Shown piece after piece: positions 1-64,000 of a DNA stretch of 64,000 nt (positions are counted from its first letter, which is position 1; each line of letters begins with the position of its first letter). The translations under genes were made by a program, and so were the position numbers. This stretch comes from Candidatus Synechococcus calcipolaris G9 (GTDB lineage: Bacteria; Cyanobacteriota; Cyanobacteriia; Thermosynechococcales; Thermosynechococcaceae), in assembly GCF_029582805.1 (NCBI RefSeq), contig NZ_JAKKUT010000005.1, positions 1-64,000 on the forward strand, given 5' to 3'. The notes under the pieces are model-generated. The model ran no database searches, had not been told where the DNA came from, and saw only the letters and a list, made by a program, of their open reading frames with translations.

Positions 1-8
1 AAAAAAAG
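1..8 (+). other. A7G slippery heptamer for programmed -1 frameshift
   Basis: Seven A residues followed by G at positions 1-8 lie where the OrfA frame (frame 2) and OrfB frame (frame 1) overlap. OrfB is in the -1 frame relative to OrfA. This is the arrangement by which IS3-family elements make the OrfAB transposase. It is no longer useful here because orfB is truncated downstream. Confidence 0.6.
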
Positions 9-660
9 CCGCAGCCTTCTTTGCACGGGAAAGTTCAGACCCTATGAGCTAATCGATGCCCAGAAGGCACATTTTCCCATCAGCCTGATGTGCCAGGTCT
101 TAAAGCAATCGAGAAGTGGCTATTATGCCTGGTGCAACCGACCATTATCACCCCGAGGTAAGGAGAATGAGACATTGAGCCAAATGATTCAACAGATTCA
201 GCAAGAGAGCCGTCAAACCTATGGCTCACCGAGGATACAAGCAGCCTTAGCTGCTCAAGGCTTCCCGATCAGCCGTCAACGGGTGATCCGATTAATGGCA
301 AACTTGGGGATCAATGCCCATCTGCGACGGAAATTTAAGGGAACAACGGATTCAAATCATCGGCTACCGATAGCAGAGAATACCTTAGATCGTTGCTTTA
401 AGACAGATGCCTCAGACCAAGTGTGGGTGGCCGATATCACCTATATCTGGACAGCCGAAGGATGGGTCTATCTAGCGGTCATTCTCGACCTATTCTCTCG
501 TAGGGTGGTGGGATGGTCTATTGCCGAGCATTTGCGCACCGAACTGGTTTTGACCGCGTTGTCTGCCGCCTTGGGACACCGGAAACCGTCAAGCGCTGGT
601 TTATTATTTCACCCAGACCGGGGGGCACAATATGCCAGTCACGACTATCAACAGGCACTA
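1..660 (+). mobile_element. IS3-family element, truncated: end of orfA plus orfB
   Basis: The window opens inside an IS3-type element. Frame 2 carries the last residues of OrfA (KKAAAFFARE..., TAA at 50-52). Frame 1 carries OrfB, readable from base 1 and continuing past the ATG at 88. OrfB has the integrase-core pattern: an ADITYI aspartate near 433-450 and FHPDRGAQYAS near 608-640. The final catalytic Glu region is missing because the sequence switches at about 660 to an IS630-family sequence. It is therefore a dead fragment truncated at its 3' end. The element continues upstream beyond the window. Recognition of the family is from the motifs; the exact IS name is not known to me. Confidence 0.9.
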
Positions 661-1021
661 TCGCACCCAACGCATCAGTATGATTGCAGGTTGGTGTGAT
701 CGCCAAATACTAGCCCCGATGACCTTTGAGGGATATTGCAACAGTGACCTATTCGAGAACTGGGTAGAGCAGTTTTTAGTGCCTGAACTGAACGCAGGTC
801 AACTCGTTGTCCTTGACAATGCGAGCTTTCATCAATCGCAGCGGACTCAAGAGTTAATTGAACAGGGTGCATCCAGCCTGTTATTTTTGCCGCCTTACTC
901 CCCTGACTTGAACAAGATAGAGAAATTTTGGGCACGGTTAAAGCAGTATTTGGGTCAGACCCTGAATCGGTTTGATCTCTTGTGGGATGCCGTCGATGAA
1001 GCTTTCAGATATATGTCCTAA
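660..1021 (+). pseudogene. IS630-family transposase, 3' fragment
   Basis: From about 660 the reading frame encodes the C-terminal ~120 residues of an IS630-family DDE transposase (VVLDNASFHQS, LLFLPPYSPDLN, IEKFWARLK). The translated sequence matches the copy at 16.5-17.4 kb residue for residue until RFDLL. Here the protein continues WDAVDEAFRYMS before its stop at 1021, whereas the other copy has a stop codon after RFDLL. The 5' two thirds of the transposase are absent, the junction being with the IS3 orfB. The fragment is non-functional on its own. Confidence 0.9.
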
Positions 1022-1033
1022 CTATCACTTCAT

Positions 1034-1748
1034 TTGCAATACTACACCAAGCACGTTTGTCGCTACTGGCACAAGGCATTCCCGAATTTGGTGAGCTATC
1101 CCCGCTTTATCAGTTGGTTGCCTTCGCTGTTATTGCCATTGTCTGCCTACCTGCGGTCTTGCTTTGGGCAATGCAGTGGGATTAGCTTCATGGACTCAAC
1201 CAGCCTGAAGGTTTGCCACAATCACTGCATCAAGCAGCACAAAGTGTTTGATTTGTTCGCCGAGCGGGGCAAGACTTCGGTGGACTGGTTCTTCGGTTTC
1301 AAACTCCATTTAGTTGTGAATGACAAAGGGGAATTGCTCAACTTTACCCTGACTCCTGGCAACACCGATGATCGGACTCCTGTCCCCAAGCTGCTGCAAC
1401 GGCTCTTCGGCAAGGTATTCGCCGACAAAGGCTACGTCTCGCAAACGTTGGCAAAACAACTCTTGCAGCAGACCGGGGTGCAGTTCATCACCAAGTTTCG
1501 GCGCAATATGAAGAATCGCTTCCTCAAGCTCAATGACCGTTTGCTGTTGCGAAAGCAAGCCATTATCGAGATCATTATCGACCAGTTAAAGAACATTTCC
1601 CAGGTCGAGCACTCCCGGCATCGCTCCCCGGTTAACTTCCTGGTCAACCTTGTTGGGGGATTAATTGCCTACTGCCACCAGCCGAAAAAGCCCTCGATTG
1701 CACTTGACTCAAACTTGCTCCCCTAGGCTTATCCGTAACTGACGTTAA
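1034..1748 (+). pseudogene. IS982-family transposase, 5'-truncated copy
   Basis: An open frame to 1726 encodes the C-terminal ~225 residues of an IS982-type transposase ([45 protein letters not shown]-like [20 protein letters not shown]). The N-terminal ~75 residues present in the copy at 17.4-18.4 kb are missing; the sequence joins directly to the IS630 end. The element's right end around 1733-1748 (TTATCCGTAACTGACGTT) is an imperfect match to the terminal inverted repeat of the other copy. The stop codon of queC on the other strand lies immediately beyond, at 1749-1751. Confidence 0.85.
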
Positions 1749-2447
1749 CTAAGCTAGGGCGTAGGGTAGGGGATCCTTGAGTCCCAACGCAGCAAAGGCA
1801 GCTAAACGCAATTGACAGGAATCACAAACCCCACAGGCCCGCACCGGATTTTCTCCTACCCCCTGGCTATAGCAGGACCAGGTTTTTTCCCAGGGAACCC
1901 CTAGCTCATTGCCCAGTTGAATAATATCCCCCTTGGAGCGATCGATCAGGGGGGTAATAATTTGAATGGGTCGCCCTTCCCGTCCCTGTTTTGTCCCCAG
2001 CTCATAGACCCGTTGCATTGCTTCAATGTAGTCGCCCCGGCAGTCAGGATAGCCAGAATAGTCCAGGGCATTCACGCCAATATGAACCTCCGTCGCGGCG
2101 ATCGCCTCCGCGTAGCCTAGGGCAAAACTTAAGAAAATCGTATTGCGGGCAGGTACATAGGTGACGGGAATCCCTTGGCCCATGGTTTCCAAACTGCGGT
2201 GTTCCGGTAGAGCAATGGCTAAATCCGTTAGGGCTGAACCACCCCATGCCCCCAAGTCAAAGCGAACCACCTGATGCTCAACCACCGACCCTAACTGGGC
2301 GATCTCCTGGGCTGCCATTAATTCACGGCGATGACGCTGGCCATAATCAAAGGAAAGAGCATAACACGAATAACCCGCCGCAATGGCCCGAAATAATACC
2401 GTTGTTGAGTCTAGTCCACCGGAAAGAAGAATGACCGCTTTTTTCAT
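1749..2447 (-). CDS. queC: 7-cyano-7-deazaguanine synthase QueC
   Basis: QueC converts 7-carboxy-7-deazaguanine and ammonia to preQ0 at the expense of ATP, in the queuosine (tRNA wobble base) pathway. The 232-residue protein starts with the PP-loop ATP pyrophosphatase motif SGGLDS at residues 9-14 and ends with the zinc-binding cysteines (WSCYSQG, ACGVCDSC). Length is normal for the family. The ATG at 2447 overlaps the stop of a possible 49-codon upstream ORF. An IS982 remnant ends one base after the stop codon, so downstream sequence has been replaced while the coding region appears whole. Confidence 0.95.
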   Translation of the reverse strand: MKKAVILLSGGLDSTTVLFRAIAAGYSCYALSFDYGQRHRRELMAAQEIAQLGSVVEHQVVRFDLGAWGGSALTDLAIALPEHRSLETMGQGIPVTYVPARNTIFLSFALGYAEAIAATEVHIGVNALDYSGYPDCRGDYIEAMQRVYELGTKQGREGRPIQIITPLIDRSKGDIIQLGNELGVPWEKTWSCYSQGVGENPVRACGVCDSCQLRLAAFAALGLKDPLPYALA

Positions 2448-2593
2448 AGCGAAATGCCCCCCTGATCTGGGAGGCTGAAAATTTCATTGTTCATAAAAAA
2501 CTTCACAATACTCAATGCTGTGGTAACATCTCCTTGAACAATACTTCCGTGATGTTCGTCAAGGGAAGGATTGAAAACTAAAGCCATTGGCAT
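2444..2593 (-). CDS. possible 49-aa small protein overlapping the queC start
   Basis: An ATG at 2593 opens a 49-codon frame ending in TGA at 2446-2444, which overlaps the queC ATG in the ATGA arrangement typical of translational coupling. The peptide begins MPMALVFNPSLDEHHG and ends LPDQGGISL. I do not recognise a family. Support is the in-frame length within an otherwise empty 165-base gap, the overlap with queC, and a reasonable mixed-residue composition. It could also be an unselected chance frame. Confidence 0.35.
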   Translation of the reverse strand: MPMALVFNPSLDEHHGSIVQGDVTTALSIVKFFMNNEIFSLPDQGGISL

Positions 2594-2611
2594 CATCCGT
2601 TAGAGTCAGTA

Positions 2612-3742
2612 TTGCGCGTTAGGGGAAACAGAGGAGTGACAAATCAGACGACTTCCCTGGGTTCAGGGGGACATCGGAGCCAACCGGAACCGCTTCGGAT
2701 TGGTGTCATTGGTGTCGGCAACATGGGCCAGCACCATACTAGGGTACTGAGCCTACTCAAAGATGTCGAGTTAGTAGGTATTTCCGATCTTAACCTGGAA
2801 CGGGGTATTGATACCGCCAGTAAATATCGAGTCAAATTCTTTGAAGACTACCACGATCTCCTTCCCCATGTGGATGCGGTATGTATTGCCGTTCCCACGC
2901 GCCAGCACCATGAGGTAGGGATTACCTGCCTGCGTCAAGGCATTCATGTGTTGGTAGAAAAACCTATTGCCGCCAGTATTGCCGAGGCAGAATCCTTAGT
3001 TAATACCGCCGCTGACTGCCAGTGTATTTTACAGGTGGGTCACATTGAGCGGTTTAATCCCGCCTTCCAAGAGCTAACCAAAGTTCTACGTACCGAAGAA
3101 ATCTTGGCCCTAGAAGCCCACCGCATGAGTCCCTACTCCGGTCGTGCCAACGATGTGTCCGTGGTATTGGATTTGATGATCCATGACATTGATTTACTCT
3201 TAGAACTGACCAATTCCACCGTCGTTCGTTTAACCGCAGCGGGCAGTCGCGCCCCCCAGTCCAACTACCTGGATTACGTCACCGCAACCCTCGGATTTGC
3301 CAATGGGGTCATTGCCACCCTCACCGCCAGCAAGGTCACCCATCGGAAATTACGGCGGATTGCCGCCCACTGTAAAACATCCCTGACGGAGGCAGACTTT
3401 CTCAAAAATGAGATATTAATTCATCGGCAAATGAGTGCCAGTTGCATGGCGGATCACGGCCAGGTTCTCTATCGTCAGGATGGCTTAATTGAGAAGGTGT
3501 ATACCAGTAATATTGAACCCCTTCATGCCGAACTAGAGCATTTTGTGAACTGTGTCCGGGGTGGAAAGCCGCCCTCTGTGGGGGGTGAGCAAGCTCTGAA
3601 AGCCCTGCGCCTAGCTAGTTTAATTGAGCAAATTGCCCTAGATGGCCATGCCTGGAATTCGGAGATCATCCAGGGTGTGGAGCATGGCCTCCTCTATCCG
3701 GATGCCCTTGGCGATCGCCCCAGCTATCCAACTACAGCCTAG
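2612..3742 (+). CDS. Gfo/Idh/MocA-family NAD(P)-dependent oxidoreductase
   Basis: A 376-residue dehydrogenase of the glucose-fructose oxidoreductase / inositol dehydrogenase family. The Rossmann nucleotide site GVIGVGNMGQHH is at about residues 32-43, followed by the family signatures VEKPIA (about 114-119, containing the catalytic Lys) and a D-x3-H-D-I segment (LDLMIHDIDLLL). The substrate cannot be read from sequence. The frame opens with TTG at 2612; GTG at 2636 is an alternative and lies directly behind an AGAGGAG stretch. It is divergent from queC and followed by sdhA after 93 bases. Confidence 0.85.
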   Translation: MRVRGNRGVTNQTTSLGSGGHRSQPEPLRIGVIGVGNMGQHHTRVLSLLKDVELVGISDLNLERGIDTASKYRVKFFEDYHDLLPHVDAVCIAVPTRQHHEVGITCLRQGIHVLVEKPIAASIAEAESLVNTAADCQCILQVGHIERFNPAFQELTKVLRTEEILALEAHRMSPYSGRANDVSVVLDLMIHDIDLLLELTNSTVVRLTAAGSRAPQSNYLDYVTATLGFANGVIATLTASKVTHRKLRRIAAHCKTSLTEADFLKNEILIHRQMSASCMADHGQVLYRQDGLIEKVYTSNIEPLHAELEHFVNCVRGGKPPSVGGEQALKALRLASLIEQIALDGHAWNSEIIQGVEHGLLYPDALGDRPSYPTTA

Positions 3743-3835
3743 AGGGGGGGAGGTAGCCATCTCTTTCCCTGTTCTTTCAGGAACTCCGCCGATAAGATAA
3801 TGATCAACTAAGATTCGTGGGGTTTCTGGTTATCG

Positions 3836-5563
3836 ATGATTGATCATGATGTTGTCATTGTTGGCGGTGGCTTGGCCGGATGTCGAGCCGCCCTAGAGAT
3901 TTGTCGGCTGGCCCCTGATCTGACCATTGCCCTCATTGCCAAGACCCACCCCATTCGCTCCCATTCCGTTGCTGCCCAAGGGGGAATTGCCGCTACCTTA
4001 AAAAATGTCGATGATCAAGATTCCTGGGAGAGTCACGCCTTTGATACGGTCAAGGGATCGGATTTTTTAGCGGATCAGGATGCCGTGGCCATTTTGACCC
4101 AAGAGGCCCCGGATGTGGTGATCGATCTGGAGCATTTGGGGGTTTTATTTTCCCGTTTAGAGGATGGTCGCATTGCCCAGCGGCCCTTTGGCGGCCATAG
4201 TCACAATCGCACCTGCTATGCGGCGGACAAAACGGGCCATGCCATTCTCCATGAGTTGTATTGCAATTTATTGAAGTATGGGGTGAATTTCTACGAGGAG
4301 TGGTATGTTCTCCGCCTCATCCTCGAAGATCAGCAGGCCAAGGGAGTGGTGCTGTACCACATTGAAACCGGGGAAATTGCCGTGATCCGGGCCCGGGCTG
4401 TCATGTTTGCCACCGGCGGGTATGGTCGGGTGTTTAATACCACCTCCAATGATTTTGCTTCAACCGGGGATGGTTTAGCGATGACCGCCTTGGCGGGCCT
4501 ACCCCTAGAAGATATGGAATTTGTCCAGTTTCACCCAACGGGACTGTATCCGGCCGGGGTCTTAATTTCCGAAGCGGTGCGGGGCGAAGGTGCCTACTTA
4601 GTCAATGCCGTCGGCAATCGCTTTATGGTCAACTATGCCCCCAGTCGGATGGAGCTTGCCCCTAGGGATATTGTGTCCCGGGCCATCACCACAGAAATTC
4701 GTCAGGGACGGGGGATTCACCTGGATGGCAGTGGCGGCGGCCCCTTTGTCCATTTAGACCTACGGCACATGGGTCGGGAAAAAATCATGAGTCGGGTTCC
4801 CTTTTGCTGGGAAGAAGCCCATCGCTTGGCCGGTGTAGATGCGGTGGTGGAACCCATTCCAGTGCGGCCCACCGGGCATTACTCCATGGGTGGGATTCCG
4901 GTGACCACATCGGGTCAGGTGCGATTGAACCAGGATCAGGTGGTGACGGGTTTTTTTGCAGCGGGTGAAACAGCCTGTGTGTCGGTGCATGGGGCAAACC
5001 GCCTAGGCAGCAATTCCCTGCTCGAATGTGTGGTCTATGGCCGCCGCACTGGTGCAGCGATCGCCCAGGATGTGCGTCAACGAAAATTTCCCCAGATTAA
5101 TTACAGTCGCTACGTTCAGGAAGCCCAGGAACAGATCCAGCAGCTTTTGGATCAACCGGGAACGCTGCGGATTGCCGAACTCCGTAATCAAGTACAAGAC
5201 TGTATGACCGATCACTGTGGCGTTTTTCGCACCGCAGAGCTATTGACCGAGGGGGTAAACCAGTTAGAGTCTCTACAACAACAGTATGGAAACATTCGCC
5301 TAGATGATCACAGCAAGGTCTGGAATAGTGAACTCATTGAAGCCCTAGAATTGCGGAGTCTGCTGGTGGTAGCAACGGTCATTCTCAGTAGTGCCCTGAA
5401 TCGCCAGGAAAGCCGGGGGGCCCACTACCGTGAAGATTATCCCCAACGGGACGATCAGCGATTCCTACAACACACCTTTGCCAGCTACTCGCCCACGGGG
5501 ATGGATATTCGCTATGTTCCGGTCACCATCAATCTTTTTGAACCGGAAGAGCGACGCTACTAG
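3836..5563 (+). CDS. sdhA: succinate dehydrogenase / fumarate reductase flavoprotein subunit
   Basis: This 575-residue protein is the FAD-containing catalytic subunit that oxidises succinate to fumarate and feeds electrons to the membrane quinone pool. It has the N-terminal dinucleotide fold [11 protein letters not shown] (6-16), the [10 protein letters not shown] segment whose His carries the covalent FAD in this family, HPTGLYPAG, and [11 protein letters not shown] in the substrate site. The C-terminal helical domain is complete, ending shortly after the REDYP.RDD signature. No iron-sulphur or membrane-anchor subunit lies next to it, which is common in cyanobacteria where the sdh genes are scattered. 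Confidence 0.93.
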
Positions 5564-5621
5564 TACGCTACTAGGGGGTTTGGTGCTACCTTAAAATTAC
5601 TTTATAGCTATGTTGCTTAGT

Positions 5622-5697
5622 TTAGGACGGGGTGCAGGGGTGGAACCCCTGACTGGGGGCGAGAGCCAACACACCCCCCTTATCCGAATTGTCCTAA
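5622..5697. repeat. 76-nt folded element bounded by TTAGGAC / GTCCTAA
   Basis: In the sdhA-DUF1350 gap, TTAGGAC (5622-5628) pairs perfectly with GTCCTAA (5691-5697). Inside are two further stems: CAGGGG (5635-5640) with CCCCTG (5646-5651), and GGGGG (5655-5659) with CCCCCC (5674-5679). The result is a cloverleaf-like fold. The outer arm has the same TTAGGAC/GTCCTAA sequence as the ends of the IS630 copy at 16.5-17.4 kb. It could be a miniature inverted-repeat element, a small structured RNA, or a terminator region; there is no U-tract. Confidence 0.45.
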
Positions 5698-5735
5698 GAA
5701 AATAGGAATCATTCTTTCACGATGGAGTAACCCCT

Positions 5736-6482
5736 TTGGACTGGCAAGAGGTGCGGGGAAACTGGCTACTCATTCCGCCGCGATCGCGGGGGATCATTCA
5801 TTTTTTGGGTGGAGCATTTTTAGCTGCCGCTCCCCAAGTGTCCTATCGTCGTCTTTTGGAATTTTTAGCCGAGCATCGCTATGCCATTGTCGCCACCCCC
5901 TTTGTCAATACCTTTGATCACCTGGCGATCGCCCGGGATGTGTTGACTAAGTTTGAGTATGGCCTCGACTGGCTAGAGCAACGTTCCCGCTGCCGGCCCG
6001 GCCTACCGATCTATGGACTTGGCCATAGTATGGGGTGCAAACTACAACTCTTGATTGGCAGCACCTATGAGGTGGAGCGGGCGGGTAATATTTTTCTAGC
6101 ATTTAATAATTATGCCGCCAACCAGTCCATTCCCTTTATGGAAAACGTGAATGTCTCCGGTATGGAGTTTATCCCCAGTCCCCGCGCCACGGAACGCCTC
6201 ATTGAACAGGCCTACCCCATTCGCCGCAACCTCCTGATTCGCTTCCAAAACGATGATATTGATCAAACCGGACGGCTCAGTCGAATTCTCAAGGAGCGGT
6301 TTGATCACATGGTGACCACCTTGCAGTTACCGGGCAATCACCTCACCCCCCTTGGACAAACCCTCAGTTGGCAACCGGGGGCAGAGTTTTCCCCCCTAGA
6401 TGCGGTGGGGCAATGGTTACGCCAGGGCCTATTTCCCGAATTAACCCAACTGGAACAGACCCTTATAAAGTGGTTGATTTGA
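5736..6482 (+). CDS. DUF1350 family protein, alpha/beta-hydrolase-like
   Basis: A 248-residue protein of the plant/cyanobacterial DUF1350 family. The sequence shows IIHFLGGAFLAAAPQ (an HFxGGAF oxyanion-like segment) near residues 20-35 and GLGHSMGCK (nucleophile-elbow-like, Ser in GHSMG) near 94-102, so an alpha/beta hydrolase fold is likely. The substrate is unknown. The start is TTG at 5736, preceded at 8-12 bases by GGAG; the upstream ATG at 5722 runs straight into a stop. Convergent with rsmA. Confidence 0.8.
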   Translation: MDWQEVRGNWLLIPPRSRGIIHFLGGAFLAAAPQVSYRRLLEFLAEHRYAIVATPFVNTFDHLAIARDVLTKFEYGLDWLEQRSRCRPGLPIYGLGHSMGCKLQLLIGSTYEVERAGNIFLAFNNYAANQSIPFMENVNVSGMEFIPSPRATERLIEQAYPIRRNLLIRFQNDDIDQTGRLSRILKERFDHMVTTLQLPGNHLTPLGQTLSWQPGAEFSPLDAVGQWLRQGLFPELTQLEQTLIKWLI

Positions 6483-6503
6483 TGTACTCATTCGAGGTAT
6501 TTC

Positions 6504-7301
6504 CTAGTTTGGCTCTAGGACATCACTCAGTTGAATCCATTGGTCTAAATTGAGATCTTCGCCCCGACATTTAATGGAAATCCCTAAGCTCTCTAGGCAA
6601 TGACGAACCAGATCGGGGTTTAGGATCGGTTTGAGGGCGGTTGCTAACATTTTGCGACGGGTGGAAAATCCCTGTTTAATGAGGTGATCTAACCAACGGG
6701 GATCTTTGACAGTGGGCAGGGTGGCATGGGGCCGCAGGCGAATCACCGCAGATGCCACCTTCGGCACGGGATGGAAGGCGGTGGCGGGTACGGGGCAAAT
6801 CAATTCACAGGTGGCTAAATATTGCACCCGCAGGGAAAGGGCACCAAAGGCGCGGCTGCTAGGTTGGGCGGTGAGGCGATCGGCTACTTCCCGCTGAACC
6901 AAGAGAATTAAACGTTCAAAGGGCGGACGGCGGGGGGCATCCATGGTACCCAGGAGCTTCATTAAAATCGGCCCGGTAATGTTGTAGGGAATATTTGCCA
7001 CCACCTTATCGGGACAACCCCGCGGCAGGGTGTCTAAATCTAGCTCTAAAATATCCCCTTGAATCAGGTGCAGGTTGGGTTGGGTTAGGGTTTTTGTCAA
7101 TGTGCCATAGGCACGAGGATCTAGCTCAACACTCACTACTTCCTGGGCTTGGGCTAAAAGAGGCTTGGTTAATACGCCAGTGCCGGGGCCAATTTCCAGA
7201 ATGCGATCGCCCCCGCTCAGGTCGGCTGCCCCTAGAATCTCTCCTAAGACCCTAGGACTTCTCAGCCAATGCTGGCCAAGCTGTTTACGGGGACGAATCA
7301 T
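6504..7301 (-). CDS. rsmA: 16S rRNA dimethyladenosine transferase RsmA (KsgA)
   Basis: RsmA dimethylates two adjacent adenines near the 3' end of 16S rRNA during small-subunit maturation. The 265-residue sequence starts RKQLGQHWL, followed by the SAM-binding ILEIGPGTGVLT (motif I), the acidic VELD, and the NIPYNI catalytic motif (N-x2-P-Y). C-terminal domain is complete. It lies 14 bases downstream of eno on the same strand, so the two are probably cotranscribed. Confidence 0.95.
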   Translation of the reverse strand: MIRPRKQLGQHWLRSPRVLGEILGAADLSGGDRILEIGPGTGVLTKPLLAQAQEVVSVELDPRAYGTLTKTLTQPNLHLIQGDILELDLDTLPRGCPDKVVANIPYNITGPILMKLLGTMDAPRRPPFERLILLVQREVADRLTAQPSSRAFGALSLRVQYLATCELICPVPATAFHPVPKVASAVIRLRPHATLPTVKDPRWLDHLIKQGFSTRRKMLATALKPILNPDLVRHCLESLGISIKCRGEDLNLDQWIQLSDVLEPN

Positions 7302-7315
7302 TTAGGACAGGTCAA

Positions 7316-8596
<1,281 letters not shown>

Positions 8597-8727
8597 TCAC
8601 GTTTCCTATCTATTCTCAAGATGCAGCCCAATTCTACTGTGATTCGGGAGCCAGCAATAGTAGTCTAGCCATCAGTGAACCCAGGTTTTAGGTTTACTTA
8701 ACCTTTGGGGAGTTTGAGGTGGTGGGT

Positions 8728-9042
8728 TTAATCTGGGGCCACCTCATGATGGCCGTGGCTGGGACAGGGGGGAGCCTTAATGGAGCGATCCAGCCAGCCC
8801 GTAGCCTGTTCTAACCGCAGCAGAGCTTCCTCCGGTTGATCCTTCAGAAGGTAAACTAGGGCGGCTGCCGTTTGTTCTAGGGCCCGGGCCCGCCGATTCC
8901 CCTTGAGACGGTGCCAATCCTGGGAATCAATGGTGAGGGCATTCATCAGGGCGATCGCCAGTTCTTCGGGAGTGGTGGATGATGAAGCAGGTAAGGATGA
9001 TGGAGTAGGTACTGAAATGGGTATAGAAGGGGGGACAGTCAT
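8728..9042 (-). CDS. small conserved cyanobacterial protein (DUF6439-like)
   Basis: A 104-residue protein. The first 25 residues are Pro/Ser/Thr-rich and low in complexity; the rest is a predicted helical domain with EELAIALMNALT, DWHRLKGNRRARALEQTAAALVYLL and PEEALLRLEQATGWLD. It looks like the small cyanobacterial family annotated as DUF6439; I am recalling this rather than testing it. Function unknown. It lies between eno and menB on the same strand. Confidence 0.65.
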   Translation of the reverse strand: MTVPPSIPISVPTPSSLPASSSTTPEELAIALMNALTIDSQDWHRLKGNRRARALEQTAAALVYLLKDQPEEALLRLEQATGWLDRSIKAPPCPSHGHHEVAPD

Positions 9043-9101
9043 AGGGGTACTCGTAAATACTCTCTTGCTGATACGCTGAATTTTTTGAACCCCTAAACGC
9101 C

Positions 9102-9938
9102 CTAGGGCAGCCAGGGAAATTGCTGAAAATTGGGGGGACGCTTTTCCAGAAAGGCCTGTTTGCCCTCGGCACTTTCCTGGGTTAAATAATAAAGGAGTGT
9201 GGCATTTCCTGCTAATTCTTGTAGCCCCGCTTGACCGTCGCAGTCCGCATTAAAGGCAGATTTCAGACAACGAATGGCTAAGGGACTTTTTTGGAGAATC
9301 TCTTCGGCCCAGCGCACCCCCTCCGCCTCTAGGTTTTCTACTGGGACAACACAATTTACTAATCCCATGGATAAGGCTTCATTGGCAGGATACTGGCGAC
9401 AGAGAAACCAAATTTCCCGCGCTTTTTTCTGCCCCACAATTCGAGCCAGGTAACTCGCCCCAAACCCACCATCAAAACTACCCACCTGGGGCCCCGTCTG
9501 GCCAAAGATGGCATTTTCGGCGGCAATGGTGAGATCACAGACTAGGTGCAATACATGGCCGCCACCAATGGCATAGCCCGCCACTAGGGCAATCACCACC
9601 TTGGGAATTGTGCGAATTAAACGTTGCAGGTCTAACACATTCAAACGGGGAACCCCGGCCCCATCCACATAGCCGCCGACCCCACGCACGGTCTGATCTC
9701 CGCCAGAGCAAAAGGCATACTTACCATCGGTGTGGGGGCCGGCCCCCGTGAATAGGATCACGCCAATTTTCGGATCATCCCGGGCATCCAAAAACGCCTG
9801 GCATAGTTCCATCACCGTTTCGGGACGAAAGGCATTCCGTTTATGGGGCCGATTAATGGTAATTTTGGCGATTCCCCCAGCCTTGTGATAAAGAATATCT
9901 TGATAATCCTGCTGGGGGTTCCAGACAATGGCGGTCAT
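9102..9938 (-). CDS. menB: 1,4-dihydroxy-2-naphthoyl-CoA synthase MenB
   Basis: MenB closes the naphthalenoid ring from o-succinylbenzoyl-CoA, a step of phylloquinone (vitamin K1) synthesis in cyanobacteria; phylloquinone is the A1 electron carrier in photosystem I. The 278-residue crotonase-fold protein shows the family pattern [32 protein letters not shown] (oxyanion hole), [10 protein letters not shown] and the C-terminal KRPPNF. The start codon overlaps the stop of the upstream lipoprotein gene by four bases (ATGA), so the two are in one transcript. Confidence 0.95.
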
Positions 9939-11521
9939 AGCCCCTCTCTCGTTGGTTCAGGAGATTCGGGTTCTGGCGTTGACCCAGGGATTTGCTCCGA
10001 CGAATTCTGACCCGATTGATTCTTAAAGTAACGACTGGGAATTCCTGTATTTAGAAGGGGCCCATCCGTCTCTGGTTCAGGAGTATGGGATGTCCCTGAC
10101 TCATCCGACTTGGGCGTTGCCTCAGACCCAAACGTTTTAGAACTAGAGGCTTTAGGCCCATGTGTTGATGTTCTCTCCATGCCTAGGGGCACTTCTGGGG
10201 ACTGATCCCCAGGCTTTAGAGCTTTGGGGGACGGCGTAGGTTTGGGAAAAGCCGTAATTTCAGGGGTTTGCTCAATCTCTACTGAGTCAGGGGGAGTAGG
10301 GGATCCGTCCTTCTGGAAAAAGCGTAAAAAATTCCGTCCTCTGGTGTTTTTTCCAGAAGATTCTGCCCCAGGTTTAAGGGGTGCAGGGGCGATCTCGGTT
10401 TCCATCGAAGGAATAGGAGGGGAAGATTCAGCCCCAAGAGCGCCATTTGTTTCTATGTCTTGTTCTACTTTTGGTTCTGCTAGCTTTGCTGGCGTTGGCT
10501 CTGTTGGGATGGGTGCAGGGGTTGGCTCGGCAGGAATTGCCGGTGCTTCTTTAACTGGAGGCAACTGGGCCGGAAAATTTCGACTTAAAAGACTCTGGAC
10601 ATTTTTTGCGGTTAACTCCCCTCGAAATAGCCGCGATCGGGTGTCATTTCCCTCTGGCTGATAATCTACGACCTGGGTCACCGTATTAAAGGCATTATCA
10701 ATGGGTCGGCCCTGGCCATCCAGAAGCTCTAGGCGTACCCAGTTGGTCCCTGGCTTCATGCCAGTTAAATAAATCGACTGCCAACGATCCAGGTTAAAGC
10801 TTTGACCATTGACCGTCACCCGAATCTGCCAGGCTCGATTACCCTCCATGGACTGGGGATCAATTATTGTCTGTAGGGGAGCATTGGTTAAATAAAAGTC
10901 TAAAAGTACCGACTCACTCCCATAGGCCCCCTGGGGTTGGTTATAGGTGATCAGGGGTAGGCTTGCTATCGGATTATTTTCATCGCTGGGCGTTAAAACA
11001 TTAAACGTCACCTGGTCGAAGGCTCCCGCATTCTTGAAGCTTTCATCCCAGGGATACAGAGCAAAGGCTCGCAGGGTATGGGTTCCAGGGGCTAGATGTT
11101 CAAAATGAATCGGCTCCCTTAGATCGTAAATGTCTTGGGAGGCTTGATTATCCAAAATTAAATGGAGGTGGGGCCCCAGCCCTGTTTTTTTATCCTGGAA
11201 AATCTCTAGGTTATCTACGGACAGTTCCACATCTAGGGCCGTTTCCCCTAGGGTTTGGTTGGGGCGAGGGCTAAGGATATTTACTTGGGGTTGGTAGCGA
11301 TCCAGCCAGGCCTTCAAGTCATCTAGGGCGATCGGAGGAGACACCTCTTGCAAATTTGCCCCTAAGGGCGTTGCCCTCTGGACACCCGTTAAATTATTAC
11401 CTGCGGGGCGATCGCTCCGGTCTTGTGACCCTTGACTGCTACAGGCAACTAATCCCCACAGCAAAATAATACCAAGAGCAAGGGATACAACTTTTTGAAA
11501 TAAACGATTCCAGATCTTCAT
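9935..11521 (-). CDS. Pro-rich lipoprotein of unknown function
   Basis: The likely start is the ATG at 11521 (six codons inside the longest frame), giving about 528 residues. The N-terminus is a lipoprotein signal: positive [10 protein letters not shown], a hydrophobic stretch and the lipobox LVAC. Residues ~70-300 are a beta-rich region with [25 protein letters not shown] and [18 protein letters not shown], resembling bacterial immunoglobulin-like or carbohydrate-binding folds. The C-terminal ~200 residues are low-complexity, rich in Pro, Glu, Ser and Thr. The protein probably sits on the periplasmic side of a membrane with a flexible tail. Its four-base overlap with menB suggests cotranscription rather than shared function. 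Confidence 0.75.
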
Positions 11522-11866
11522 TGCCCCCTCGTGTGCCAACTTTTACCAATTTACAATTGTCTTGGCGGGGCGGATGACTATAAAGTTTTGTTAAATATCT
11601 GATCATGGCTGTAATAACCTATCTCAGGAAAGGCGGGATTCCATTCCCATAAACCCGTCAACAATTCAAGCATCTTAAATAATGTTAATTATCGGCAAAG
11701 CCTGAGGAAGCCTTCTATAATGCTGAATTGAGCATTGCTCGCCCTGAGGGGACTTAATTGTTCCTAGCCTGTTATAAGCATTGAGGATCCTTTACTCTTT
11801 GCAACATAATCATCAGGGTAGAGAATGTACTCGTTCCTTCCTTGCCTAAGAGAGAGGAGAGACTCG
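11522..11866 (+). promoter_or_regulatory. psaA upstream region with candidate promoter
   Basis: This ~345-base gap separates the divergent lipoprotein gene from psaA. The best sigma70-like match I can find is TTGAGG (11781-11786), an 18-base spacer, and CATAAT (11805-11810), which would give a leader of roughly 50 bases. A purine-rich Shine-Dalgarno stretch (AGAGAGGAGAG) lies at about 11850-11861, six bases before the psaA ATG at 11867. The promoter call is tentative; the ribosome site is clear. Confidence 0.4.
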
Positions 11867-14135
11867 ATGACCATCAGTCCACCGGAGCGAGAGCAAAAAG
11901 TCAGAGTTGTGGTCGATAATGACCCGGTTCCTACCTCTTTTGAGAAATGGGCCAAGCCGGGACACTTTGATCGAACTCTAGCGAGAGGTCCCCAAACCAC
12001 AACTTGGATTTGGAATCTCCACGCTCTTGCCCATGATTTCGATACACATACAAGCGACCTCGAAGATATTTCCCGTAAAATCTTCAGTGCCCACTTCGGC
12101 CACCTGGCCGTCGTGTTCATCTGGCTCAGCGGGATGTACTTCCATGGTGCGAAATTTTCTAACTATGAAGCTTGGCTAGCGAACCCAACTGGGATCAAGC
12201 CAAGTGCTCAGGTTGTCTGGCCCATCGTTGGTCAAGGCATTCTCAACGGTGATGTCGGTGGTGGTTTCCACGGCATCCAAATTACCTCTGGTCTGTTCCA
12301 ACTGTGGCGGGCCTCTGGAATCACCAACGAGTTTCAGCTATACTGCACCGCCATCGGTGGTTTGGTTATGGCTGGCTTAATGCTTTTTGCAGGTTGGTTC
12401 CGACTACCACAAGCGTGCCCCCAAGCTGGAATGGTTCCAAAACGTAGAATCCATGCTGAACCACCATCTGGCTGGTTTGCTGGGTCTAGGTTCCTTGGGT
12501 TGGGCAGGGCATCAAATCCATGTTTCCCTCCCAATCAATAAACTTCTAGATGCGGGTGTCGCAGCTAAAGATATTCCCTTGCCCCATGAGTTCATTCTGA
12601 ATCCAAGCCTCATGGCTGAACTCTATCCAAAGGTTGATTGGGGTGTCTTTAGCGGTGTTATTCCCTTCTTTACCTTCAATTGGGGTGCTTACTCTGATTT
12701 CCTCACCTTTAAGGGTGGACTGAACCCGGTAACTGGTGGTCTATGGCTATCTGATACGGCTCATCACCATGTGGCGATCGCCGTGTTGTTTATCATTGCC
12801 GGTCACATGTACCGCACCAACTGGGGAATCGGTCACAGCATCAAGGAAATCCTAGAAGCCCACAAAGGGCCCTTCACCGGCACAGGTCATAAAGGCTTGT
12901 ACGAAGTGTTAACCACCTCTTGGCATGCCCAATTGGCGATTAACCTGGCGATGGTGGGTTCTTTGAGCATCATTGTGGCGCAGCATATGTACGCCATGCC
13001 CCCCTATCCCTACTTGGCAACAGACTATCCGACCCAGTTGTCACTGTTTACCCACCACATGTGGCTCGGCGGTTTCTTCATTGTCGGTGGTGCTGCCCAC
13101 GGGGCTATCTTCTTCGTGCGCGACTATGATCCAGTCGTCAATCAAAACAACGTTCTGGATCGGGTATTGCGTCATCGGGATGCCATTATTTCCCATCTCA
13201 ACTGGGTCTGTATTTTCCTTGGCTTCCATAGCTTTGGTCTATATGTTCACAACGATACGATGCGGGCCTTTGGTCGTCCCCAGGATATGTTCTCGGATAC
13301 GGGCATTCAATTGCAGCCCGTGTTTGCCCAATGGATTCAGCATCTGCACACCCTAGCCCCCGGTGGAACGGCCCCCCATGCGGCCGCTACCGCTAGTGTT
13401 GCCTTTGGTGGTGATGTTGTTGCCGTGGGTGGCAAGGTCGCCATGATGCCGATCGCCCTAGGCACGGCAGACTTCATGGTGCATCACATCCATGCCTTCA
13501 CGATCCATGTGACGGTCTTAATTCTGCTCAAGGGCGTGCTCTTTGCCCGCAGTTCTCGCTTGATTCCTGACAAAGCCAATCTCGGTTTCCGGTTCCCCTG
13601 CGATGGGCCCGGTCGGGGTGGTACCTGTCAAGTATCCGGTTGGGATCACGTCTTCCTGGGCTTGTTCTGGATGTATAACAGCATCTCGGTGGTTATTTTC
13701 CACTTCAGTTGGAAGATGCAATCGGATGTTTGGGGTGCAGTGTCTCCCGATGGCACCGTATCCCACATTACGGGCGGTAATTTTGCCCAAAGTGCCATCA
13801 CCATTAATGGTTGGCTGCGTGACTTTCTATGGGCGCAGGCTTCTCAGGTGATTGGTTCCTATGGTTCAGCCCTATCTGCTTACGGTTTACTCTTCCTCGG
13901 TGCCCACTTTGTCTGGGCCTTTAGCCTCATGTTCCTCTTTAGTGGACGGGGTTACTGGCAAGAGTTAATCGAGTCGATTGTTTGGGCCCACAACAAGCTA
14001 AAAGTAGCTCCGGCTATTCAGCCCCGCGCTCTGAGTATTATTCAGGGTCGGGCCGTGGGTGTGGCTCACTACCTCCTGGGAGGAATCGCTACTACTTGGG
14101 CGTTCTTCCTGGCTCGAATTATTTCTGTAGGATAG
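11867..14135 (+). pseudogene. psaA: photosystem I P700 apoprotein A1, interrupted by a one-base insertion
   Basis: PsaA pairs with PsaB to form the photosystem I core that carries P700, A0, A1 and the FX cluster. The gene starts at ATG 11867 ([10 protein letters not shown]) with a strong ribosome site. The frame is correct up to LMLFAGWF (12400), then shifts. Removing the G at 12402 restores CAC TAC CAC AAG (HYHK) and the frame runs to TAG at 14135, giving 755 residues, the usual PsaA length. The second half holds the FX-ligand loop [10 protein letters not shown] and the expected series of His-rich membrane helices. As written, the product would stop at 12541 after about 224 residues. psaA is required for photosystem I, so a sequencing or assembly error is the likeliest cause. 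Confidence 0.9.
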
Positions 14136-14159
14136 GGGCGAGGAGGACTTTACCTAACT

Positions 14160-16385
14160 ATGGCAACTAAATTTCCTAAGTTCAGCCAAGACCTCGCACA
14201 GGATCCGACCACACGGCGGATTTGGTACGCCATTGCGACTGCACACGACTTTGAAAGCCATGATGGCATGACCGAAGAGAATCTTTACCAAAAGATTTTT
14301 GCTTCTCACTTTGGTCATCTGGCAATCATTTTCCTGTGGGTTTCTGGCAGCCTTTTCCACGTAGCCTGGCAAGGCAACTTTGAGCAATGGATTCAAGATC
14401 CGCTCAATGTTCGTCCCATCGCCCATGCGATTTGGGATCCCCAATTTGGTAAGGCAGCGGTCGATGCCTTTACCCAGGCGGGTGCTTCTAACCCCGTCGA
14501 TATTGCCTATTCCGGTGTTTATCACTGGTGGTACACCACAGGTATGCGTACCAATGGTGATCTCTACCAAGGCGCAATCTTCCTGTTAGTGTTGGCCTCC
14601 CTCGCTCTCTTTGCGGGCTGGCTCCACTTGCAACCTAAATTCCGTCCCAGTCTGTCCTGGTTCAAGAATGCCGAATCTCGCCTTAACCACCACTTAGCGG
14701 GTTTGTTTGGCGTGAGTTCCTTAGCTTGGGCCGGACACTTGATCCACGTTGCCATTCCCGAATCTCGGGGACAGCATGTGGGTTGGGACAACTTCCTGAG
14801 TACGATGCCTCACCCAGCGGGTCTTTTACCCTTCTTTACGGGTAATTGGGGTGTCTATGCTCAAAATCCTGATACCGCTAGTCATCTTTTTGGTACGTCT
14901 CAAGGTTCGGGAACTGCGATTCTCACCTTCTTGGGTGGGTTTCATCCCCAAACTGAGTCCCTGTGGCTGACGGATATGGCTCACCACCACTTGGCGATCG
15001 CCGTGATCTTCATTGTTGCAGGTCACATGTATCGCACCCAGTTTGGCTTGGGCCATAGCATCAAAGAAATGATGGATGCCAAGGACTTCTTTGGTAGCAA
15101 GGTGGAAGGGCCCTTCAATATGCCCCACCAAGGGATCTATGAAACCTATAACAACTCACTGCACTTCCAATTGGGATGGCACCTGGCTTGTTTAGGGGTG
15201 ATTACCTCTCTAGTGGCCCAGCATATGTATTCCCTGCCGCCCTACGCCTTTATTGCCCAAGATCACACCACAATGGCGGCCCTGTATACCCACCACCAGT
15301 ACATTGCTGGATTTATTATGGTGGGGGCCTTTGCCCACGGTGCCATTTTCTTGGTGCGGGACTACGATCCTGTGCAAAATAAAGGCAACGTCTTGGATCG
15401 GGTGCTGCAACACAAAGAGGCGATTATCTCCCACTTAAGCTGGGTGTCCCTCTTCTTGGGTTTCCACACCTTAGGTCTGTACGTTCACAATGACGTGGTG
15501 GTTGCCTTTGGTACCCCCGAAAAACAAATCTTGATTGAGCCGGTCTTTGCCCAGTTCATTCAGGCAGCCCACGGTAAGCTGCTCTACGGTTTTGATACAT
15601 TGTTGTCAAATCCCGATAGTATTGCTGCCACCGCTTGGCCCAACTACGGTAATGTTTGGCTCTCTGGTTGGTTAGATGCCATCAACAGTGGCAAGAACTC
15701 CTTGTTCCTCACCATTGGCCCTGGCGACTTCCTAGTTCACCATGCCATTGCCTTGGGTCTGCACACCACTACCTTGATTTTGGTCAAAGGTGCCCTGGAT
15801 GCCCGTGGTTCCAAGCTCATGCCCGACAAAAAAGATTTCGGCTATGCCTTCCCCTGTGATGGCCCCGGCCGTGGCGGTACCTGCGACATCTCTGCATGGG
15901 ATTCCTTCTACCTCGCCATGTTCTGGATGCTGAATACCATTGGTTGGGTTACGTTCTACTGGCACTGGAAGCATCTAGGTGTTTGGGAAGGAAATGTGGC
16001 TCAGTTCAATGAGTCGTCTACCTACTTGATGGGTTGGTTCCGAGATTACCTCTGGCTCAATTCGTCCCAGTTAATTAATGGGTATAACCCCTTTGGAACC
16101 AATAACCTGTCGGTTTGGGCCTGGATGTTCCTCTTTGGACACCTGGTTTGGGCAACGGGCTTCATGTTCCTGATTAGCTGGCGTGGGTATTGGCAAGAGT
16201 TGATTGAAACCCTTGTCTGGGCCCATGAGCGCACTCCGTTGGCTAACTTGGTGCGTTGGAAAGATAAGCCCGTGGCACTTTCTATCGTTCAAGCTCGTTT
16301 GGTTGGCTTAGCTCACTTCAGTGTGGGGTATGTCTTGACTTACGCAGCCTTCTTGATTGCTTCAACGTCGTCGAAGTTTGGTTAA
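14160..16385 (+). CDS. psaB: photosystem I P700 apoprotein A2
   Basis: PsaB is the second large core subunit of photosystem I, in the thylakoid membrane. The 741-residue protein begins [15 protein letters not shown] and contains the FX iron-sulphur loop [10 protein letters not shown], eleven membrane helices, and the C-terminal [10 protein letters not shown] and AAFLIAST. Length matches the family exactly and no frameshift is present. It starts 24 bases after the psaA stop with GAGGAGG (about 14140-14146) as ribosome site, so psaAB form one operon. A terminator hairpin follows at 16415-16446. Confidence 0.98.
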
Positions 16386-16414
16386 CTAAGCTAGTTGATT
16401 AGACGTTAAGTTAC

Positions 16415-16446
16415 ATCCCCTGCCAGTATTGGTGGGGGATTTTTTG
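16415..16446 (+). terminator. rho-independent terminator of psaAB
   Basis: The hairpin ATCCCC..GCCA / TGG..GGGGAT with a short loop (16415-16440) is followed by a run of six T (16440-16445). It lies 30 bases after the psaB stop and before the IS630 element. Confidence 0.8.
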
Positions 16447-16490
16447 TGCTATAGAAAAATTCGATTCTGTTATTGCAAATGAAGTGATAG

Positions 16491-17403
16491 TTAGGACATA
16501 TGCCTGAAAGCTTCATCGACGGCATCCTACAAGAGATCAAACCGATTCAGGGTCTGACCCAAATACTGCTTTAACCGTGCCCAAAATTTCTCTATCTTGT
16601 TCAAGTCAGGGGAGTAAGGCGGCAAAAATAACAGGCTGGATGCACCCTGTTCAATTAACTCTTGAGTCCGCTGCGATTGATGAAAGCTCGCATTGTCAAG
16701 GACAACGAGTTGACCTGCGTTCAGTTCAGGCACTAAAAACTGCTCTACCCAGTTCTCGAATAGGTCACTGTTGCAATATCCCTCAAAGGTCATCGGGGCT
16801 AGTATTTGGCGATCACACCAACCTGCAATCATACTGATGCGTTGGGTGCGATGTCCTAGCCTCAGAGCATGAAAGCGTTCAGACTGATGGCAATACCCGT
16901 AAGGATAGTCTATGGTATTGTCCACTCCAGCTTCATCGAGATAAACAATCTCGGCTGGGTCATAATGAGCCAGTTGCGTCAAGAAGGCTTGGCGGCGATC
17001 TTCATTGCGCTCGCGGTAGCCGTAAGTTTTTTTACGGGTGAATTGAATGCGTTTCAAGGCTTTACCGATGGTACGATTACTGATCGCTTCCGGCCAACGC
17101 TCGGCCATTTGCTGTTGGGTGAGATGACCGTGTTCTTGGGCAAAGGTGCCAAAGGCATCTAAGTCATTAACTTTGGGGGCAGGACCTCGACGATAGTGGG
17201 TGTTTGGGGCGACACTACCGGTCTGCTGACGACGCTTGAGCCACAAATCAAGGGTGTTGCGACTGATATTGAACAGGCGACAGACCTGTGTTTTTTTCTC
17301 TCCTTGGTCGATGGCACGCAAGGCTTTGTGACGGAGGTCGAGGCTATAGGGTAAAGGCATAGGGGTGAGAAGACATCTGGGGTTCGATTTTATTTTGTCC
17401 TAA
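16491..17403 (-). mobile_element. IS630-family insertion sequence, near-complete
   Basis: The transposase (minus strand, 17360 to 16527) is flanked by the inverted octamers TTAGGACA (16491-16498) and TGTCCTAA (17396-17403); TA dinucleotides at their outer edges fit the TA target of this superfamily. The protein has an N-terminal helix-turn-helix (LDLRHKALRAIDQGEKKTQV), a second helical region and the DDE core (VYLDEAGVDN, VVLDNASFHQ, PDLNKIEKFW). Sequence similarity to the fragment at 660-1021 extends about 20 bases past TTAGGACA, so the real end on that side may lie further out, near 16470. Confidence 0.8.
16527..17360 (-). CDS. IS630-family transposase, last residues lost to a stop codon
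   Basis: The 277-residue product carries all three catalytic acids of the IS630/Tc1 DDE type: DEAG, LDN and the Glu in NKIEKFW. Compared with the fragment at 1 kb, a TGG codon has become TAG directly after RFDLL, removing the final WDAVDEAFRxMS. These residues follow the catalytic Glu, so activity may or may not be affected. The rest of the two copies agrees residue for residue where they overlap, which points to recent movement. Confidence 0.88.
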   Translation of the reverse strand: MPLPYSLDLRHKALRAIDQGEKKTQVCRLFNISRNTLDLWLKRRQQTGSVAPNTHYRRGPAPKVNDLDAFGTFAQEHGHLTQQQMAERWPEAISNRTIGKALKRIQFTRKKTYGYRERNEDRRQAFLTQLAHYDPAEIVYLDEAGVDNTIDYPYGYCHQSERFHALRLGHRTQRISMIAGWCDRQILAPMTFEGYCNSDLFENWVEQFLVPELNAGQLVVLDNASFHQSQRTQELIEQGASSLLFLPPYSPDLNKIEKFWARLKQYLGQTLNRFDLL

Positions 17404-17405
17404 TC

Positions 17406-18373
17406 AACGTGAGTTCGGTTTAAGCAACTGTGAGCAAATGGTGATCAATGGCAATGGAGGGCTTCTTCGGTTGGTGAGTATAGGCAATTAGCCCACAGAC
17501 AATGTTCACTAAGCAATTGATCGGGGAACGGTGACGAGAGTGTTCAATTTGAGAAATGTTCTTCAACTGATCAATTACTGTCTCGATAATGGCCCGTTTT
17601 CTCAGCATCAAGCGATCGCTCAATCCCAACAAACGATTCTTCATGTTGCGTCGTAGCTTCGTGATCAGTTGTATCCCCGTTGCCTCCATCAACTATTTTG
17701 CCAATTTCTGGGAGATATAGCCCTTGTCTGCAAACACCTTGCCAAAGAGGTGTTTCAGCAGTTGAGGGACAGGTGTACGGTCATCTGTGTTACCTGGTGT
17801 GAAGGTGAAGTTGAGCAACCCTCCTTTGTCGTTGATCACCAGATGCAGCTTGAAGCCAAAGAACCAATCCACAGAAGTTTTACCGCATGCCGCCAAGTTT
17901 TTAAACACTTTGTGCTGAGGGATGCGACGGTTGTGACAAACTTTGAGACTGGTGGCATCAAGAAAACTGATGCCTGTACAGTGGCCGAAGCAAGAACGGA
18001 GATAGGCACACAAGGGCAGCAGGGTGCTGGGTATTCACTCAACAAAACGCCCGTAGCTAACCAAGCCTGGAAAGGCAGAGCACCAGTGAGCGTGTACCTT
18101 CTCGGTGTAGTAAGCTTTGAAATTGCGATAGGAAGACTGGTGGAAGCCGATGAGAATCGTCATAATTTCGCTCAGACACAAACTGCGCCTTCGACTACGA
18201 TGAGCGAGTCCATTGCCTAGCAACTGTTGCTGCCACATCGGTTCAAACTGTTGGCAGAAATCATCGACGTAGCAAAATAACTCTTCTAGACTAAGCATAG
18301 GGCAAGCAGAGGGATGAGAATTGAGCACTTTCAGCCTATCTGTTCTGCCCCTCTCTTATCCCGAACTCACGTT
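17406..18373 (-). mobile_element. IS982-family insertion sequence, decayed
   Basis: The element is bounded by perfect 13-bp inverted repeats AACGTGAGTTCGG (17406-17418) and CCGAACTCACGTT (18361-18373), with partial matching further in. It abuts the IS630 end within three bases and is followed by the IS701-type remnant. No clear target duplication is visible. The enclosed transposase gene carries two nonsense codons. Confidence 0.85.
17420..18328 (-). pseudogene. IS982-family transposase with two in-frame stops
   Basis: Reading from 18328 the frame encodes [11 protein letters not shown]... and then ...VSYGRFVE before a TGA near 18034, where the 1-kb copy has Trp (ISWLPSL). It resumes in the same frame ([22 protein letters not shown] ... 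SQKLAK), meets a TAG near 17695 where the other copy has Gln, and then runs to a stop at 17420 ([21 protein letters not shown]). All three segments share one frame, so the gene died by point mutations rather than indels. The N-terminus intact here shows what the copy at 1034-1748 has lost. Confidence 0.88.
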
Positions 18374-18863
18374 AATTAGCGAGATTAAACGGAAATCGTT
18401 ACCCGCCATTGCCAATGAAATTAACATTGCAAGTGCTCAAGGGTCGGTCGTTGATCCTACTCATTGATGAAACAGGAGATTGCAAAAAAGGGAAAGCTAC
18501 TGATGATGTCAAGCGTCAATACATCGACAATGTGGGTAAGAAGGAAAACGAAATTGTTGCACTGACAGCTTATGATCTAGTCAACGGAATGATTCTACCC
18601 TTAACGTTTGAAGTCTACCAACTGAGCGAATGACTCAAGGATCAAGGGGGGCATCAAAGCAAACCACATATCACCGCATAGATGATTCGTCAATTGAAAG
18701 AGATAAAATTTCAATTTGAACTGGTTCTAGCCGATAGTCTATATGGCGAAAGCCAGGTCAACTTCGTCAACGTTCTAGATGAATTAAAATTGCCTGACAT
18801 TCTGGCGATTCGGAGCAACCATGCCCTGTGGTTCCCCCAAGTCCAAAATGCATCGTGCCACTG
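18374..18863 (+). pseudogene. IS701-type (DDE_5) transposase remnant
   Basis: The first segment reads SEIKRKSLPAIAN. After a frame change the sequence continues LTLQVLKGRS, LLIDETGDCKKGKATDDVKRQYI and TAYDLVNGMILPLTFEVY. Two in-frame stops follow (near 18630 and 18678) and then MIRQLKE and LVLADSLYGES to about IRSNHALWFPQ. This is the order found in IS701-family transposases, with an internal deletion and nonsense codons. The reading continues to a stop at 18861-18863, overlapping the first codons of tadA in another frame. Confidence 0.8.
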
Positions 18864-19375
18864 ATCATATCCATTGGATGGAGCAGGCGATCGCCCTGGC
18901 AACCCAAGCCGGTCAAGCCGATGAGGTTCCCGTGGGAGCCATTATCGTTGATGCCCAGAATACCATCATTGCCACAGGAGAAAACCGTCGTCAACGGGAT
19001 CGGGATCCCACGGCCCATGCCGAAATAGTCGCCCTCAGAAAAGCGGGCCAGGTTTTGGGAACTTGGTATCTCACGGATTGTCGCCTCTACGTCACCCTAG
19101 AGCCCTGTCCCATGTGTGCCGGGGCCATTCTCCAGGGACGGATCCACACCTTAATCTACGGGGCCCCAGACCCGAAAGCCGGAGCGATCCAAACCGTGTT
19201 AGCAATTCCTACCAGTCCAGCAGCGTTCCATCGCCTCAACGTAATTTCTGGTATTTTAGAAACTCGCTGTCGAGAGCAACTGAAAACCTGGTTCAAAGAG
19301 CATCGACAGCGGCGGCAACCCTACCAGCCCGATTCACCCCCCGACAATCCACCTGATGGACTAATTGGGCAATAG
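18848..19375 (+). CDS. tadA: tRNA-specific adenosine deaminase TadA
   Basis: TadA deaminates A34 to inosine in the anticodon of tRNA-Arg(ACG). Zinc-site motifs are PTAHAEIVAL (His and the catalytic Glu) and PCPMCAGAI (two Cys). The core from HWMEQAIALA onward is a full family domain. I choose the ATG at 18848 (MHRATDHIHW); ATG 18821 is also in frame. Both starts lie inside the IS701 remnant, and no clear ribosome site precedes either, so the native leader seems to have been replaced. The 3' end overlaps the convergent folK by 83 bases. Confidence 0.92.
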   Translation: MHRATDHIHWMEQAIALATQAGQADEVPVGAIIVDAQNTIIATGENRRQRDRDPTAHAEIVALRKAGQVLGTWYLTDCRLYVTLEPCPMCAGAILQGRIHTLIYGAPDPKAGAIQTVLAIPTSPAAFHRLNVISGILETRCREQLKTWFKEHRQRRQPYQPDSPPDNPPDGLIGQ

Positions 19376-19838
19376 ACTGATTTAGAACCGGATGCCACCC
19401 CTCCGGGAAAATATCCGCAAGGGGGACTAGGACAAAGGCCCGTTCATGGAGGCGGGGATGGGGCAATTCTAGGTGGGGTGTTTCCATCACCCGATCGCCG
19501 TAGAGCAATAGATCTAGGTCAAGGGTACGTGGCCCCCAATGGAGCGATCGCTGTCGCCCAAACTGAGTTTCAATGTGACGGAGTGCCGCTAATAGGTCTT
19601 CCGGGCCAAGGGTAACAGATACTAAAACACAACCATTCCAATAGTCTGGCTGGGGCGGGCCAACGGCCTGGGTGGGATACCAAGGGGAGCAGCGTAGCAC
19701 TTGTATCCCTGGGGTTTGCCCTAAGCAGCGAAGCGCCGCCCCTAAAATCTCTAGGGAGTGACCCTGATTACTGCCGAGGGAGATCGCCGCCAAAATAGAG
19801 GGAGATTCCCGCTGGGCCATAAACTGACGGTTGAGCAT
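19293..19838 (-). CDS. folK: 2-amino-4-hydroxy-6-hydroxymethyldihydropteridine pyrophosphokinase
   Basis: FolK transfers pyrophosphate from ATP to the pterin precursor in folate synthesis. The sequence has the opening AAISLGSNQG, the pterin-binding WGPRTLDLDLLLYGD (signature with two Asp), and LPHPRLHERAFVLVPLADI. The start is taken as the ATG at 19838; GTG codons precede it and another ATG lies at 19820. The C-terminal ~25 residues are encoded by DNA that also encodes the end of tadA on the opposite strand. Confidence 0.93.
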   Translation of the reverse strand: MLNRQFMAQRESPSILAAISLGSNQGHSLEILGAALRCLGQTPGIQVLRCSPWYPTQAVGPPQPDYWNGCVLVSVTLGPEDLLAALRHIETQFGRQRSLHWGPRTLDLDLLLYGDRVMETPHLELPHPRLHERAFVLVPLADIFPEGWHPVLNQSIAQLVHQVDCRGVNRAGRVAAAVDAL

Positions 19839-19850
19839 CACCACATTTGG

Positions 19851-19870
19851 TCAAGTTTGATCAAGTTTGA
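19851..19870. repeat. tandem decamer TCAAGTTTGA x2
   Basis: TCAAGTTTGA occurs twice head to tail, followed by a degenerate third unit (GTAAGTTTTA, 19871-19880). It sits just upstream of the folK start. It might be an operator or a simple slippage product; nothing ties it to a known regulator. Confidence 0.4.
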
Positions 19871-20039
19871 GTAAGTTTTAGAGAGCGGATATACTGGGGG
19901 AGGGTTAGGAGTCCTTTCTGTTCCCAAACAGTTCAAGCTTCGATTCAGAACACCTAATACCCTAATATCATTAAATGTCATCTAAAATAATGTCATTCAA
20001 AATATCATCCGACCTCTTAAACCCATTCATTAATACGTT

Positions 20040-20969
20040 GTGGATTTAACGCAATTATTTCATACCCCCTGCCCTGTCATTGGCGTAGTGCATCTGCTTC
20101 CCCTGCCCACATCTCCCCGTTGGGGCGGGAGTCTCAAGGCCGTCATTGATCGAGCAGAACAGGAAGCCACGGCCTTAGCGTCTGGTGGGGCCCAGGGAAT
20201 TATTATTGAAAATTTTTTTGATGCCCCCTTCACCAAAGATCGGGTAGATGCGGCGGTGGTCAGTGCCATGACCCTGGTGATTCAACGGATTAAACATCTG
20301 GTCACCCTACCCATTGGCATCAATGTATTACGGAATGATGCCCGCAGTGGCCTAGCGATCGCCGCCTGTACGGGAGCCGAATTTATCCGAGTCAATGTGT
20401 TAACGGGGGTGATGGCCACGGATCAGGGCTTGATTGAAGGAGATGCCTACGGCCTACTGCGCTATCGCCGCGAATTGGGTCAAGACATTAAAATTTTTGC
20501 CGATGTCCTCGTTAAACACGCCCGTCCCCTCGGATCCCCCAATTTGACCACTGCGGTACGAGACACCCTGGAGCGAGGATTGGCCGATGCCGTCATTTTG
20601 TCAGGATGGGCCACGGGGCATCCCCCCAGCCAAGAAGACCTGGAGTTGGCCAAACAGGCCGCCAAGGGCAACCCCGTATTGATTGGCAGTGGAGCCAGTT
20701 GGGACAATATTGCAGATCTGGTTCCCTATGCCGATGGGGTGATTGTCGCCAGTTCCCTGAAGCGTCAAGGCCAGGTTGAATACGCCATTGATCCAATTCG
20801 GGTTGCCCGGTTCGTCGAAGCCCTGCACCAAGCCCAAAAGGATATGGCCCAGAGCCAAGAAAAAGAGGTGCATTCACGGCAGCATGGCGGTGACGGCCTG
20901 TCCAAACAGAATGGTTCCCATCCATCCTTGAGTTATAGATCGCCCACGTTGGACCCATCCCTGAAATAA
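20040..20969 (+). CDS. btpA: photosystem I biogenesis protein BtpA
   Basis: BtpA is a thylakoid-associated protein needed for stable accumulation of photosystem I core proteins in Synechocystis; it belongs to a TIM-barrel family found widely in bacteria and archaea. The 309-residue product shows the family opening PVIGVVHLLPLPTSPR, GGAQGIIIENFFDAPF, LPIGINVLRNDA, AEFIRVNVLTGVMATDQG and VLIGSGASWDNI. The C-terminal ~40 residues are hydrophilic and probably disordered. The start is GTG at 20040. Its presence near psaAB and menB fits the photosystem I theme, though it is not in their operon. Confidence 0.93.
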   Translation: MDLTQLFHTPCPVIGVVHLLPLPTSPRWGGSLKAVIDRAEQEATALASGGAQGIIIENFFDAPFTKDRVDAAVVSAMTLVIQRIKHLVTLPIGINVLRNDARSGLAIAACTGAEFIRVNVLTGVMATDQGLIEGDAYGLLRYRRELGQDIKIFADVLVKHARPLGSPNLTTAVRDTLERGLADAVILSGWATGHPPSQEDLELAKQAAKGNPVLIGSGASWDNIADLVPYADGVIVASSLKRQGQVEYAIDPIRVARFVEALHQAQKDMAQSQEKEVHSRQHGGDGLSKQNGSHPSLSYRSPTLDPSLK

Positions 20970-21008
20970 AGATTCATTAAAAAGTCAACCGGATTTGGGA
21001 ATAAATTT

Positions 21009-21043
21009 TTGAGGCGATCGCAAACCTCCGTATAATCATGGAT
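21009..21043 (+). promoter_or_regulatory. psbO promoter
   Basis: TTGAGG (21009-21014), a 16-base spacer that contains a HIP1 octamer, and a perfect TATAAT (21031-21036) form a sigma70-type promoter with predicted start near 21043. The ~100-base leader holds two small hairpins: AGAGA/TCTCT around 21052-21065 and GGTGG/CCACC at 21084-21103. GAGG near 21134 is the ribosome site. Confidence 0.7.
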
Positions 21044-21143
21044 TGAGAGGAGAGACAATTCTCTGCCCCTTCTGGACTCTTCCGGTGGGTACGATTTACC
21101 ACCTTTGACTGCTTAAGAGATGCTTTGACTTCTGAGGTTAACC

Positions 21144-21965
21144 ATGAAATATCGTGTTTTAATAGCGGCTGTACTGGCAGTCTGCCTGGGAATATTTTCC
21201 TGGACATCGCCTGCCCTCGCGGCCCAAACGGCTTTAACCTATGATGACATCGTGGGGACTGGCCTAGCGAATACCTGCCCAACCCTGGACGAGACGGCCC
21301 GTGGCCCCTTGCCACTTGATTCTAGCCAATCCTATGTAATGACGGCGTTATGCCTACAGCCCACCAGTTATCTGGTTAAGGAAGAACCCAAAAATAAGCG
21401 ACAAAAGGCAGAATTTGTTCCCACGAAACTCGTCACCCGTGAGACCACCAGCCTGGATCAAATTCAAGGACAACTAAAAATTAATAGTGACGGCAGTCTC
21501 ACCTTTATTGAAGAAGATGGGATTGACTTCCAGCCGATTACGGTGCAAATGCCGGGTGGGGAACGGATTCCTTTTCTATTCTCTGTTAAAAACTTGGTAG
21601 CAACCACGGGCCCCAATATCACGAGTGTAACCACCTCCACGGATTTTGAGGGGGAGTATAGCGTTCCCTCCTACCGCACCTCCAACTTCTTGGATCCAAA
21701 GGGCCGGGGCTTGACCTCTGGCTATAGCAGTGCGGTGGCCTTGCCCCAAGCCAATGAAAATGAACTGGCCCAGGCTAATGTGAAGCGATTTTCCTTAAGC
21801 AAGGGAAATATTTCCATGAAAATTGCTAAGGTAGATGGCCGCACCGGTGAAATTGCTGGCACCTTTGAAAGTGAACAACTCTCCGACGATGACATGGGGG
21901 CCCATGAAGCCCACGAAGTCAAAATCCAAGGGGTCTTTTACTCCCGCATTGAACCCGCTGTCTAA
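21144..21965 (+). CDS. psbO: photosystem II extrinsic manganese-stabilising protein PsbO
   Basis: PsbO binds the lumenal face of photosystem II and stabilises the Mn4CaO5 cluster. The 273-residue precursor has a Sec-type signal peptide (residues 1 to about 26, ending SPALA) and a mature part starting AQTALTYDDIVGTGLANTCP. Two cysteines at about 45 and 70 form the conserved disulphide. The long beta-barrel sequence with TSTDFEGEYSVPSYRTSNFLDPKGRG and the C-terminal KIQGVFYSRIEPAV is typical. It ends only 19 bases before an ABC ATPase gene with no terminator visible between them. Confidence 0.97.
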   Translation: MKYRVLIAAVLAVCLGIFSWTSPALAAQTALTYDDIVGTGLANTCPTLDETARGPLPLDSSQSYVMTALCLQPTSYLVKEEPKNKRQKAEFVPTKLVTRETTSLDQIQGQLKINSDGSLTFIEEDGIDFQPITVQMPGGERIPFLFSVKNLVATTGPNITSVTTSTDFEGEYSVPSYRTSNFLDPKGRGLTSGYSSAVALPQANENELAQANVKRFSLSKGNISMKIAKVDGRTGEIAGTFESEQLSDDDMGAHEAHEVKIQGVFYSRIEPAV

Positions 21966-21984
21966 CAACGGATAGGAGCTAAAC

Positions 21985-23640
21985 ATGACGGCGACTCTGC
22001 TAGATATTCAGGATCTCAGGGTCGCTTACCCGATTCAACACGGTCTGGCCATCAATTGGGTGGTCGATCGTGTTTCTCTGTCCCTAGGGGCCGGCGATCG
22101 CCTCGGTTTAGTCGGGGAATCAGGCTGTGGTAAGTCCACCCTAGGTCGGGCCATTCTCCGGCTATTACCCCCCGGTAGTCAGGTGGAGGGGGAGATTCGG
22201 GTGGATCAAACCTCCGTCTTGGATTTGCCGCCCCCCGCATTGCAAAAATTTCGCGGTGAAACCATTGGCCTCGTCTTCCAAGACCCAATGACCCGCCTGA
22301 ATCCCCTAATGACGGTTAAGCAGCATTGCTTAGATGTCCTGAATGCCCACTGGCCAAAAACGCCGCGATCGCAAAAAGAGAGCAAAATTCGCGAGACCCT
22401 GGCAGCCGTCAAAATCCCCCAGGAACGATGTCAGCAATATCCCCATGAATTTAGCGGTGGGATGCGTCAGCGGGTGGCGATCGCCCTGGCCCTGTTATTA
22501 GACCCGCGCCTAATCATTGCCGATGAACCGACGACCAGTTTAGATGTCACCATTGCCGCCCAGATTCTGACGGAGTTAACCCGCCTTTGCCAAGAGCGAC
22601 AAATGGGCCTGTTGCTAATTTCCCATGACCTCGCCCTCATTGGCACCTACTGCGATCGCCTGGGGGTGATGTACCAGGGCAAAATTGTGGAAACGGGCCC
22701 GGCCCAAACCATCCTCGATCAGCCGCAACATCCCTACACCCAAAGCCTCCTTGGGGCCGCCCTCCATGTTGATGAGCAATCCCAACCCACCCACCCCCAA
22801 AGTCAAACAACGGATCTGAGACCCATCCTCAAACTAGAGCAACTTCAGCGACACTATACCCTTGATACCAACCCGATTCAGCAATGGTTAGGGGGACAAC
22901 CCCAAGTCATTCGCGCCGTGGATGGGATTGATCTCACCCTGCGATCGGGGGAAACCCTCGGTCTGGTCGGGGAATCCGGTTGTGGTAAAAGTACGCTCTC
23001 CCGCTTAATTTTGCAATTAGTTCGCCCCACCGCCGGTCGGGTTGAATTTCTGGGCCAGGATCTCCGTCAATTGGCCCCTGGCCCGCTACGGGAACAACGT
23101 CGCCATCTGCAAATGGTGTTTCAGGATCCCCATGCCTGTCTCAATCCACGGATGACCGTGGGCCAAAATCTCCGGGAACCCCTACTCATTCATCGCCTGG
23201 CCACTCCCCAGGAGGCGGAGCAACGGGTTCTATCCATGTTGGAGCGGGTGGAGTTGGTTCCCGCCCCAGATTATGCGGCCCGCTATCCCAGGGCCCTATC
23301 CGGGGGACAACGGCAACGGGTGGCCATTGCCCGCGCCCTCATTACCCATCCCCAATTAGTGGTGTGTGATGAACCCGTGAGTATGCTAGATGCCCATATT
23401 CAAACCCAGATTTTGCAACTCATGCAGGACTTAAAAACCGAATTTGAGCTAACCTACCTGTTTATTACCCATGACTTAGCGGTGGCACGCTTCTTTTGCG
23501 ATCGCATTGCGGTGATGTATGCCGGCAAGATTGTCGAAATGGGCCCCACCGAAGAAATTTATCGCCAACCCCAGCACAACTATACCCGCACTCTATTGGC
23601 AGCGGCTCCCTTACTACAGCGGCAGCAGCCCCGTCTTTGA
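21985..23640 (+). CDS. fused tandem ABC transporter ATP-binding protein, peptide/nickel type
   Basis: One 551-residue chain carries two complete ABC ATPase domains of the oligopeptide/dipeptide uptake family. Domain 1 has Walker A GESGCGKST (about 43-51), signature FSGGMRQR and Walker B LIIADEPT. Domain 2 repeats GESGCGKST near 330, LSGGQRQR and VVCDEPVS. Each is followed by the family tail YxQPQHxYT. Domain 2 has Ser in place of the usual Thr after DEP(V). No permease or binding protein genes are adjacent, so the transporter partners and substrate are unknown. An AGGAG ribosome site precedes the ATG. Confidence 0.9.
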   Translation: MTATLLDIQDLRVAYPIQHGLAINWVVDRVSLSLGAGDRLGLVGESGCGKSTLGRAILRLLPPGSQVEGEIRVDQTSVLDLPPPALQKFRGETIGLVFQDPMTRLNPLMTVKQHCLDVLNAHWPKTPRSQKESKIRETLAAVKIPQERCQQYPHEFSGGMRQRVAIALALLLDPRLIIADEPTTSLDVTIAAQILTELTRLCQERQMGLLLISHDLALIGTYCDRLGVMYQGKIVETGPAQTILDQPQHPYTQSLLGAALHVDEQSQPTHPQSQTTDLRPILKLEQLQRHYTLDTNPIQQWLGGQPQVIRAVDGIDLTLRSGETLGLVGESGCGKSTLSRLILQLVRPTAGRVEFLGQDLRQLAPGPLREQRRHLQMVFQDPHACLNPRMTVGQNLREPLLIHRLATPQEAEQRVLSMLERVELVPAPDYAARYPRALSGGQRQRVAIARALITHPQLVVCDEPVSMLDAHIQTQILQLMQDLKTEFELTYLFITHDLAVARFFCDRIAVMYAGKIVEMGPTEEIYRQPQHNYTRTLLAAAPLLQRQQPRL

Positions 23641-23739
23641 TAGTGAGGCCATGGTCTATCATTTTCTAGAGCATTGTCCAGATGGCAAAGCCTAAATCCC
23701 TGTGGCACACTAGGGGAGGCAATCCGAACCCCAGTAAGC

Positions 23740-24960
23740 ATGACCGACTCGGTTAAATCTAGCTCCACACTGACCTTTTCCTGGGTGAAGCATATTGGCG
23801 ATCTGCCGCAGTCCGACTGGGATGCCCTGGCCCTACCCCTGAAAACCCCCTTTCTGGAATGGGAATGGCTCCATCAGCTAGAGGTTTCCGGGAGTGCAAT
23901 TCCCCAGGCGGGTTGGCTCCCCCAGCATTTAGTGGCCTGGCGGCAGGAGCGGGGTTCAAACCAAAAACGATTGGTGGCGGCAGCCCCCCTCTACGTTAAG
24001 GGCCATAGTCAAGGGGAATTTGTCTTTGATCATCAATGGGCAGAGTTGGCCCATCGCCTCGGTCTGCGCTACTATCCCAAACTGCTGGGCATGACTCCCT
24101 TTACCCCCGTGGAAGGCTATCGCTTCTTAATTGCCGAGGGGGAAGATGAGGCGGCCCTCACCCTGCAAATGCTCCAGGTGATTGATCAATTTTGCGATCG
24201 CCAGGGACTTTCCGGTTGTCATTTTCTCTACGTGGATCCCCAATGGCGGCCCCTAGCGGAGGCGGGGGGATATTTCCCGTGGCTGCACCATAGCTATATC
24301 TGGACGAATCAAAATTACCGCACCTTTGATGACTACTTGCAAGGATTTAATGCCAATCAACGCCGCAATATTAAACGGGAACGGAAGGCTGTGGCGAAGT
24401 CGGGTCTGGAGATGCGGGTTCACCAAGGAACTGAGATTAGCCATCACCTATTGAGCCAGATGTATCACTTCTATGGGGATACCTGCGATAAATTTGGTTG
24501 GTGGGGGAGTAAATATTTAACCCGTGGTTTTTTTGAGTCCCTTTACGGAGCTTACCGCGATCGCTTGGTGTTAGTGGCAGCCTATCCCCAGGGGGAAACC
24601 CATCGTCCCTACGGCATGTCTTTTTGCATTACCAAGGGCGATCGCCTTTATGGCCGCTATTGGGGCAGTTTACAGGAAATTGATTGCCTTCATTTTGAAG
24701 CCTGTTACTATCAACCCATTGAATGGGCCATTGACCAGGGAATTCAAGTCTTTGATCCAGGGGCCGGTGGTCGTCACAAAAAACGGCGCGGATTTCCAGC
24801 TACGCCCAACCATAGTTTGCACCGCCTCTACGACCCTCGGTTAAGCCAAATTCTCGATCACCATATTGATGATATAAATAGCCAGGAACAGATCATAATT
24901 GCGGCAATCAATGCCGATTTACCCTTTCGGCAAATTCCGCAAACAGCGGCGGATAAGTAA
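23740..24960 (+). CDS. GNAT/FemAB-like acyltransferase, COG3146 (DUF482) family
   Basis: A protein of about 406 residues resembling the family described as peptidoglycan-biosynthesis/recognition or DUF482. Characteristic pieces are FLEWEWLHQLE, NANQRRNIKRERK, MYHFYGDTCDKFGWWGSKYL, RLYGRYWG, HFEACYYQPIEWAI and FDPGAGGRHKKRRGF. The fold is a GNAT-like acyltransferase related to FemAB; the substrate is not known. ATG 23740 (MTDSVKSS) is preferred because the longer frame from 23674 begins with TTG and a low-complexity lead. It lies about 50 bases before lepB, in the same direction. Confidence 0.8.
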   Translation: MTDSVKSSSTLTFSWVKHIGDLPQSDWDALALPLKTPFLEWEWLHQLEVSGSAIPQAGWLPQHLVAWRQERGSNQKRLVAAAPLYVKGHSQGEFVFDHQWAELAHRLGLRYYPKLLGMTPFTPVEGYRFLIAEGEDEAALTLQMLQVIDQFCDRQGLSGCHFLYVDPQWRPLAEAGGYFPWLHHSYIWTNQNYRTFDDYLQGFNANQRRNIKRERKAVAKSGLEMRVHQGTEISHHLLSQMYHFYGDTCDKFGWWGSKYLTRGFFESLYGAYRDRLVLVAAYPQGETHRPYGMSFCITKGDRLYGRYWGSLQEIDCLHFEACYYQPIEWAIDQGIQVFDPGAGGRHKKRRGFPATPNHSLHRLYDPRLSQILDHHIDDINSQEQIIIAAINADLPFRQIPQTAADK

Positions 24961-25009
24961 ACCACGTTATGATTCAGTATGATTATTAGCCTTTGTTGGA
25001 ATGTGTCCT

Positions 25010-25684
25010 ATGTCTGATGGTGGTCTCAAGCCCAGTGAATCCCCGGAATCCACTCCCCTCAGTTCTCCACCGGCAGAGCACCAGGACGTATGGTGGCTGG
25101 AAATTCTCAAAACCCTGGGATTAGCTGCCATTTTAGCCTTTGGCATCCGCACCTTTATTGCAGAAGCCCGCTATATTCCCTCTGGCTCCATGGAACGTAC
25201 CTTGGAAATTAACGATCGCCTGATTATTGAAAAAATTGGCTATCGCTTCAACCCTCCCCAGCGGGGGGATATTATTGTCTTTAATCCGACCCCGGCCCTG
25301 ATGGAGGTGGGATTTCGAGATGCCTTTATTAAACGAGTAGTGGGATTACCCGGCGATCGGGTGGCCATTCGCGAAGGGCGGGTCTTTATTAATGATCAAC
25401 CCCTAGATGAACCCTATTTAGACCCCGCCACCTTTACCGGCATTGATAGTTGCGCCGGAACCCAACCCTACCTGGATCGGCCCCAGACCATTCCTGAGGA
25501 TAGCTACTTGGTGCTGGGGGATAACCGCAGTAATAGTTACGATGGTCGCTGCTGGGGAATTGTCCCCCGCAATTATATTATTGGCCGCGCCGCTATTCGA
25601 TTTTGGCCCAACGATCGCTGGGGTTTGATTACCAATGAACTCCCCCATGAACTCCGTGAGTCCCATTCCCCTGAGGGCAATTAA
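25010..25684 (+). CDS. lepB: signal peptidase I
   Basis: Signal peptidase I cleaves signal peptides from secreted and thylakoid-lumen proteins. One transmembrane segment (LGLAAILAFGIRTFI) precedes the catalytic Ser in YIPSGSMERT; the catalytic Lys is in FIKRVVGLPGD; boxes D and E read GDNRSNSYDGR and GRAAIRFWP. The length of about 224 residues is normal. ATGs at 25001 and 25010 are both possible. The gene ends three bases before the next coding region. Confidence 0.95.
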   Translation: MSDGGLKPSESPESTPLSSPPAEHQDVWWLEILKTLGLAAILAFGIRTFIAEARYIPSGSMERTLEINDRLIIEKIGYRFNPPQRGDIIVFNPTPALMEVGFRDAFIKRVVGLPGDRVAIREGRVFINDQPLDEPYLDPATFTGIDSCAGTQPYLDRPQTIPEDSYLVLGDNRSNSYDGRCWGIVPRNYIIGRAAIRFWPNDRWGLITNELPHELRESHSPEGN

Positions 25685-25687
25685 TCC

Positions 25688-27508
25688 TTGCCGGTTTCAA
25701 CGATCACCACCATTAAAACCGATGTCCTCGTTGTTGGTGGCGGTACTGGGGGTGTGGCCGCAGCCCTACAGTCGGCCCAAATGGGGGCTAAAACCATCCT
25801 GGTGAGTGAATTTCCCTGGTTGGGGGGGATGCTAACCAGTGCCGGGGTCGCCGCTCCCGATGGCCATGAATTACGGGCCTGGCAAACGGGCCTGTGGGGG
25901 GAATTTTTACGGGCCCTAGAACGGGCCCAACCTGGGGGACTGGATCATTCCTGGGTGAGTTTTTTTAGTTATGATCCTGCTGTTGGTGCCCAAATCTTTG
26001 CCGACTGGGTACACAATGAGACCCATTTGCAATGGATCCCTGGCCAGATTCCCCGGCAGGTACTACGCCAGGGAGATCGCATTGGGGGGGTTGTCTTTGA
26101 TGAGATTCAGATCCAAGCCCAGATTACCCTAGATGGCACGGAACTAGGGGATCTCCTAGCCTTGGCGGATATTCCCCATCGTTGGGGCTGGGAATGGCAA
26201 TCAGCATTTCAGGAACCCAGTGCCCCCATTGGCCCCAATCACATCACCCAAACCTATCCCGTCCAGGCCCCCACCTGGGTGGTGATTCTCCAAGACTATA
26301 ATTCCCAAAATGGGGGTTCTCAGGAAGTGGCACCGGAAATTCCACCGTCGCCCCTGTGGGATGAACAAAAATTTAAGGGGGCTTGGGATGCCTATGGCCC
26401 AGAACAGTTTATGAACTATGGTCGCTTGCCCGGCGATCGCTTTATGATCAATTGGCCCCACCAAGGCAATGACTACGGCCAGGATTTAGATCGCCTCGTG
26501 GAATCCCCGCAAAAACGTCGGGAATTTTTCCAAGAAGCCCGTTGGCATAGTCAGGATTTTGCCCGCTACATTCAAATCCAATTGGGGCAAACTCAACTGG
26601 GGCGACGCTATGGCTTGGCCACTGGGGTGTTTCCAACTGGCTCTGGGGATATTGGCGGCGGTGCCTTTGCCCTCCATCCCTATTTTCGGGAAAGTCGGCG
26701 GCTTATTGGTGTGACCACCCTGACGGAGTGGGATATTTTGCCCCAGGAGACGGGCCGCATTGCCCCCCTACCCAGGGATGAGATGGGTCAATACACGGGT
26801 GTGGCGATCGCCAACTACGCCAACGACCATCACTATCCAGGGTTTGATTTTAAGCTGGCCCCTAAATCCATTCGTTGGGGGGGACGCTGGACGGGAACCC
26901 CCTTTGTGATTCCCCATACCTGTTTAATTCCCGCCGGAATTGAAGGGTTTCTGGTGTGCGACAAAAATATTTCCGTATCCCACATTGCCAATGGAGCCAC
27001 ACGGCTGCAACCGGCGGTCTTAGGGATTGGCCAGGCTGCCGGCCTCTTGGCCGCAATAGCGGTGTTAAACAACCAGTCCGTCCATGACGTGCCAGTGCAG
27101 GCCCTGCAACGCCAACTAATCCAAACTTGCCAACAAACCATTTTTCCCTTTTTCAATCTCACCCCCAGTCATCCCCAGTGGCGATCGCAGCAGGAATTTT
27201 ATCTGAATGGGTTTGCAAACCTAGAGATTCCCCTTTCCGGCGATATTCCCCTCCAGGAAGCGGATGAACCACCAGCCGATCCTTGCCTAGGTGAATTTTC
27301 CGGTCGATTTTGCCGCAAAGCGACCCAGGACTATTACCTGGAAACTGGGAACCTAGAAACAGAGAAACAACCATGGCAACTTGTTACTCTGCGACCGGAT
27401 GTGGATATTGAGTTAAGTACCCTGAGAGATGGCAGGATGATCACCCTAAAGGGCATTGCCAATCCCTCAGGAAACTGGATCCGGGTTGAATTAATTTTGA
27501 AAAAATAA
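25688..27508 (+). CDS. FAD-dependent oxidoreductase (FAD_oxidored type)
   Basis: A 606-residue flavoprotein. The N-terminus has the dinucleotide-binding VLVVGGGTGGVAAALQSAQMGAK (13-35) and WLGGMLTSAGVAAPDG; a C-terminal cap has VCDKNISVSHIANGATRLQP and GIGQAAGLLAAIAV, which place it in the family containing many bacterial proteins annotated only as FAD-dependent oxidoreductases. No substrate can be assigned. Start is TTG at 25688, directly behind lepB, suggesting cotranscription. Confidence 0.82.
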   Translation: MPVSTITTIKTDVLVVGGGTGGVAAALQSAQMGAKTILVSEFPWLGGMLTSAGVAAPDGHELRAWQTGLWGEFLRALERAQPGGLDHSWVSFFSYDPAVGAQIFADWVHNETHLQWIPGQIPRQVLRQGDRIGGVVFDEIQIQAQITLDGTELGDLLALADIPHRWGWEWQSAFQEPSAPIGPNHITQTYPVQAPTWVVILQDYNSQNGGSQEVAPEIPPSPLWDEQKFKGAWDAYGPEQFMNYGRLPGDRFMINWPHQGNDYGQDLDRLVESPQKRREFFQEARWHSQDFARYIQIQLGQTQLGRRYGLATGVFPTGSGDIGGGAFALHPYFRESRRLIGVTTLTEWDILPQETGRIAPLPRDEMGQYTGVAIANYANDHHYPGFDFKLAPKSIRWGGRWTGTPFVIPHTCLIPAGIEGFLVCDKNISVSHIANGATRLQPAVLGIGQAAGLLAAIAVLNNQSVHDVPVQALQRQLIQTCQQTIFPFFNLTPSHPQWRSQQEFYLNGFANLEIPLSGDIPLQEADEPPADPCLGEFSGRFCRKATQDYYLETGNLETEKQPWQLVTLRPDVDIELSTLRDGRMITLKGIANPSGNWIRVELILKK

Positions 27509-27511
27509 CTA

Positions 27512-27676
27512 TTAGCAGCAGCCACAACCTTGATGACCACAGGATTCTTTGTTGGGATGCCCTTTCCCACAGGCTTCAGAACAGTAGGCTTTGCCCTCTA
27601 CCATCACCGCCTCTGAGATCGTGACAATGCAGAGACAATCGGGACAGGCACATTTCATTTGCGTTACGGTGGCCAT
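27512..27676 (-). CDS. smtA: SmtA-type metallothionein
   Basis: This 54-residue protein binds Zn/Cd through cysteine thiolates and two histidines, buffering and detoxifying metal in the cytoplasm. It begins MATVTQMKCACPDCLCIV and ends with CGHQGCGCC. Cysteines are at 9, 11, 14, 16, 32, 36, 46, 51, 53 and 54, and His at 40 and 48. The pattern aligns with Synechococcus PCC 7942 SmtA (nine Cys; His40 and His49), with an extra Cys replacing the penultimate His of that protein. GAGG lies about ten bases before the ATG at 27676. The gene is divergent from smtB and shares its operator. Confidence 0.93.
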   Translation of the reverse strand: MATVTQMKCACPDCLCIVTISEAVMVEGKAYCSEACGKGHPNKESCGHQGCGCC

Positions 27677-27737
27677 GGGTTTAACCTCAATTTAACAGTG
27701 AATGATTTTGGGGAGTTACTCCCTTTGCTCTATTGTC

Positions 27738-27767
27738 ATAATACTTGAACAACTATTCAGATGTCAA
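27738..27767 (-). promoter_or_regulatory. smtA promoter with embedded SmtB operator
   Basis: On the minus strand, TTGACA (complement of 27762-27767) and TATTAT (complement of 27738-27743) are 18 bases apart, a near-consensus sigma70 promoter reading toward smtA. The spacer holds TGAACAACTATTCA on the plus strand (27746-27759), which matches the TGAA-N6-TTCA core of the PCC 7942 smt operator. The -35 box overlaps the smtB start codon, so SmtB bound here would block smtA transcription and could also affect its own gene. Confidence 0.75.
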
Positions 27768-28162
27768 TATCCAAACCTGTGCCCTCGTCACCCCCATCTC
27801 CTGAAAATCTTGATAATGATCTGAAGCACCCCCTAAATCCAGATGTCGGCCTGGGTCTTGGGGCTAATGTGTTACCCACAGAGAAAGCCCAGCGGATGGC
27901 TGAATTTTTTGGACTTTTAGCGGATCCCAATCGACTCCGCATTCTTTCGGTTTTGGCCCGCAATGAATTATGTGTGGGGGACTTAGCGATCGCCCTGGGT
28001 ATGAGTGAGTCAGCGGTATCCCACCAACTCCGCACCCTGAAAAGTTTGCGCCTAGTAAATTACCGTCGCCAGGGCCGTCATATTTTCTATCAACTCCTAG
28101 ACCACCACGTTCTCGCCCTCTACCAATCCGTAGCGGAACACCTAGATGAAATTGAGGAGTAG
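27761..28162 (+). CDS. smtB: SmtB, ArsR/SmtB-family zinc-responsive repressor
   Basis: SmtB represses smtA and releases DNA on binding Zn. The 133-residue protein has a winged-helix core with [21 protein letters not shown] and the recognition helix [18 protein letters not shown]. The alpha5 metal-site residues are present: DHH near 112-114 and H-x2-E in EHLDEIEE. The N-terminal ~40 residues are Pro-rich and lack the Cys found in some homologues, so metal sensing probably relies on the alpha5 site. ATG 27761 has no ribosome site because the operator occupies that space; leaderless or inefficient initiation is possible. Confidence 0.92.
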
Positions 28163-28182
28163 GGCGATCGCCGGCAAATCAA

Positions 28183-28488
28183 TTACTCCTGATCTAAAAG
28201 CTCCTTCTTGGCCTCCGCTGGAGTAAGGAGTTGGCCATCCACTTCAATGAGCAACACATCCTCAGAATTATTGATGGTGTTTTCAATGGAGGGGTTGATG
28301 ACATTGGCCTGATTTTGCTGATTAAAGCGCATTTGCTCCTGCAAGAGTTGATCACCGCGGCCAAATCCCATGCCACTGGTGGGTAGCACCGGGTTAAAAA
28401 TGGGTGGAAATGGGGTAGCGATCGCCGTCAATGTTGCCGGGCCAGCAAACAACCCTAGGGCAATGGCCAGAGATGGAACAGCTTTCAT
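28183..28488 (-). CDS. small secreted protein of unknown function
   Basis: A 101-residue product with a probable signal peptide (MKAVPSLAIALGLFAGPATLTAIA). The mature part contains GMGFGRGDQLLQEQMRFNQQNQANV and ends DGQLLTPAEAKKELLDQE. I do not recognise a family. It runs opposite to smtB and lies head to head with ggt, leaving a 44-base divergent gap. Confidence 0.65.
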   Translation of the reverse strand: MKAVPSLAIALGLFAGPATLTAIATPFPPIFNPVLPTSGMGFGRGDQLLQEQMRFNQQNQANVINPSIENTINNSEDVLLIEVDGQLLTPAEAKKELLDQE

Positions 28489-28532
28489 AATAAATTCCGA
28501 ACTCTATACTTACCATTGTAGGAGACGCAAAT

Positions 28533-30347
28533 ATGAATCAACTTACGGGGGAAAACGTTACACATAAGTTTATGGCAGCAAATTTATTTCGGGGTAGGGT
28601 TTACTCTTTCGGTTTGGGGATTGCCCTAGGGGTTCAATGTTTCAGTTTTTTGCCCGTTCCGGCGATCGCCCGTCCCCCGCAGCTAGAACCCACGGAAACC
28701 GAGGAGGTGATGGTGGCCGCATCCCACCCCTTGGCCACGGCGGCGGGGGTGAAAATTTTGGCCCAGGGGGGAAATGCCATTGATGGGGCGATCGCGACGG
28801 CCCTAGCTATTTCCGTTGTCCAACCCTATTCCGCTGGTCTGGGGGGTGGTGGCTTTGCCCTGGTATTTCTGAATCAGGAGCAACAGGTACGGGCCCTAGA
28901 TTTTCGGGAACGGGCCCCTTTAGGGGCGGGGCCGGATATGTATCTGGATGATCACGGTGAGGTGATGCCCCGGGCCAGTTTGGATGGGTACCGAGCCGTG
29001 GCCACCCCCGGAACGATCGCTGGTTTGGCGGAACTACATCGTCAGTATGGTGAATTACCCTGGGCGGATCTGGTGCAACCGGCCCTTGACTATGCCCAGC
29101 AGGGATTTATCATCAATGAAACATTTCACCGCATGCTCCAGTGGCGATGGCCAGCTTTAAGGGCTAACCCTGAAGCCGCGGCCCTATTGAGCTACCAGGG
29201 ACGACCGCTGACGGTGGGCGATCGCTTCCAGCAGCCAGATTTAGCCAAAACCCTAGGGGCGATCGCCGCGAATCCCCAGGTATTTTATCAGGGCTGGATT
29301 GGCGAAGCATTGGTAACGGATATGGCCCAACATCAGGGACTCATTACCCTCCGGGACTTGCAGGAGTATCGTCCGGTTTGGCGATCGCCCCTGTGTGGAA
29401 CGTTTCTGGAACTAGAGGTTTGCTCCATGCCACCCCCCTCCTCCGGCGGAGTCGCCCTCATCCAAATGCTGAACCTATTGGCTAAATTAGATATTCAACA
29501 GAACCTTCAATATCAATCCGCCAGCGATCGCGGCCATGCCCTAGCTGCCGTCATGCAAATTGCCTACGGAGATCGGGCCGTTTACCTGGGGGATAGTGAT
29601 TTTGTGCCCGTCCCCGTCACCGTTTTGACCAGCCTTGACTACGCCGCAGAGCGAGTCAAAGAAATTCCCCGCCGCCAAAGCCGTTCCCAGGCTCAGGTGA
29701 GGCCGGCCTCTCCCCAACTGATACAGTCCCTAGAGCAACGCCAGGAATCCACGAATACAAGCCACCTCACCGTAGTCGATCGCCACCGCAATGCCGTCAG
29801 TTTAACGTTTACCTTAAATGGCCCCTTTGGCTCTGGGGTTGTCGTGCCCGGTACTGGCATTTTCTTAAATAATGAAATGGATGATTTTGCCGCCGCTGCG
29901 GATAGCCCCAATCTGTTTGGTTTAGTGGGAACTACCCCATCTGCGGCCCAACCCCTGGCCAATGCCATCGCTCCCGGCAAGCGGCCCCTGTCCAGTATGT
30001 CTCCCACCATCGTCCGTGAAAAGGGAGAGCTACGTTATGCCCTCGGTTCCCCAGGGGGTAGTCGGATTATTAGCACCGTATTACAAATTTTACTCAGCCT
30101 AGAATTAGACCAAGCCAATGCCCTAGAGGCGGTGACAGCACCCCGCATTCACCATCAATGGCAGCCGGATACCCTTTTTGTGGAATCGGATATTTCCCAA
30201 GCCCAGATTCAGGACTGGTCGAAGTGGGGGTATTCGCTTCAGGAGCAGGGTCGTTGGGGGAATGCCAATGTGATTCGGGTTTTGCCCGATGGTCGTTTGC
30301 AAGGGGCTACGGATCCCCGGGGCAATGGAGCCGCCGCTGGTTTTTAA
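28533..30347 (+). CDS. ggt: gamma-glutamyltransferase
   Basis: A 604-residue N-terminal-nucleophile hydrolase that cleaves gamma-glutamyl bonds, for example of glutathione, usually in the periplasm. The N-terminus has a hydrophobic signal segment ending PAIA. Family motifs are AASHPLATAAGVKIL, GNAIDGAIATALA, GLGGGGFALVF and LNNEMDDF. The autoprocessing Thr is residue 409 in NTSHLTVVD, followed by GPFGSGVVVPGTGI and PLSSMSPTIV. Processing would give large and small subunits of about 408 and 196 residues. A GGAG ribosome site precedes ATG 28533. Confidence 0.94.
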   Translation: MNQLTGENVTHKFMAANLFRGRVYSFGLGIALGVQCFSFLPVPAIARPPQLEPTETEEVMVAASHPLATAAGVKILAQGGNAIDGAIATALAISVVQPYSAGLGGGGFALVFLNQEQQVRALDFRERAPLGAGPDMYLDDHGEVMPRASLDGYRAVATPGTIAGLAELHRQYGELPWADLVQPALDYAQQGFIINETFHRMLQWRWPALRANPEAAALLSYQGRPLTVGDRFQQPDLAKTLGAIAANPQVFYQGWIGEALVTDMAQHQGLITLRDLQEYRPVWRSPLCGTFLELEVCSMPPPSSGGVALIQMLNLLAKLDIQQNLQYQSASDRGHALAAVMQIAYGDRAVYLGDSDFVPVPVTVLTSLDYAAERVKEIPRRQSRSQAQVRPASPQLIQSLEQRQESTNTSHLTVVDRHRNAVSLTFTLNGPFGSGVVVPGTGIFLNNEMDDFAAAADSPNLFGLVGTTPSAAQPLANAIAPGKRPLSSMSPTIVREKGELRYALGSPGGSRIISTVLQILLSLELDQANALEAVTAPRIHHQWQPDTLFVESDISQAQIQDWSKWGYSLQEQGRWGNANVIRVLPDGRLQGATDPRGNGAAAGF

Positions 30348-30420
30348 TGTTTAGCAATGTCTAGGTAATTTCCAGGTAATGTAATGCCCAAGAACATGGA
30401 TAGGTGCAACGTAGGTTGGC

Positions 30421-31005
30421 TTACCAGAGTTTGCGAGATTTCCCGGCCAGGCGATCGATGGTGCGAAAATCCTTTTCTGTTTCCACCCAGAGATTACGAT
30501 TTTCCGGGTCTGCCCGTAGGGCCTGATTCAAAAAGTCGCGGGCATCATCAAACTGGCGATCGCGAATGAGTTGTTTTGCCCAACATTGATAGGTAACAGC
30601 TTGCCACTGCCGGATTTCTGGATCCTGGGGTAATCGCTCCACCAGACCCTCAATGAGACTAATGGCACGGGTATAGCAACGATATTTAAGGAGTTCCTGA
30701 AGTTGGCGATAGGTGACTTGCTTCAATTGCAAATCTAGGTTGCTGAGGTCAGGGGGGGGCGGGGGAGCAGGGGGAGCATCAACATTCACCTCTGGTTCAA
30801 CCGATGTCGAGCGAAACGTGGGCAGTACCCGCACCAGTTGTTGGTAGGCCTGATTCAGACGGATAAACTTTTCATGGGCCGCGCGATCGCCAGGATTAAT
30901 ATCGGGATGATAGCGACGTGCTAGACGGCGATAGGACGACTTAACCTGTGCTAATGTTGCTCTTTCATCTAATTCTAATAATTGATAGCACTCAGAAAGA
31001 TTCAT
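30421..31005 (-). CDS. J-domain protein with C-terminal TPR-like region
   Basis: The first ~65 residues are a J domain with the Hsp70-stimulating HPD (RRYHPDINPGD) and FIRLNQAYQQL. A Pro-rich linker (PPAPPPPPD, near 80-90) follows, then a helical segment with QLQELLKYRCYTRAISLIEGLVERLPQDPEIRQ and RDFLNQALRADPENRNLW that resembles tetratricopeptide repeats. It is probably a cytoplasmic DnaK co-chaperone of 194 residues with its own client-binding part, distinct from full DnaJ because zinc-finger motifs are absent. Confidence 0.85.
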   Translation of the reverse strand: MNLSECYQLLELDERATLAQVKSSYRRLARRYHPDINPGDRAAHEKFIRLNQAYQQLVRVLPTFRSTSVEPEVNVDAPPAPPPPPDLSNLDLQLKQVTYRQLQELLKYRCYTRAISLIEGLVERLPQDPEIRQWQAVTYQCWAKQLIRDRQFDDARDFLNQALRADPENRNLWVETEKDFRTIDRLAGKSRKLW

Positions 31006-31140
31006 AGGCAGCAGATCAATGGCAACGGATTAAGGGCAATCACTGTATGTACTATGGACTATTTTTAATCTGACCACCACCAATGCCGGAGTTTCACGCT
31101 CTATTCAATAGCTACCTAGGCTCGGCGATCGCCCCGTTCC

Positions 31141-31917
31141 CTACATCCCCATGATCGAATAGCCGGAATCCACGTAGATGATTTGCCCAGTAATACCACT
31201 GGATAGATCACTGGCTAAAAAAGCTGCGGTGTTACCCACTTCCGTTTGACTCACCGTGCGCCGCAGGGGGGCCGTTGCTTCTACGTGATGAATCATGTCC
31301 AAAATACCCCCCACAGCGGAGGAGGCTAAAGTCCGAATCGGCCCTGCCGAAATACCATTGACGCGAATATTTGCGGGGCCCATTTCTGCTGCCAAATAGC
31401 GAACATTCATTTCTAGGGCAGCCTTGGCAATTCCCATGACATTGTAGTTGGGAACTACGCGCACCCCTCCTAAATAGGTGAGTGTGACAATTGAACCACC
31501 ATTGGTCATCAGCGGTTTGGCGGCAGCCCCCAGGCTCACCAACGAGTAGGCACTCACATCCAGGGCTAAGTTAAATCCCTCAAGGGATACTTGACTAAAA
31601 TCCCCACTCAAATCATCCCGCTGGGCAAAGGCCAAGCAATGAATTAAGCAATCTAGACCACCCCACTTCTCCTGAATCGCTGCAAATCCTTCTTTAATCA
31701 GGTTGGGTTGTTGGACATCCAAAGGCAACAGGAGGGAGGGATTGAGGGGAGCGGTCAGATCTTCAACTTTTTGCTTGAGCTTGCCTTTTTCATCGGGTAA
31801 GTAGGTAATCGCCAGTTCAGCCCCCGCCTGATGGAGTTGTTGGGCAATGCCCCAGGCAATGGAGCGATTATTTGCAATGCCGGTAACGAGGGCGCGTTTA
31901 CCCGTAAGGTTTAGCAT
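31141..31917 (-). CDS. fabI: enoyl-[acyl-carrier-protein] reductase
   Basis: FabI catalyses the last reductive step of each fatty-acid elongation cycle with NAD(P)H. The short-chain-dehydrogenase fold shows GKRALVTGIANNRSIAWGIAQ, IHCLAFAQRDDL, and the active-site pattern with Tyr-x6-Lys (NYNVMGIAKAALE), followed by RVNGISAGPIRTLA. About 258 residues from ATG 31917 (MLNLTG); an upstream in-frame start at 31932 would add five residues. Confidence 0.96.
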   Translation of the reverse strand: MLNLTGKRALVTGIANNRSIAWGIAQQLHQAGAELAITYLPDEKGKLKQKVEDLTAPLNPSLLLPLDVQQPNLIKEGFAAIQEKWGGLDCLIHCLAFAQRDDLSGDFSQVSLEGFNLALDVSAYSLVSLGAAAKPLMTNGGSIVTLTYLGGVRVVPNYNVMGIAKAALEMNVRYLAAEMGPANIRVNGISAGPIRTLASSAVGGILDMIHHVEATAPLRRTVSQTEVGNTAAFLASDLSSGITGQIIYVDSGYSIMGM

Positions 31918-32258
31918 AGATAATATTTCCAAGGATAATCTAGCCTTCCTATTCTACGTTGTCGTTGTTTCAGACCACTATGCTGGCGGCGAAACTGAGT
32001 TTTTAACTCCAGTGGTCTGAGTCCATAGTCCAAACATCAAACTTCCAGACATGAGCAACCCGCTGTGCTAGATGTCTTTGCCTATGCACTAAGTATCTGG
32101 ATTTTATTACTCGGCCAAGATATTTTGAGTCAACCCGCACACGCTTTGCTGTTAAGCCTTTTTTTATTGGATATGTGTTTAGTTATTTATACTCCTACTC
32201 ACGTTTCCTAACATTGCCTATCGTGGCTGTTACTGCTCAGTGATTGATCGCTACCCGC
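31918..32258. other. gap between fabI and the type III res gene: inverted repeat and a 48-codon hydrophobic ORF
   Basis: This 341-base gap contains a perfect 10-bp inverted repeat, TCAGACCACT (31970-31979) and AGTGGTCTGA (32011-32020), with a 31-base loop. A plus-strand frame from GTG 32065 to TAA 32211 encodes 48 mostly hydrophobic residues (VFAYALSIWILLLGQDIL, LLLSLFLLDMCLVIY). I recognise neither. The ORF could be a small membrane protein or the remnant of a larger one. Confidence 0.35.
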
Positions 32259-34901
32259 CTAAATTTCTGAAGCATTTGTAACCACATCAAAATCAACATC
32301 TAATACATCAAAGTGCTGCTGACCACAATAAATCTTTGCGCCTTCACCGACTCGTAACTCTAACTGTTCTTTCGTGCCTTTTGTTTCTCGAATGAGGTAA
32401 AGTTTTTGTTCATCTTCAGAGACTTGTTTGACGATCGCCCAATCAGGGTTGTAAGTGCCAAGCGGAGTTTGGACTTTAAACCAGGGTGGAAGTTTGATAA
32501 ACAATTTAATGTCTTCTCGCCCATCTAAAATTTCAGCAAATTGCCGTTCTATATCAGATTGACACTCGATCGCGTCATAGATTGAGTGATTGACGGATAA
32601 CATATTGTCAATAAAGCCTGAAATTTCCTTGTCTTCAAACAGACGCATCTCATACTCTTCTCCGGCAATGCGTTCATACTTGATACCGTTGACCATTAAC
32701 TGCTGCATAGTAAAACGGATTGCACGGGTTGCGAGATCAAGAAATTGCTGGGGATTGATAAATATATCTGACAAGCGATCGGACTTTAGCAGAATGCTGG
32801 AAAGCGTTTCACGGGTTAACTCTGTTTCGCGTTGTAGATAGCTGATTAAATCAGGAATAGTAGAAATTGTAGATTCTGTTCTGCTACTGGTGACAGACAA
32901 AAGCTGTGAAGTAATTCCTGTTTTTTCGTAACCCAGTGCCACCTTTTCTAAACGGATCTGAGGAGCAGTAATGGCAGGCATTTGATTGATTTGTCTGGCT
33001 GCATCGCCAATCAATGTCTGAGTATCGTATTCCACAGAGTAACGGGTTTTATGCTTAATCCGTTCCCAAAGTTTTAGAAAATCAGTGTTTTCTCTCCATT
33101 TGGGAATGAGGTTAGCTGTTTGGCGATCGCGGTTGTTTTTAATCCGTCCTTCAAATTTCACACCACAATCTTCTTCAATTTCAGTTTGTAAGGCACGAGC
33201 GAAGTCAGCATAACTTTCATTGGCGATCACAGTTAAGCGATTAATGGTTGGGTCAAAGACACGGATTCCAGTTGTATCTACAGGTAAGCGTAATCCTCGA
33301 CCGATCGTTTGTCGCCGCTCAACTTTTGATTGCACTTCTCGCAGCATACAAATTTGAAAAACATTGGGATTATCCCAGCCTTCTCGTAATGCTGAATGGC
33401 TGAAGATAAAACGCAGTGGCTCTGTGGGCGACAATAGCCGCTCTTTATCTTTCATGATTAGCTCATAGGCTGTATCATCTGCCACAGTTGAACCACTGGT
33501 GTCTTTAGCGTTGCCCTGCCGATCTTCGGCAAAGTAACCATTGTGAATCTCTTCAACCGCAGGGAGAGCGAGATTTTGGTAGCGGGGGAGTTGAGAAAGT
33601 TCCTGGTAAATTTCAATAAACCACTGACGAAGTTTGCCATCCGTTGCCGCATAATTCGCAACCCGATCAATGAAAAACAGCGATAAGACTTTTAACGGAC
33701 GATCAGGAAGCTGCCGTTTAACTGCCAATTCTTTATCTAAATGTTCTTTGATAGTTTCTCTGATTTGAGCTTTCATCAAATCATCACCATAGTTGCCAAT
33801 GGTTTCCCCGATGTTTAGGCTAACCCCATTCGTGAAAGAGATATATCCAAAACCTGCATCAATGCAGTCAACAACATAACGCCTGTAAAGTTCTCGACCA
33901 CCGGATAACTCATAGAGGTCAACGCCATTTTTGCTAATGGATACAGTTTTACGAGTGGGAGAGTTTTGTTTTTGTATATCGATCGCGAGTTTCGCTGTAA
34001 TCTTCGTTTTGGTGGCTTTAATGGATTCTAAATAAACGTAGGGCTGGTTAAAACTATTTTCCTCAAGGGCAGAGGTAACGGTAATTTGTTTCACCAATTT
34101 CATATCATAGGCTTTTACTGGATCAAGTCTATAGAGTAAGTTATATAAGTTTTTGTGGGTTGCAGAATAACGTAATGTGCAGAGTGGGTTCAGGCTGGCG
34201 ATCGCTTCCTTCGCTTTGTCTGACTCCATGTTTTGCGGTTCATCCAAAATCACAATTGGATTTGTGGCTTGAATAAATTCAATGGGGCGATGTCCCGATA
34301 ATCCATCGAGTTCTTTATGGATGACGCTAATATCTTTTTTATTAAAGGCATCAATGTTAATCACAAGAATCTGCAATTGATTCGAGTTAGCAAATTGCCG
34401 CAAATTAGAGACTCGCTTAGAATTGTAAACCCAGTAATCAAATGGCTGATTTCCATAGAGGTTTTGAAAATGCTCTTTGGTAATCTCTAGGTTTTTCAGC
34501 ACCCCTTCCCGAATGGGCACACTGGGTACAACAATGATGAATTTAGTAAACCCATAACGGGCATTGAGTTCATGAATGGTTCGCAGGTAAACATAGGTTT
34601 TTCCTGTGCCTGTCTCCATTTCAATGGAGAAGTTCATCCCCTGTTGAAGCGGTATATCTACTCCGGGTTGTACAAGTGCAATCCCATGACGTTTTTGAAC
34701 AGTTTGAACATTTGCCAGAATTTCGCCTAGTGATAGCTCTAGTTGGTTGCCAAACCCCATCTCGGTCATTGCGCCACTAAAACCGATGCCTAAACTGGTT
34801 TCAAATTGTCCCCCTGCCAAGGGTTGACCGTCAAACACATCAACGACTGCGTTAACGGCATCCAGTTGATATTGTTGTTGGCTGTCGAATTGGATTTTCA
34901 T
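32259..34901 (-). CDS. type III restriction enzyme, Res subunit
   Basis: The 880-residue Res subunit provides ATP-dependent translocation and cleavage in a type III restriction-modification system. Helicase motifs are METGTGKTYVYLR (Walker A, TGTGKT at 97-102), ILDEPQNM (DEAD-box equivalent), RYSATH, FSHSALREGWDNPNVF and RRQTIGRGLRLP (motif VI). The C-terminal PD-(D/E)xK nuclease reads YNPDWAIV ... YLIRETKG. The start overlaps the stop of the HEPN gene by four bases, tying it into one operon with mod and the HEPN/MNT pair. HIP1 octamers at 33123 and 34198 suggest a cyanobacterial origin. Confidence 0.92.
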   Translation of the reverse strand: MKIQFDSQQQYQLDAVNAVVDVFDGQPLAGGQFETSLGIGFSGAMTEMGFGNQLELSLGEILANVQTVQKRHGIALVQPGVDIPLQQGMNFSIEMETGTGKTYVYLRTIHELNARYGFTKFIIVVPSVPIREGVLKNLEITKEHFQNLYGNQPFDYWVYNSKRVSNLRQFANSNQLQILVINIDAFNKKDISVIHKELDGLSGHRPIEFIQATNPIVILDEPQNMESDKAKEAIASLNPLCTLRYSATHKNLYNLLYRLDPVKAYDMKLVKQITVTSALEENSFNQPYVYLESIKATKTKITAKLAIDIQKQNSPTRKTVSISKNGVDLYELSGGRELYRRYVVDCIDAGFGYISFTNGVSLNIGETIGNYGDDLMKAQIRETIKEHLDKELAVKRQLPDRPLKVLSLFFIDRVANYAATDGKLRQWFIEIYQELSQLPRYQNLALPAVEEIHNGYFAEDRQGNAKDTSGSTVADDTAYELIMKDKERLLSPTEPLRFIFSHSALREGWDNPNVFQICMLREVQSKVERRQTIGRGLRLPVDTTGIRVFDPTINRLTVIANESYADFARALQTEIEEDCGVKFEGRIKNNRDRQTANLIPKWRENTDFLKLWERIKHKTRYSVEYDTQTLIGDAARQINQMPAITAPQIRLEKVALGYEKTGITSQLLSVTSSRTESTISTIPDLISYLQRETELTRETLSSILLKSDRLSDIFINPQQFLDLATRAIRFTMQQLMVNGIKYERIAGEEYEMRLFEDKEISGFIDNMLSVNHSIYDAIECQSDIERQFAEILDGREDIKLFIKLPPWFKVQTPLGTYNPDWAIVKQVSEDEQKLYLIRETKGTKEQLELRVGEGAKIYCGQQHFDVLDVDFDVVTNASEI

Positions 34902-35242
34902 GGTTCTTCAGTAGCAGTGATAGTTTCTAACACGGTAATCAATTCTGGTAGAGCAAGCTGAATCGTATCCCAAATAATCTCAATGTCTAGGTCATCATAT
35001 TCATGAATTAGACGGTTTCGCATTCCAATAACTTTAGACCAAGGAATAGTCGAAATTGAAGCTTGAGTTTCAGGAGAAATTCTTCGAGCAGCTTCTCCAA
35101 TGATTTCAAATTGACGAGTAACCGCAGCTTGACGCATTAAATCAAGTTCAAATGTTTCCCAGTCAACTCCAGCAACAAAGTCTTGAGCCAACTTTGCAGC
35201 ATTCAGCATATCTCTTAGATAATTTGGCTCACGCGGCAGCAT
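34898..35242 (-). CDS. hepT: HEPN-domain toxin of the HepT (DUF86) family
   Basis: HepT proteins are RNA-cleaving toxins restrained by their MNT nucleotidyltransferase partner, which AMPylates a Tyr in the active site. The ~114-residue protein has the HEPN signature R-x4-H-x-Y as RNRLIHEY, preceded by RQFEIIGEAARRIS. ATG 35242 (MLPREPNYLRD) is chosen because the longer frame reads through the end of mntA. It overlaps mntA by 14 bases and res by four, so translation of mod, mntA, hepT and res is closely linked. Confidence 0.88.
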   Translation of the reverse strand: MLPREPNYLRDMLNAAKLAQDFVAGVDWETFELDLMRQAAVTRQFEIIGEAARRISPETQASISTIPWSKVIGMRNRLIHEYDDLDIEIIWDTIQLALPELITVLETITATEEP

Positions 35243-35564
35243 AAATGACTTTGGCAGAGTTAAGAATGGCTTGACGGCGTAAATAGTTTTGACTGCGTTC
35301 AATTCCTCGACGGCTCACTAAATCAACCTTTCTTTGAAATATCTTTTGAATATCCTCTTCCATATCCACTAAATCAAACAGTGTCCAATGGGTATCATGG
35401 GCGAAGGAAACCAGCACATCAATATCACTGCTTTCTAGGCGAAAATCATCTCGCAGAATAGAACCAAATAAAGCAAACTCGGTAATTTTCCAATGCTGGC
35501 AGAACTCAGCAATTTTCTCGTAATCGATTGGAATTTGTGCTTTTACCGCTTGAATATTTTGCAT
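35229..35564 (-). CDS. mntA: MNT-domain nucleotidyltransferase antitoxin
   Basis: MntA-type minimal nucleotidyltransferases neutralise HepT by modifying it. The 111-residue sequence has EFALFGSILRDDF followed by ESSDIDVLVSF, the GS...DxD polymerase-beta signature (eleven residues between GS and DID), and a second acidic strand KVDLVS. It starts three bases after the mod stop and overlaps hepT. The pair is inserted between the two subunits of the restriction-modification system. Confidence 0.88.
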   Translation of the reverse strand: MQNIQAVKAQIPIDYEKIAEFCQHWKITEFALFGSILRDDFRLESSDIDVLVSFAHDTHWTLFDLVDMEEDIQKIFQRKVDLVSRRGIERSQNYLRRQAILNSAKVIYAAA

Positions 35565-35566
35565 AG

Positions 35567-37444
35567 CTACACCGTCCTGAACTTAATATCATGGTCACGC
35601 ATTTGCAACTGGGTGTTGGTTTTTAGCTGGTCATTACCTCGAAATGAAGAATCCAGGCTAATGAATTGCTTGGGCTTGGGCTGATAGGTGAGGATTTGCC
35701 GAACAGTCTCTTCTAAAATCTCGTATTCTAGGCAGATAAATAGCTCCTGGTCTTCAATGGCGTAAATTTCCTGTCCGGCAATCTCTAGCTTTTCAACCTT
35801 GGCCGTTAATGGGAATCCAGCTTTAAGCAAAATCTCATACAGCATTCCTAGTTTTGTCGTACCTGGACGAATGTTTTCTGCAAACTCTTGAAGCAATATG
35901 CTTAATTGCTCAACATTCTGCGGTGCAGTACCATCCCAAATTTTGAAATTGCTTTCAGTCAGTGTGAAAACTTTGAAACCGCGATCGTGTTGCCCTACAC
36001 CATTTAGATCTAGATCACCATTTCTTGTCTCATCAAGATTTGCGATCGCACTATGAATACGTGCCTTGCCAATATCTGCAATAGTTTTAAGCTTCGTTTC
36101 TGCTATTGGTAAATATTCAGGTAATTGAACACAGATAAATCGTCGGTTTCCACCATCTTCTTTGTTTTGTTTTAAGACAGCATGAGCGGTAGACGCACTC
36201 CCTGAAAAGAAATCTAGAACTAAATCATTCGCCAAGGGTGTTGTTGCTAACTGTAAAATTCGTTGAATTAAGCGCGTAGGCTTTACAGTATCCAAAACAT
36301 TATCAGTGTTTTCAAATTGAACGAACTCAACAAGCTCTTTCTTTGCCTCTTGAGTATGTCCAACATCACTATATTTCCAAAGCGTTTGAGGTACAATCCC
36401 TTGTTTAACCTCTGAGAGAAAGCGTTTAAGCCGAGGCATACTATCACCGTCTTCTCCCCACCAGATACGTTTATCCTGCTCGAGTTCAAGAAACTTTTCA
36501 TATCGAATTGCCCAATATCTCCCTCTCGGCGGCACAAAAGTTTTACCACTTGGGCTTCTTACTTCATACTGACCATCAGCGTAAAAATTTCTAGCTGTTA
36601 GATCACCCGAACTCCAAACGTCTCTTGGATCATTATCTGGGTTTGAGTATCGGGCGTTTGCTTCTTCAGTTCGAGCCAATAAATTAGGCAACCATACTTC
36701 TGAATTTCTGACATAAACGATAATGTAATCGTGATCCTCTGAAAAATGACGCGCAGAATTTTTAGGTGAAAATACTTTTTGCCAAATAACTGATGCTATG
36801 AAGTTTTCTTCCCCAAATATCTCGTTCATTAAGGCTCTTAAATTATGTACCTCATGATCGTCAATACTGACAAAAATCACTCCATCTTCCTTTAATAAGT
36901 TTCGAGCCAGAAACAGGCGAGGGTACATCATATTCAGCCACTTAGAATGAAACCGTCCATTGGTCTCCGTATTTGTGGTTAGCTTAATACCCTCACCATT
37001 TTTTTGTCCCGAATACCGCAGATAATCTTCTAACCCTTCCCGAAAATTATCAGGATAGATAAACTCCTTTCCGGTGTTGTAGGGCGGATCAATATAAATC
37101 ATCTTGATCTGGTTGTGGTAGCTCTTTTGCAGCAGCTTCAACACCTCCAGATTGTCACCCTCAATAAAGATATTTTCCGTCGTCTCAAAATTAACCGACT
37201 CCTCCGGTACAGGAGTCAGCGTTCCCACACTTTGCGCTTGCAGATTCCGAATTGCCTCACTCTTGCCCGCCCAAGACAACCCATACCGCTCACGTCCCTC
37301 CTCAATCGACTCCCCTAAGGCCTGCTTTAGCCGCTCAAAATCAACCTTGCCCTCAGCAAATACCTCCGGGAAGAGTTCTCGCAGGGCCGCGATCTTGTCG
37401 TCCAGCATATTTTGGGATGTCAACGGTAGTCTGTCTTCAGTCAT
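35567..37444 (-). CDS. type III DNA methyltransferase, Mod subunit
   Basis: Mod recognises the asymmetric target and methylates adenine, protecting host DNA and guiding Res. The 625-residue protein has motif IV YIDPPYNTGKEF (DPPY at 119-122), GVIFVSIDDHEVHNLRALMNEIFG and the SAM-binding motif I LVLDFFSGSASTAHAV near 395-410, i.e. the beta-class order of type III enzymes. The central ~200 residues are the presumed target-recognition region. It is the first gene of the mod-mntA-hepT-res operon. One HIP1 octamer at 36042 lies within it. Confidence 0.93.
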   Translation of the reverse strand: MTEDRLPLTSQNMLDDKIAALRELFPEVFAEGKVDFERLKQALGESIEEGRERYGLSWAGKSEAIRNLQAQSVGTLTPVPEESVNFETTENIFIEGDNLEVLKLLQKSYHNQIKMIYIDPPYNTGKEFIYPDNFREGLEDYLRYSGQKNGEGIKLTTNTETNGRFHSKWLNMMYPRLFLARNLLKEDGVIFVSIDDHEVHNLRALMNEIFGEENFIASVIWQKVFSPKNSARHFSEDHDYIIVYVRNSEVWLPNLLARTEEANARYSNPDNDPRDVWSSGDLTARNFYADGQYEVRSPSGKTFVPPRGRYWAIRYEKFLELEQDKRIWWGEDGDSMPRLKRFLSEVKQGIVPQTLWKYSDVGHTQEAKKELVEFVQFENTDNVLDTVKPTRLIQRILQLATTPLANDLVLDFFSGSASTAHAVLKQNKEDGGNRRFICVQLPEYLPIAETKLKTIADIGKARIHSAIANLDETRNGDLDLNGVGQHDRGFKVFTLTESNFKIWDGTAPQNVEQLSILLQEFAENIRPGTTKLGMLYEILLKAGFPLTAKVEKLEIAGQEIYAIEDQELFICLEYEILEETVRQILTYQPKPKQFISLDSSFRGNDQLKTNTQLQMRDHDIKFRTV

Positions 37445-37620
37445 TGCCTTAGATAAAACACCTTGATAACTTTTGCAGTATACTTCGATTTTTTCTCAAA
37501 AACGATGACCGCCTTTATATTGGCTGGTTTGTGTCAACATGATCCCCATGCTCCCTGCAACAAACACCTAGCCTGTTAAAGTTCCAAAGGGAAAAAATTG
37601 ATCGATAGGGAAATTAGGTT

Positions 37621-38439
37621 TCAGGTTTCCGAGGAGCTAGATTGACCTGGGGTAGGTGCTAAAAAGCCGATCATTGTCCCTAAAGTAAATCCAGCAATAT
37701 TGCGAACTAGGGGGAGCCACTCGGCGGTGCGAATGACCACAGGGCCAATACCAAAGGCGAAGAATAGCATTCCCCAAAGGGGCGAAAAAAGCAAGGCCCA
37801 CTTCCAGGATATCCATTGATCACTACGGCGGGGCCGGGCAGCAAAGCCAAAAATTAAACCACCAAAGATGGATGTCACCAAGGTTAAGACCCATTGCTCC
37901 TTCGGCAAACCGGGAACCGCTCGACATCCAGATCGCTCCAGACAGGTTTCGATCGCCGCTAATGATTGTAAAATTGCCTGATCTTCGCCATTGTCACGGA
38001 CAAAATACTGATTGCCAAAGCGGGTCTGTAGCTCTACCCAAAAGGTGCGTTGCAGCACCCGATAGACCGCATCCCCCACGTTGAAATTTAGGATATTGCC
38101 TCCACGGGAATCGGCTACCAAAAGAACACTGCGATCATCCAGTTGCCAAAAGTCCTTGACCGCTAAACCAGGGGTGCGATCGTACTGGGTTAAGACCCGT
38201 AATTTCCAGCCCGTCTTCGCCTCAAAGGTGGTTAGTTCGGTTTCGAGGCGATCCTGTTGAATGGGGGTGAGAATTTTAGCCAGATCAACGATCGCCGTGG
38301 GTTGAGTTGGCAATAATTCCGGGTTATCAAAGGCGTGGGCAGAGGCAGGGGCGATCGCCATTATCGAGAAAATACAAACCCCAAGACAGAGTATTAATCC
38401 CAGGGATTTAAAATATTTCTGAGAAATTTTTTTAAGCAT
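37621..38439 (-). CDS. TPM-domain membrane protein, probably thylakoid/lumenal
   Basis: A signal or anchor sequence (residues ~12-35, ending ASAHA) is followed by a TPM domain: TAIVDLAKILTPIQQDRLETELTTFEAKTGWKLRVLTQYDR and RSVLLVADSRGGNILNFNVGDAVYR. Two or three hydrophobic segments follow (VTSIFGGLIFGFA, WALLFSPLWGMLFFAFGIGPVV, IAGFTLGTMIGFLAP). TPM proteins in oxygenic phototrophs include Psb32 and plant lumenal proteins linked to photosystem II repair; which member this is I cannot tell. 272 residues. Confidence 0.75.
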   Translation of the reverse strand: MLKKISQKYFKSLGLILCLGVCIFSIMAIAPASAHAFDNPELLPTQPTAIVDLAKILTPIQQDRLETELTTFEAKTGWKLRVLTQYDRTPGLAVKDFWQLDDRSVLLVADSRGGNILNFNVGDAVYRVLQRTFWVELQTRFGNQYFVRDNGEDQAILQSLAAIETCLERSGCRAVPGLPKEQWVLTLVTSIFGGLIFGFAARPRRSDQWISWKWALLFSPLWGMLFFAFGIGPVVIRTAEWLPLVRNIAGFTLGTMIGFLAPTPGQSSSSET

Positions 38440-38568
38440 TTTTCTAAAATGAGGGGAAGTTTATCAGGTTTGTTTACTTATCTTAATATATAGGCCGGAT
38501 ATATTCTCTTCCATCGGCGAACTGCCGACAAATTTGCTACAGTCTGCTACAAATCTACAAAAACAAAT

Positions 38569-39219
38569 CTACAAATATTGACGTACCTCCGCCGGGGTAC
38601 CTTGGGCAACAATTTGTCCCTGATGCATAAGAATCGCACCATCGGCCTGATCCAGTTCTTCAAGGCGGTGAGTGACCCAAAGGGCCGTCATCCGTTCCTG
38701 ATTCACCAGTTGGCGCACATAGGTCAAAAGCTCCTGCTGGCTATCGGGATCCAACAGGGCCGTAGGTTCATCTAAAAGTAAAACTTTGCACTGGCGGGCG
38801 ATCGCCCCAGCAATGGCCACCCGTTGTTTTTGGCCGCCACTCAAGGCATAGATCGGTCGTCGTTCCAGACCTTGCAGATTCACGGCAGTTAGGGCCATGC
38901 CCACCCGTTGGCGTAACTCAGGATAGGATAACTTCTCCGTAGCTAAACCAAAGGCAATATCCGACCCCACACTGGGCATCACCAACTGATGATCGGGGTT
39001 TTGGAAGACAAAGCCAATGGGCTGGGCCACCTCAATCGTGCCTGATTCTGGTTCCAGCAACCCGGAGAGGAGCCGCACTAGGGTTGATTTGCCACTGCCA
39101 TTGGCCCCTAAGAGCATCCATAGCTGCCCCTGGGGAATGGAGAGCGATAGATCCCGCAATAGAGACTGCTGGGGAGACCAGCCAAAGGTGAGATGATTCA
39201 ACGCAATGGCGGCCGGCAT
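38569..39219 (-). CDS. ABC transporter ATPase, CbiO/EcfA-like
   Basis: A single-domain 216-residue ATPase with Walker A GANGSGKST, Q-loop FVFQNPDHQ, signature LSGGQKQRVAIA and Walker B VLLLDEPTALLD, plus the H-loop TH in WVTHRLEEL. The FQNPDHQ sequence is characteristic of the cobalt/energy-coupling-factor (CbiO/EcfA) group, so vitamin or metal uptake is likely. No membrane partner is adjacent. Confidence 0.85.
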   Translation of the reverse strand: MPAAIALNHLTFGWSPQQSLLRDLSLSIPQGQLWMLLGANGSGKSTLVRLLSGLLEPESGTIEVAQPIGFVFQNPDHQLVMPSVGSDIAFGLATEKLSYPELRQRVGMALTAVNLQGLERRPIYALSGGQKQRVAIAGAIARQCKVLLLDEPTALLDPDSQQELLTYVRQLVNQERMTALWVTHRLEELDQADGAILMHQGQIVAQGTPAEVRQYL

Positions 39220-39244
39220 TCAAGGTTTTCCTACTAAATTCGTT

Positions 39245-39526
39245 CTAGCTACTGGTCTGTTGAACCAATTGGGCAAAAAATCCGCCCCGACTTGTCACCG
39301 TATCACCCGCATCCTTATCGGTGAGTTGCACCGCAATGATTTCTTTCGTCGAGATTGCAACCTTTTTATCGGTTTGGCGATCGCAGGTTAATTCCATGAC
39401 CTGGGGAGAACCCGCTTTCATGGCATCCATAAGTTGTTGGTACAAGGCTTGGGCCGCCTCCGCCTCTTTTCGATCAACCCCCAAGGGTAGAGGCACATTT
39501 TTTAAGACAATATCAATGGTAAACAT
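39245..39526 (-). CDS. UPF0367 family protein
   Basis: A 93-residue cyanobacterial protein starting MFTIDIVLKNVPLPL, with RKEAEAAQALYQQLMDAM, MELTCDRQTDKKVAI and EIIAVQLTDK. It matches my memory of the small cyanobacterial UPF0367 family of unknown function. ATG 39526 is chosen over an upstream non-ATG start because the preceding residues overlap the end of the Nif11-domain gene. The start is four bases after that gene's stop, so the two are coupled. Confidence 0.75.
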   Translation of the reverse strand: MFTIDIVLKNVPLPLGVDRKEAEAAQALYQQLMDAMKAGSPQVMELTCDRQTDKKVAISTKEIIAVQLTDKDAGDTVTSRGGFFAQLVQQTSS

Positions 39527-39530
39527 AACC

Positions 39531-39818
39531 TTAGGATTTAGAAATATCTCCACTAAAGGGTTGGGCCCCCACGGACGGAAAATGATCGGAACTGGGACTA
39601 AACAATTCTAAAATTCCTTGGGCAAGGAAAGCAAATCCACTGGGCTTGGCCTTGATTTCGGCGATCGCTGTAGTTACATGATCTTCGTCAAACTCGTGGC
39701 CATGTTCTTTCCCTAAATTCACAAGATCCCCAGGGGAACTCACGTTTTTTAGCTGGTCTTGCAACGGCTCTTTTTCGGAAGCCAGCCGCAAAAAGCCAAT
39801 AAAGTTTTCCTTAGACAT
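39531..39818 (-). CDS. Nif11-domain small protein
   Basis: The N-terminal ~60 residues (MSKENFIGFLRLASEKEPLQDQL, SSPGDLVNLGKEHGHEFDEDHVTTAI) resemble the Nif11 domain, found in nitrogen-fixation-linked proteins and in leader peptides of ribosomal natural products. There is no Gly-Gly leader cleavage site followed by a Cys/Ser/Thr-rich core, so a natural-product precursor is unlikely. 95 residues; function unknown; followed within four bases by the UPF0367 gene. Confidence 0.65.
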   Translation of the reverse strand: MSKENFIGFLRLASEKEPLQDQLKNVSSPGDLVNLGKEHGHEFDEDHVTTAIAEIKAKPSGFAFLAQGILELFSPSSDHFPSVGAQPFSGDISKS

Positions 39819-40047
39819 AAATTAATGCCCCATGACTGAAACCAACTGCAAAACCACCCTTAGACCAATGGCTAAAAATCGACCGGAGTCTAGAGGTACT
39901 CCCGTACTGAGTGGTTCACACTGATAAAGGTTATGCGTATACTGAAAATCCTATCACAACAAAGGTATAGGGCAGATGGAACTAATGGGGGAATTGCCAC
40001 GTCATGGAAGAGTGACACTATTGAGTAATCATGGAATGGTATAAACG

Positions 40048-40272
40048 ATGACCATGAACAGAACTCTACAACAGTTAAGGATGACTTACATGACACACCT
40101 TGCCCTCCCTATTTTGGCCGGACTTGTTGCCCTAGGTACCATGGCATTTTGGTTCATTGCCCAGCCAAGGATAACCACAACCCTGGACGACCAAAACCCG
40201 AACCCCACAGAAACACTGATTGCCGATGCCCCACCCCCAGAAAACGAAGGTACTCCGCCCTTCCGCAGCTAA
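40048..40272 (+). CDS. small single-pass membrane protein
   Basis: A 74-residue product with one clear transmembrane helix (LALPILAGLVALGTMAFWFIA, residues 18-38) and a hydrophilic Pro/Asn/Thr-rich tail. I do not recognise the family. ATG at 40048, with a second ATG two codons on. It stands alone between the Nif11 gene (opposite strand) and the next small gene. Confidence 0.55.
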   Translation: MTMNRTLQQLRMTYMTHLALPILAGLVALGTMAFWFIAQPRITTTLDDQNPNPTETLIADAPPPENEGTPPFRS

Positions 40273-40481
40273 GGATGGAGACAACATCTCAGCAGGCAAT
40301 TTATATGTGTGGCTGAGTATTGAGTTTTATTGAGAAGATTCAGGGTTTTGTTACATCTATTGTGCCAGAGCAAAAAATAAACCTGCCACCCAGTAAACTA
40401 AAGAGAGAAAGTAACTGATTAGGGTTTTCAGCCCTAGTCCCTACCTTTGGCCTCAATTTTTGAACGTATTCGGGAGGGGAT

Positions 40482-40697
40482 ATGCCAACCCTACATGCAA
40501 CCATTCATAGGGATGTCGATCATCTGACGGCAACCGATGTGGCGGCCTTGGCTGAACGGCTCGATGAAGACGATTATGATACCCCCTTTGCCGCCCTCGA
40601 TGATTGGCATTTATTGCGATCGCTGGCGTTTCAACGTCCAGAATTAGCCGCACCCTACCTCCATCTCCTTGACTTGGAAGCCTTTGACGAAGCCTAG
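40482..40697 (+). CDS. small cyanobacterial protein, DUF2555-like
   Basis: A 71-residue acidic protein: VDHLTATDVAALAERLDEDDYDTPF, LDDWHLLRSLAFQRPEL and a C-terminal HLLDLEAFDEA. This resembles the cyanobacterial DUF2555 family; function unknown. GGGAGGGG just ahead of ATG 40482 is a good ribosome site. The next gene, coaBC, begins near or within its 3' end. Confidence 0.7.
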   Translation: MPTLHATIHRDVDHLTATDVAALAERLDEDDYDTPFAALDDWHLLRSLAFQRPELAAPYLHLLDLEAFDEA

Positions 40698-41919
40698 GGA
40701 CATACCCATTGCTTCATCGTTGCCCCAATCCACTATTCTCATGGGAATTGGCGGGGGTATTGCCGCCTATAAGGTGTGTCAGGTCATCTCTAGTCTGGCC
40801 AAGGAGGGGCATCAGGTTCAGAGTATTTTAACCAAGACCGCCCAGGCCTTTATCACCCCTTTAACGATTTCCACCCTCTGTCGTCGGCCCGTTCTCACCG
40901 ATGAGGACTTCTGGCAACCCCAAGCAGCCCGGCCCCTCCATATTCAGTTAGGGGAAGAGGCCCAAATCATCGTGATTGCCCCCCTCACGGCCCATACCCT
41001 TGGCAAACTCGTCCAGGGCCTAGCGGACGACCTGCTCACCAGTACGGTTCTAGCCTCCACCTGTCCAATTTTAGTGGCTCCGGCCATGAATACGGTCATG
41101 TGGCAGCAGGCAATTATCCAGGAAAACTGGCAGAAGCTCCAGAAAAATTCGCGGTACTCTGCCTTAAATCCAGAATCAGGCCGCCTCGCCTGCGATACGG
41201 TGGGGGTGGGCCGGATGGCAGAGCCGGAGGACATTCTAGCTTATATTGACTCTCTCCTTTACACCAAGGGACAGCGGGATTTATCATGCCACCGAATCCT
41301 GATTACGGCGGGGGGAACACGGGAATATTTGGATCCAGCACGGTTTATCGGTAATCCAGCCAGTGGCAAAATGGGGATTGCCTTAGCTCAAGCTGCCCAC
41401 CATCGAGGGGCCGAAGTGCGACTCATCCATGGGCCGTTGCAGATTCCTTTGCCCAGTGGAATTGAGGCGATCGCTGTGACATCGGGGCAAGAGATGTATG
41501 ATGCGGTTCTAGACCATTGGCCAGAGAGTGACGTACTAGTGATGGCGGCGGCGGTGGGGGATGTGCAGCCGGAAAACTATTCATCCACAAAAGTGCCGAA
41601 ACAAATGTTACCCCAATCTTTGCCGTTGAAAGCCGTACCGGATATTTTGCAGAGGGTGAGTCAATGCCGGCAATGGGATCAAAAAATTATTGGTTTTGCG
41701 GCGCAAACGGGGAATATTATCACAGCGGCCAAGGAAAAACTCATCCAAAAAAATCTTGATATGATTGTGGCCAACCCCATTGATCAACCGGGAATTGGCT
41801 TTGGTGCGAGGGATAATGAAGCGGTGTTGATGGATCAGTCGGGCCGCTGTCAGGAGGTGAGCCGTTGTTCTAAGTTGCATTTAGCCCATCAGATTTTTGA
41901 TTTTTTCCGTGCTACCTGA
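40669..41919 (+). CDS. coaBC: bifunctional phosphopantothenoylcysteine decarboxylase / phosphopantothenate-cysteine ligase
   Basis: CoaBC makes 4'-phosphopantetheine for coenzyme A. The N-terminal flavoprotein half has MGIGGGIAAYK, the catalytic LHIQLGEEAQ (His), PAMNTVMW and CDTVGVGRMAEP; the C-terminal half has ITAGGTREYLDPARFIGNPASGKMG, VMAAAVGDVQPE, the Lys of KVPK and IVANPID. The exact start is uncertain: TTG 40669 overlaps the upstream gene, TTG 40720 is 17 codons inside, and only then does the conserved domain begin. Neither has an obvious ribosome site. Confidence 0.92.
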   Translation: MTWKPLTKPRDIPIASSLPQSTILMGIGGGIAAYKVCQVISSLAKEGHQVQSILTKTAQAFITPLTISTLCRRPVLTDEDFWQPQAARPLHIQLGEEAQIIVIAPLTAHTLGKLVQGLADDLLTSTVLASTCPILVAPAMNTVMWQQAIIQENWQKLQKNSRYSALNPESGRLACDTVGVGRMAEPEDILAYIDSLLYTKGQRDLSCHRILITAGGTREYLDPARFIGNPASGKMGIALAQAAHHRGAEVRLIHGPLQIPLPSGIEAIAVTSGQEMYDAVLDHWPESDVLVMAAAVGDVQPENYSSTKVPKQMLPQSLPLKAVPDILQRVSQCRQWDQKIIGFAAQTGNIITAAKEKLIQKNLDMIVANPIDQPGIGFGARDNEAVLMDQSGRCQEVSRCSKLHLAHQIFDFFRAT

Positions 41920-41972
41920 CGGTCTTACTTCCAGAACCGGGCAAATCATCCAAGCCCAAACTCCTAGAAATC

Positions 41973-42266
41973 ATGACAAAACAACAAATAGTAGAATTCC
42001 TCACCGAGCAGTTCACCGAAATCCGAGATTGCTTTGGTGTTCAACGGCTCGCCTTATTTGGCTCAACCGTCCGCGACGAAGCTCAACCCGGTAGCGACAT
42101 AGACATCTTAGTAGAATTTGAAGGTAAGGCCGACTCCAGCCGTTATTTTGGTCTACTCTTCTACTTAGAAGACAAACTAGGTTGCCCACTCGATCTAGTG
42201 ACCGACAAAGCTCTGCGCCCTGAACTTCGCCCCTTTATAGAAAAAGATGCTATCTATGTCCCGTGA
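41973..42266 (+). CDS. MNT-domain nucleotidyltransferase
   Basis: A 97-residue minimal nucleotidyltransferase with RLALFGSTVRDEAQPGSDIDILVEF (GS-x10-DxD) and CPLDLVTDKAL (third Asp). It looks intact and is the antitoxin partner type for HEPN proteins. The HEPN gene that follows is severely shortened, so this copy may now be an orphan. It differs substantially from the mntA at 35.2-35.6 kb. Confidence 0.85.
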   Translation: MTKQQIVEFLTEQFTEIRDCFGVQRLALFGSTVRDEAQPGSDIDILVEFEGKADSSRYFGLLFYLEDKLGCPLDLVTDKALRPELRPFIEKDAIYVP

Positions 42267-42408
42267 GTGGCGTTTTTACCTGAATGATATGATTGATTTT
42301 GCCCAACGGGTGCTGGAATACACAGACGGCTACACCCAAGCAGAATTCGAGCAAAATCGCCACACCTATATTCCACAGTTACTTGATGACCTGCGGCAGT
42401 TAAAATGA
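42256..42408 (+). pseudogene. HepT-family HEPN gene, internally deleted
   Basis: ATG 42256 overlaps the end of the MNT gene and opens MSREWRFYLNDMIDFAQRVLEY, a typical HepT N-terminus. After FEQNRHTY the sequence passes straight to IPQLLDDLRQLK and a stop at 42408, which resembles the HepT C-terminus. The middle, including the R-x4-H-x-Y active site, is missing. The product would be 50 residues and toxin-inactive. Confidence 0.75.
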
Positions 42409-42500
42409 CCTAATCCCAAAGTAATATCATCCTCCTCCAGACACCGACCCTAGCGGGTGCGATACTGTGCCTTTATACCTCATATCCATGATTCCCGCCC

Positions 42501-44186
42501 GTGCCTGCGATTCAACCTTTACCCGAAACTGTACAACGAGCGATCGCCGCTGGAGAAGTGATTAGCTCCCTGGGAGCAGCGGTTCAAGAACTGGTGGAAA
42601 ATGCCCTAGATGCCCAGGCCCAACGCATTCAACTCAATATCTGTCCCCAAACCTGGTCTGTGGAAATCACCGATAATGGCTGCGGGATGGCGAAGCAGGA
42701 TTTGCAGCGGGCGGCCTTGCCCTACACCACCAGCAAAATTCATGGGGCTGAGGATCTATACGCAGTAACTACCCTGGGTTTTCGCGGTGAAGCTCTCCAT
42801 AGTCTGGCCCAAGTTGGCCAATTGGTGATTTGCAGTCGTACACAGGCCTCTGAGAATGGTTGGCGAGGGGTCTATAATTCCCAGGGGGAGGTGGTGGAGT
42901 TGATCCCCCAGGCCATGGCCGTGGGAACCCATGTCACGGTTCATCATCTTTTTCGGGACTGGCCCCATCGTCGTCAAAAGGATGTCAAGGGATTACACAC
43001 CCTGATCCAAACCCTAACCCTCTTTCATCCCCAAGTTACCTGGCAAATTCAACGGTGTGGCCGGCCGTGGCTGAATCTGCCCCCTAGTCACCACCTGGGC
43101 GATCGCCTACTGCAACTGTTACCCCGTCTCTATCCTGAAGATATTGCTCATGGCTGCTACGGGGGGTTAGACCTGGTGGTTGGTTTGCCCGATCGCTACC
43201 ATCGCCATCGCCCTGATTGGCTATTTGTGGGTATCAATGGTCGCCCGATTCGCCTACTGGGAGAAGCTTCCGAAGATTTTCAGCACACGTTTATCCAAGC
43301 CTTTGCCCAAACTTTACCCCGCCATCGCTATCCCCTAGGGGTGGCCCATTTCCGCTTGCCACCGGAACAGTTGGATTGGCACTGTCACCCCAATAAACGG
43401 GAGGTGTATGTGGAATCCCCCGGGCAATTAAAAGAGAACTTGACCCAGGCAATTCGGGCCCTCTTGCAGGAAGAGCCTGGCTCCCTCCGTCCTTGGAATT
43501 CCCATGAATCCCAGTTAACTTCTACCTCCGGCAGTCAGGCTTCCCAGGCATACCAACTCTTAAAAGTTGCTGAATCCGGCGATCGCTACCGTACCATTGC
43601 CGATTCCACCGATGCCCGTTCCCCCTCGGGCCGTCCCCGCCCGGAAACTCCAGTGAAGGCTCTAGCCCAAGTCCATCAAACCTATATTTTGGCGGAACAT
43701 CCCCAGGGATTATGGCTGGTGGAGCAGCATATTGCCCATGAGCGGGTTCTCTATGAAGAAATTGAGGCGGATTGGCAAACCGTCCCCCTAGACCCGCCGA
43801 TCATGCTGGAGCAGTTGACCACCTCCCAACTGGCTCAACTTCAGGCCTTGGATTTAGTCGTGGAACCCTTTGGTTCTCAGGTTTGGGTGGTTCGCAGTGC
43901 CCCGGCTCTTTTAGCTCAACGGGATGATGTGGCGGCAGCGTTGCTGGAATTAAGTCTGGCGGGAAACCTGACGGCGGCAAAGGTGGCGATCGCCTGTCGC
44001 AGTGCCATTCGCAATGGAACACCCCTCACCATCCAGGAGATGCAACGGCTATTGGATCAATGGCGATCCACCCAACATCCCCGCACCTGTCCCCACGGCC
44101 GGCCCATTTGTCTACGCCTAGAAGAATCCTCCCTGTCCCGATTTTTCCGACGGCATTGGGTGATTGGCAAAAGCCATGGGATTTAA
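42501..44186 (+). CDS. mutL: DNA mismatch repair protein MutL
   Basis: MutL couples mismatch recognition by MutS to strand removal. The 561-residue protein has the GHKL ATPase motifs ELVENALDA, DNGCGM and TLGFRGEAL, a linker near 330-390, and a C-terminal dimerisation/endonuclease domain. The endonuclease signature normally written DQHA-x2-E-x4-E reads EQHIAHERVLYEE here, so the first Asp is Glu. ACRSAIRNG and CPHGRP, other metal-site motifs, are present. The stop codon overlaps the dnaG stop on the other strand. Confidence 0.93.
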   Translation: MPAIQPLPETVQRAIAAGEVISSLGAAVQELVENALDAQAQRIQLNICPQTWSVEITDNGCGMAKQDLQRAALPYTTSKIHGAEDLYAVTTLGFRGEALHSLAQVGQLVICSRTQASENGWRGVYNSQGEVVELIPQAMAVGTHVTVHHLFRDWPHRRQKDVKGLHTLIQTLTLFHPQVTWQIQRCGRPWLNLPPSHHLGDRLLQLLPRLYPEDIAHGCYGGLDLVVGLPDRYHRHRPDWLFVGINGRPIRLLGEASEDFQHTFIQAFAQTLPRHRYPLGVAHFRLPPEQLDWHCHPNKREVYVESPGQLKENLTQAIRALLQEEPGSLRPWNSHESQLTSTSGSQASQAYQLLKVAESGDRYRTIADSTDARSPSGRPRPETPVKALAQVHQTYILAEHPQGLWLVEQHIAHERVLYEEIEADWQTVPLDPPIMLEQLTTSQLAQLQALDLVVEPFGSQVWVVRSAPALLAQRDDVAAALLELSLAGNLTAAKVAIACRSAIRNGTPLTIQEMQRLLDQWRSTQHPRTCPHGRPICLRLEESSLSRFFRRHWVIGKSHGI

Positions 44187-46237
44187 GGTTCTCCTTGGGA
44201 GAGGGTCTGAAGATTGGGACAGCGTTGGTGATCCAGTTGGTGGAGATATTGGCGATGTTGATAATAGTCTTGGCGCAGTTGCTCCAGGGTATGTAGGCGA
44301 TCGCTATTTACCCCCGGAAAATCCATCATCCCATCGGATTCATTGGCAATTAAATACTCTAAATACTGACGGAGAGCTTCCCCGGCCAAGGATTCCTGGA
44401 GCAGTAATTCTATGGTTTCTTGCCATGCCTGGAGAAAATAGCGACACCGTTTCTCTACGGCAATTCGCTCAAGGGCTGCCGCCGCCGCTTGAATGGTTAA
44501 ACTGGGGCGTTGAATATCTAGACTGGTTTTTTCATCCAATTGAAGTAAGGGATAAACCTGCTCCATTTCCTCGCCAAACTCGGTACAGAGATCCTGCAAG
44601 GGGGGAATTAAATCTAACTCGGTATTGTTGGGAAACCACTCGGCACAGTAGGGATCATCGGGGGCAGGTAAACCTGCATAGGCCTCCTCTTCGATCGCGA
44701 GAATCTGCCGCCAGAGAAAGCGATGGTGGGAAAAACTAAACTCAATATCCCGTTGTTGCAATGTGGAGCGAATCAGCGGCCGTTGTTGGGGGCAGTGGAG
44801 ATAGACTTGGAGCAGTTGCACTTCTGCCGCTTGGCGTAGGCTATAGTCCGCCGGCCGCTGCCACTTTTGCGATCGCCCCTGCCACCGCTGGCCCCGTACC
44901 TGTTGGCGGAGAGATTCTTCTAGGCGTAAAATTAAGCGACTATCCCCCCGGCCCAAAAGCTCTGCACAGCGATGGATATAGTGACTTCGCAGGGAGGCAT
45001 TGGGTAATTTTCCCAAAAGAGCGGTGATCCCTTGAATGGCCTGCTGGAATTGATCACTTTGGTCGAGGTCTTGCCCCGCCAACACTAACTGAATTTGCCA
45101 ATCGACCCACAGGGGAGCCGTATCGACTAACGTTAGATACTCTGCCGGGGAATGGTCTAGGAGAAACTCATCGGCATCTTTACCATTGGGAATGGTTAAA
45201 ATCCGCAGTTGGACTTCGCCCCGATAGGCCAGATCCGCCACTTCGCCAATGGCCCGTTCCGCGGCCCGTTGCCCCGCCCGATCGGCATCAAAGTTAAAAA
45301 CAATTTGCTTAGACTCGCTATAACGGAGCAGTTGCTTCACCTGATCCTGACTCAGGGCAGTGCCTAAACTGGCCACGCCATGATCAATACCCGCTTGATG
45401 GAGGGCAATGACATCAAAATAGCCTTCCACGACAATGGCCCGATCCTGGCTGACAATGGCTTTGCGGGCCTTATCTAAACCGTAGAGCAGCTTCCCTTTA
45501 CTAAATAACAGCGTTTCTGGGGAGTTTAAGTACTTCGGTTCTTCGTTGGTGAGGGTGCGACTGCCAAAACCGACCACCCGCCCTTGGGGATCACAAATGG
45601 GAATCATCAGGCGATCGCGGAACCGATCATAGTAACCATCCCCCTGACGACGAGGCACAATTAAACCCGCCTGCTCCACTAAATCAGCGGCATATCCCTT
45701 TTGCCCCACCAAGTAGTCATAGATGGGTTGCCACCCCGCTGGCGCGTATCCGATTTGAAAGGTTTGGATCGTTGCTTCCTGAAGCTGACGCGTAGAGCGG
45801 GCATAGTCGTAGCAATGTTTGCCCAAGGGTTGACGCAGGGCGTGTTCATAGAAACTGGTGGCAACTGCCAAAATTTCATAGAGTTTTTCCCGGAGCGAAA
45901 GCTGGGCCTGGAATTCCTGCCGTTGGGCCGTATCTATTGTGCGTACCGGGATCTGCTGCCGCTGGGCTAGATCCAACACCACATCGGCAAAGGAGCGTTT
46001 TTGCACCTCCATTAAAAACTTGACGGCATTGCCGCCGGCCCCACAGCCAAAGCAGTAGTAAAACCCCTTGGCTGGACTCACGGTAAAACTGGGCGTTTTT
46101 TCCTCATGGAAAGGACAACAACCCACATATTCCCGCCCCCGCTTCCGCAGCACCACATGCTCTGACACGACTTCTACAATGTCAGTACTTTGACGAACCT
46201 GTTCAATGGTGTCCGGGTGTAGCCGTGGATGATCCAT
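44183..46237 (-). CDS. dnaG: DNA primase DnaG
   Basis: DnaG lays RNA primers for replication. From ATG 46237 (MDHPRLHPDTIEQV) the protein is 684 residues. It has the CHC2 zinc finger (GCCPFHEEKTPSF ... YYCFGCGAGG), the toprim catalytic pieces VVEGYFDVIALHQAG and FDADRAG, and a C-terminal helicase-binding helical domain. Longer in-frame starts to 46360 would add 41 residues with no counterpart in DnaG. It is convergent with mutL, the two stop codons sharing bases 44184-44185. Confidence 0.94.
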   Translation of the reverse strand: MDHPRLHPDTIEQVRQSTDIVEVVSEHVVLRKRGREYVGCCPFHEEKTPSFTVSPAKGFYYCFGCGAGGNAVKFLMEVQKRSFADVVLDLAQRQQIPVRTIDTAQRQEFQAQLSLREKLYEILAVATSFYEHALRQPLGKHCYDYARSTRQLQEATIQTFQIGYAPAGWQPIYDYLVGQKGYAADLVEQAGLIVPRRQGDGYYDRFRDRLMIPICDPQGRVVGFGSRTLTNEEPKYLNSPETLLFSKGKLLYGLDKARKAIVSQDRAIVVEGYFDVIALHQAGIDHGVASLGTALSQDQVKQLLRYSESKQIVFNFDADRAGQRAAERAIGEVADLAYRGEVQLRILTIPNGKDADEFLLDHSPAEYLTLVDTAPLWVDWQIQLVLAGQDLDQSDQFQQAIQGITALLGKLPNASLRSHYIHRCAELLGRGDSRLILRLEESLRQQVRGQRWQGRSQKWQRPADYSLRQAAEVQLLQVYLHCPQQRPLIRSTLQQRDIEFSFSHHRFLWRQILAIEEEAYAGLPAPDDPYCAEWFPNNTELDLIPPLQDLCTEFGEEMEQVYPLLQLDEKTSLDIQRPSLTIQAAAAALERIAVEKRCRYFLQAWQETIELLLQESLAGEALRQYLEYLIANESDGMMDFPGVNSDRLHTLEQLRQDYYQHRQYLHQLDHQRCPNLQTLSQGEP

Positions 46238-46322
46238 AATCCCTGGGTGATCTAACCTTGAAATGCTTATCTTCCAAGATATAGAGTTTAACAAATTCCC
46301 CTTTATCGAGACCCCCTCCGCC

Positions 46323-46679
46323 ATGACCAATTCCCCCTCGTCCCCGGCTGGCCCAGACACTCCCGATGAGGTGGAGCAGGCGTTTCAGGAAACCCAAACC
46401 CGGATCAGCGAACTGCGGCAGCACTACCAGCGCATTCGTCAGGCCCAGGATCACCTTGGCCAGGCCCAGGAGCGATCGCTGGCGACAGAAGTCGAACGAC
46501 TCCGCCAACAGATCCAAGAACTAGAACTGGATTTGGGCCTCACCCTACTCTTTAGCCTGGGAGATGCGGCCCGGGAGCGCTGGCAAACCATTTTGGAGCA
46601 GGAGAGTTTTTGGCAGTTTGTTCGCTTTGCCGGCCTGGGGTTTATTTTAGGCTTGGTAGTAAAATCCTGCACAGGCTAA
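46323..46679 (+). CDS. coiled-coil protein with C-terminal membrane anchor
   Basis: The ~118-residue protein from ATG 46323 has a disordered N-terminus (TNSPSSPAGPDT), a long predicted coiled coil (EVEQAFQETQTRISELRQHYQRIRQ ... LATEVERLRQQIQELE) and one hydrophobic C-terminal helix (FVRFAGLGFILGLVV). It is not a family I can name. It is divergent from dnaG. Confidence 0.65.
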   Translation: MTNSPSSPAGPDTPDEVEQAFQETQTRISELRQHYQRIRQAQDHLGQAQERSLATEVERLRQQIQELELDLGLTLLFSLGDAARERWQTILEQESFWQFVRFAGLGFILGLVVKSCTG

Positions 46680-46776
46680 GATGGACTAGGGCATTGTCTT
46701 TTGGGCCCCAGCTAGCGCATTTTTCGTATTTATTTCGATACCCTTTTATTTCGTTGCACTATTTTGAGGATGTTTT

Positions 46777-47358
46777 ATGGCGCGGACAGAATCGACCATG
46801 TTGGCTCTTGGCACCGCTGCTCCTGATTTTCAATTACCGGATGTGGTAACGGGCCAAACCATTTCCCTGGGTACCTTTGCCCATGAAAAAGCACTCCTGG
46901 TGATGTTTATTTGCCGCCACTGCCCCTACGTCAAGCACGTTGAACAAGAACTCGCCCAGATTGGCCGGGATTACCAAGGCAAGGGCCTAGGCATGGTTGC
47001 CATTAGTGCCAATGATGCCGCAGCCTACCCCGATGATTCCCCCGAATCCCTGAAGGAAATGGCGACGGAACTCGGTTTTGTTTTTCCCCTTTGCTACGAT
47101 GAAACCCAAGAGGTGGCAAAATCCTACACCGCTGCCTGTACCCCTGACTTTTTCCTGTTTGATCAAAACCAAAAATTAGCCTATCGGGGTCAGCTAGACG
47201 ATAGTCGCCCCCGCAATGATGAGCCGATCACGGGCAAAGATTTACGGGCAGCCATTGATCAAGTCCTATCGGATCAGGTGCCCCCGGAACCCCAAAAGCC
47301 CAGCCTGGGATGCAACATCAAGTGGAAGCCAGACAATGCCCCAGCCTATTACGGCTAA
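46777..47358 (+). CDS. thioredoxin-fold (AhpC/TSA-like) protein
   Basis: A 193-residue thioredoxin-fold protein with GTAAPDFQLPDVVTG, the active-site-like FICRHCPYVKHVEQEL (C-x2-C as CRHC) and TAACTPDFFLFD before the cis-Pro loop. Members of this group are annotated as peroxiredoxin-like or thioredoxin family proteins in cyanobacteria. It probably acts in thiol redox homeostasis; the electron donor is unknown. Upstream of the arsenite pump gene, in the same direction. Confidence 0.82.
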   Translation: MARTESTMLALGTAAPDFQLPDVVTGQTISLGTFAHEKALLVMFICRHCPYVKHVEQELAQIGRDYQGKGLGMVAISANDAAAYPDDSPESLKEMATELGFVFPLCYDETQEVAKSYTAACTPDFFLFDQNQKLAYRGQLDDSRPRNDEPITGKDLRAAIDQVLSDQVPPEPQKPSLGCNIKWKPDNAPAYYG

Positions 47359-47440
47359 GCTATTAAGCCATTACGACAAGCTATTACGACTGAGGGGGCT
47401 AACTTTGTACCCCTGATCGCCATTTTGGAACCATCTTTTT

Positions 47441-48598
47441 ATGACTGATTCGCCGCACTCCACCACAGCCGTTGCCGCTGGCGGGAGTCTCAGCTTTTTT
47501 GAGCGATATTTAACGGTGTGGGTACTCCTCTGTATTGGGGCTGGAATTCTCCTGGGGCGTACCTTTCCGGGAGTTGCGGTGGCCCTGGATTCCATGAGTA
47601 TTTATCAGGTGTCCATTCCCATTGCCATCTGCCTATTTTTCATGATGTACCCGATCATGGTCAAAATTGACTTTGGTCAGGCGAAGCAGGCGGTACGGGC
47701 CCCAAAACCTGTGATTCTTACCCTGGTGATGAACTGGTGTATCAAGCCATTTACGATGGTGATTTTTGCCCAGATTTTTTTGGGCTGGCTATTTGCACCA
47801 TTTTTACAGGGAACGGAAATCATTCAGGGAACGGTGATCAGCCTGGGGCAAAGTTACATTGCTGGTGTGATTCTATTGGGCATTGCCCCCTGTACGGCGA
47901 TGGTTTTGCTCTGGGGCTACCTCTCCTATGGCAATCAGGGCCATACTCTGGTGATGGTGGCGGTGAATTCCCTGGCGATGCTGTTTCTCTACGCGCCCTT
48001 GGGTCGCTGGTTGTTAGCGGCCAATGATCTGACGGTGCCCTGGCAGACGATCGCCCTGTCGGTGTTGATTTATGTGGGGTTGCCCCTGGTTACGGGAATA
48101 TATACCCGCCATTGGATTTTTAAGCATCGGGGCCGGGCTTGGTTTGAGCGGACATTTTTGCAATATTTAACGCCGGTGGCGATCGCCGCCCTGCTAATTA
48201 CCCTGATTCTGCTATTTGCCTTCAAAGGGGATTTAATTATTCAGTCTCCCCTGCATATTGTGATGATTGCCGTTCCCCTCTTTATCCAAACCAATTTTAT
48301 TTTTCTGATCACCTATGTCGCTGCCCAAAAACTCAATATTGCCTATGAAGATGCGGCCCCGGCGGCCCTGATTGGGGCCAGTAATCACTTTGAGGTGGCG
48401 ATCGCCACGGCCGTCACCCTATTTGGCTTAAATTCTGGAGCTGCCCTAGCAACGGTTGTGGGTGTTCTTATTGAAGTACCCGTGATGCTAATGCTAGTGG
48501 CTGTGTGTAAACGCACGGCCTTTTGGTTTCCCCGCCATCCAGAGAAAGCCACGCTGCCGGATCCCCGCTGTTTTGTGGTTCCCCTAGAAGATAAATAA
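47441..48598 (+). CDS. acr3: ACR3-family arsenite efflux permease
   Basis: A 385-residue membrane protein with about ten helices. Signatures are [22 protein letters not shown] at the N-terminus, [21 protein letters not shown], and [19 protein letters not shown], which includes the conserved Cys needed for As(III) export in ACR3 proteins. [13 protein letters not shown] near the C-terminus is also conserved. It confers arsenite (and possibly antimonite) export. The usual arsR/arsC neighbours are not present, but a redox protein gene precedes it. Confidence 0.93.
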
Positions 48599-48608
48599 AA
48601 CCTTCAGC

Positions 48609-49037
48609 CTAGCGACGATATTGGATCAGCTCCTCTAAGGTCGCCAATAAATCGACGGTCACGGCAAGAATCTCATCTTCAGGATTTAGCCGAAACTGCC
48701 AGGCCACATTCACACTAAAAAGGGGCAGTTGGACGCGGCCACGGATTTGATAGGTGCGATCGCCTGCCTCGGTAGTCTCCAGTAAGGCTCCCTTTGCCGG
48801 ATAGGCCCGCATTCCCAACGCTTCGGCTTTTAAGTAATGGGCAATGGCCTGCCGCCCAATCAAGGGATCATCAAAGGGGGGCTGTAGCACACCAGCTTCG
48901 CTAAAAAGTTCCACCAAGGCATCATAGTTTTCGTCATTGAGGGCATCAAAATAGGCACCAATAACGGGTTGATCAATCCCTTCAATCTGTCCTTGGGCAA
49001 ACATCGTTTGGGGAGCCGTTTGCAGTTGGGTTGTCAT
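48609..49037 (-). CDS. CTDH: homologue of the OCP C-terminal carotenoid-binding domain
   Basis: About 142 residues with the NTF2-like fold of the orange carotenoid protein C-terminal domain: PVIGAYFDALNDENYDALVELF, VLQPPFDDPLIGRQAI, VNVAWQFRLNPEDEI and VTVDLLATLEEL. The Tyr in AYF and Trp in VAWQF correspond to the residues that hydrogen-bond the carotenoid keto group in OCP. No cysteine is present, unlike CTDH types that dimerise by disulphide. ATG 49037 is used, dropping a long unlikely N-terminal extension. It lies downstream of HCP and probably delivers or exchanges carotenoid with it. Confidence 0.88.
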   Translation of the reverse strand: MTTQLQTAPQTMFAQGQIEGIDQPVIGAYFDALNDENYDALVELFSEAGVLQPPFDDPLIGRQAIAHYLKAEALGMRAYPAKGALLETTEAGDRTYQIRGRVQLPLFSVNVAWQFRLNPEDEILAVTVDLLATLEELIQYRR

Positions 49038-49094
49038 GGATATCACCTTTGAAACGGATAGCAATTCATCTGAGCAGTTCATCTGAGGAAGGGT

Positions 49095-49118
49095 AAAAAA
49101 AGGGCCAGATCGGCCCCC
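49095..49118 (-). terminator. terminator-like hairpin between HCP and CTDH genes
   Basis: Read on the minus strand, GGGCC-GATCT-GGCCC is followed by a run of seven T (complement of 49095-49101). It stands 32 bases after the HCP stop and about 58 bases before the CTDH start. It could partially terminate transcription so that HCP exceeds CTDH, or make the two genes separate units. Confidence 0.7.
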
Positions 49119-49149
49119 TTTTACTTTTGTATAGGATGTTTTCCGGGAA

Positions 49150-49647
49150 TTAGTCCTGAAAGGGATCCACACCCATGGCGATCACCGCATTCCGTAGCAC
49201 GGTGATTTGCTGACCAAAGTCTAGGGACTGGATCGCCGAAAAGACCCGATCCGCATCCCGAGAGAGGGTGTAGCCTGGGGGCACAGGTACGACAAAGCCC
49301 TGTTTCATGAGTTCAGCCAATTGATACCAGAAGGCCAGTTTCGTATTGGGGCTAAACACACCGTAGGCGCGGGTGAAGGGTGTATTTACATTGGCAACTA
49401 AGTCCCGCATCATTTGCAATTGGGTATCAAAGTTCATGCCCTTGATCTCGTTGAGGAGACCTTCGGCTAATTGCAGCCGGGCTGTTCCCGGAGCCGCCGC
49501 CGTAATCGAGCGACCGGTTTCCGTGTAGATCACCCAAAGTAGACCTAATTGGTCATCAACACTCAGGCAATTGAATAGGGTGGTCACCTCTTGAACGGCT
49601 GTTCCAATTTGGGAACCATTGAAGCGTACATCTGTCGTAAAAGTCAT
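49150..49647 (-). CDS. HCP: helical carotenoid protein (OCP N-terminal domain homologue)
   Basis: A protein of 165 residues equal to the all-helical N-terminal domain of OCP. Visible signatures are VQEVTTLFNCLSVDDQLGLLWVIYTETGRSITAAAPG, LAEGLLNEIKGMNFDTQLQMMRDLV and NTPFTRAYGVFSPNTKLAFWYQLAELM. These proteins bind keto-carotenoid and quench singlet oxygen or phycobilisome excitation. ATG 49647 is chosen (MTFTTDVRF), with ATG 49653 also possible. The CTDH gene follows, an arrangement in which the two products can rebuild an OCP-like unit. Confidence 0.9.
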   Translation of the reverse strand: MTFTTDVRFNGSQIGTAVQEVTTLFNCLSVDDQLGLLWVIYTETGRSITAAAPGTARLQLAEGLLNEIKGMNFDTQLQMMRDLVANVNTPFTRAYGVFSPNTKLAFWYQLAELMKQGFVVPVPPGYTLSRDADRVFSAIQSLDFGQQITVLRNAVIAMGVDPFQD

Positions 49648-49855
49648 AAGCATTTCAGAGATGGGTAACTGGGCAACACTCGTTTGTATCGAGCGGTAGT
49701 TATCTCTGCCTCCATAGTCAACAGTATGCAACATTTCTTTACATTTTGCAACCTAGCGTTACAAATCTCCTATCCCGTCCCCTAGATATAACGTATGCCG
49801 CCAAGTGAGCGGAGCCTGAGACGAAGTAGGCTATGGGTGGAGAAAGTGATATACC

Positions 49856-50089
49856 CTGTATGTAGATGAGTCTGGTAACACCCACGACCCAAATCAGCAT
49901 TATTTTGTGTTGGCTGATTTTTGTGCGTTTGAGCGACAAGGGTACTGGATTGCTAACCAGCTTGACCAAATTGCAGCTAAGTTTGATCCTGTTGATCCAG
50001 CAGCAGTTGAGTTACATGGTAGCCCAATGTTCGATCGCTGCCGTCATATTTGCGTTTGCACCGTTGTGGCTAAACCTCCGAGGTCTTAG
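49856..50089 (+). pseudogene. DUF3800 N-terminal fragment
   Basis: The frame following a TGA at about 49850 reads YTLYVDESGNTHDPNQHYFVLADFCAFERQGYWIANQLDQIA and continues to ELHGSPMF. The YVDESG and ELHGSPMF segments are the hallmarks of DUF3800 proteins, which are often found in defence and mobile regions. After SPMF the frame runs into unrelated residues and stops. No start codon precedes it; the C-terminal two thirds are missing. Confidence 0.7.
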
Positions 50090-50104
50090 GCAAACGCGCA
50101 AGTC

Positions 50105-50293
50105 TTGTTAACGCGAAATGAAACGTTGCCACTTGCCCCACCTGAGAAATGCCACAATATTCGCAGCGATCATTGGCTCTTTGAATCACCGATCGACGCA
50201 GAGACGCTTGAATCGTTGCCATCTAGCCTTGCTGCATCACTCGTGTTGAATGCAACCGCAACAAGGATAGAAATTCTGCCAGCTTCCCTTTGA
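50105..50293 (+). CDS. short frame of unknown identity
   Basis: A 62-codon frame (TTG start) reading RNETLPLAPPEKCHNIRSDHWLFESPIDAETLESLPSSLA and so on. The composition looks protein-like, but I recognise no family. It may be the tail of a deleted gene from the same remnant region. Confidence 0.25.
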   Translation: MLTRNETLPLAPPEKCHNIRSDHWLFESPIDAETLESLPSSLAASLVLNATATRIEILPASL

Positions 50294-50353
50294 GATTTAT
50301 AAATTCAAAGAATAGGAGTGTGATAGCCATGAAATTTCAAGGAATGCAGGATA

Positions 50354-50572
50354 ATGCCAAAGAAAATTCGGGAATTAAAGCAGTTATTACGAAAGGCGGG
50401 GTTTGAAGAACTGACTGGAAAAGGGAGTCATACCAACTGGATACATCCACTTTATCTAGGCAAAATAACGGTTTCTGGTAAAGACGGTGCAGATGCAAAA
50501 CCCTATCAAGAAAAAGAGATTTTAGGAGCCATTCAACAAGTAGAGGACAACCAAGATAATGAGCAACCTTAA
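50354..50572 (+). CDS. hicA: HicA-family mRNA interferase toxin
   Basis: A 72-residue HicA-type toxin with the double-stranded-RNA-binding-like fold: KIRELKQLLRKAGFEEL and GKGSHTNWIHP, where the His (residue 26) in GSH is the catalytic residue of the family. The C-terminus runs into hicB, overlapping it by 14 bases. HicA cleaves mRNA when freed from HicB. Confidence 0.85.
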   Translation: MPKKIRELKQLLRKAGFEELTGKGSHTNWIHPLYLGKITVSGKDGADAKPYQEKEILGAIQQVEDNQDNEQP

Positions 50573-50780
50573 GTATCAAATGGTAATCCAGTGGTCAGAC
50601 GAAGACAATTGTTTTCTGGTCGGTTTTCCTGATTTTCCGGAGCAGCAGTGGCGTACCCACGGCGAAACCTATGAGGAAGCAGTCAACCAGGGCATTGAAG
50701 CCCTTGAGTCTCTGGTTATGGCATACGAAGCGTCTGGAGAACCATTGCCTGAACCCAGTACTGTTTGTGCTGTTGCCTGA
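50559..50780 (+). CDS. hicB: HicB-family antitoxin
   Basis: A 73-residue HicB with the partial RNase-H-like fold (YQMVIQWSDEDNCFLVGFPDFPEQQWRTHGETYEEAVNQGIEALESLV). There is no C-terminal helix-turn-helix or ribbon-helix-helix, so DNA binding and autoregulation are not evident. It completes a probable functional HicAB module with the overlapping upstream toxin. Confidence 0.87.
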   Translation: MSNLKYQMVIQWSDEDNCFLVGFPDFPEQQWRTHGETYEEAVNQGIEALESLVMAYEASGEPLPEPSTVCAVA

Positions 50781-50788
50781 TTATTAAG

Positions 50789-51106
50789 ATGGAACTCAAG
50801 GACTACCAAAAACACTGCATTAATGAGATCAAGGTTTACCTTGAGCACTTGGCAGAATTCCGCGCCAAGTATGAAAAGATTTTGGCTATCGATCCAGAGA
50901 TGGCAGGCGACTTTACACGAAAAGCCTGGGAAAAAGCGAAAGGCGGAACAACGTTCCAGGGAGCGATTTACCACGATAAGAAAAATGGATTAAGGGAACC
51001 CCTCCCAAATTTCTGCATCAAGGTTCCCACCGGAGGGGGCAAAACCCTACTATTTAGATATAGAGTAAGCGATCGCCCAAAAATTACCATAAGGTTTTGG
51101 GCTTGA
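50789..51106 (+). pseudogene. N-terminal fragment of a type III-like restriction helicase
   Basis: ATG 50789 begins MELKDYQKHCINEIKVYLEHL and reaches the Walker A motif PTGGGKTLLF, after which the residues turn into an unrelated tail (RYRVSDRPKITIRFW) and a stop. A full-length member would continue for hundreds of residues. The deletion point is just after GKT. It is unrelated in sequence to the intact Res at 32-35 kb and lies nine bases behind hicB. Confidence 0.8.
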
Positions 51107-51133
51107 GGATGAATTTACCGAGAATAACAAGCA

Positions 51134-53824
51134 ATGGCATCCCTAGACTCACCGACGGGAGTAGTTCAGGATAGGTCTCTGCGGCGGCCCTATTGGCGGG
51201 CGGCTATGTTTTATAAGGCCTTAGCTCTCGTGGGTTTGGTTAGTATTTTTATTGCGGATACCTCTACCCCCCTTGGTTTTGCCCACGGCACACTCTATCC
51301 CTTAATCATTTTGATTGTGGCCCTATCGGAACGGCCCTGGTGGATTGTCGCCATGACGATCGCCGGAATCCTGTTTACAGGGTTGGGATTTTGGCTGTCG
51401 CTGCCGGCTCCTCCGGACTTTCCCCTCATTTACGTTCTCGCTAACCGTCTTTTATCCATGGTGGCGATCGCCATTACCGGCGGATTGACCCTCGTGGCGA
51501 TCAAGACCCTCCACCAAATCCAAAGATCCCAGGCCCTTTTAGTGGCAACCCATCAATCCCTCACGGAGAAACAGCAACTCCTGGAAATCGCCAGTCGAGC
51601 CGGTCAACTGGGGGGCTGGAAAATCCACTTACTGGAACCACGGCTTGAGTGGTCCGATGAAGTGGCCCATATTCATGGGGTTGAGCCAGGTTTTTCCCCC
51701 ACCCTAGAGCAAGCTTTTAACTTCTATGCCCCTAAATACCAAAAACTCATTCGGGATAGCTTTCGCGCCTGCGCCGAAGAGGGTCTTCCCTTTGATGAAG
51801 AACTACAAATTATCACAACCCAAGGTTGTTCCCTGTGGGTACGGGCCATTGGTCAGCCGGTTCACGATCAAACGGGCCGGATCATTGCCGTACAGGGGGC
51901 CTTTCAAGACATTAATCGTCGAAAAATGGCGGAAACCTCTCTGGTTGCCAGTGAACAGCGGTTTCGTCAATTGAGTGATGCCATGCCCCTGATTGTTTGG
52001 ACCGCCGAACCGGATGGCACCGTTGATTACGCCAGCCAAGTTCTCAGGGACTATACCGGGATTCAGGAACCGGCCCCCCATCCCAGTCAATATTGGCTCA
52101 GCCTACTCCATCCCGACGATCGGGAGCCCTGCATAAAGGTGTGGCTCCACTGCGTTCAAACCGAGAGCAACTACTCCTTTGAGTTTCGTCTACGGCGATA
52201 TGACCAGACCTATCACTGGCATTTGGTTCAGGCGGTGCCAATTCGAGATGAGCAAGGGGCGATCGTCAAATGGTATGGAACTGCCATCGATATCCATGAC
52301 CAGAAGCAGAACCAGCAGAAAACCGAGGGACTGGCCAATCGCCTCAACACGATCCTGGAGAGTATTACCGATGCCTTCCTCGCCTTCGATCGCCAGTGGA
52401 ATATTACCTTTATCAATCGTCAAGGGGAACACCTGTTGCAGTGCCAACGCCAGGATGTGATTGGCAAGAATGTCTGGGAGGTCTTTCCGGAAGCGGTCGG
52501 TAGTATCTTCCAGGAGCAATACGAAAAAGCCTTTAGCACCCAGGAATCGGTTCATTTTCAAGCATTATACCCACCCCTGGATTGTTGGTTTGATATCCAT
52601 GCCTACCCCTCCAGTGAAGGTTTAGCCATTTATTTTCAAGACATTAGCGATCGCCGCGCCCTAGAAGAACAACTGCGCCAATCCCAGCGACTAGAATCCA
52701 TTGGCCAACTCACCGGCGGCGTTGCCCACGATTTTAATAATCTACTCACGGTAATTTTGGGAAATGCCGAACTCATTACCGATACCCTAGGGGCGGATCA
52801 CCAACTGTATCCCCTAGCGGAAATGATCACTGCTGCGGCCCTACGCGGAGCCGAACTCACCCAGCGACTACTGGCCTTTGCCCGCCGTCAGGTTCTAGAA
52901 CCTAAGCCCGTTAACGTGAATGAATTAGTCAACCAAATGAAGGCCTTACTCCAACGAACCCTAGGGGAGCATATTCACATTGAATGCCTGGCGGAATCAG
53001 ATCTATGGATTGCCCTCATAGATCCAACTCAGTTGGAAAATGCCCTACTCAACCTCTGCCTCAATGCCCGTGATGCCATGGCCTACAGGGGGCAATTAAC
53101 CATTGAGACGGGAAATATCATTTTGGGTCAGGACTATATTGCCAATAATGCCAATGCCGAAGTCCCCCCCGGCGAATACATCATGATTGCCGTATCCGAT
53201 ATCGGTACGGGGATTGATCCGGCCAATCTTAATCGCGTCTTTGAACCCTTTTTTACGACTAAAGCTAGAGGTAAGGGAACGGGCTTGGGCCTAAGTATGG
53301 TCTATGGCTTTATTAAACAATCCCAGGGGCATATTAAGATTTATTCAGAACCGGGGGAAGGAACTACCGTAAAAATGTACTTGCCCCGCTACCGCCAAGA
53401 GTTGGTAGATGCAGCAGATAGTGAGAGTGACCCCATGGGACACATCTTGGGTCATCAAGAACGTATTCTTGTGGTAGAAGACGATCCCCTCGTTCTCCGC
53501 TATGCTAAAGAACAATTGGAGCATTTAGGCTATCAAGTGATTACTGCTAACAATGGCCCTGAAGCCCTCCGGCTCTTGCAAAAACAGGTAGCCGAGATTG
53601 ATTTGCTCTTTACCGATGTCATTATGGCCGGCGGTATGAGTGGTCGGGATGTGGTGGAAGCAGCCCAACAACTGCGACCTGATTTGAAAATTCTCTATAC
53701 GTCTGGCTATACCGAAAACGCCATTATGCACCATGGCCGCCTGGATCCGGGGGTGCAGTTACTCAGTAAGCCCTATGGACGCAAGGAATTAGCTGAGAAA
53801 GTCCATCAAGTACTAAGCGGTTGA
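51134..53824 (+). CDS. hybrid sensor histidine kinase with three PAS domains and a receiver
   Basis: An 896-residue membrane kinase. Three or four hydrophobic helices lie at about 27-130. PAS-type regions follow at about 150-270 ([11 protein letters not shown]), 275-395 ([12 protein letters not shown]) and 400-515 ([13 protein letters not shown]). The phosphorylated His is residue 532 in [11 protein letters not shown], an HisKA subtype often linked to receiver domains. ATPase boxes are [22 protein letters not shown] and [12 protein letters not shown]-terminal receiver has its Asp at 828 (LFTDVIM) and Lys in LSKPYG. The next gene, 12 bases on, encodes a receiver-EAL protein, the probable partner. 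Confidence 0.9.
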
Positions 53825-53836
53825 GAAGGAAAAAAG

Positions 53837-55087
53837 ATGACCGCCAAACGCCTGTTGATTCTTGATGATGACCCGATGACGGGGCAAACAATTCAACGAA
53901 TCGCTGAATTTGCGGGCGTAGATGTGCGGTTCACCTTGGAGCCAGGAGAATTTTTCAAGTTGTTTGATACCTGGCAACCCACCCACATTGCCCTTGATCT
54001 GGTCATGCCAGAGATGGACGGGGTTCAGGTGATGGGTCGTTTAGCCGGCCTCAATTGCCAGGCAAAAATTATTATTACCAGTGGGGTGGGAGGACGGATT
54101 TTAGATGCGGCGGGGCGATCGGCGGCGGAACATGGCCTCAATATTGTCGGTGTTTTAGCCAAACCCTTTTCCCCGGCAAACCTAAGGGAGCTTCTCATTG
54201 ATGATTCTGATTCTCCCCAGCCCTCACCCCAACCTCCAGGCCCATCACCACGACTCCCGTTTCAACCCGCTCCCCTAACCGCCGAAGATATTGAACTGGC
54301 CCTACTACAGCAGGAATTTCAGGTGGTTTATCAACCTAAGGTGGCCTGTAAAAATGGTGCATTGGCTGGCTTTGAAGCCCTAGTGCGATGGCACCACCCC
54401 AGCCGAGGCATTATTTCACCGATGGATTTTATTCCCCTCGCTGAACGCTTAGGCTTTATTGATGACATCACGGAACAGGTGATTAACCATGCCCTGGGAT
54501 TGATGGCCATTCTGGGTCTGGGGGAAGGGTTTTGTTCTGGGGTGGAGTTGCCCCCTGATATTCGTTCTGACCTTAAGTTAGCCATCAATATTTCAGCCAA
54601 GACAATTAGTAACGTCAGCCTCTTTGATCACATCGCTCAAAATTGCGGGGATTTTGGAATTGACCCGCACCAGTTTATTTTTGAACTCACGGAAACCAGT
54701 GCCATGGATGATCCGGTGGCCTCCTTAGATTTGCTGACTCGGCTGCGGATTCAGGGATTTCATCTCTCCATTGATGATTTTGGCACAGGGTTTTCATCCA
54801 TGCTGCAATTAGTGCGGCTTCCCTTTTCAGAAATCAAAGTGGATAAATCCTTTGTCATGACTGCCATGCAATCCCAGGAGTCCCGTACCGTGGTTAAATT
54901 CATTGTCGATTTGGGCCACAGTTTGGGGCTGACCTGCACCGCTGAAGGGGTTGAAGATGCCAAAACCCTCCTGTATCTGAAGGAAGTGGGCTGTGATCTG
55001 GCCCAGGGGTATCATATTGCTCGGCCCATGACGGTGGAGGCCATTAAGACCTGGGTTGCCCAACAGAATTTTAGGGAATCGTTGTAG
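53837..55087 (+). CDS. response regulator with EAL cyclic-di-GMP phosphodiesterase domain
   Basis: The 416-residue protein has an N-terminal receiver (LLILDDDPMTG, phospho-Asp in ALDLVMPEMDG, Lys in LAKPFS), a Pro-rich linker at about 125-145, and an EAL domain. Catalytic and metal residues are all visible: GFEALVRW, AINIS, FELTET, SIDDFGTGFSS, IKVDKSF, TAEGVE and QGYHIARPM. Active degradation of cyclic di-GMP is expected, controlled by the upstream kinase. The last 220 bases are duplicated at 55741-55961. Confidence 0.9.
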   Translation: MTAKRLLILDDDPMTGQTIQRIAEFAGVDVRFTLEPGEFFKLFDTWQPTHIALDLVMPEMDGVQVMGRLAGLNCQAKIIITSGVGGRILDAAGRSAAEHGLNIVGVLAKPFSPANLRELLIDDSDSPQPSPQPPGPSPRLPFQPAPLTAEDIELALLQQEFQVVYQPKVACKNGALAGFEALVRWHHPSRGIISPMDFIPLAERLGFIDDITEQVINHALGLMAILGLGEGFCSGVELPPDIRSDLKLAINISAKTISNVSLFDHIAQNCGDFGIDPHQFIFELTETSAMDDPVASLDLLTRLRIQGFHLSIDDFGTGFSSMLQLVRLPFSEIKVDKSFVMTAMQSQESRTVVKFIVDLGHSLGLTCTAEGVEDAKTLLYLKEVGCDLAQGYHIARPMTVEAIKTWVAQQNFRESL

Positions 55088-55131
55088 GGGTTGGGTTATG
55101 GCGGCGATTGTCTCGGAAATCTCAATTATTT
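54867..55131 (+). repeat. 265-bp direct repeat, copy 1 (end of EAL gene plus start of CNNM gene)
   Basis: Aligns without gaps to 55741-56005 at an offset of exactly 874 bases, with about 13 mismatches counted by hand. This copy serves as the true 3' end of the EAL gene and then carries a dead 5' stub of the CNNM gene. Confidence 0.93.
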
Positions 55132-55142
55132 ATCTACCATAA
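55098..55142 (+). pseudogene. orphan 5' stub of the CNNM/CorC gene
   Basis: ATG 55098 encodes MAAIVSEISIIYLP and a stop. The first residues correspond to MAAIFTEISIILLL at the start of the intact gene at 55972. Mismatches are concentrated here compared with the preceding EAL part, as expected for the half not under selection. Confidence 0.8.
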
Positions 55143-55173
55143 TTTCCTTAAGGGCAGAGAGGTACAACTCGCT

Positions 55174-55374
55174 ATGTCAAACCTTGACCAAATTGAAGCA
55201 GCAATTCTTTCATTGCCATCCAATGAGTTTGAGCAGTTAAGGCTGTGGTTCCTTGATTTAGACTACAAACGTTGGGATAAAGAGCTAGAGCAAGATATTG
55301 AAGACGGTAAGCTAGAGGCATTTGCTCAGGAAGCGATCGCTGAGTATGAATCGGGTCATTGCCGAGAAATTTGA
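55174..55374 (+). CDS. antitoxin-like small protein
   Basis: A 66-residue acidic helical protein (LDQIEAAILSLPSNEFEQLRLWFLDLDYKRWDKELEQDIEDGKLEAFAQEAIAEYESGHCREI). The N-terminal part and the DGKLEAFAQEAIAEYESG tail are typical of antitoxins found before RelE/ParE-type toxins in cyanobacteria. AGAGAGG lies 8-14 bases ahead of the ATG. Its stop overlaps the next start (TGATG). Confidence 0.8.
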   Translation: MSNLDQIEAAILSLPSNEFEQLRLWFLDLDYKRWDKELEQDIEDGKLEAFAQEAIAEYESGHCREI

Positions 55375-55652
55375 TGCACTATGCAACAAGGCGGTTCTGG
55401 CAATGCTACAATGGCTTACCTGAAGGTGTGCAGCGAATAGCAGATGAGTGCTACGGGTTGCTCAAGCGTGATCCTTCCCATCCGTCCTTACATTTCAAGA
55501 CATTGGGGCATTTCAAGAAATTGGGCAGGAAGTATTGGTCAGTTCGGGTAGGGTTAAGGTATCGAGCTTTGGGTGTTGAAGTCGAGAATGGTATTTCCTG
55601 GTTCTGGATTGGAACCCATGCAGAATATGATAAGTTGATTGGCAAACTATAG
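55374..55652 (+). CDS. RelE/ParE-family toxin-like protein
   Basis: A 92-residue basic protein starting at ATG 55374, with RFWQCYNGLPEGVQRIADECYGLLKRDPSHPSLHFKTL, KYWSVRVGLRYRALGV and WFWIGTHAEYDKLI. The order helix-helix-beta with WSVRVGLRYRA and the terminal HAEYDKL is typical of the RelE/ParE superfamily. It is translationally coupled to the preceding antitoxin. The pair lies inside an 874-base unit delimited by the 265-bp repeats. Confidence 0.82.
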   Translation: MHYATRRFWQCYNGLPEGVQRIADECYGLLKRDPSHPSLHFKTLGHFKKLGRKYWSVRVGLRYRALGVEVENGISWFWIGTHAEYDKLIGKL

Positions 55653-55740
55653 CATGACATAACCATGTACTCCTTTCCCTGTCAAAGATAAAGGTACGAG
55701 TGAAAAGATATTGTTGAGTTTTTGGGCAGGGCCATTTCAT

Positions 55741-56005
55741 TGCAATCTTAGGAGTCCCGTACCGTGGTTAAATTCATTGTCGATTTGGGCCACAGTTTGG
55801 GGCTAACCTGCACCGCTGAAGGGGTTGAGGATGCAAAAACCCTCCTGTATCTGAAGGAGGTGGGCTGTGATCTGGCCCAGGGGTATCATATTGCTCGGCC
55901 CATGACGGTGGAGGCCATTAAGACCTGGGTTGCCCAACAGAATTTTAGGGAATCGTTGTAGGGGTTGAGCTATGGCGGCTATTTTTACGGAAATTTCAAT
56001 TATTT
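55741..56005 (+). repeat. 265-bp direct repeat, copy 2
   Basis: Second copy of the EAL/CNNM junction. Here the EAL-derived part (55764-55961, SRTVVKFIVDLGHSLG ... NFRESL) is a dead 3' stub, and the last ~34 bases are the true start of the CNNM gene. See the entry at 54867-55131. Confidence 0.93.
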
Positions 56006-57306
56006 TACTGTTGATTTTAGTGAATGGTATTTTCGCCAGTTCGGAAATGGCCATTGTCTCCTCCCGGAAGGTGCGCCTAGAGCATTTGGCTAACCAGGGA
56101 AAGGGTGCGGCCCGAACGGCCCTGAAACTGGCTAAATCCCCCAATAATTTTTTATCTACGGTTCAGATTGGCATTACCCTCATTGGTATTTTGAATGGGG
56201 CGGTGGCGGGGGCGACCATTGTTGAGCGACTGAATTCGTGGTTAGGTGCCATTCCCTTTCTCCATAGCCGTAGTCATAGTCTGAGTGTCATCCTTGTGGT
56301 GGGAGGTATTACCTATGTCACGTTAGTTTTGGGGGAATTGGTTCCAAAACGGATTGCCCTCCACAGTCCTGAGCGTATTGCCTGTGCGATCGCCCCCCCG
56401 ATGCGTTTTTTAGCGAAGTTAACGGCTCCAGTCGTGCATCTTTTAAGTGTGTCTACGGAACTGCTGTTACGACTGTTGGGTATTCAAGAATCGCAGGAAC
56501 CCACGGTTACGGAGGAAGAAATCAAGGTGATGATTCGCCAAGGGACGCAGTTAGGGGTTTTTGAGACATCTGAGCAGGAAATGGTGGAGCGGGTGTTTCG
56601 TCTCGGCGATCGCTCAATTAAGTCATTGATGACCCCCCGGACTGAAATTACCTGGCTGAATACGGAATCCACGACGGAGGAAAATATTGCCATTGTCACC
56701 TCTAGTCCAAATTCGCGGTTTCCGGTGGGCCGTGAAAGTTTAGAGCATTGCTTAGGCATTGTGCGGGGGAGTCATGTACTGGCGGCCTGTTTAGCCAATG
56801 CGGATTTTAAGTTAGAGTCCTTAATTCAACCTCCCCTCTATATCAGTGAGAGTACCCGGGCCCTGCGGGTTTTAGAGCAGTTCCAAACGACCGGGATGCA
56901 CATCGCCCTAATCACCAATGAATATGGGGCGATCGAGGGATTAGTCACCCTCAATGATTTGATGGAGGGGATTGTTGGGGACTTGCCCTCGGCAGAGTCC
57001 CAGGATGAACCCATGGTGGTGGAGCGATCCGATGGTTCATGGTTATTGGATGGATTACTGGCGATCGAGGAATTGCAGGCCCTCCTCCAACTCGGGCCCT
57101 TACCCCTAGATCATGTAGGGGAATATCACACCTTGGGCGGTTTTATCATGTATTCCCTGGGCTGTGTTCCCCAAACGGGGGATATGTTTCAGTGGAGTGG
57201 CTTCCAGTTTGAAGTGGTGGACATGGATGGAACTCGGGTGGATAAGGTGCTAACGACCCGATTGCCAGGGACTGAATTGGAGAATGGAGTGGAGAGTGAA
57301 AATTAG
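55972..57306 (+). CDS. CNNM/CorC-family transporter-associated protein (hemolysin-like)
   Basis: A 444-residue membrane protein. The N-terminal CNNM (DUF21) domain has about four helices (IILLLILVNGIFASSEMAIVSSRKVRLE, FLSTVQIGITLIGILNGA, VTLVLGELVPKRIAL). A cytoplasmic CBS pair follows (LMTPRTEITWLN, ALITNEYGAIEGLVTLNDLMEGIVG), then a C-terminal CorC_HlyC domain (YHTLGGFIMYSLGCVPQTGD, VVDMDGTRVDKV). The family is implicated in magnesium/cobalt export or its regulation. Its 5' end is within the direct repeat, so its promoter may have changed when the toxin-antitoxin unit arrived. Confidence 0.9.
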   Translation: MAAIFTEISIILLLILVNGIFASSEMAIVSSRKVRLEHLANQGKGAARTALKLAKSPNNFLSTVQIGITLIGILNGAVAGATIVERLNSWLGAIPFLHSRSHSLSVILVVGGITYVTLVLGELVPKRIALHSPERIACAIAPPMRFLAKLTAPVVHLLSVSTELLLRLLGIQESQEPTVTEEEIKVMIRQGTQLGVFETSEQEMVERVFRLGDRSIKSLMTPRTEITWLNTESTTEENIAIVTSSPNSRFPVGRESLEHCLGIVRGSHVLAACLANADFKLESLIQPPLYISESTRALRVLEQFQTTGMHIALITNEYGAIEGLVTLNDLMEGIVGDLPSAESQDEPMVVERSDGSWLLDGLLAIEELQALLQLGPLPLDHVGEYHTLGGFIMYSLGCVPQTGDMFQWSGFQFEVVDMDGTRVDKVLTTRLPGTELENGVESEN

Positions 57307-57346
57307 TATCTTTAGTCAGAAATCTAGGATACGTCATAAAATCTAC

Positions 57347-57949
57347 TCACCAATTTGTTTCTGCGGCCCGACCAAACAATCGACTTCCAGGCAGGCTTTC
57401 GTCTGGCTCAAACCAAAATTGACGGACAAGTTCTAAAAACTGGGATTTAGACATTCCTCGGTCGATCATCTCGTCTGAGGCATTTTCTGGTAGCCCTTCA
57501 GCGATTAAAGACCTAAAATTAGCGGCTACCCAGTCCCCACCTTTTTCATAGGCATTGGCGTAGTCTTGGACATCTTCAAGGGAAAGATAGCCATCCCCAT
57601 CGAGATCTAAAACATCAAAAAAGCCTCCCGCTGCTTTAGCGATAAATTCAATACCTTGGGTGGGTGATGCTGTCATCTGTTTGGCTAGTTTTTGGTGTCC
57701 TTCCAGAAACTCATCAGGGGTAACTTTGCCATCACGATTGATGTCACGGCGGCTATTTTCCCAGCTATAGGTTTTCGCAAGAAGCTCAAATAGCCCCTGA
57801 TAGTCAGGAGTTGTATCGGGAAACTTGCGTTGGGCAATTTTTTGGGCGATCGCCACTAAATCTGCTTCATACTCAATCACACCATCTCGGTTGCGATCCA
57901 TAAATCGAAAGAGTCTTAGGAGGCGATCGGTAAGATTTTGGGAGAGCAT
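57347..57949 (-). CDS. EF-hand calcium-binding protein
   Basis: A 200-residue protein with three EF-hand loops: residues 18-29 (DRNRDGVIEYEA, no acid at position 12), 69-80 (DINRDGKVTPDE, canonical) and 115-126 (DLDGDGYLSLED, canonical). No signal peptide. The layout resembles calerythrin-type bacterial sensor or buffer proteins. It is convergent with the CNNM gene. Confidence 0.88.
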   Translation of the reverse strand: MLSQNLTDRLLRLFRFMDRNRDGVIEYEADLVAIAQKIAQRKFPDTTPDYQGLFELLAKTYSWENSRRDINRDGKVTPDEFLEGHQKLAKQMTASPTQGIEFIAKAAGGFFDVLDLDGDGYLSLEDVQDYANAYEKGGDWVAANFRSLIAEGLPENASDEMIDRGMSKSQFLELVRQFWFEPDESLPGSRLFGRAAETNW

Positions 57950-58077
57950 AAAAAATTATTAAATGTTTACATGACTTCAATGCTTTTCTATTTTATTTGA
58001 TGTAATCATTGAATGAGCATAACAACGATAAATCATCTTGGCAATAAGTAAATTTACCTTTGGAGAAATTGAAATAG

Positions 58078-58191
58078 GGCTTTATTGACGCTTCAGGCAA
58101 GGTCGTCGTTGCACCCCAATTTGATGAAGCTCGGTCTTTCTCAGAGGGACTGGCGGCTGTTAAGTACTCTGACAGTGAGTACAATGATGAA
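58078..58191 (+). pseudogene. WG-repeat remnant in frame ahead of a DUF29 gene
   Basis: After a TAG at 58075 the frame reads GFIDASGKVVVAPQFDEA and RSFSEGLAAVKYSD, one recognisable WG (KWG) repeat, and continues without a stop into the DUF29 reading frame. There is no plausible start codon in the repeat itself, so it is taken as debris of a WG-repeat gene rather than a fusion. Confidence 0.6.
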
Positions 58192-58215
58192 ATGCTTCCT
58201 GGGAGCTACAGATCA

Positions 58216-58686
58216 ATGCAGACCGTAGAGAAACTTTATGAGGTGGACTATCAGGCCTGGGTGCAGGCCACGGTGGCCCAACTCCGAGCGGGGCAGTTCA
58301 ATGACATCGATCTTGATGCCCTGATTGAGGAGATTGAAAGTTTGGGACGCTCAGAACGCCATGCCTTGAGTAGTCAATGGATACGAGTTGTTAAACATCT
58401 GCTGAAATTAGAGGCTCAGCCCCAAGCCAGGGACTACCACAATAGTTGGGTATCCAGCGTAGTGGAGGGCTTAAGACAAATTGAAGAATCTCAGGATAGC
58501 TCACCCAGCCTCAAGTCTTACCTGAAACTCAATCAAGCTAAGTGGTATTTGCAGGCTCTCCAGCAAGCCTCCGTTGAAACCCGCATTCCTCAAGCCCAGT
58601 TTCCTGCAACCTGTCCCTATGATGTTCTAGACCTCATCGAAGGGAACTATCCAGAGTCACTACGTTATTTCTTTGTGATTGAGTAA
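58216..58686 (+). CDS. DUF29 family protein
   Basis: About 156 residues starting MQTVEKLYEVDYQAWVQATVAQLRAG, then DLDALIEEIESLGRSERHAL, VVKHLLKLEAQP and a C-terminal FPATCPYDVLDLIEGNYP. This is the DUF29 family, very common in cyanobacteria, all-helical and without known function. ATG 58216 fits the family start; ATG 58192 is in frame but lies within the WG-derived sequence. Confidence 0.88.
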   Translation: MQTVEKLYEVDYQAWVQATVAQLRAGQFNDIDLDALIEEIESLGRSERHALSSQWIRVVKHLLKLEAQPQARDYHNSWVSSVVEGLRQIEESQDSSPSLKSYLKLNQAKWYLQALQQASVETRIPQAQFPATCPYDVLDLIEGNYPESLRYFFVIE

Positions 58687-58731
58687 TCAAGCGTAAAAAT
58701 ATAGCAAAAATTAATATCTCAAAAAATAAAC

Positions 58732-58756
58732 TGGGCAAAGAGATGATCTTTACCCA
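58732..58756 (-). terminator. petF terminator
   Basis: TGGGCAAAGA (58732-58741) and TCTTTACCCA (58747-58756) form a hairpin with one mismatch. On the minus strand it is followed by GTTTATTTTTT. It lies about 68 bases beyond the petF stop and might also end DUF29 transcription less efficiently. Confidence 0.65.
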
Positions 58757-58823
58757 ATTGGCAGATTTTGTTCATTGATGGGGCGATCGCCAGGGATTGA
58801 ACCCCAGCGGATCCCATCAGAGT

Positions 58824-59195
<372 letters not shown>

Positions 59196-59279
59196 CTAGG
59201 GGAAAAGTTTGGGTTTATCCGGCTTAATGGGTGGGTGTCTGTATGGTTTTCGTAATTTGAATCTCTCTTTTTATCTGAT

Positions 59280-59999
59280 TTACTTATATTTGGATGGCTT
59301 GGAAGAATACCGCGATCGCCCGTCAGAACGGGGTGGGGGTGGGGCAGAGCGTCGCTTGGGTGTCCGTTTTCGGCGGAAAGACTGACTAATTTGATTAAAG
59401 ACATCCCGCTGGAGACAGGGATAATCACCCACCCAAAGGCGATGTTGGGGCAGATACACGTCCGATACCTGCTCAATCTCACTGAGATCCGGTTGCCGCG
59501 AAAAAAGAATCATCTGGGCAATATCCCCAGGACGAATCACCCGATGTTGCCGTCGTAGTCGGGCCCGCACAGGGGTAAAGAAGCCGGTTTTATCCCCCAC
59601 CTCCAAATTGAGACACCGCTCCCGATTTTCAATAATCACTAATTGGCCCCGTTGATCCACATTTTCCTCTTTGCCAATGAGTTCCTCACTCACAAAGACA
59701 TCTAAAACCTGCCCCTGCCAAAATCCGCCATAGCGATAGCGACGATAACGCCGGTTCTTCAAGGTGGCAATCACCGCCGGCCCCCACAGCCAATAAAACC
59801 CAGACATCAAGCCCGTCACCAACTGAGCCCCATGGCCAATAAAACCCAGTGGAAAGGAAATGATCACAATGCCCACAATGGAAAAAATTAATCGTCGTAG
59901 AAAATCCTGTATTTTTCCCCAGACGTAGATATACTGACTGCCGGTGGCAACAACCGGAATGAGTTGATTCAGTTTCTCCTTGGTCAGGGGGACTAGCAT
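59280..59999 (-). CDS. conserved cyanobacterial membrane protein
   Basis: A 239-residue protein with two hydrophobic segments near 36-75 (LIFSIVGIVIISFPLGFIGHGAQL and MSGFYWLWGPAVIATL), followed by a basic stretch (KNRRYRRYRYGGFWQG), a beta-rich domain and a very basic C-terminus (SFRRKRTPKRRSAP). Homologues are sometimes labelled phosphate transporter permease without evidence. I assign no function. It lies 24 bases downstream of gcvT on the same strand. Confidence 0.7.
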   Translation of the reverse strand: MLVPLTKEKLNQLIPVVATGSQYIYVWGKIQDFLRRLIFSIVGIVIISFPLGFIGHGAQLVTGLMSGFYWLWGPAVIATLKNRRYRRYRYGGFWQGQVLDVFVSEELIGKEENVDQRGQLVIIENRERCLNLEVGDKTGFFTPVRARLRRQHRVIRPGDIAQMILFSRQPDLSEIEQVSDVYLPQHRLWVGDYPCLQRDVFNQISQSFRRKRTPKRRSAPPPPRSDGRSRYSSKPSKYK

Positions 60000-60023
60000 A
60001 AATTTAGGGATGACGTAGGCATA

Positions 60024-61139
60024 TTAAGGGCGCGAGGAACGACGATAAAAGGGACGGGCTACGACGTGAGCCGGATAAATACGGGAGCGAATTTTTATCC
60101 CTAGGGGTTGCCCAGGCTGACTTAGGGTGGGGGGTACATAGCCCAGGGCAATGGCCCGGCCCAGGGTGGGGGCAAAACTGCCACTGGTAATCTGGCCAAT
60201 TTGTTGCTCCGGTTGCTGGGGATCAACAATCTCATAGCCATGGCGGGCGATCGCCTTACCCTCCATTTCCAGACCCACCAGTTGCCGTTCCAGACCCGCG
60301 TCCTTTTGGGCTAAGAGAGCCGATCTGCCGATGAAGTCAGGTTTTGGCCAATGAATCAACCAATCTAAACCCGCTTCCAGGGGACTGGTGGTGGCATCAA
60401 TATCTTGACCATAGAGGGCCATGGCGGCTTCGAGGCGGAGGGTATCCCGTGCCCCCAGACCACAGGGAGTGATCCCCAAGCTCAGGAAACGTTCCCACAG
60501 GGCTTGACCGTCCCTATTTTTCAAGAGCAATTCAAAACCATCTTCGCCAGTGTAGCCCGTGCGGGCAATCCACACCGGCAGGGTATCAATGGTGGTCGTG
60601 GTGTGGCGGTAGAGTTTCACCTGGTTAAGATCAATGGACACCAAGGATTGGAGTTGGGCCACCGCCTCGGGCCCCTGAAGGGCAATGAGAGCATGACTCC
60701 GGCTTTGATCGGTACGGCGGATGCTCTGGGGTAAATGCCCATCTAACCAAGCTCCATCCTGCTCAGTGGTGGCGGCATTGACAATTAAAAAAACCTGGCG
60801 ATCTCCCTGAACATAGACAATCAGATCATCTAAAATCCCGCCCTCAGGATTCAAAAAAACTGTGTACTTCGCCTGGCCGGGCCGTAAACGACTTAAATCC
60901 GAAGGCACTAGGGCCCCAATCTCCTCTAAAACGCGATCGCCCTCTAGGAGAAACTTACCCATGTGGGAAATATCAAACATTCCCACGGACTGGCGTACCC
61001 GTTGATGCTCCTCCACAATTCCCGCAAACTGAACCGGCATTTGCCAAGAGCCAAAGGGAGTAAACCGAGCCTGTTGCTGTTGATGGAGGTGGAATAGGGG
61101 CGTTTTTTGAAGGGTTTCGTTGGCGGTAGAGTCGGTCAA
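60024..61139 (-). CDS. gcvT: aminomethyltransferase (glycine cleavage system T protein)
   Basis: GcvT transfers the methylene group from the H-protein-bound aminomethyl to tetrahydrofolate, central to photorespiratory glycine breakdown. Motifs are MPVQFAGIVEEHQRVRQSVGMFDISHMGK, GQAKYTVFLNPEGGILDDLIVY (folate site Asp), YTGEDGFELL, GLGARDTLRLEAAMALYGQDID and the C-terminal TSGSFAPTLGRAIALGYV. With the TTG at 61139 the protein is 371 residues, the usual size; the frame extends 31 codons further upstream. Confidence 0.93.
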   Translation of the reverse strand: MTDSTANETLQKTPLFHLHQQQQARFTPFGSWQMPVQFAGIVEEHQRVRQSVGMFDISHMGKFLLEGDRVLEEIGALVPSDLSRLRPGQAKYTVFLNPEGGILDDLIVYVQGDRQVFLIVNAATTEQDGAWLDGHLPQSIRRTDQSRSHALIALQGPEAVAQLQSLVSIDLNQVKLYRHTTTTIDTLPVWIARTGYTGEDGFELLLKNRDGQALWERFLSLGITPCGLGARDTLRLEAAMALYGQDIDATTSPLEAGLDWLIHWPKPDFIGRSALLAQKDAGLERQLVGLEMEGKAIARHGYEIVDPQQPEQQIGQITSGSFAPTLGRAIALGYVPPTLSQPGQPLGIKIRSRIYPAHVVARPFYRRSSRP

Positions 61140-61339
61140 TCGCTGTTCTTCGCCGATGCAAAAAGATATAAAAATTCTAGCATTGGTTTTTAATGGTGCG
61201 ATCGCCGAAAATTGCCTTTGCCTAGTAATCACGGTAGGGTAACGAATAAGATAGCTAAAATAGCAAGGAACATCTGTCCTTTGATGGCATCAAGGATAAC
61301 CAAGCCTTACCAGTCCATTCATCGGAAATGAGGTTACTT

Positions 61340-63202
61340 ATGGATAGCAGCACCCAAATTACTGCTCTCATCGTTCTGACGGTTGTGGCCGGGATCTTCT
61401 CCCAAGTATTGGCCAAATGGCTTCGCTTACCCAGTATTGTTCTACTCCTCCTATCCGGTATTCTGCTGGGGCCCAGTGGTTTAGGCCTGCTACATCCGAC
61501 CCTCCTAGGGGATGGCTTAGAGGTGTTGGTTCCCCTCTGTGTTGCCCTGATTTTGTTTGAAGGCGGGCTAAATTTAGATCTCAGCCGCACCAATCAAGAC
61601 CTAACGGGGAGTCTCTGGAAGCTCATTACCCTAGGGGCGGTCATTACCCTGGTGGGGGCGGCCTTAGCCTCCCATTGGTTAGGGGAATTTCCCTGGCAGA
61701 TTGCCTGGCTCTACGCTTCCTTGGTCATTGTCACCGGGCCAACGGTGGTGGGGCCGCTCCTGAAGCAGGTGGGGGTACAGCGGAAACTCGCTTTCATTTT
61801 GGAAGGGGAAGGGGTTCTCATTGATCCCATTGGGGCCATTGTGGCCGTGGTGGTTTTGAACGTGGTGCTTCAGCAGGATATGGGCTGGGCAGCGATCGCC
61901 ATTAACGTGATTGAACGGGTGGGCATTGGTATAGCCATTGGCTTGGGGGGAGGCTGGCTCCTAAGTCAATTTTTACGACGAGCCAAATTTCTCTCGGAAG
62001 AATTGCGAAACCTGATGGTTTTAGCGGTGCTCTGGGGTTTATTTTTGCTTTCTCAACGGCTCATGAGTGAGTCGGGTTTGCTCACAGCGGTACTCTTGGG
62101 CACTTCCCTGCGATTGGCAGAAGTTCCGGGAGAGCGACTACTACGGCGATTTAAGGGGCAACTGAGTACCCTGGCCATTTCCGTTTTGTTTGTGCTGTTG
62201 GCGGCGGATCTGTCCGTTGCCAGTATGTTAGAACTGGGCTGGTCAGGGGTAGCCACGGTGTTATGCCTGATATTTCTGGTGCGGCCCTTGGGTGTGTGGC
62301 TCTGTACCTGGGGAAGTGATTTAACCTGGCAGCAAAAAACCTTTTTGAGTTGGATTGCCCCCCGGGGAATTGTCGCCGCTTCCGTTGCCTCCCTGTTCTC
62401 CATTAGCCTTACCAATGCGGGCATGAGTGGGGGAGATGCCATTAAAGCCTTGGTCTTTCTGACGATTTTGATGACGGTTTTCCTGCAAGGATTAACGGCC
62501 AAAGTGGTGGCAGAGCAGTTGCAGGTGCGGGCCCAGGAAACCACAGGGGTCTTAATTGTTGGCTGCAATCCCCTCAGTATTTTATTGGCGGAGCATCTGC
62601 GCGATCGCGGCGAAGTCGTAACCATGATTGACTCTAATCCAGAATCCTGCAAACAGGCTCGTCAGAAACATTTTCCTGTGTTTTGTAGTAGTGCCCTAGA
62701 TACGGAAATTCTTCAGGAAGCAGGAATGACCCGATTAGGCACATTTTTAGCTATGACGAGCAATACAGAGGTAAATGCGATTCTCGCCCAGCGGGCCATT
62801 GAAGAGTTTCATCCGCCTCGGGTGTTAGCGGCCCTAGCCTCCGAAGACGATCGCCTTGGCATTGGCCGTGCTTTCCAGGCCCAAGTAGCCGTAAAGGATT
62901 GGAATGAGTATATTTCAGACTCAACCTTCCGCACAGGAGAAGTGATCCTAGAGGGGCCCCGATACCATCTGCAAGTGGAGCATATTCGCGCCCTGATGCA
63001 TTCCGGTAAACTCCTTCCCTTGCTCATTGAACGCACGGAGGGCCTGCGCGTAGTACCGGCCGGTGAAGAATGGCAAGCGGGCGATCGCCTCATTTATGTT
63101 CTCCATACCCCCAAACCCCACGCTCTACCGGCCGCTTTGACCTCGGAGTGGCGCATCTCCCAAACCCAAATTGAGCCGGTTTTAATTCCGCCAGCGGCCT
63201 AG
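61340..63202 (+). CDS. CPA-type cation/proton antiporter with TrkA-N domain
   Basis: About 620 residues. The N-terminal half has around twelve membrane helices with ILLGPSGLGLL, ALILFEGGLNLDLS, TGPTVVGPLLKQ and GVLIDPIGAIVAVVVLN, the CPA1-type pattern with acidic ion-binding residues. The C-terminal half has an NAD-binding fold (GVLIVGCNPLSILLAEHLRDRGEVVTMID) and a TrkA-C-like end. It probably exchanges Na+ or K+ for H+ under nucleotide control. GAGG lies six bases before ATG 61340. Confidence 0.9.
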   Translation: MDSSTQITALIVLTVVAGIFSQVLAKWLRLPSIVLLLLSGILLGPSGLGLLHPTLLGDGLEVLVPLCVALILFEGGLNLDLSRTNQDLTGSLWKLITLGAVITLVGAALASHWLGEFPWQIAWLYASLVIVTGPTVVGPLLKQVGVQRKLAFILEGEGVLIDPIGAIVAVVVLNVVLQQDMGWAAIAINVIERVGIGIAIGLGGGWLLSQFLRRAKFLSEELRNLMVLAVLWGLFLLSQRLMSESGLLTAVLLGTSLRLAEVPGERLLRRFKGQLSTLAISVLFVLLAADLSVASMLELGWSGVATVLCLIFLVRPLGVWLCTWGSDLTWQQKTFLSWIAPRGIVAASVASLFSISLTNAGMSGGDAIKALVFLTILMTVFLQGLTAKVVAEQLQVRAQETTGVLIVGCNPLSILLAEHLRDRGEVVTMIDSNPESCKQARQKHFPVFCSSALDTEILQEAGMTRLGTFLAMTSNTEVNAILAQRAIEEFHPPRVLAALASEDDRLGIGRAFQAQVAVKDWNEYISDSTFRTGEVILEGPRYHLQVEHIRALMHSGKLLPLLIERTEGLRVVPAGEEWQAGDRLIYVLHTPKPHALPAALTSEWRISQTQIEPVLIPPAA

Positions 63203-63522
63203 TTAGTTGGGCAGGGATCCAACTTCTCAATCACCTGCCACAGGGAACCTTCAAAGGTTGATTAATTGGCGAAGCGAGTATTCTAATGAAACAGAGATTT
63301 CACACCAAAACCCTTTAACCTGTTCTGATGATTTGCCAGTACTGCAAGAGCTTCCTGTTGCCGCATTATCCAACCTATAATGAATAAAATAACTACAGAC
63401 TCTATCTCATCTTGCGCTAGTTTCAATGACTTAAAGAAGCATAAAAAACGTATTCGCCTTACTAGCATCAACTTAGCCTATTCCTTAAACTAAGGGCAAA
63501 GGAGTCTTGCTTAAATTAGGGC
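63203..63522. other. gap with an MNT-gene remnant
   Basis: On the minus strand ATG 63366 opens MRQQEALAVLANHQNRLKGFGVKSLFH and stops at 63283. The first 25 residues match the N-terminus of MNT nucleotidyltransferases, which continue ALFGS; here the frame breaks exactly at that point. No promoter, RNA gene or other ORF is evident in the remainder of the gap. Confidence 0.5.
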
Positions 63523-64000
63523 ATGAACATCTACATCCATAAAATTCCCCTCCTTGCTGTTTCATTGGTGATGATGCTCACCGGCATGGTGTTGATAGGA
63601 GCATTACTTGCCCTCAGCGGAATGATATCTGCCGATGTTGTCCTACCCATGACGGAACTGGCGGCCATTAGTTTATTTTTTAGTAGCTTGTCCCTTGGAA
63701 CCTATCTTTACCACAGGGAAAAAAAGCTTTCTCAGTCCCCTAGCATCTCCCTGCTGTTGGTGCGGGCCTTGGCCAGTACAGTGATCACCATTGGGATTTG
63801 GACTCTGTTAGTTCATCACCTCAACAATGGTTTTTTTGATCTAACGATTTGGGAAGCTGCCTTTTATCCCATTGAAGATAGTACGGCCCTTAATCTGATT
63901 CTTTTGGGATCATCCCTCTTCGCCTTGACGCGGCGACAATTTCTGAGTCAGTGGACGGCCCAAATTTTAGCCGTGGTGACGATCGCTCTGGCTGTAGTTG
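63523..64000 (+). CDS. membrane protein, N-terminal part, cut by window end
   Basis: From ATG 63523 at least 159 residues are open to the window edge. They contain four or five hydrophobic helices (IPLLAVSLVMMLTGMVLIGALLAL, MTELAAISLFFSSLSLGTYLY, LLVRALASTVITIGIWTLLV, ALNLILLGSSLFAL, QILAVVTIALAVV). Such N-terminal membrane modules often precede sensor kinase, GGDEF or phosphatase domains, but the rest of the gene is not visible and I assign nothing. Confidence 0.6.
   Translation, partial: MNIYIHKIPLLAVSLVMMLTGMVLIGALLALSGMISADVVLPMTELAAISLFFSSLSLGTYLYHREKKLSQSPSISLLLVRALASTVITIGIWTLLVHHLNNGFFDLTIWEAAFYPIEDSTALNLILLGSSLFALTRRQFLSQWTAQILAVVTIALAVV

Follow-up and report, generated by a model that had tools for sequence, protein, structure and literature searches.

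In the window, a 64,000-nucleotide stretch of Candidatus Synechococcus calcipolaris G9 (contig NZ_JAKKUT010000005.1), a HEPN/MNT toxin-antitoxin pair lies between the two subunit genes of a type III restriction-modification (R-M) operon, in the order mod-mntA-hepT-res. Judged by the sequences compared here, this nesting looks like a recurrent design rather than a one-off accident. We give an even chance to the reading that the pair in the mod/res junction is coupled to restriction, as an addiction lock and a second abortive line of defence.

Genes and junctions of the operon

The four genes lie on the minus strand exactly where a first-pass annotation of the sequence had placed them, and all of them appear intact. 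The features are as follows.

35567..37444, minus strand: mod, type III DNA adenine methyltransferase, 625 aa (Pfam PF01555, N6_N4_Mtase, E 6e-38; PADLOC MTase_III, E 1e-202)
35229..35564, minus strand: mntA, minimal nucleotidyltransferase, predicted antitoxin, 111 aa (Pfam PF01909, NTP_transf_2, E 1e-15)
34898..35242, minus strand: hepT, predicted HEPN ribonuclease toxin, 114 aa, ATG at 35242 (Pfam PF01934, HepT-like, E 1e-25)
32259..34901, minus strand: res, type III restriction subunit with SF2 helicase and PD-ExK nuclease, 880 aa (Pfam ResIII and RE_endonuc; PADLOC REase_III, E 1e-292)
34902..35566, minus strand: inserted segment with mntA-hepT, ~665 bp at the ATGA junction (DNA alignment against genomes G262 and G048)
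34898..34901, minus strand: ATGA, hepT stop overlapping res start; the identical overlap joins mod and res in relatives free of the insert

The junctions were also as first described: a 2-base gap between mod and mntA, a 14-base overlap between mntA and hepT, and the 4-base ATGA overlap between hepT and res. Pfam and PADLOC matches and the motifs confirmed a genuine HEPN/MNT pair nested in a genuine type III operon, with junctions of the translation-coupling type. Pfam matches of all four products exceed the cut-off. A longer hepT ORF from TTG 35302 was set aside because the ATG start at 35242 aligns with relatives. Promoter and terminator scans gave matches at chance level only. The window holds many GCGATCGC copies, which would point to a cyanobacterium.

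Mod carries DPPY119 and FSGS (DFFSGSAS at 411) and ends in ...FRTV, followed by a TAG stop. We considered the FRGND-containing end of Mod as a repeat insertion and ruled this out, since G262 and G048 have it too and it is therefore native. Res carries GTGKT98, DEPQ220 and PDW819...ETK. A gene for a DPPY-bearing N6/N4 methylase thus accompanies, on one strand, a res gene with helicase motifs and a PD-ExK nuclease. Type III systems such as EcoP15I likewise have mod followed by res, a beta-class methyltransferase, and an SF2 helicase with a PD-ExK nuclease. In contrast to them, the window has two additional genes between the subunits.

The two additional genes form a class I HEPN/MNT module (PF01934/PF01909): they are adjacent, MNT comes first, and both exceed the Pfam cut-offs. 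HepT has the Rx4HxY motif as RNRLIHEY (R75-x4-H80-x-Y82), which was found in 63 of 63 sequences scanned. MntA has G34-S35 and D47xD49, or GSX11DXD. This spacing is one residue longer than the published GSX10DXD, so the exact published motif is absent, but the catalytic G, S, D and D are kept. Among relatives GSX11DXD is the rarer form, present in 7 of the 71 sequences scanned (the query counted). MntA and HepT scored 34.9 and 44.3 bits against NCBIfam equivalog cut-offs of 60. By phmmer, HepT matches the HEPN toxin 7ae9. The AF2 model of HepT (pLDDT 92.7) had only HepT/HEPN toxins as top fold matches, and that of MntA (pLDDT 90.0) matched the solved MntA/MNT antitoxins 6m6u, 7bxo and 8xeo; the best structural matches of both models were solved HepT/MntA complexes.

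In type VII HepT/MntA systems, MntA moves AMP onto a Tyr of HepT and thereby blocks its RNase, as demonstrated in Shewanella and an archaeon (PMC7641770). The window's pair is like these systems (Shewanella oneidensis SO_3166/SO_3165; Aphanizomenon HEPN/MNT) in its MNT-then-HEPN order, its Rx4HxY toxin, its G-S...DxD nucleotidyltransferase and its best fold matches. It differs in the GSX11DXD spacing, in NCBIfam scores below cut-off and in its nesting in an R-M operon, and it is known from sequence and models.

Elsewhere in the window, at 41973-42409 on the plus strand, lies a second MNT gene (97 aa) with GSX10DXD. After it, an ATG at ~42256 opens an ORF of ~50 aa that resembles the first part of a HepT, giving a free-standing HEPN/MNT pair whose toxin is truncated.

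Insertion into a mod-res junction

The nearest Res relatives in the phylum sample are those of G262 (87% identical) and G048 (88% over a fragment). In both genomes mod ends in ...ACAGTATGA, with a TGA stop that shares bases with the ATG of res; the remaining 5' part of res is deleted in G048. DNA alignment placed the ~665 bp with mntA-hepT precisely at this ATGA junction. Mod retains FRTV as its end, followed by TAG, and the ATGA overlap is now between hepT and res. On this alignment, the pair is an insert into a directly joined mod-res. The arrangement goes beyond chance, because the nearest relatives join mod and res directly and the insert falls at precisely this point.

G+C content is 40–42% across the whole R-M block, against 51% in its flanks, and the block was therefore probably acquired by transfer. 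A DNA tree of the mod/res pieces common to the window, G262, G048 and G594 gave no firm branching, and its outgroup matches were partly spurious; a single early insertion with clean losses later may thus describe the lineage of the window and G594.

Recurrence of nested pairs and use of the junction as a cargo slot

The first-pass annotation had named confinement to one strain as grounds for rejecting its idea. This is contradicted by the survey, in which the order recurs both in the same genome and in several others. A RE_endonuc search of the window genome gave only two loci, both ordered mod-mntA-hepT-res. The second operon (L133; G000 C1, ~309.7–315.5 kb) is very distant from that of the window (Res E 2e-5; MntA 31% and HepT 36% identical), and its pair occupies the point where the relatives G353 and G209 have mod abutting res. 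G583 has a third, intact nested case (L301: mod 5202-7052, MNT 7001-7402, HEP 7392-7730, res 7661-10699, all from stop to stop). The res nearest to that of the second system (77%) is in L206 (G121:C1:1972000-1984000), where the mod-res insert is oppositely oriented and includes an AAA ATPase-like gene.

G594 (L297) has a relic homologous to the window's operon. Its mntA-hepT pair is open, is 72% and 78% identical to the window's and has the identical TAG and ATGA junctions; fragments of mod lie on one side of it and the start of res on the other. Both mod and res are broken, and the toxin Arg of Rx4H is changed to Gln. With restriction and toxin both disabled, this single decayed locus fits a pair that is not discardable until the toxin is disarmed; it is weak evidence, and the decay could be plain pseudogenisation.

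Related pairs were found at similar positions. Between mod2 and res2, G513 has a pair of another kind, in which MNT is combined with a PF05168 HEPN. G427 and G484 have an MNT/PF05168 HEPN pair directly upstream of res2, with mod beyond the region covered or off the contig. G390 and G544 carry a pair of the HepT type directly upstream of mod. A type I operon in G066 has hsdS and hsdR separated by a relative of the window's pair, again with ATGA overlaps. In Ornatilinea apprima (L076:11781-12429), a HEPN/MNT pair lies ~1 kb downstream of res, outside the mod-res slot. Upstream of a large type III-like res, the loci L312 and L310 have a tandem series of several partial mod copies, all with one N-terminal segment in common.

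In a tree of 66 pairs, well-supported branches require the nested HepT-type cases to have arisen separately three or more times; with the PF05168 type counted, the sequences point to at least four separate insertions. In this tree the window's pair clusters with the relic of G594 and a free pair of G033, near which we looked for R-M remnants and found none. Most close relatives of the window's pair are free-standing, in unrelated neighbourhoods. Plasmid searches with joined mntA-hepT-res queries gave no record spanning both the pair and res, and one viral contig carries the pair, free-standing only. The synteny proposed earlier therefore stands as a recurring order. It is not supported as a single conserved system, as the pair is missing from the closest mod-res relatives, free pairs occur elsewhere, and the separate insertions went into a slot open to many other modules. 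Neither half depends on the other, since the nearest mod-res relatives do without the pair and most of its close relatives stand alone.

We surveyed this slot (loci L010-L088 and L123-L316) in two sets: 67 loci with both mod and res, taken from the top 80 Res matches in GTDB genomes, and 53 sampled loci of the same phylum, counting that of the window. More than 150 bp between mod and res was counted as cargo, and anything less as a direct junction. Cargo was present in 38 of the 67 bacterial loci, the other 29 being direct, and in 36 of the 53 same-phylum loci. Cargo ORFs of at least 90 aa were codirectional with the operon in 134 of 147 cases (binomial p ~1e-26). The Pfam tally gave SLFN_AlbA_2, YhcG/DUF1016, AAA_21, DUF4276, GmrSD, Fic and RhuM in the 67-locus set, and XisI, XisH, Uma2, Bro-N/RhuM, HEPN/MNT, Phd with PIN, HicBA and Abi_C in the 53-locus set. 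The type III mod-res junction is a general docking slot with codirectional cargo rich in toxin and defence genes. HEPN/MNT occupied the slot in 0 of the 67 best-matching GTDB loci. At 6 HepT-like genes per 3200 genes, 0.14 placements would be expected by chance in 53 slots, which is a rough guide. The probability of the three separate cases besides the window's is 4e-4, again only a guide, as loci were sampled by Res similarity and one genome supplied the background.

These data bear on two rival explanations. The main rival, possible if somewhat doubtful to us, is that a self-sufficient toxin-antitoxin module merely lodged in a well-expressed mobile operon. Insertion at the ATGA junction would harm neither gene, and the pair would gain expression and transfer and would stabilise the island, but would have no functional contact with restriction. 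The free-standing relatives speak for this, as do the free pairs that the window genome also has and the many unrelated modules that the slot accepts, Phd-PIN, HicBA, XisHI and Uma2 among them. However, placement at one junction is independent, recurrent and overwhelmingly codirectional, the pair is present in both type III operons of the window genome, and the cargo lists, read from mod-res slots alone, are skewed to toxin and defence genes.

We consider it improbable that the two coupled cistrons serve mainly to delay and lower Res relative to Mod, making establishment in a new host safer and the toxin secondary. Such tuning would agree with the retained coupling overlaps and with the many kinds of cargo that separate mod and res. 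However, 29 of 67 loci manage without a spacer, and the catalytic residues of HEPN/MNT, which a mere spacer would not need, are conserved.

Possible coupling of the toxin to restriction

The reading in which toxin and restriction are coupled begins with the uptake of a type VII-like HEPN/MNT cassette by a type III R-M operon at its mod/res junction. One transcript would give all four proteins by coupled translation, and MntA would adenylylate Tyr82 of HepT and keep the toxin silent. If the operon is lost, or if a phage disables its expression or the R-M complex, the activity of the antitoxin would drop before that of the toxin, and the freed HepT would cleave host RNA. The pair would then be an addiction lock on the R-M operon and an abortive second line behind restriction, as PrrC backs EcoprrI.

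Several observations favour this coupling. The coupling junctions were retained without a seam at the insertion, and the pair recurs in the distant second operon, in G583 and in the G594 relic, with at least three origins in the tree. PF05168-type pairs stand at res2 in G513, G427 and G484, and G066 has its pair between hsdS and hsdR. The cargo is codirectional and rich in toxin or defence genes, the catalytic residues are intact, and in G594 R-M decay accompanies loss of the toxin Arg. Finally, MntA adenylylation of the HepT Tyr is known in relatives, and PrrC is a precedent. Against it stand the lack of the pair in the nearest mod-res relatives, the free-standing position of most of its own close relatives, the absence of HEPN/MNT from the 67 GTDB slots and of plasmid records joining the pair to res, the MntA spacing of 11 rather than 10, and the missed NCBIfam equivalog cut-offs.

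PrrC, an embedded HEPN nuclease, is released on phage inhibition of the type I R-M system that hosts it (PMC12707154). As in the type Ic EcoprrI operon, the gene for an RNA-cutting HEPN toxin, a candidate second line, lies within an R-M operon in the window (PMC12707154; accessible text of PMC3710099). PrrC differs in being an ABC-ATPase-HEPN fusion restrained by the type I complex, whereas the window has a separate MNT antitoxin and a type III host. By analogy with PrrC, coupling of toxin and restriction is plausible.

A third explanation, in which MntA modifies Mod or Res and not HepT alone and thereby gates restriction, seems to us very improbable. MntA is a predicted adenylyltransferase made beside both proteins, and the MNT antitoxins of G390 and G544 have an N-terminal segment homologous to that of Mod. 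However, we know of no such activity, the window's MntA lacks this segment, and a toxin partner with an acceptor Tyr is present. In those two genomes (L309:2163-3289 and L313:6701-7243), the segment of ~45 aa has 72–80% DNA identity to the N-terminal end of the adjacent Mod, as though the antitoxin had received a copy of this part of mod.

The nested order had been put forward as undescribed, and our literature search, with most subscription papers outside its reach, gave no account of it in a type III operon. The idea is not new in kind. The accessible text of a 2013 census of HEPN proteins links HEPN toxins, including MNT-associated families, to R-M operons with which their genes cluster, reads this as multi-pronged defence and proposes a PrrC-like second line; the mod-mntA-hepT-res order, the seamless insertion at the junction and the mod-res cargo slot are not described in that text (PMC3710099). 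The members and the concept are thus known. For HEPN/MNT pairs seamlessly and repeatedly nested at the mod-res junction, and for this junction as a general cargo slot, the literature searched gave no description.

A broader proposal, which we think unlikely, is that the mod-res junction is a dedicated plug-in site. Its cargo, including HEPN/MNT pairs gained on at least four occasions, would be under selection for sensing when the R-M system fails or is lost. The site would then be the type III equivalent of PrrC guarding, with toxins that can be interchanged. Even without coupling of toxin and restriction, type III junctions are a recurrent codirectional slot and a place to seek new defence and toxin modules. 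Natural pairs of operons with and without the insert, such as those of the window and G262, make the coupling directly testable.
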